From: Burkholderiales bacterium
GTDB lineage: Bacteria > Pseudomonadota > Gammaproteobacteria > Burkholderiales > Burkholderiaceae_D
NCBI GenBank assembly: GCA_005800405.1
Contig: SYFN01000115.1
Span: 1 to 20,343, forward strand
Length of the DNA stretch: 20,343 nucleotides
Direction: 5' to 3'
Under the pieces are notes generated by a model. The model saw only the letters and a list, made by a program, of their open reading frames with translations. It did not search any database and was not told the origin of the DNA. Below are positions 1 through 20,343 of the stretch, piece after piece. The position numbers were made by a program, and so were the translations under genes. Positions within the stretch are counted from its first letter, which is position 1. The number at the start of each line of letters is the position of its first letter.

Positions 1-71
1 CGCCCATTTCGACCAATCTGATTTTTTCGTATGTTGCCGAGCACGTGCTCGGCATGCCACGATCCTTCTGA
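1..71 (+). CDS. 3' end of an upstream gene, product unidentified (partial)
   Basis: From base 3 a frame is open from the window edge to a TGA at 69-71, giving about 22 residues that end in ...SYVAEHVLGMPRSF. The stop lies only 9 bases before the ATG of the next gene and the ribosome binding site of that gene overlaps the stop, which is typical of an operon. The ending vaguely recalls acyl-CoA dehydrogenase C-termini, which often sit beside MmgE/PrpD genes, but the fragment is too short to name. A chance open frame of this length is possible. Confidence 0.45.
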   Translation, partial: PISTNLIFSYVAEHVLGMPRSF

Positions 72-80
72 GGGGGTGTG

Positions 81-1439
81 ATGAAAGCTACCGTCGCTCC
101 GAGTACGCAACTGGCCGAGTTTGCCGCAAATCTGCAGTTCAGCGATATTCCAGAGGCGGTGGTACGTCGCGCGGAAGATTTGCTGCTGGACTGGTTTGGC
201 TCTGCGCTTGCAGGCAAGGTGGGACGGCCAGTGCAGGCTATTGAGGCGATTGCGCACGCCATGGGGCCGCAGGAAGGTCGTGCGGAAGTATTGATCTCGC
301 GTCGCATGACATCGCCGTTGTTCGCCGCGCTGGTGAATGGTGCCTCGTCGCATTATGCAGAGCAGGATGATGTGCACAACGGCTCCGTTTTTCATCCCGC
401 AGCGGTTGTTTTTCCTGCAGCGCTGGCCATCGCGCAGGATCGTGGATGCAGTGGCGAGGATTTGATAACAGCGGCAGTCGCTGGCTATGAGGCCGGCATT
501 CGCATCGGCGAATTTCTGGGACGCTCGCACTACCAGATTTTTCACACCACAGGGACCGCAGGTACGGTCGCTGCCGCAGTGGCAGCAGCGCGACTGATGG
601 GATTGAATGCGCAGCAGATGCAGCACGCCATAGGCTCAGCGGGTACACAGGCCGCAGGTTTATGGGAATTCTTGCGCGATGCGGCCGATTCAAAACAACT
701 GCATACAGGAAAAGCGGCTGCAGATGGATTGCTCGCCGCACTGCTGGCAGAAAAAGGATTCACTGGCGCCAAGCAGGTACTCGAAGGTCCCCAGGGGATG
801 GGTGTGGGCATGTCACGCGATGCCGATTCAGCGCGTCTGACAGACAGACTGAGACAGCGCTGGGCAACGATAGAGACCTCATTCAAGTTTCATGCATCCT
901 GCCGCCATACCCATCCCGCAGCAGATGCCCTGCAGCAGGCAATGCATACGCACGGTCTGAAGGCCTCTGATATCACCGAAGTGATCACGCATGTGCATCA
1001 GGGCGCGATTGATGTACTGGGTCGGGTGATCGCGCCGGAGACCGTGCATCAAGCAAAATTTTCCATGGGTACGGTACTGGGCATCATTGCCTTGCATGAC
1101 AAAGCCGGTGTGTCCGAATTCGAGCGACTGTATCGGGATCCTGCTGTCGCAGATTTTCGTGTGCGCGTGAAAATGGTGTTGGATGAAGAAGTCGATGGCG
1201 CCTACCCCGAGCGCTGGATAGGCAAGGTCACGATACACACACGCGATGGCCGCGTGTTGCATGGCAGGGTGGATGAACCCAAGGGCGATCCTGGCAATAC
1301 GCTGTCGCGTCCCGAACTAGAACAGAAGGCGCTCGCGCTGGCCGACTTTGGTGGTGCCGCCTCGGAAGCGGAAATGCGCGCAGTATTTTCTACGCTTTGG
1401 AGTGTAACCAAGCTGCCTGTCGTAAGCCGCTTGCTATAA
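81..1439 (+). CDS. MmgE/PrpD family protein (2-methylcitrate dehydratase-like)
   Basis: This gene encodes a 452-residue protein of the MmgE/PrpD family, whose known members include 2-methylcitrate dehydratase and cis-aconitate decarboxylase; all are cytosolic enzymes acting on small tricarboxylates or related acids. The length is normal for the family. Family landmarks are visible: the N-terminal helical region with VRRAEDLLLDWFGSALAG (about 28-45), the HYAEQDDVHNGSVFHPA segment (about 91-107), the HTTGTAGTVAAAVAAARLMG segment (about 155-174), and the SFKFHASCRHTHPAADAL segment in the second half. The start could be the GTG at 78 or the ATG at 81; ATG is preferred because AGGGGG at 71-76 leaves a workable spacing only for it. 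It closely follows an upstream partial gene, so co-transcription is likely. It converges on the HupE-like gene with only 30 bases between and no visible terminator. The exact substrate cannot be told from sequence. Confidence 0.9.
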   Translation: MKATVAPSTQLAEFAANLQFSDIPEAVVRRAEDLLLDWFGSALAGKVGRPVQAIEAIAHAMGPQEGRAEVLISRRMTSPLFAALVNGASSHYAEQDDVHNGSVFHPAAVVFPAALAIAQDRGCSGEDLITAAVAGYEAGIRIGEFLGRSHYQIFHTTGTAGTVAAAVAAARLMGLNAQQMQHAIGSAGTQAAGLWEFLRDAADSKQLHTGKAAADGLLAALLAEKGFTGAKQVLEGPQGMGVGMSRDADSARLTDRLRQRWATIETSFKFHASCRHTHPAADALQQAMHTHGLKASDITEVITHVHQGAIDVLGRVIAPETVHQAKFSMGTVLGIIALHDKAGVSEFERLYRDPAVADFRVRVKMVLDEEVDGAYPERWIGKVTIHTRDGRVLHGRVDEPKGDPGNTLSRPELEQKALALADFGGAASEAEMRAVFSTLWSVTKLPVVSRLL

Positions 1440-1469
1440 GCATGGCATAGGCTGATGTTGTGACAGACT

Positions 1470-2465
1470 TCAAGCAAGGACCAAGCGTTCGATGAACAAA
1501 CCCAGACCCACCAGCATCACCATCGCGGAAAGCACCTGAATGACGCGCTGCGCATAGATTTTTTTCTGCAGCCAGAGCAGTGTGGGGAGGGCGATCAGTA
1601 CCGCAACCAACTGACCGGCTTCCACGCCCAGATTGAAATTCAGCAGCGACCACACCTGACTGTCTCTGGGCAGACCAATCTCCTGCAATACCGAAGAAAA
1701 TCCGAAACCATGCACCAGCCCGAACAAAAAGCTGATGGTCCAGCGGCGTGAGATGGCAAAACGGGGAAACAGGTTTTCAAAAGCGACATAGGCAATCGAA
1801 AGAGCGATCACGGCTTCGACCAATACGGAGGGCAGGCTGACCAGGCCCAGTGCAGCGGCGCCCAGTGTCATGCTGTGAGCGAGAGTAAAAGCGGTAATGA
1901 TCTTGATGAGCGATTTCAGAGTGCCGCCGCATAAAATCAGCACCAGCAGGAAGAGCAGATGATCATAGCCGGTGGCGATATGTTCGACGCCCAGTGGAAA
2001 AAAGCTCGCAGCATTGGTGGGAGCCTTTGACGCGGTAGCCGATAGCGGTACGACTGCCTTGGGTGTTGTTGAAGAAAATGCATGTGACTGGCTGCCACCG
2101 CTCCAGGTAAACAGCGCAATGACATGATGGGTTGAGCCGAGTACCTGATCGAGATGATCTTCAACACTGATTTGGTGGTTCGCAGTCGAGCACTGAAAGA
2201 CAATGGCGAGTTCATTGTTCAGATCGGGGGCGCAGGGTTTGCCATCGGCTGTCACGGACAGATGCTGACGCAAAAGTGCGGGCAGGCTGCTCTGGTCTGC
2301 GGAAAAGCTTGCGGTAGGGGTGAAGGTGTAGCGAACGCTCGCATCAGAGAGTGTTACGCTGGCAAAGCCCGTGGCATCTCCGGCATGGGCATGCGCTAAC
2401 GAAGGGATCGCTGTTGCTGCGCACAGCCATAGCCACACCCCGAGCGGGCGCAGCAGGCACGGCAT
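1470..2465 (-). CDS. HupE/UreJ-family membrane protein with signal peptide
   Basis: The product is a 331-residue protein with an N-terminal signal peptide (hydrophobic stretch about 8-20, likely cleavage near AHA around 26-28), a periplasmic domain of about 120 residues, and a C-terminal polytopic domain of the HupE/UreJ type. The family signature is seen as EHIATGYDHLLFLL (about 161-174) and TAFTLAHSMTL (about 191-201), whose His/Asp residues are those proposed to bind nickel or cobalt in HupE proteins. No hydrogenase or urease genes are nearby, so a metal-uptake role is only inferred. The ATG at 2465 overlaps the TGA of the DUF4340 gene by one base (TGATG), which is why I prefer it to the GTG one codon earlier. 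It is the last gene of the minus-strand gld-like operon. Confidence 0.85.
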   Translation of the reverse strand: MPCLLRPLGVWLWLCAATAIPSLAHAHAGDATGFASVTLSDASVRYTFTPTASFSADQSSLPALLRQHLSVTADGKPCAPDLNNELAIVFQCSTANHQISVEDHLDQVLGSTHHVIALFTWSGGSQSHAFSSTTPKAVVPLSATASKAPTNAASFFPLGVEHIATGYDHLLFLLVLILCGGTLKSLIKIITAFTLAHSMTLGAAALGLVSLPSVLVEAVIALSIAYVAFENLFPRFAISRRWTISFLFGLVHGFGFSSVLQEIGLPRDSQVWSLLNFNLGVEAGQLVAVLIALPTLLWLQKKIYAQRVIQVLSAMVMLVGLGLFIERLVLA

Positions 2466-3052
2466 CACGGTTTGGCAGCGCCTGCGATCTTGACCGCGTC
2501 AATCAGCGTCAGCAGGTTCTTGATATGGAAGTCGGGAATCGTCACGATTTCAGACGCGTCAACGGGCAGAACGTAGCGACTCACGCCATCTGTCGCAATG
2601 GTACCAACCGCGTAGCGCGCCAGTGGCTCATCGGCTTTGGGCTGATAGACCAGAATGAACACATCGGGACGGGTGACACCATATTCGTCTTCACCGGCTT
2701 TGAGAGCGATTTTTTGCTCGCGCTGCACGCGACCGAAAGCAATCATCGCCTTGTCAATCACGGCGGCCATTTGCGGATCCGTGCTGTGACCGTGTTCGGC
2801 TTTATTTGCATCGTGCACGCCGTGATAAAACCAGCGACCTTCTGCATCGCGCTCAAAGCGGTGCATGCTGCCTTTGACCATAACTTCTACAGCACCCAGC
2901 TTTTCCATCGGCACTGGCAGCAACCAGGGCACCACGCGCTGACTGGCTGCGCCCAGTTGCTCACTGCGCTGACGCTCTCCAATGAAAATCAGCGCTGCCA
3001 GAACCAGTAAGACGCCCCAGATGACGATCAGCCGCTTGCCGCCCGATTTCAT
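2465..3052 (-). CDS. DUF4340-type membrane-anchored protein
   Basis: This 195-residue protein has one N-terminal membrane anchor (about residues 5-22, RLIVIWGVLLVLAALIF) followed by a soluble, probably periplasmic domain. It matches the DUF4340 pattern by composition and above all by position: DUF4340 proteins regularly follow GldA/GldF/GldG-like genes. The ATG at 3052 overlaps the end of the GldG-like gene as ATGA and has GGAG six bases upstream, so it is chosen over the GTG at 3064. The family function is unknown; an accessory role to the preceding ABC system is inferred from coupling. It ends in overlap with the HupE-like gene. Confidence 0.8.
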   Translation of the reverse strand: MKSGGKRLIVIWGVLLVLAALIFIGERQRSEQLGAASQRVVPWLLPVPMEKLGAVEVMVKGSMHRFERDAEGRWFYHGVHDANKAEHGHSTDPQMAAVIDKAMIAFGRVQREQKIALKAGEDEYGVTRPDVFILVYQPKADEPLARYAVGTIATDGVSRYVLPVDASEIVTIPDFHIKNLLTLIDAVKIAGAAKP

Positions 3053-4680
3053 CGACGTCTCCACCAGACCGCCACACCGACCGCGGCCATTAGCAGCGGA
3101 ATCAGAATGATGGACAAGATGAAGGTACCCTTCATCTGTGTATTTGTCATGCTAACGTAGGGCAGATCGTAGGTGCGTGGTTCAAGGCCGATCAGATTCT
3201 CCCGCGAAGCGAGGAAGTTGACCGCATTCAGGAGTAGCGCACCGTTGCCCAGCACGTGATAAAACGAGTTCGTTGCGAAATCCGAGTCTCCGGAAACGAC
3301 TATACGCGCTTCCTTGCGTGTGGTTGTTTTTTCGGGCGCTTGTTCGCTATCCGCAGTTTCTTCGCCACGCAGCTGCTTGAGCAGCATCTCGCCGGATTTC
3401 ACCGTCTTCGGATTGATACGCGAGGTCACCATCAGAGTTTGTGGTCCGTAGCCATTTTTTGCGGATCTGTGATCGACGCGCATTTTGTCGGCATTGGCGA
3501 AGCTTTTCTGGGACGAATTTACCAAGGGTCTGACCGACACGCCCGGTACCGGATCTTTGGTCGGCCCGAGCGGCCGCACACCAGGGAAGAAGGAGAGCGG
3601 CAGCTTGTTGGTGATCTCATGCCGGTTGTAGTCGGTGACTGCCGGTGTTGATGGATCAGCCCAGAAATGGCTGGCTTCATCGATAACCATGCCGGAACCG
3701 AGTTCAATACCGAATTTCCTGATGATGTCCTCAAGACCCGTTTTGACAAAAGGGTCGATCATGAACATCGCATTGCCACCTTCATCAAGATAGCGATCAA
3801 TACTGCGCAGTTCAGCCGCGAGCAGCGGTGATTGCGATCCCGCGACGATCAATACGGCACACTGCGACAGCGTGGCATCCGATTTGAGCAACGAGACTTT
3901 TTCGACAACATAATTCATTGACTCCAGACCACCGCGTGCTTTTGCCATGCCGTGTCGTTCATGCTGGACGAACTTCGTTTCCAGACCGTGAGAATGACCG
4001 GCATCACCTTCCATATGGTCATGCGACTCCAGACTGAACGGATCCGGCTCACCATGGCCGTCAACGAAACAGGCGACTTGCTGCTTGGCTTGAGTAATGC
4101 GCAGAATGCCATTGGCAATGTCGGTTTCGGTGGGACCATTGACGGTCAGCTTTCGTCCTTCACTTTCGTACAGGGCAGTTCCTGCGAACTCGACGCCGCG
4201 CAGTTTGGCCTGTGCTGGATTGACCATGGGATCGAAGAATTCAACCGAGATTTTGTCGTTCTGTGCTGCGAACAATTCATACAGCTCAACGGTCTCGCGC
4301 ATGCCACGATCATGAAAAAACGCGATACGCACCGGCTTGTCGATGGACTGCATCATTTTCACGGTCTGTGGCGAGAGCGAATACTCGCGATTTGCGGTCA
4401 AATCCATGCGCACTGGGTGAAGGGCTGACAACCAAGCTGCCGCAACCAATACGCCAATCAGCCCGACGGTGGTGAGCAGCAGTTCACGCCGATTCTCTCT
4501 GAACAGTGGTCCAATGTCGTCACGCAAAGAGAACAGGGCAAAGCCCGACAAAAGGAGACCCGCAAGCAGCAACAGGTTCGTGACCACTTGCGAGTTGACC
4601 GAGAGTGAACTGGCAATCATCGAAGCGGCCAGTAGCATGAGCCCCGCGATCAGGATCAGTCCGGAACGAAATGAGTTCAT
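3049..4680 (-). CDS. GldG-like ABC transporter auxiliary protein
   Basis: The product (543 residues) has three hydrophobic segments near the N-terminus (about 7-25, 33-52 and 70-86), a long extracytoplasmic region, and a final membrane helix (about 519-539) ending in WWRRR. This is the layout of GldG-type auxiliary components (ABC_transp_aux). The segment beginning RMDLTANREYSLSPQTVKMM (about 91-110) and the later DGHGEPDPFSLESHDH stretch are characteristic of the family. In Bacteroidetes GldA/F/G are linked to gliding, but homologues in Proteobacteria are common and their role is not defined. A His/Asp-rich insert (SHDHMEGDAGHSHGLETKF region) is notable and could bind metal. It starts two bases after the permease stop and overlaps the DUF4340 gene by four bases. 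Confidence 0.85.
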   Translation of the reverse strand: MNSFRSGLILIAGLMLLAASMIASSLSVNSQVVTNLLLLAGLLLSGFALFSLRDDIGPLFRENRRELLLTTVGLIGVLVAAAWLSALHPVRMDLTANREYSLSPQTVKMMQSIDKPVRIAFFHDRGMRETVELYELFAAQNDKISVEFFDPMVNPAQAKLRGVEFAGTALYESEGRKLTVNGPTETDIANGILRITQAKQQVACFVDGHGEPDPFSLESHDHMEGDAGHSHGLETKFVQHERHGMAKARGGLESMNYVVEKVSLLKSDATLSQCAVLIVAGSQSPLLAAELRSIDRYLDEGGNAMFMIDPFVKTGLEDIIRKFGIELGSGMVIDEASHFWADPSTPAVTDYNRHEITNKLPLSFFPGVRPLGPTKDPVPGVSVRPLVNSSQKSFANADKMRVDHRSAKNGYGPQTLMVTSRINPKTVKSGEMLLKQLRGEETADSEQAPEKTTTRKEARIVVSGDSDFATNSFYHVLGNGALLLNAVNFLASRENLIGLEPRTYDLPYVSMTNTQMKGTFILSIILIPLLMAAVGVAVWWRRR

Positions 4681-4681
4681 G

Positions 4682-5398
4682 TCAGCGACGCCATTGCAAG
4701 TAACTGTTGTTCAGGGTAAGCGCGATAGCGGTCACCACGAGGAAATACACGATAGCTTCTGACCGCAGCAGACCGTGAATGAAATCTGCGTAGTGCAGGG
4801 CAAAGGACAAATGTGCGAGCAGATCGCGCAGCAGCAGCGATGATTGCAGGCTCTGCAAATGGCCAACGAACCAGAAGCCTAGCAGCGTGGGAATGGTGAT
4901 CAGTGCAGCCACAATCTGATTTTCAGTCAGCGCGGAAAAAAACTGGCCGATACCGATGCAGGCCATACCTAGCAAAATGAAACCAATATAACCGGCCAGA
5001 ATATTCAAGGTCTGCGGATTGCCGTACAAATACAGCGGTATCAAATTGATACAGGATGCTGTGGTCATCAGTAACAGCATGCTGACCGCGCCCAGGTATT
5101 TGCCAAGCACGACCTGCCAGGTGCGTAATGGCAGTGTCATCAAAAGTTCCATGGTTCGCCCGTTGTACTCGGCAGAGAACAGTCGCATTGTCAGTACAGG
5201 GCTTAATGTGATTAACAAGATGCCCATATTCTGCAGCGTCTGATCCATCGTGCCCACGCCGGTCAGGAAGATGTTATACGTGAAAAAATATCCGGTACCG
5301 AGCAGGAATACGGTGATCACGAAGTACGCAATCGGTGAGCGGAAATAGGTGAGCATTTCCTTGTCATACACGGCCTTGAGGCCGATCCAGGCGTTCAT
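4682..5398 (-). CDS. ABC-2 type permease, GldF-like
   Basis: A 238-residue polytopic membrane protein with about six hydrophobic segments, for example about 23-45, 65-80, 105-125, 135-155, 165-185 and 215-232. It has the charged cytoplasmic loop FSAEYNGRTMELLMTLPLRT (about 74-93) typical of ABC-2 permeases of the NosY/GldF type. It should form the membrane part of the ABC system with the ATPase encoded just upstream, whose stop codon it overlaps as ATGA. The start at 5398 is fixed by that overlap and by the usual N-terminus (YDKEMLTYFRSPIAYF). Substrate or mechanical role unknown. Confidence 0.87.
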   Translation of the reverse strand: MNAWIGLKAVYDKEMLTYFRSPIAYFVITVFLLGTGYFFTYNIFLTGVGTMDQTLQNMGILLITLSPVLTMRLFSAEYNGRTMELLMTLPLRTWQVVLGKYLGAVSMLLLMTTASCINLIPLYLYGNPQTLNILAGYIGFILLGMACIGIGQFFSALTENQIVAALITIPTLLGFWFVGHLQSLQSSLLLRDLLAHLSFALHYADFIHGLLRSEAIVYFLVVTAIALTLNNSYLQWRR

Positions 5399-6363
5399 GA
5401 AGAGGTTCCGCTGCTGTTGTCGTTGGCGTGGGTGTGCCCGATGTAGCGCAGGAACACATTTTCCAGTGTCGGTTGTTGACGCTCAAGACGGAATAGTTCG
5501 CCGCAGGCGATCACGGCACGCGCAATGCGCGATTCAACTTGCTCTTGAGCGTCAACCTGACAATCAATGCTGTAGAGCCCGACGCGAGAAGCAACCGGCC
5601 GCAGACTGACCGCAGTGACGCCATCGGTGTCCGTGAGTGCGCGCTTGAGTTGATCCGCATCGCCCGACGCCTCGAGCAACACGGAACTGGTTTCCTCGGC
5701 CGCGCGTTGCAGACCCTGCGGCGAACCGGTTGCGAGGATACGGCCGTGATTGATGATCGCGACACGCTGACAGATCAGCGTGACTTCCGGAAGAATGTGT
5801 GTGGAGAGCAGAACCGCATGATCCCTGCCGACTTCACGGATTACTTCGCGGGTCTCTTGTATCTGGCCTGGATCGAGACCCGCGGTCGGTTCGTCGAGCA
5901 GCAGCACCTCAGGATTGCCGAGCAATGCCTGCGCGAGTCCCACTCGCTGACGAAAACCCTTGGAGAGTTTGTAGATTTCCTTGCGCGTGACGCTCTCGAG
6001 GCGGCAGGCGTGTATGACCCGCTCGAGTTGAGATGGACGTTGCGCGGCGGGTATGCGCTTGGCGCGTGCGACGAAAGTCAGATAGTCCGTGACATCCAGC
6101 ACGTCGTAGAGTGGAGGCTGTTCGGGCAGATAGCCGATGTGCTCCGCAGCCAGCTGGTTCTCGCTCGCCATATCAAAGCCAGCCACGCGCACCGTGCCAC
6201 TGGTGGCTGCGGTAAAGCCGGCAATCATGCGCATGGTGGTCGTTTTACCCGCGCCATTGGGCCCGAGAAAGCCGACGATTTCGCCTTTGCTTACATTGAA
6301 CGAAATGTCGTGGAGTATGGTTTTCGATCCATACCGCTTGGTGACGTGCTCAATGTCAATCAT
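5395..6363 (-). CDS. ABC transporter ATP-binding protein, GldA-like
   Basis: This 322-residue ATPase is the first gene of the five-gene minus-strand operon. Walker A GPNGAGKTT lies at about 34-42, the signature LSKGFRQR at 133-140, Walker B VLLLDEP at 153-159 and the switch His in LLSTH at 189. The C-terminal extension of about 100 residues (after about 220) is the DUF4162-like region found in ABC-2 exporter ATPases. It is expected to pair with the adjacent permease on the inner face of the membrane. No strong Shine-Dalgarno is seen before the ATG at 6363, but the N-terminus MIDIEHVTKRYG is standard. The next minus-strand gene upstream is insulated by a terminator, so its promoter probably lies in 6364-6442. 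Confidence 0.92.
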   Translation of the reverse strand: MIDIEHVTKRYGSKTILHDISFNVSKGEIVGFLGPNGAGKTTTMRMIAGFTAATSGTVRVAGFDMASENQLAAEHIGYLPEQPPLYDVLDVTDYLTFVARAKRIPAAQRPSQLERVIHACRLESVTRKEIYKLSKGFRQRVGLAQALLGNPEVLLLDEPTAGLDPGQIQETREVIREVGRDHAVLLSTHILPEVTLICQRVAIINHGRILATGSPQGLQRAAEETSSVLLEASGDADQLKRALTDTDGVTAVSLRPVASRVGLYSIDCQVDAQEQVESRIARAVIACGELFRLERQQPTLENVFLRYIGHTHANDNSSGTSS

Positions 6364-6442
6364 GAAAACTCACAGACTCCGTTTTGCCGCTTTGTTCAAA
6401 GACGAGTGACTTGTGCTAAAAGCCACTGAAATGGCTGCTCGT

Positions 6443-6469
6443 AAAAAAGCCCCCGTTGCGGGGGCTTTT
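6443..6469 (-). terminator. rho-independent terminator of the lactonase-like gene
   Basis: Read on the minus strand, a perfect 10-bp stem AAAAGCCCCC/GGGGGCTTTT with a 5-base loop (6445-6454 pairing with 6460-6469) ends in a run of six T. It lies 21 bases after the stop of the 6490-7353 gene. The stem is A-rich on its other side, so it may work weakly in both directions. It proves that the TAA at 6490-6492 is a true end of gene. Confidence 0.92.
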
Positions 6470-6489
6470 CTCACGGGGCATAAACCCGA

Positions 6490-7353
6490 TTACTTGTGCC
6501 AGCGATCGCCCATGGTAGCAAACTGACCGGCGTCATGTGACATCAGAATCTTCGCGCCTTCCAGGTCCCGCATCATCTTGATCTTGGTGACGGAGTCGAC
6601 GTACGCCTGCTGGCTGTAGTTCAGACCAGCGACGTATCCATCCAGGTTTTCCTGCATCCAGACCGCATCTTGGGTGATCACAACGGTGCCGGTTTTGGCC
6701 AGCTTGATCTTCATCGACTGGTGGCCCAGCGTGTGACCCGGTGTCGGAAAAATTTTCACGGTACCGTCGCCGAACAGATCAAGTTCGCCGTCGATTTCGT
6801 AGTAGGTGTAGTCACGTGCAGCGGCGATGTCACCCAGCACAAAGGTGCCATTCACAGCGCGGCCCTGGAACTTCTCTGGCCACCAGCCCTGATACAGCTC
6901 TTTCTTCTGCAGCACGTGGATCGCCTTCGGGAACATCGCGATGTTGCCGGCATGATCCAGGTGGGTGTGGGAGGTCACAACGACTTTGATGTCATCGGTC
7001 GACATGCCGAGCTTTTTCAGTTGCATGTCGATGACATCGGAACGCTTCTGGCTTGGCTTCAAGAAATCGCAGGATCCTGCAGCCCAGTAGGCTTTGCAGT
7101 TTTCTGCGCTGTCGGAGATGGCAACATTGTTACCTGTATCAAACACGACGTTGCCCTTGGGATGCTTGAGCACCCACATGGACACCGGGATGGTGATGTC
7201 TCTGGCCGTTGGGAAGGTCGGAATCAGACCCTGAATATTGAACGGGCCGAACATGCCGCTGGTTGCCCAGTACAGTTCTTGAGATTGCGCGGACGGTGCT
7301 GTGCTGATGCAAAGTGTCGCGAGAAGCGACGCCAGCAGGCCGGTCTTTTTCAT
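6490..7353 (-). CDS. Periplasmic MBL-fold hydrolase, N-acyl homoserine lactonase-like
   Basis: A 287-residue metallo-beta-lactamase-fold enzyme. The zinc ligands are visible: HTHLDH (129-134), His in TPGHTLGH (207), Asp in TQDA (229) and His in MSHDAGQ (273). The FDTGNN segment (71-76) and overall order resemble the AHL lactonase (AiiA/AttM-like) branch, which opens lactone rings; the true substrate could be another lactone or ester. Residues 1 to about 24 form a signal peptide (MKKTGLLASLLATLCISTAPSAQS), so the mature enzyme should be periplasmic, unlike classical AiiA. The ATG at 7353 is chosen because AGGAG stands 8 bases upstream and it begins the signal peptide; a longer open frame to 7479 adds an implausible Arg-rich leader. 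Transcribed divergently from the Liv operon and ended by a strong terminator. Confidence 0.88.
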   Translation of the reverse strand: MKKTGLLASLLATLCISTAPSAQSQELYWATSGMFGPFNIQGLIPTFPTARDITIPVSMWVLKHPKGNVVFDTGNNVAISDSAENCKAYWAAGSCDFLKPSQKRSDVIDMQLKKLGMSTDDIKVVVTSHTHLDHAGNIAMFPKAIHVLQKKELYQGWWPEKFQGRAVNGTFVLGDIAAARDYTYYEIDGELDLFGDGTVKIFPTPGHTLGHQSMKIKLAKTGTVVITQDAVWMQENLDGYVAGLNYSQQAYVDSVTKIKMMRDLEGAKILMSHDAGQFATMGDRWHK

Positions 7354-7801
7354 GTGTCTTCTCCTAGTGGTTGTCGACAGCCGCCCTGATCCTGGGCCGC
7401 CACTACACCTGCCAGCAAAATGCGTGGGCATCATGCTTTTTGTTTCTTTTGTTATCAATAGCAACACCCGGCTTTCCACGAAGGCATTACCTTGATGGGA
7501 TCTTGCCCGGGTCTTTTCTTCATGTCAACAGCAAGTTAACATTGGCCTTTAAAAAAACTCATGGATCCGTCTTTATCTGAGTGTTGAAAATGCTGCGCTG
7601 CGGCAATCGGTGGATTTGTGCCAGCGTTCGCCAATTTAAAATGCAGACTTTAAAAAACGCGGCTTGTCTGGGGAGCACAGCTCAGTCAGACTCCGACTGG
7701 CGGTGCCATGAGGAAAATAAGGGTAAAACGGGGGCGATGTGCAAGGGATCGTGTGCCGGAGAGTCACCCAGTTCAACCGCCTTGTTCGTCGGAGACCACA
7801 C
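7354..7801. other. 448-bp divergent intergenic region, probably regulatory
   Basis: The region lies between the starts of the lactonase-like gene (minus) and the Liv binding protein (plus) and must hold both promoters. Its middle (about 7430-7660) is clearly more AT-rich than the flanks, with several A and T runs. A weak plus-strand promoter can be drawn at TTGTGC (7616-7621) and TAAAAT (7637-7642) with a short 15-base spacer. GGAG at 7790-7793 is the ribosome binding site of the binding protein gene. No open frame inside it has credible coding features. Confidence 0.5.
7449..7464. promoter_or_regulatory. Imperfect palindrome, candidate operator
   Basis: TTGTTATCAATAGCAA is a 7-2-7 inverted repeat with a single mismatch, in the AT-rich middle of the divergent region, about 96 bases upstream of the lactonase-like start. 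Such a site could bind a regulator of either transcript. No regulator gene is adjacent, so this is only a pattern. Confidence 0.25.
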
Positions 7802-9097
7802 ATGAAGATGTACCAATTTTTTCGCCTGCTGCTGGGCGCAATCGCGACCTTGGCGTTGTCAACTGCAGTTGCGCAAAACAAGCCCGCCGAACTCAAGGTG
7901 GGAATCACCACCTTTCTCTCGGGACCGGCGTCTGTTTTCGGCGTGCCAGGAAAAGCAGCCGCCGAACTGTACATCGAGCAGATTAATGCGGCCGGCGGGA
8001 TTGACGGTGTAAAAATCGTCCCGACCTTTATTGATGAGGGCATCGGCCCGGACAAGCTGCTCTCCGAGTACCGGCGGGTGGTGCAGGAGGGTGGGACGCG
8101 GGTGATGCTGTCGGCCATTTCGAGCGGCAACTGCAATACGCTTGCGCCTGTGGCTGAAGATCTGAAGGTACTCAACATCATGTGGGATTGCGGCACTGAA
8201 AAGGTGCTGGAAGACCGTCGTTACCGCTATGTGACCCGCACGCAGGCCAACGCGACAACAGAGATGGTTGCGTCGGTGCTCTATCTGCTGCGAGTTAAAC
8301 CGGATATAAAGTCCATCGCCGTGGTCAACCAGGATTACGCTTGGGGCCGTGATTCGTGGGAGCTGTTCCGCAACACGCTGCTGGCGCTCAAGCCAGATGT
8401 GAAAATCGTGGCCGAGCTATTCCCGAAATTTGGTGCAACTGATTATTCAACCGAAATCAGCCGTCTGCAGGCACTGCGCCCTGAGGTCATTCTCTCGACG
8501 GCCTGGGGCGGTGATCTCGACACCCTGATTCGGCAATCCGCACAGCGCGGTTTGTTCAAGAGTTCGCAATTCATTTTGCCACTGGCAGAGAGCTCACTCG
8601 AGCGCGTGGGTAACTCGATGCCCGATGGCGTGATTGTGGGTGCACGCGGCGATCACTATTTTCTGCATCCGCAGAATCCAGGTAACCCCAAGTTGAGAGG
8701 CTTCGTCAGGAAATTCCGGGAGAAGACTGGTAACTATCCGATCTACCCGGTGTATCACATGGTTCAAGCACTTGACGGTCTGGTCGCCGGTTACCAGAAA
8801 GCGATGAAAGCAAATAAGGGACAGTGGCCATCGACCGAGCAGGTTGCGGATGCGATGCGTGGGCTGGAATTCCGGGGCCTGACCAATACGGTCAAGATTC
8901 GTGAGGATGGTCAGGGCCTCGAAGATCAACTGCTCGGTATCACGCGCAAAACACCGGCTTATGATTTTCCGACGTTGGAGAAAATCGTGATTTATCCAGC
9001 AGAGCTGATCACAACACCGGTCGGCAAAAAATCGCCGGAGTGGGTCAAGACGCTCAAGCCGGAACTCATTAATCACCCGAACTTCAAGCAGTATTGA
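7802..9097 (+). CDS. Liv-type ABC transporter periplasmic binding protein
   Basis: This 431-residue protein is the substrate-binding component of a branched-chain-amino-acid-type (HAAT) ABC importer. Residues 1 to about 24 are a signal peptide ending in AVA before QNKPAELKVG. The mature N-terminus has the family pattern KVGITTFLSGPASVFGVPGK and AAELYIEQINAAGGIDG (about 32-71), followed by the two-lobe periplasmic-binding fold; VVNQDYAWGRDSWELFR (about 178-194) is the usual second-lobe element. The ATG at 7802 is chosen over an in-frame start at 7739 because it begins the signal peptide and has GGAG 8 bases before it. Many members bind aromatic acids, amides or urea rather than amino acids, and the downstream dehydrogenases fit a non-amino-acid substrate, but this cannot be decided here. 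Confidence 0.92.
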   Translation: MKMYQFFRLLLGAIATLALSTAVAQNKPAELKVGITTFLSGPASVFGVPGKAAAELYIEQINAAGGIDGVKIVPTFIDEGIGPDKLLSEYRRVVQEGGTRVMLSAISSGNCNTLAPVAEDLKVLNIMWDCGTEKVLEDRRYRYVTRTQANATTEMVASVLYLLRVKPDIKSIAVVNQDYAWGRDSWELFRNTLLALKPDVKIVAELFPKFGATDYSTEISRLQALRPEVILSTAWGGDLDTLIRQSAQRGLFKSSQFILPLAESSLERVGNSMPDGVIVGARGDHYFLHPQNPGNPKLRGFVRKFREKTGNYPIYPVYHMVQALDGLVAGYQKAMKANKGQWPSTEQVADAMRGLEFRGLTNTVKIREDGQGLEDQLLGITRKTPAYDFPTLEKIVIYPAELITTPVGKKSPEWVKTLKPELINHPNFKQY

Positions 9098-9145
9098 TTC
9101 GATAAGCGCGTCGGGCAGACACGCAAATAGTAAAGAAAGCAATCA

Positions 9146-10051
9146 ATGCCGCAGGAGCTTTATATTCTGGCGATTCTGGACGGTCTGTCCTATGCCGCCG
9201 TGCTGTTTCTCGTCGCCCTGGGGATGACACTGGTCTTCGGCGTGATGAATATCATCAATATGGCGCATGGCAGCTTCTATGCGCTGGGCGGCTACATGGC
9301 CGCCAGTCTGGGCTTGCTGGCGACGTCCATGGGCGCCTCGCCCGCTTGGTCACTGCTGATTTTGCCACTGGCGGCAGTGATTATCGGCAGCGTATTCGGC
9401 ACGCTGATGGAAACCACGCTGATGCAGCGCATCTATACCAAAGACCCGATTCTTCAGCTGCTGGTGACCTTCTCCGCATTCATGATCTTTGAAGATCTGC
9501 AGCGGCTCGTGTGGGGCACACAGCCCTACTTCGTTTCCGACATCGTGAATTATTTGGGTACCGCGGAGGTACTCGGCATTACCTACACCCGCTACCAGCT
9601 CTTCCTGCTGCCCGGCGTAGCGCTGACGGTCTTCGTCGCTCTGCGCAGTTTTCTCAAGTACAGCAGCGCGGGGCGTCAGATTGTCGCTGTCTCGCATCAT
9701 CGCGAAGTATCCACCGCGCTCGGCATCAATGTGAAGCGGGTGTCGCTCCTGACCTTTGTGGTGGGCTCCATCCTCGGTGCGCTCGCAGGTGCTCTGGCTT
9801 CACCCACGGTGTCATGGGTGCCCGGTATCGGCGGCGAGATGATTGTGCTGTCCTTTGCGGTGGTGGCCACCGCAGGCCTCGGGCAGATTGAAGGTGCGCT
9901 GGTGGCAGCGGTATTGATTGGTTTGGCGCGCTCATTTGCTGTGTACTTGCTGCCCGAGAGCGAAGTGCTGATGCCTTTCCTGATCATGGTGCTGGTCTTG
10001 CTGTTCCGTCCTCAGGGCCTGTTCTCGGTGGCCACTGCGAGGCGGGTCTGA
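9146..10051 (+). CDS. livH: Liv-type ABC transporter permease, LivH-like
   Basis: A 301-residue polytopic inner-membrane protein of the LivH type. The N-terminal ILDGLSYAAVLFLVALGMTL helix, the GVMNIINMAHGSFYALGGYM segment (about 32-51) and the cytoplasmic loop with SAGRQIVAVSHHREVSTALG (about 174-193) are family hallmarks. It forms half of the translocation pore with the next gene, whose ATG overlaps its stop (TGATG). The 48-base gap after the binding-protein gene holds only a weak AAAGAAAG ribosome binding site. Gene symbol is by family position; substrate unknown. Confidence 0.9.
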   Translation: MPQELYILAILDGLSYAAVLFLVALGMTLVFGVMNIINMAHGSFYALGGYMAASLGLLATSMGASPAWSLLILPLAAVIIGSVFGTLMETTLMQRIYTKDPILQLLVTFSAFMIFEDLQRLVWGTQPYFVSDIVNYLGTAEVLGITYTRYQLFLLPGVALTVFVALRSFLKYSSAGRQIVAVSHHREVSTALGINVKRVSLLTFVVGSILGALAGALASPTVSWVPGIGGEMIVLSFAVVATAGLGQIEGALVAAVLIGLARSFAVYLLPESEVLMPFLIMVLVLLFRPQGLFSVATARRV

Positions 10052-10992
10052 TGACGCGCGCAAAGATCGCTGTGGTTGTGCTCGCGCTGGCGGCTTTGCT
10101 ACTGCCAGTGGTAATGCCATGGATCAAGACACCGCTGATCATGGCGACTGCTTTTGGTATCGCTGCGCTCGGTATTTCCATCCTGATCATTTCAGGACAG
10201 ATCTCCTTTGGTCATGCACTGTATGTTTGTGCGGGGGGCTATATTGCCGCTTTCGCCGTTCGTGAGTGGGCATTTCTCGACAGTGCTGTGCTGCTCTGCA
10301 TTGGCGCACTGACGGGGGCGGTGCTGGGCGTGATTATTGGCTCATTCGTGGTGCGCTATCGCGGTATTTTCTTCGGCATGCTGAATCTTGCGTTGTCGAT
10401 GGTGCTGTTTGCGGCGCTCGGCAAGTTCTTTACTTACACCGGTGGTACGGATGGTTTGCGCCTGGAGCGCACGCCATTCTTCGGTATTGCGATGGCGCGC
10501 GATCAATTCGAAACAGTGTTGCTGGTGACTTGCGTGGTACTCGCACTGTTGCTCGGCTGGCTGGTGCAGCGCTATCTGCGCTCGGTCGCAGGCCAGGCGC
10601 TGGCGGCCGTGAAGACGAATGAAACGCGTCTCGAGTATGTAGGTATCTCTGCGTATCAGGCGATGTGGATCGGCTACATCATCTCGGCGACACTAAGCGG
10701 GTTGTCGGGCGCGATGTTTGCCATTGCGCAGGGGCTGGTTACGCCAGAGATAGGCTATTGGGTACGCTCGGGCGAGATTGTGTTCGTGGCCATTCTCGGT
10801 GGTGTAGGTCATCCCGTGGGCGCGTTCATCGGCGCGGGTATTTTCGAGTTCGTGAAGCTGTTTGCGGCAGCTTACCTGACGGGTGCCTGGCAGATGGTGC
10901 TGGGTATTGTTCTGATTGCGATGGTGTTTCTCGCGCCGCGTGGTATCTGTGCGATGCTGGAGACGGACGAAGCAAAAGGACGGAACGGCTGA
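10051..10992 (+). CDS. livM: Liv-type ABC transporter permease, LivM-like
   Basis: The second permease, 313 residues with about eight to ten membrane segments. LivM landmarks are AALGISILIISGQISFGHAL (about 36-55), VVRYRGIFFGMLNLALSM (about 103-120) and the loop VAGQALAAVKTNETRLEYVG (about 179-198). The start overlaps livH by one base and the stop overlaps the ATG of the ATPase gene by one base, so translation is coupled along the operon. Confidence 0.9.
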   Translation: MTRAKIAVVVLALAALLLPVVMPWIKTPLIMATAFGIAALGISILIISGQISFGHALYVCAGGYIAAFAVREWAFLDSAVLLCIGALTGAVLGVIIGSFVVRYRGIFFGMLNLALSMVLFAALGKFFTYTGGTDGLRLERTPFFGIAMARDQFETVLLVTCVVLALLLGWLVQRYLRSVAGQALAAVKTNETRLEYVGISAYQAMWIGYIISATLSGLSGAMFAIAQGLVTPEIGYWVRSGEIVFVAILGGVGHPVGAFIGAGIFEFVKLFAAAYLTGAWQMVLGIVLIAMVFLAPRGICAMLETDEAKGRNG

Positions 10993-11735
10993 TGAGTGTA
11001 CCACTCCTGCAAACCCGCGACTTGCAACTGGCCTTCGGCGCGGTGGTGGTGGCTGATCATATTGACTTCGTGCTGGAAGAGGGTGAGCGCCTTGCCGTGA
11101 TTGGCCAGAACGGCGCGGGCAAGACCACCTTCATTAATATTTGCACCGGTCTTATACGGCCACAGGCGGGACAGGTTTTTTTCGAAGGTCGTGAAGTCAC
11201 GCAGCTATCGCCTCGCCAGATCGCACTGCGTGGCATGGTGCGCTCATTCCAGTTGCCCCAATTGTTTATCGAGCACACGGTGCGTGACTGCATCCGTATT
11301 GCAGCCGCTGGAAAAAAAGGGGGATTGGGTATCTGGACTTCGCTGGCTGATGCCGTACCTGCATCAGACATCGATCATGTGCTCGAGATGGTCGGCCTGA
11401 CTGCGCGTGCAGATGAATTGTCAGGCGCACTGCCCGAGGGTCAGCGCAAGCTGCTTGATATTGCGATGGCTCTGGTGATGCGACCTCGTCTCCTGATTCT
11501 GGATGAGCCTACCTCAGGCGTGTCGAGTGACGAAAAGCATGCGCTGATGGACACCATCATGGCAGCGCTGGATGAGCAGAAAATCACCGCGATTTTTGTC
11601 GAGCATGATGTCGATATCGTGTCGCACTACGCAACTCGGGTTGCGGCCTGGATTGCCGGTCGTGTCGCAGCGGATGGCACACCTGCGCAAGTGCTGTCGG
11701 ATACAGAGATTCGCAAGAACGTGATCGGGGAATGA
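10992..11735 (+). CDS. livG: Liv-type ABC transporter ATPase, LivG-like
   Basis: A 247-residue ATPase. Walker A GQNGAGKTT is at 38-46, Walker B LLILDEP at 167-173 and the switch His in FVEHD at 205. The signature motif is LPEGQRK (147-153) rather than LSGGQ; degenerate signatures are common in LivG proteins. A frame open upstream to 10665 exists, but it overlaps livM; the ATG at 10992 coupled to the livM stop (TGATG) and the N-terminus LLQTRDLQLAFGAVVVAD give the real start. Confidence 0.92.
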   Translation: MSVPLLQTRDLQLAFGAVVVADHIDFVLEEGERLAVIGQNGAGKTTFINICTGLIRPQAGQVFFEGREVTQLSPRQIALRGMVRSFQLPQLFIEHTVRDCIRIAAAGKKGGLGIWTSLADAVPASDIDHVLEMVGLTARADELSGALPEGQRKLLDIAMALVMRPRLLILDEPTSGVSSDEKHALMDTIMAALDEQKITAIFVEHDVDIVSHYATRVAAWIAGRVAADGTPAQVLSDTEIRKNVIGE

Positions 11736-11736
11736 G

Positions 11737-12402
11737 ATGTTGAAGATCGATCATGTCAGCGCAAGCATTGCCGGCAATACGGTATTGCGTGGTATCTCGA
11801 CGGAGTTCAACGCAGGACAATTACTCGCCGTGGTGGGTCGCAATGGTGCAGGCAAAACAACCTTGCTGCGCGCGATCATGGGCCTGCTGCCGCTGTCCGC
11901 TGGAACGATAGCGATGAATTGCGAAGATCTGTCACGCGTGCCGGCGTATCGTCGAACCAGTCTGGGTATGGGTTATGCGCCGGAAGACCGAGTGATGTAT
12001 CCAACCTTCAGCGTCGAAGAAAATTTGCGTCTGCCTTGTGACGTCCTCGGACTTGATGCTACCGAAATCGATCAACGTCTGGCGCGCGTACTGGAGGTAG
12101 TGCCGCAATTGCGCGAGATGTTGCCGCGTTCCGGTTCAGCGCTCTCGGGTGGTCAAGGCAAGATGGCGGCGCTGGGCCGCGCGCTCATGGTGGGTACGCG
12201 TTTGATACTGCTGGATGAACCCTTTCAGGGACTGGCGCCCGTGCTGGCAAATCAGTATGCAGAATCACTGCGCAAGTTGCATCAGATTGCGCCGGAGCTG
12301 TGCATTGTGGTGACGGAATCAAACCGCAGTTTGTTACGTGATTTGCCGGATGCGACGCTGATACTGGAGCGTGGCGAGTTGGTTGAGGGTGAGGGAAGTT
12401 AG
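11737..12402 (+). CDS. livF: Liv-type ABC transporter ATPase, LivF-like, short C-terminus
   Basis: A 221-residue ATPase with Walker A GRNGAGKTT (34-42), signature LSGGQ (136-140) and Walker B LILLDEP (156-162). It starts one base after the livG stop. Two things are odd: LivF proteins usually run to about 233-240 residues and end in a tail after the 'G.l' segment, whereas this one stops at ERGELVEGEGS; and the usual VEQN at the switch position reads TESN (about 193-196), giving Ser where Gln or His is expected. The nucleotide-binding core is intact, so I expect a working protein. A palindromic repeat lies 100 bases downstream. Confidence 0.88.
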   Translation: MLKIDHVSASIAGNTVLRGISTEFNAGQLLAVVGRNGAGKTTLLRAIMGLLPLSAGTIAMNCEDLSRVPAYRRTSLGMGYAPEDRVMYPTFSVEENLRLPCDVLGLDATEIDQRLARVLEVVPQLREMLPRSGSALSGGQGKMAALGRALMVGTRLILLDEPFQGLAPVLANQYAESLRKLHQIAPELCIVVTESNRSLLRDLPDATLILERGELVEGEGS

Positions 12403-12502
12403 CGGCTTGTGTGAGTTGATGAATGCATGTTTGCCCTGTGTGATCCTTCATCGATTGGTATGAACAGGACGCTGTTGGATAAATGATTAAAGCCGTTTGT
12501 GA

Positions 12503-12543
12503 GTAATGAACCACACTGGATCCCGGCTTTCGCCGGGATGACG
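12503..12543 (+). repeat. Palindromic intergenic repeat, copy 1
   Basis: The copy begins GTAATGAACCACACTGGATC and contains a hairpin with a perfect 8-bp stem, ATCCCGGC (12520-12527) and GCCGGGAT (12532-12539), and a 4-base loop. A second, direct copy is at 16086-16128. The shared frame is GTAATGAAxCACxCTGGATCCC, then the loop, then GCCGGGAT. This is a REP-like intergenic element and may also stabilise or end the Liv transcript, although no T run follows. Confidence 0.75.
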
Positions 12544-12651
12544 ATCGAGGGGCTGTCGCCCTTGACGTTGGCCTTCACGCAATCTTCGTTATCCTCAAAC
12601 CACCGACCTTAGCATTTTCATTGACTCGAAAAGATATTCAGGAGATTTTGT

Positions 12652-14085
12652 ATGTCCACCATTCTCATTGATGGCCAGTGGCGCTCTGCCGTAAACGGGC
12701 AAACTATTGAGGTGATTAATCCTTGCGATGGCATGCCCTTTACAACGATCGATCGCGGCACATCGGCCGATATCGACCGCGCGGTCGCTGCGGCGCAGCG
12801 CGCACTGGACGGTGCATGGGGGCGCATGACAGCCACCGAGCGTGGTCGCATCCTGATGAAATTTGGTGAGTTGATCATCCAACATGCCGAAGAGATTGCG
12901 CTGATCGAAGCGCGCGATACGGGCAAGCCGATGACAGTGGCGCGTAACGATATCATCGCGGTCGCGCGCTATTTCGAGTTCTACGGCAGCGCTGCCGACA
13001 AAATTCATGGTCAGCAGAGTCCGTATCTGAATGGCTATAACGTGCAGGTTGTGCGGGTGCCGCATGGTGTAACGGCGCACATCATTCCCTGGAATTATCC
13101 GGCGCAGATGTTCGGCCGCACACTAGCGCCCGCACTGGCGATGGGTAATGCGGCCGTGCTGAAACCCTCCGAAGATGCCTGTTTGTCGGGCATACGGCTG
13201 GCACAGCTCGCTATGGAGGCGGGTTTGCCACCCGGCGCGCTGAATGTCGTAACCGGCTACGGCTATGATGCAGGGGCTGCATTGACGGCACATCCAGGAA
13301 TCAATTTCGCGACCTTCACCGGTTCGCCAGAGGTTGGCGTGATGGTGCAAGAATCAACCGCAAAAAACGCCGTTCCCTGCGTGCTAGAGCTGGGCGGCAA
13401 GTCACCACAAATCGTGTTCAATGATGTGGACATGGATAAGGCTGTGCCCATCATCGTTAAAGCGATCACGCAGAATGCGGGGCAGACCTGTTCTGCGGGT
13501 AGCCGTTTGCTGATCCAACAGGATATCTACGATCAGTTCGTGGGACGCGTTGCCGACGCTTTAAAAAAAGTCAAAGTGGGTACGCCGGAGATGGATCTGG
13601 ATTGCGGCCCTATCGTCAACGCCAAACAATTTGCGTGCGTCAAAGGTTTTATCGATCAAGCGGTCGCTACCGGCGTACCACTACTGGCGCGTGGCATGCT
13701 AGCCAACGGTGTGTCGCCCGATGGTTATTTTGTTGCGCCCGCCTTGTTCGGTGCAGTGCCGCGCGATCATCAGCTCGCATGCAAGGAAGTCTTTGGCCCA
13801 GTGTTGGCAGCCATGCCCTTCAGCGATGAGGAAGATGCGGTGCGGCTCGCGAACGCCACCGAGTTCGGTCTGGTCTCGGGCGTCTGGACAGAAAACGGCA
13901 GCCGTCAGCAGCGCATGGCGCAGCGCTTGCACAGCGGGCAGGTGTTCATCAACTGTTATGGTGCGGGCGGCGGTGTCGAACTGCCCTTCGGCGGGATGAA
14001 GCGCAGCGGTCATGGGCGCGAGAAGGGTTTCCTCGCGCTTGAGGAATTGAGCACGACCAAGACCATCGTTTTGCATCACGGCTGA
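12652..14085 (+). CDS. NAD(P)-dependent aldehyde dehydrogenase
   Basis: A 477-residue member of the aldehyde dehydrogenase superfamily, oxidising an aldehyde to its acid in the cytoplasm. Catalytic features are present: Asn148 in PWNYP, Lys171 in KPSE, the FTGSPEVG cofactor loop (222-229), general-base Glu246 in LELGGKSP and nucleophile Cys280 in NAGQTCSAGSR; EVFGPVL is found near 378-384. Length is normal. The start ATG at 12652 has AGGAG about 8 bases upstream. It leads a cassette with an SDR and a zinc alcohol dehydrogenase, so it probably takes the aldehyde formed by one of them. Substrate specificity (betaine aldehyde-, vanillin- or aliphatic-type) cannot be told. Confidence 0.93.
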   Translation: MSTILIDGQWRSAVNGQTIEVINPCDGMPFTTIDRGTSADIDRAVAAAQRALDGAWGRMTATERGRILMKFGELIIQHAEEIALIEARDTGKPMTVARNDIIAVARYFEFYGSAADKIHGQQSPYLNGYNVQVVRVPHGVTAHIIPWNYPAQMFGRTLAPALAMGNAAVLKPSEDACLSGIRLAQLAMEAGLPPGALNVVTGYGYDAGAALTAHPGINFATFTGSPEVGVMVQESTAKNAVPCVLELGGKSPQIVFNDVDMDKAVPIIVKAITQNAGQTCSAGSRLLIQQDIYDQFVGRVADALKKVKVGTPEMDLDCGPIVNAKQFACVKGFIDQAVATGVPLLARGMLANGVSPDGYFVAPALFGAVPRDHQLACKEVFGPVLAAMPFSDEEDAVRLANATEFGLVSGVWTENGSRQQRMAQRLHSGQVFINCYGAGGGVELPFGGMKRSGHGREKGFLALEELSTTKTIVLHHG

Positions 14086-14127
14086 TCAATTCATTTCACT
14101 ACGTTTTTTGAAGAACACGGAGACATC

Positions 14128-14883
14128 ATGGGACAACTTCAAGGTAAGGTCGCGATTATTACAGGCGCCGGCAGTGGCTTCGGTGAAGGCATGGCAACGG
14201 CGTATGTGCGCGAAGGCGCGCAGATCATCATCGCCGATCTCAATGCCGAGTCGGGTGAGCGCGTAGCCAAAGCATTGGGTGCGAATGCGAAAGCCGTGGC
14301 TTGCGATGTGGCGAACGCTGATTCGGTGAATGCGATGGTCAAGGCCTGCGTGGATACGTTTGGTGTGCCCGATATCGTGATCAATAACGCAGGTACCACA
14401 CACAAAAATCAGCCGATGCTGAATGTGGACGAGAAAACCTTTGATCGTGTTTTCAATGTCAACGTCAAATCAATTTATTTCATGACGCACGCAGTGCTTC
14501 CACTCATGCGCGAGCGAGGCCAGGGCGGTGTGATCCTCAACGTGGGCTCGACGGCCGGCATTCGTCCGCGTCCAGGCCTATCGTGGTACAACGCGTCCAA
14601 GGGTGCCGTCAATCTGCTCTCGAAGTCCATGGCAGTGGAACTTGCACCGGATCGTATTCGTGTCAATGCGCTATGCCCGGTGATGGGTGCAACCGGTTTG
14701 CTGGGTGATTTCATGGGCGTGCCTGACACACCAGAAAACCGCGCGAAGTTTGTCTCGACGATTCCACTCGGACGCTTCTGCGATCCCAAAGACATGGCGG
14801 CGGCAGCGGTTTTCCTGGGTACTGATGCTGCCGAGTTTCTGACGGGGCTTGAAATGCCGGTCGACGGTGGGCGTACGATTTAA
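14128..14883 (+). CDS. SDR family NAD(P)-dependent oxidoreductase
   Basis: A 251-residue classical short-chain dehydrogenase/reductase. The cofactor motif TGAGSGFG lies at 12-19, acidic Asp37 after the second strand suggests NAD preference, NNAG is at 86-89, and the catalytic residues are Ser141, Tyr154 and Lys158 in YNASK. The C-terminal GLEMPVDGGRTI is the normal family ending, so its TAA is a real stop. GGAG stands before the ATG. It lies 42 bases after the aldehyde dehydrogenase and 26 bases before the alcohol dehydrogenase, in one cassette. FabG-like reductase or secondary-alcohol dehydrogenase are both possible. Confidence 0.92.
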   Translation: MGQLQGKVAIITGAGSGFGEGMATAYVREGAQIIIADLNAESGERVAKALGANAKAVACDVANADSVNAMVKACVDTFGVPDIVINNAGTTHKNQPMLNVDEKTFDRVFNVNVKSIYFMTHAVLPLMRERGQGGVILNVGSTAGIRPRPGLSWYNASKGAVNLLSKSMAVELAPDRIRVNALCPVMGATGLLGDFMGVPDTPENRAKFVSTIPLGRFCDPKDMAAAAVFLGTDAAEFLTGLEMPVDGGRTI

Positions 14884-14909
14884 TTAATTGGTATTTCACG
14901 GAGACTGAC

Positions 14910-16037
14910 ATGAAAACCCGCGCAGCCGTTTTGCATTCGATGGAAAATCCTGCGCCCTTTGCCCAGAGCAAACCGCTGAAGATCGAGGACATCGATCTGG
15001 ATGCGCCGGGGCCGGGTGAGGTACTGGTAAAAATGATCGCAGCAGGTCTTTGTCACTCAGACCTGTCGGTAATCAGTGGCGTGCGCCCACGACCTGTACC
15101 CATGGCGCTGGGTCACGAGGCATCCGCGCAGGTAGTGCAAGTGGGTGAGGGTGTCAGCGATCTGAAAGCCGGTGATCGTGTGGTGCTGGTTTTTGTGCCG
15201 AGCTGTGGGCATTGCATGCCCTGCATGGAAGGTCGTCCTGCCTTGTGCGAGCCGGGCGCTGAATCGAATGGCAAGGGTACTTTGCTCTCTGGCGAACGTC
15301 GCCTGCACCTTTGCTCGCAGGCGGTGAATCATCACGTGGGTGTGTCGGCGTTTGCCGAACATGCGGTTGTCTCGCGTCGCTCATGCGTGAAATTGGAACA
15401 GGATATCGATCCGATTGAGGCCGCCCTGTTTGGTTGCGCGGTGCTCACTGGCGTAGGCGCCGTCGTCAATACGGCCAAAGTGCAGCCGGGCCAAACCGCT
15501 GCGGTGATAGGACTGGGCGGCGTGGGTCTCTGCGCCTTGCTGGGTGCAGTGGCCTCCGGTGCGCGCGATATCGTGGCGGTGGATCTGCATGACAGCAAAC
15601 TCGAAGTCGCCCGTTCTCTGGGCGCCACCATCACGGTCAACGCGGGTGATCCGGACGCCGTCGCCAAAGTCAAAGAAGCCACGCGAGGCGGCGTGGACTT
15701 TGCGTTTGAAATGGCCGGTGTGATTCAGGCGATGGAAATGGCCTATCGCATGACACGTCGGGGTGGCACGACAGTCACCGGTAGTTTGCCGCATCCGCAG
15801 CACAACTGGCCGTTACAGCAGGTGAGCCTGGTGGCAGAAGAGCGCACGATCAAAGGCAGTTACATCGGCTCCTGCGTGCCGTCACGTGATGTACCACGCT
15901 ATATCGGCCTTTACTTGGCAGGCAAACTGCCAGTCGATAAGCTCATGGGCGAGCGCATGAAGCTCGATGAGATCAATGCGGCATTTGACCGGCTGGATGC
16001 GGGTGAGAGCATGCGCGATCTGGTGGTGTTTGGGTGA
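14910..16037 (+). CDS. Zinc-dependent alcohol dehydrogenase (MDR superfamily)
   Basis: A 375-residue medium-chain alcohol dehydrogenase. Catalytic zinc ligands are Cys48 (GLCHSD), His69-Glu70 (LGHEA) and Cys176 (FGCAVLTG). Structural-zinc cysteines are 99, 102, 105 and 113. The nucleotide-binding motif GLGGVG is at 201-206 with Asp225 at the end of the following strand, which points to NAD. The pattern resembles class III/AdhB-type enzymes. GGAG lies before the ATG. It ends the dehydrogenase cassette; a hairpin-forming repeat lies about 60 bases downstream. Likely role: oxidation of an alcohol to the aldehyde used by the neighbouring aldehyde dehydrogenase (inference). Confidence 0.92.
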   Translation: MKTRAAVLHSMENPAPFAQSKPLKIEDIDLDAPGPGEVLVKMIAAGLCHSDLSVISGVRPRPVPMALGHEASAQVVQVGEGVSDLKAGDRVVLVFVPSCGHCMPCMEGRPALCEPGAESNGKGTLLSGERRLHLCSQAVNHHVGVSAFAEHAVVSRRSCVKLEQDIDPIEAALFGCAVLTGVGAVVNTAKVQPGQTAAVIGLGGVGLCALLGAVASGARDIVAVDLHDSKLEVARSLGATITVNAGDPDAVAKVKEATRGGVDFAFEMAGVIQAMEMAYRMTRRGGTTVTGSLPHPQHNWPLQQVSLVAEERTIKGSYIGSCVPSRDVPRYIGLYLAGKLPVDKLMGERMKLDEINAAFDRLDAGESMRDLVVFG

Positions 16038-16085
16038 TTGTTGAATTCATCGATTTAAATTCATAAGACATCCTTTTTCCAGTGT

Positions 16086-16128
16086 GTAATGAAACACGCT
16101 GGATCCCAGCGGAAGCCGGGATCCAACG
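16086..16128 (+). repeat. Palindromic intergenic repeat, copy 2
   Basis: A direct copy of the element at 12503-12543. The stem GGATCCC (16101-16107) pairs with GGGATCC (16118-16124), with one A/C mismatch and two more pairs before a GGAA loop. It lies between the convergent alcohol dehydrogenase and HTH genes, where it could also act as a weak bidirectional transcript end. Together the two copies bracket the three dehydrogenase genes. Confidence 0.72.
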
Positions 16129-16249
16129 TCGTTGTATGTAGGCGTTGGCGTCTGCTAAATTGAAGACAAGAACTTGACCATCAAAGCATCAATGAAGCTC
16201 GGGATGACCTTGGTTATGCGAGCGCCCAATCTCGTTCGACATAGACCGC

Positions 16250-16579
16250 CTATTTTTGCGCGGTAACCACCGGCTTCGGTTTGCCCTGAGCATCGGGCAA
16301 ACGATATTTGGTGCGACGATCACCCATCAGATCGTGCAAGTCACGAATACTCAACTCAGTCACCTCATGCATGCGAATTAACAGAGATGCACCGACAGGC
16401 AGCGTGCGGTGACGTATTTTGCTGATCACAGGGGGCGCGACCTCGAGTGCCCGGGATAGCGCTACATCGTTCTTGAGTTTCATACGCTCACGCAAGGTAT
16501 CGAGCAGATGGTTCGGGTTATAGGTGGATTGCGACGCTAGTGAATGAGAAGATGATGGTAGTCGTTGCTGATGTTCCAT
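16250..16579 (-). CDS. Small Cro/C1-like helix-turn-helix protein
   Basis: A 109-residue protein. Residues about 37-62 (NDVALSRALEVAPPVISKIR) read as a helix-turn-helix of the XRE/Cro type: helix, short turn with V-A-P-P, then a recognition helix VISKIRHR. The rest of the fold, LLIRMHEVTELSIRDLHDLM (about 67-86), matches the later helices of such domains. The basic C-terminus and Ser-rich N-terminus look disordered. ATG at 16579 has GAGGAAC upstream. A good promoter is seen at 16631-16658, with ACATCG repeats beside it that could be its own binding sites. It may control the protease locus upstream of it, but it has its own promoter and could act elsewhere. Confidence 0.72.
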   Translation of the reverse strand: MEHQQRLPSSSHSLASQSTYNPNHLLDTLRERMKLKNDVALSRALEVAPPVISKIRHRTLPVGASLLIRMHEVTELSIRDLHDLMGDRRTKYRLPDAQGKPKPVVTAQK

Positions 16580-16630
16580 GATGTTCCTCGGTCGGTCGGG
16601 ATATAAAAGCGCAATGATTCGATTGCGTAC

Positions 16631-16658
16631 ATGATATGACCGTCTTGTTGGTGGACAA
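16631..16658 (-). promoter_or_regulatory. Sigma-70-like promoter of the HTH gene
   Basis: On the minus strand TTGTCC (16658-16653) and TATCAT (16636-16631) are separated by 16 bases, about 50 bases before the start codon at 16579. Five of six bases match in -10 and four of six in -35. Confidence 0.5.
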
Positions 16659-16666
16659 GTTCCGAA

Positions 16667-16722
16667 AAAACATCGCTACATCGTATTTTTCATGACCACA
16701 TGGTTGCGCCATGCGATGTTTT
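16667..16722. repeat. ACATCG direct and inverted repeats, candidate operator cluster
   Basis: AAAACATCG (16667-16675) and its inverted copy CGATGTTTT (16714-16722) stand 38 bases apart. A further direct ACATCG lies at 16678-16683. The cluster begins 9 bases upstream of the -35 element of the HTH promoter and extends toward the end of the protease gene. Possible binding sites for the HTH protein; function inferred only from position. Confidence 0.4.
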
Positions 16723-16753
16723 GCGCACCGCATGACGGGTCAATGTGTTTCAG

Positions 16754-18736
16754 TCACCACCTACGGTAAGAGAAGGCGTTAGGCATATTGTTTTGCATCG
16801 TCATTGCCTGTTGCACGGCCAGTAGGTTGGCGTAGGGATCATAAGTACCGAATCCCAGGTTGGCACTCTGCGGCATCATCTGCGGCAGTTCGCGATAGGC
16901 ATTGGCCAGTGCCTGCATGATTGCCGGTGAGCCCATCAATCCTCCCAGTGCCCCACCGATCGTTTTACTCATGTCAGCCACGGGCTGTTGATGCGCAGGC
17001 ATCAAGCCCACTGCCCGTGGTGCATCCGGCAGACCGAAACCAGTGCGCCGCTGGTCGCCCACCATCACAGGGCGACAGGAAGCTTTGATAATCTGGAACA
17101 GACGATCGACGCGTTGTGCATTACGCATGCGAATTGCGCCCTGAAAATCAGGGTGATGCGCCAGTACCAGTGCCGCCAGTCCTGTGACGTGCGGCGCGGC
17201 CATGGAGGTGCCATCCCAGGCGGCGTAATTGTTGTCAGGCACGGAGGAGATAATGGCGACACCGTGTGCGTACACGGCAATCTTAGGGCCGAAGCAGCTG
17301 AAACGCGCGGCATAGAAGCCATTAGTATCCATCTGCGGTGTCAGACTTTGGGTGAGATAGCTATCGGCTGGGAATTCATGCAGGCGGCCAATCGCAGCGA
17401 CGGCGAGTACATGCTGCGAGGCGGCCGGATACTGAACCGCACCGCCCGAATTACCCGCAGCGACGATGCACACGACACCCGCTTGACGCGCACGCTGCAG
17501 CTGCTGCTCCAGCGCTTCAGAGGGTTCAGTGCCGCCCAGACTCAGATTAACGACATCGATCTGTTTCTCCAGACAGTATTCGAGCGCATCAATGAGCTGA
17601 CTGATTTACCCTCCGGGGAAGAGTTTGCAGGCATGTATTTCTGCATCGGGCACGAAGCCACGTACACCCACGGCCGAATCCATTCCGGCGATTACGCCAG
17701 CACAGTGCGACCCATGCGAGAGCGTATCCACCGTCCAGGTGCTGGTATCGTGCTGCTTGTTGACGATGTCGTTACCGTGCGTGATGTTGGTGAGGTCTTG
17801 ATGCTGATTGGCGGCACCTGAGTCAACGATGGCAATCCGTATGCCCTGACCACGAAAATGAGGGGGCAGCTGATCGAGTCGCATGGCTTTTTGTCCCCAA
17901 CTGAGTTGCTGCTGTTTGGGGAAATTGGCCAGCGAGGGCCAGTCAGATAAAGCACGCAGCTTGACGACATTGATTTCTTGATCGCGGATGTCGGGCTGCT
18001 CCTGATAAAAACTCCAGTAGTCCATGCGCGGCTTGACGTAGAGGCGGCGTACGCTGGAGGTTGTTTCACCAAACAGCGTGAGCCTGACTTTGCCATTGGC
18101 ATCGGTGACGCCACGCGCTGGCAGCAGACTGCCGAACAGATATACTGCGGCGCCCTCAATCGGCTTGTCCTGAGCCATCACCAGAAATTCAGCGGTCAAT
18201 GCGGTGCCGGTCATGGGAAGGCTGTAGTTCATCAGTTCGGCCTGCGGATAATTCACATCCAGCAGTTGCAGGCTCTGATCGCGCTCGACTATTAGCTGTC
18301 CCTGCGATTGCATGGCCAAGGCGGCGGCTTTTTCTTCTGCCATGCGTGCGACCAGTACGCCAGCACCACCCGGCACGCCGGCTGCCAGTGCACCAATGAC
18401 GTTCTTGGGGCCGACTCGATCAATGACCTCAATATCGGGGCCGTCACGCAGCGCCTGCTCAACGACTGAAAACTGCAGGGGTGCGATACCCATCATCTGC
18501 AGGGTCGGATTGTGTCGGGGTGCGACGAGAAACTGGCGTTTGCGTTTTTTAAGTTCGCGCTGTCCGGACTTGCTCTCTGTGGTTGCGCTTTCACGCGGGG
18601 CTGCAGCTTCCTTGGTTGCGGCAGTGGTTTCCTTTGCAGACGATGAGGTGTCTTTCACAGCCACGGAGGTACTGCTACCGGTAGCCGGAGTGGGCTCAGA
18701 GGCGCCGCTACGACCGGATTCGGATTTGGATGACAT
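16754..18736 (-). pseudogene. S8 subtilisin-family serine protease, split by an in-frame TAA
   Basis: The gene would encode about 660 residues. Order: a Ser/Thr/Ala/Glu-rich disordered stretch (1-60) with no signal peptide; a propeptide-like domain (about 66-161); a beta-rich domain with a DANGKVRLTLFGE segment resembling carboxypeptidase-regulatory folds (about 180-240); then the subtilase domain. Catalytic Asp305 (IVDSG), His341 (SHGSHCAG), oxyanion Asn429 (AAGNSGG) and Ser511 (GTSMAAPHVTG) are all present. Codon 377, between His and Ser, is TAA (17608-17606). Translation in the same frame continues as ISQLIDALEYCLEKQIDVVN and LSLGG, exactly what a subtilase has there, so one substitution (CAA or AAA to TAA) explains the break; it is not a frameshift. 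The truncated 376-residue product lacks the nucleophile. ATG at 18736 has AAAGGA upstream and is preferred to an in-frame start at 18778. It sits 28 bases after the small propeptide-like gene. Confidence 0.85.
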
Positions 18737-18764
18737 GGTGATCCTTTCATGGAACAGCAAAAAT

Positions 18765-19028
18765 TCAGACGTCGCCAAACAGGGACAAGGGTTTGTCGGG
18801 TTCTATCTTGAGTGTGCCCTCGGCTTGAAAGTCTTGCTGCAGGGCGGCAGTCTTTTTGTGCGCCATCTCATACACAATGGTGTGAGGTGCATCCTTGGGC
18901 CCGATCGTTTCGATCAGATCAAGTTCAGGATCGTTATGCGCATCATCGATAAAGCGACGCAAACGACGGTTGTCGTTTGCAATTATCAGATAGCGACCGC
19001 GACCGGGTCCTCCCTGAATAGTGGACAT
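18765..19028 (-). CDS. Small stand-alone protein homologous to the protease propeptide-like domain
   Basis: This 87-residue protein has no signal peptide or membrane segment. From residue 12 onward it aligns with residues about 69-161 of the neighbouring subtilase: RYLIIANDN against QFLVAPRHN, LDLIETIGPKD against IEVIDRVGPKN, and MAHKKTAAL against MAEEKAAAL, with the final LSLFGDV against LQLLDV. Subtilase propeptides act as folding helpers and tight inhibitors, and free propeptide-like inhibitors are known in other systems. I infer that this one binds the subtilase or replaces its propeptide. ATG at 19028 has AGGAAA about 6 bases before it and is preferred to the upstream in-frame start at 19070. 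It lies 91 bases after the Gly/Gln-rich gene and 28 before the protease gene. Confidence 0.75.
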   Translation of the reverse strand: MSTIQGGPGRGRYLIIANDNRRLRRFIDDAHNDPELDLIETIGPKDAPHTIVYEMAHKKTAALQQDFQAEGTLKIEPDKPLSLFGDV

Positions 19029-19119
19029 ACGGTTTCCTGTCTGGCGTGAGGCTTGTAGCGAAATGAACACGATGGTTGTACGCGACAGGCTGACCCATCG
19101 CGTAAGTAACTACATCGAT

Positions 19120-19977
19120 TCAGTGCACGGTGGTCTGACCAGCGCCGTATCCCGGTTGCTGCCCATAGCCTTTCTGTTGCTGTCCATACGCTTGCTTTCC
19201 ATAGACTGGTTGCCCGCTCCCCTGATAGGGCGTGTTTTGCTGTAGCGCCTGCGACCATGCCTGCTGCTGAGTTGGGTCCATCTGGAAAGGCAAGAGCCGA
19301 CCCAGTTGCCCCGCAGCGCCTCCGATCTGACTGCCGATGTTGGAATGACCAAACAGACCGCCCATAGCGCTACCGAGTGGCTGCCCAATATGGCCGAGCA
19401 GATTGCCAAAGAAGCCTTGCGGCGCGAGGGACTGCCCTGGTTGTCCCTGCTGCGCCTGTTGGGCTTGCAGTTGCTGAATCTGCTGGAGTTGTTGCAGTTG
19501 CTGTTGTAATTGTTGTTGCTGGGCGAGTTGTGCATAGGCCTGCGCAACGGGATCCTGGCCTATTTGACTGCCAATGCCGGAATGACCAAAGATGCCGCCA
19601 ATCGCGCCACCCAGCGGCTGACCGATCTGGCCGAGCAGATTGCCGAACCATCCTTGTGGTGCAAGTTGTTGACCCATCGAGTTCTGCTGTTCCTGTTGCT
19701 GCTGTAGTTATTGCAGCTGCTGGAGCTGGTGTAGTTGTTGCTGTGCCTGCTGCTGTGCGTAGGCTTGCATCATGGGATCCACTTGGAATGGCAGAAGTCC
19801 GCCACCGATGTCACCCGCCATTTGGCCGATCTGGCTACCCAGCCCGGCATTACCAAGCAGGCCACCGATGCCACGTCCTATCAGACCGCCAAGGGGAGCA
19901 CCAAACAATCCACCGAACAGGCCTTGCGGTGCCAGTTGTTGCCCGCTGTAGCCACCCATTTGCGAAATACCATTCAT
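19120..19977 (-). pseudogene. Gly/Gln-rich triple-repeat protein, split by an in-frame TAA
   Basis: Read through, the gene gives about 285 residues: an 89-residue first part, a TAA (19710-19708), ten Gln-rich codons (LQQQQEQQNS) in the same frame, and 185 more residues. Three units share the plan QxLAPQGxFGxLxG, PLGxxxGxxxG, GSQIG, LLPFQxDP, followed by a Gln-rich linker. The C-terminus is Gly/Gln/Tyr-rich. No signal peptide is seen; the Gly-spaced hydrophobic stretches look like glycine zippers. The first start (ATG 19977) has a strong AGGAG; the second possible start (19677) has no good site at proper spacing, so the second part is best seen as the cut-off remainder, or it may be made by reinitiation 30 bases after the stop. 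The codon before TAA is CAA and its surroundings are Gln codons, so CAA to TAA is the simplest origin. I do not recognise the family. First gene of the minus-strand protease locus. Confidence 0.72.
19255..19941 (-). repeat. Three tandem units within the Gly/Gln-rich gene
   Basis: Unit 1 runs about 19941-19756, unit 2 about 19671-19528 and unit 3 about 19434-19255. Units 1 and 3 keep the whole plan; unit 2 lacks the dozen residues between GSQIG and the DP motif (GSQIGQDPVAQAY against GSQIGQMAGDIGGGLLPFQV then DPMMQAY). The copies are much more alike in protein than in DNA, which points to old duplication under selection for protein sequence. Gln-rich linkers of CAG/CAA codons separate the units. 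Confidence 0.75.
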
Positions 19978-20068
19978 GTCGTCTCCTGTGTGTTGATAGA
20001 AAACGGCGCGATAAAAAAAGTGCACGCCGCTTCGATCTATCTTTGTCGGCTGCGACGGGATTGGCAAA

Positions 20069-20083
20069 TGAATCGGCGATTCA
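20069..20083. promoter_or_regulatory. Perfect palindrome TGAATCG-G-CGATTCA, candidate operator
   Basis: A perfect 7-1-7 inverted repeat about 92-106 bases upstream of the Gly/Gln-rich start codon. A possible -35 (TTGCCA on the minus strand, 20066-20061) lies directly beside it, with a poor -10 17 bases further. The place fits an activator or repressor site. Confidence 0.4.
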
Positions 20084-20084
20084 C

Positions 20085-20098
20085 TTGAGACCTCTCAA
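20085..20098. promoter_or_regulatory. Perfect palindrome TTGAGA-CC-TCTCAA, candidate operator
   Basis: A perfect 6-2-6 inverted repeat one base away from the preceding palindrome and unrelated to it in sequence. Two perfect palindromes side by side upstream of a three-gene locus suggest a regulatory region. No T run follows either of them, so they are not terminators. Confidence 0.4.
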
Positions 20099-20124
20099 AC
20101 GCATGAGTGAAAGGCATACGACCA

Positions 20125-20160
20125 AGAAAAAACCGTGCAGGCTGGAAGCGCTGCACGGTT
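20125..20160 (-). terminator. rho-independent terminator of the lactate-permease-like gene
   Basis: On the minus strand AACCGTGCAG (20160-20151 side) pairs with CTGCACGGTT (20140-20131 side), a perfect 10-bp stem with a 10-base loop, followed by a T run with TTTTTT ending near 20125. It begins 24 bases after the TAG of the permease fragment and separates it from the protease locus. Confidence 0.88.
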
Positions 20161-20183
20161 GCGGATTTGAATGCTGGCGTGAT

Positions 20184-20343
20184 CTACTTCACGAGCAATG
20201 TGAACGGATGTACATAGGCTTGCAACGTGACGAGAATACCCACCAGCGCAGCCAGGGCAATGGAATGAAAGAACACGTAACGCAGAATTTCACCTTCGTG
20301 ACCGTACCACTTGGTTGCTGTTGATGCGACCACGATGGATTAC
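20184..20343 (-). pseudogene. lldP: C-terminus of an L-lactate permease-like protein (partial, in-frame TAA at the edge)
   Basis: Minus-strand translation from 20339 to the TAG at 20186-20184 gives 51 residues starting [20 protein letters not shown] and including a hydrophobic segment then LVTLQAYV. This follows the C-terminus of LldP/LctP lactate permeases, where [20 protein letters not shown], a final membrane helix and TTLQAYV stand (family sequence from memory). The codon before SIV is TAA (20342-20340), just where the family has a conserved Gln, so CAA to TAA is again the simplest reading. Only one base of the gene remains beyond this, so the rest of the gene, and whether it is otherwise intact, cannot be seen. 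A terminator follows. Confidence 0.65.

What the first reader, a model, noticed from the sequence alone, without database searches (positions are those of the whole stretch)
16754..20343. Three adjacent minus-strand genes each carry an in-frame TAA, all explainable as CAA to TAA
Seen: codon 377 of the subtilase (17608-17606), the Gln-rich linker of the repeat protein (19710-19708) and the lactate-permease fragment (20342-20340) each have TAA with coding-quality sequence continuing in the same frame. In the linker and the permease the expected residue is Gln; in the protease Gln or Lys fits. No such event occurs in the other 15 or so genes over 16 kb, and TAA is a true stop in the lactonase gene because a terminator follows at once. 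Clustering of three like changes within 2.8 kb is unexpected by chance. Explanations: local decay with C-to-T changes, sequence or assembly errors, strain polymorphism, or readthrough/suppression at these sites.
Basis: partly seen in the sequence, partly recalled or inferred. Interest (0 to 1): 0.75.

Follow-up and report, generated by a model that had tools for sequence, protein, structure and literature searches.

The report
Decaying protease genes in draft genome
Two neighbouring genes in the draft genome of an environmental bacterium carry ordinary gene-breaking stop codons in a protease locus that looks to be decaying, and a third stop sits at the very edge of the assembled piece, so nothing here calls for an unusual genetic code.

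Summary
The three in-frame TAAs are in the sequence, and the three sister loci carry Gln at each. The window is one whole contig of a 71%-complete, 284-contig MAG. In a sample of that MAG, 10 of 149 genes shared with sister G006 hold clear internal stops, against 0 of 151 the other way (stops sorted by eye). They are TAA, TAG and TGA, at Gln, Trp, Tyr and Lys, so the effect is not confined to TAA, Gln or these 2.8 kb. TAA still ends normal genes. The subtilase is losing constraint: 12 of 21 window-branch changes (11 of 20 without the stop) hit columns invariant in 12 other species, against 5 of 53 on sister branches. Changes in nine other window genes are as conservative as in sisters, which speaks against general sequence error. 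The permease differs: no other amino-acid change in the 253 codons held, and its stop is the contig's last complete codon, so it is an edge artefact or very recent. Verdict: ordinary decay of a protease locus in a MAG with many broken genes, plus one unresolved contig-end stop. Read support could not be checked.

The parts
16754..18736 (-). S8 subtilase gene, broken by TAA at 17608-17606 (codon 377 of 660)
   Evidence: Pfam Peptidase_S8 on both halves, profile 1-89 before and 148-262 after the stop; intact with Gln in G006, G002, G018
17606..17608 (-). in-frame TAA, subtilase
18765..19028 (-). small gene (87 aa) between repeat protein and subtilase, resembling part of the subtilase N-terminal region; open, but with 9 nonsynonymous to 3 synonymous window-branch changes
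   Evidence: no Pfam family
19120..19977 (-). Gln-rich repeat protein gene, broken by TAA at 19710-19708; shorter than the sister proteins
   Evidence: no Pfam family on either piece
19708..19710 (-). in-frame TAA, Gln-rich linker
20184..20342 (-). 3' end of an L-lactate permease gene with TAA as the last complete codon of the contig; codons 1-203 lie on contig C65 and the middle is absent from the bin
   Evidence: (Lactate_perm 19.4 bits, below its cut-off of 27)
20340..20342 (-). in-frame TAA at the contig edge, permease

Best explanation
The TAAs in the subtilase and in the repeat protein are ordinary nonsense mutations in a protease locus that has recently come under relaxed selection on this one lineage. 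They are part of a wider load of nonsense and frameshift lesions in this MAG. Each arose by C-to-T change, the commonest kind of change on this lineage, and truncates its product; the subtilase product would stop before the part of the domain that holds the catalytic serine (motif position recalled from the S8 family). The permease TAA is a separate event, an assembly-end artefact or a very recent allele. Shown: presence of the stops, Gln in relatives, loss of constraint in the subtilase, lesions elsewhere. Inferred: that the lesions are present in living cells and that the products are inactive.
For: Sisters intact with Gln. 10 of 149 genes with clear internal stops in the MAG against 0 of 151 in G006 (Fisher p 0.0008). 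10 of 12 single-step lesions are C>T or G>A, as the lineage's own spectrum predicts (0.68) and a flat spectrum does not (0.24). Subtilase: 12 of 21 window-branch changes at invariant columns (11 of 20 without the stop) against 5 of 53 on three sister branches (p 4e-5). Changes in subtilase plus small gene are more radical than on sister branches (27 changes, p 0.002) while those in nine other window genes are not (50 changes, p 0.49). Operon N/S on the window branch 43/56 against 57/254 in the rest of the window (p 1.6e-6) and 14/53 on the G006 branch (p 0.003). 4 of 20 other same-genus genomes gave no subtilase match, so the gene may be dispensable.
Against: The subtilase alone is not clearly faster than in G006 by N/S (22/43 against 10/32, p 0.29) and its pairwise dN/dS (0.068) is average for the sample. 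The other window genes also have a slightly raised N/S against G006 (57/254 against 25/180, p 0.066), as a low error rate would give. The repeat protein's changes are not more radical than in sisters (10 changes, mean BLOSUM62 0.50) and its alignment is uncertain. No reads and no second genome of the species were seen.
Confidence: 0.72

Rival explanations
1. Consensus or assembly errors, or minority alleles from mixed strains, in a fragmented MAG made most of the stops, including all three in the window.
For: 284 contigs, 71% complete; five tRNA genes in the whole MAG against 22 in 1.26 Mb of G006; broken genes are otherwise mostly constrained; the permease stop is at the contig edge in a gene without other amino-acid change, and another stop lies about 30 nt from the end of contig C45.
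Against: Window-branch amino-acid changes in nine other genes are as conservative as in sisters; lesions follow the natural C>T/G>A-rich spectrum, not a flat one; one gene has two stops and two have a stop and a frameshift; contig ends show no general excess of differences (local alignment trims ends). Deamination-type damage would also give C>T, so spectrum alone does not exclude error.
Confidence: 0.2
2. The stops are read through or suppressed: a UAA suppressor, a reassigned code, or regulated readthrough.
For: All three sites are Gln in relatives; sequence after the permease stop is fully constrained; CAA>TAA is more common than expected among lesions (5 of 12 against 0.13, p 0.013), three of the five being the ones first noticed.
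Against: TAA ends 31 of 109 co-terminal orthologues, 21 of them TAA in both genomes; two release-factor (PCRF-domain) genes are present without internal stops; lesions elsewhere are TAG and TGA too and replace Trp, Tyr and Lys; the stops are not shared by the three sisters; the five tRNAs found carry no stop-reading anticodon, though most tRNA genes are unassembled.
Confidence: 0.03
3. A local burst of C-to-T mutation struck 16.7-20.3 kb.
For: Three C-to-T stops within 2.8 kb; on the plus strand G>A is the commonest window-branch change at 16250-20343 (42 of 130, with C>T 23).
Against: Window-branch changes per kb there (28, 41, 29, 27 in bins 16-19) lie within the range of the other well-covered bins (24 to 41), and C>T plus G>A are 65 of 130 there against 156 of 346 in the rest.
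Confidence: 0.03

Closest known systems
Bacterial pseudogenes formed by nonsense and frameshift mutation
   Same: Stops absent from orthologues, lost constraint in the subtilase, several genes broken, two with a stop and a frameshift
   Different: Nothing in kind; the share of broken genes in the sample (10 of 149) is high against G006 (0 of 151)
In-frame stops kept within prokaryotic genes, suggested as readthrough (PMC7918605; abstract and passages seen)
   Same: In-frame stops in genes with dN/dS below 1
   Different: That study relied on stops shared by orthologues of two or more species; here the three sisters have Gln
S8 subtilase family (Peptidase_S8, PF00082)
   Same: Both halves match the profile in order; 8 of the 9 relatives whose sequences I fetched reach the position and have Gln there
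   Different: Interrupted between the two halves

Membership tests
Nonsense pseudogene (subtilase) | Intact orthologues in relatives | tested here: met
   G006, G002, G018 full length with Gln
Nonsense pseudogene (subtilase) | Loss of constraint on the broken lineage | tested here: met
   11 of 20 missense changes at invariant columns against 5 of 53 on sister branches; more radical changes. N/S and pairwise dN/dS alone are not significant
Nonsense pseudogene (repeat protein) | Loss of constraint on the broken lineage | tested here: inconclusive
   N/S 12/10 against 2/14 on the G006 branch, but changes not more radical and repeat alignment uncertain
Nonsense pseudogene (permease) | Loss of constraint on the broken lineage | tested here: not met
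   19 synonymous, 0 nonsynonymous besides the stop in 253 codons
Nonsense pseudogene (all three) | Stop supported by reads or a second genome | not testable with these tools
   No reads held; best subtilase match among 5.8 billion proteins 91% identical over 79% of the query
Reassigned code (TAA = Gln) | TAA no longer ends genes | tested here: not met
   31 of 109 co-terminal orthologues end in TAA
Reassigned code or UAA suppressor | tRNA with an anticodon reading UAA | tested here: inconclusive
   Five tRNAs found in the MAG, none such; most tRNA genes missing from the assembly
Conserved readthrough | Stop shared by orthologues of several species | tested here: not met
   Gln in three of three sisters at each site

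The most novel reading that the evidence does not exclude
The lineage has become broadly tolerant of in-frame stops (leaky termination at all three codons), so nonsense lesions build up in genes that stay under purifying selection and are still made in full by readthrough.
Probability: 0.03. Interest if true: 0.75.

Novelty: new member of a known kind. Interest (0 to 1): 0.13.

Why it matters
Mostly as a caution: three like stops look striking inside 20 kb but much less so once the genome's own rate of broken genes is measured. It also flags a MAG in which 10 of 149 compared genes are interrupted, worth a read-level check before its gene losses are believed.

Tried and rejected
Ab initio scan for in-frame stops: a first codon model was too weak; a second also listed many ordinary gene ends, so counts were taken from orthologue comparison. 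One search listed 25 stops for G006 genes in the MAG; I kept 11 (in 10 genes) and dropped 14 as upstream of the likely start, within the last 10 codons, in poorly matching or low-complexity stretches, or in a frame left by a frameshift. Of the 6 stops listed the other way I dropped all 6 on the same grounds. The sorting was by eye, and I knew which genome was which. Frameshifts listed: 2 in the MAG, 1 in G006. One search does not include the window's stops at 19710 and 20342. One search counted 9 broken genes; the tenth (on contig C45) stayed among its 140 intact ones. The first invariant-column script recovered too few proteins and was redone. The permease range was out of frame; one search replaces it. 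For the small gene the invariant-column test was spoilt by wrong sequences among the outgroups and is not used. Local hypermutation was set aside. Whether G017 lost the operon could not be told: its contig ends before it. Paper searches found no paper, 62 found one (listing only), 59 gave the one I looked into (abstract and passages).

Full report
What was checked. From the ATG at 18736 the subtilase stop is codon 377 of 660; the repeat-protein stop is codon 90 from 19977; the permease stop is bases 2 to 4 from the contig end. So the window lineage changed. Of nine further subtilase relatives fetched from the protein search, eight reach the position and have Gln.

Where the window comes from. 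It is the whole of contig C74 of a MAG of 2.16 Mb in 284 contigs, 71% complete. The permease's codons 1-203 lie at the end of contig C65 and its middle is missing from the bin. Five tRNA genes were found in the whole MAG, none in the window or in 54 other sampled contigs (two of these read all N), against 22 in 1.26 Mb of G006. The assembly is thus incomplete in a non-random way.

Are the stops special to these genes? No. I compared 55 contigs of the MAG (435 kb, 430 kb readable; the window included) with 82 stretches of G006 (1.26 Mb); 169 kb matched. Of 149 G006 genes found in the MAG, 10 have clear internal stops, one of them two stops, and two also have a frameshift. Of 151 MAG genes found in G006 none has a clear internal stop; one frameshift-like break was listed (stops sorted by eye; Fisher p 0.0008). 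Besides the subtilase, the broken genes match, by their G006 orthologues, a Cu/Zn superoxide dismutase, a solute-binding protein, a DUF6844 protein, an S33 hydrolase, an aspartate decarboxylase, a competence (ComEC-type) protein and a CesT-family protein; one has no Pfam family and one, on contig C45, was not searched. From the ab initio scan, a PhoX gene, a DUF3422 gene and a pyridine nucleotide oxidoreductase each have two halves that match successive parts of one Pfam profile on either side of a TAG.

What kind of lesions? With the window's other two stops there are 13 lesions, 12 of them one clear step from the sister codon: 5 CAA>TAA, 2 CAG>TAG, 3 at TGG, 1 TAT>TAA, 1 AAA>TAA. Ten of 12 are C>T or G>A; the lineage's own spectrum predicts 0.68 and a flat one 0.24, giving p 0.21 and 2.6e-5. 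CAA>TAA is commoner than expected (5 of 12 against 0.13, p 0.013), but three of the five are those that drew attention. Three lesions somewhere within 2740 bp has simulated probability 0.06 to 0.14 for 9 to 12 lesions in 169 kb (the triple is in the count). The repeat protein is so rich in CAA and CAG that 0.86 of nonsense changes there are expected at these codons.

Decay or error? If random errors filled the sequence, window-branch amino-acid changes would be radical everywhere. In nine other window genes 50 changes have mean BLOSUM62 0.48, like the sister branches (p 0.49); in the subtilase and the small gene beside it 27 changes average -0.30 (p 0.002 against the other branches). In the subtilase 12 of 21 window-branch changes (the stop among them) fall on columns invariant in 12 outgroup species, where 257 of 610 columns are invariant; on three sister branches 5 of 53 do (p 4e-5). 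Four of them lie within 12 residues (485-496). In the PrpD-like gene at the other end of the window the figures are 2 of 7 and 2 of 34. Operon N/S on the window branch is 43/56, against 57/254 in the rest of the window and 14/53 on the G006 branch. So the protease locus is losing constraint. Against this: the subtilase's N/S alone is not significantly above G006's (p 0.29), the rest of the window also has slightly raised N/S (p 0.066), and its pairwise dN/dS is average (0.068). The nine broken genes keep low dN/dS (median 0.108 against 0.069 in 140 others, p 0.012), so the lesions are recent or, in part, errors. No subtilase match was found in 4 of 20 other same-genus genomes (G005, G007, G010, G017; completeness 82 to 95%), so the gene may be dispensable.

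The permease is different. In 253 codons on two contigs its window branch has 19 synonymous and no nonsynonymous changes besides the stop, and the stop is the contig's last complete codon. An edge artefact and a very recent allele are both open. One other kept stop lies about 30 nt from an end, on contig C45, but contig ends show no general excess of amino-acid differences.

Recoding. TAA ends 31 of 109 co-terminal orthologues in the MAG, 21 of them TAA in both genomes. Two PCRF-domain release-factor genes are present without internal stops. Lesions at all three stop codons and four kinds of residue do not fit one suppressor. None of five tRNAs found reads a stop, though most tRNA genes are not in the assembly. 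The stops are not shared with the sisters, whereas the published case for readthrough rests on shared stops (PMC7918605, abstract and passages).

Verdict. The most likely reading is ordinary decay of a protease locus in a MAG with many broken genes, plus one unresolved stop at a contig edge.

Noticed in passing
18765-19028 (-) and 17609-18736 (-): The small protein beside the subtilase resembles part of the subtilase's own N-terminal region (19 of 62 identical, single-comparison E 3e-6), which suggests a free-standing propeptide-like (I9-type, name recalled) partner.
   Followed up: partly
19120-19977 (-): The window's repeat protein is shorter than its sisters' (frame of 285 residues counted through the stop, against sister frames of about 400), as if one repeat unit were lost or collapsed in assembly.
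   Followed up: no
window 1442-7447: This stretch has no counterpart at the locus in G002 but aligns in G006 and G018.
   Followed up: no
G000 as a whole: Five tRNA genes were found in the 2.16 Mb MAG, against 22 in 1.26 Mb of G006.
   Followed up: partly
L109 (contig C44 of G000), 1773-8306: An S33 hydrolase gene with two in-frame stops and a DUF6844 gene with a stop and a frameshift lie on one contig.
   Followed up: partly
L100 7218-9488 (-), L107 1921-3315 (+), L066 1269-2564 (+): PhoX, DUF3422 and pyridine nucleotide oxidoreductase genes of the same MAG are each split by a TAG.
   Followed up: partly
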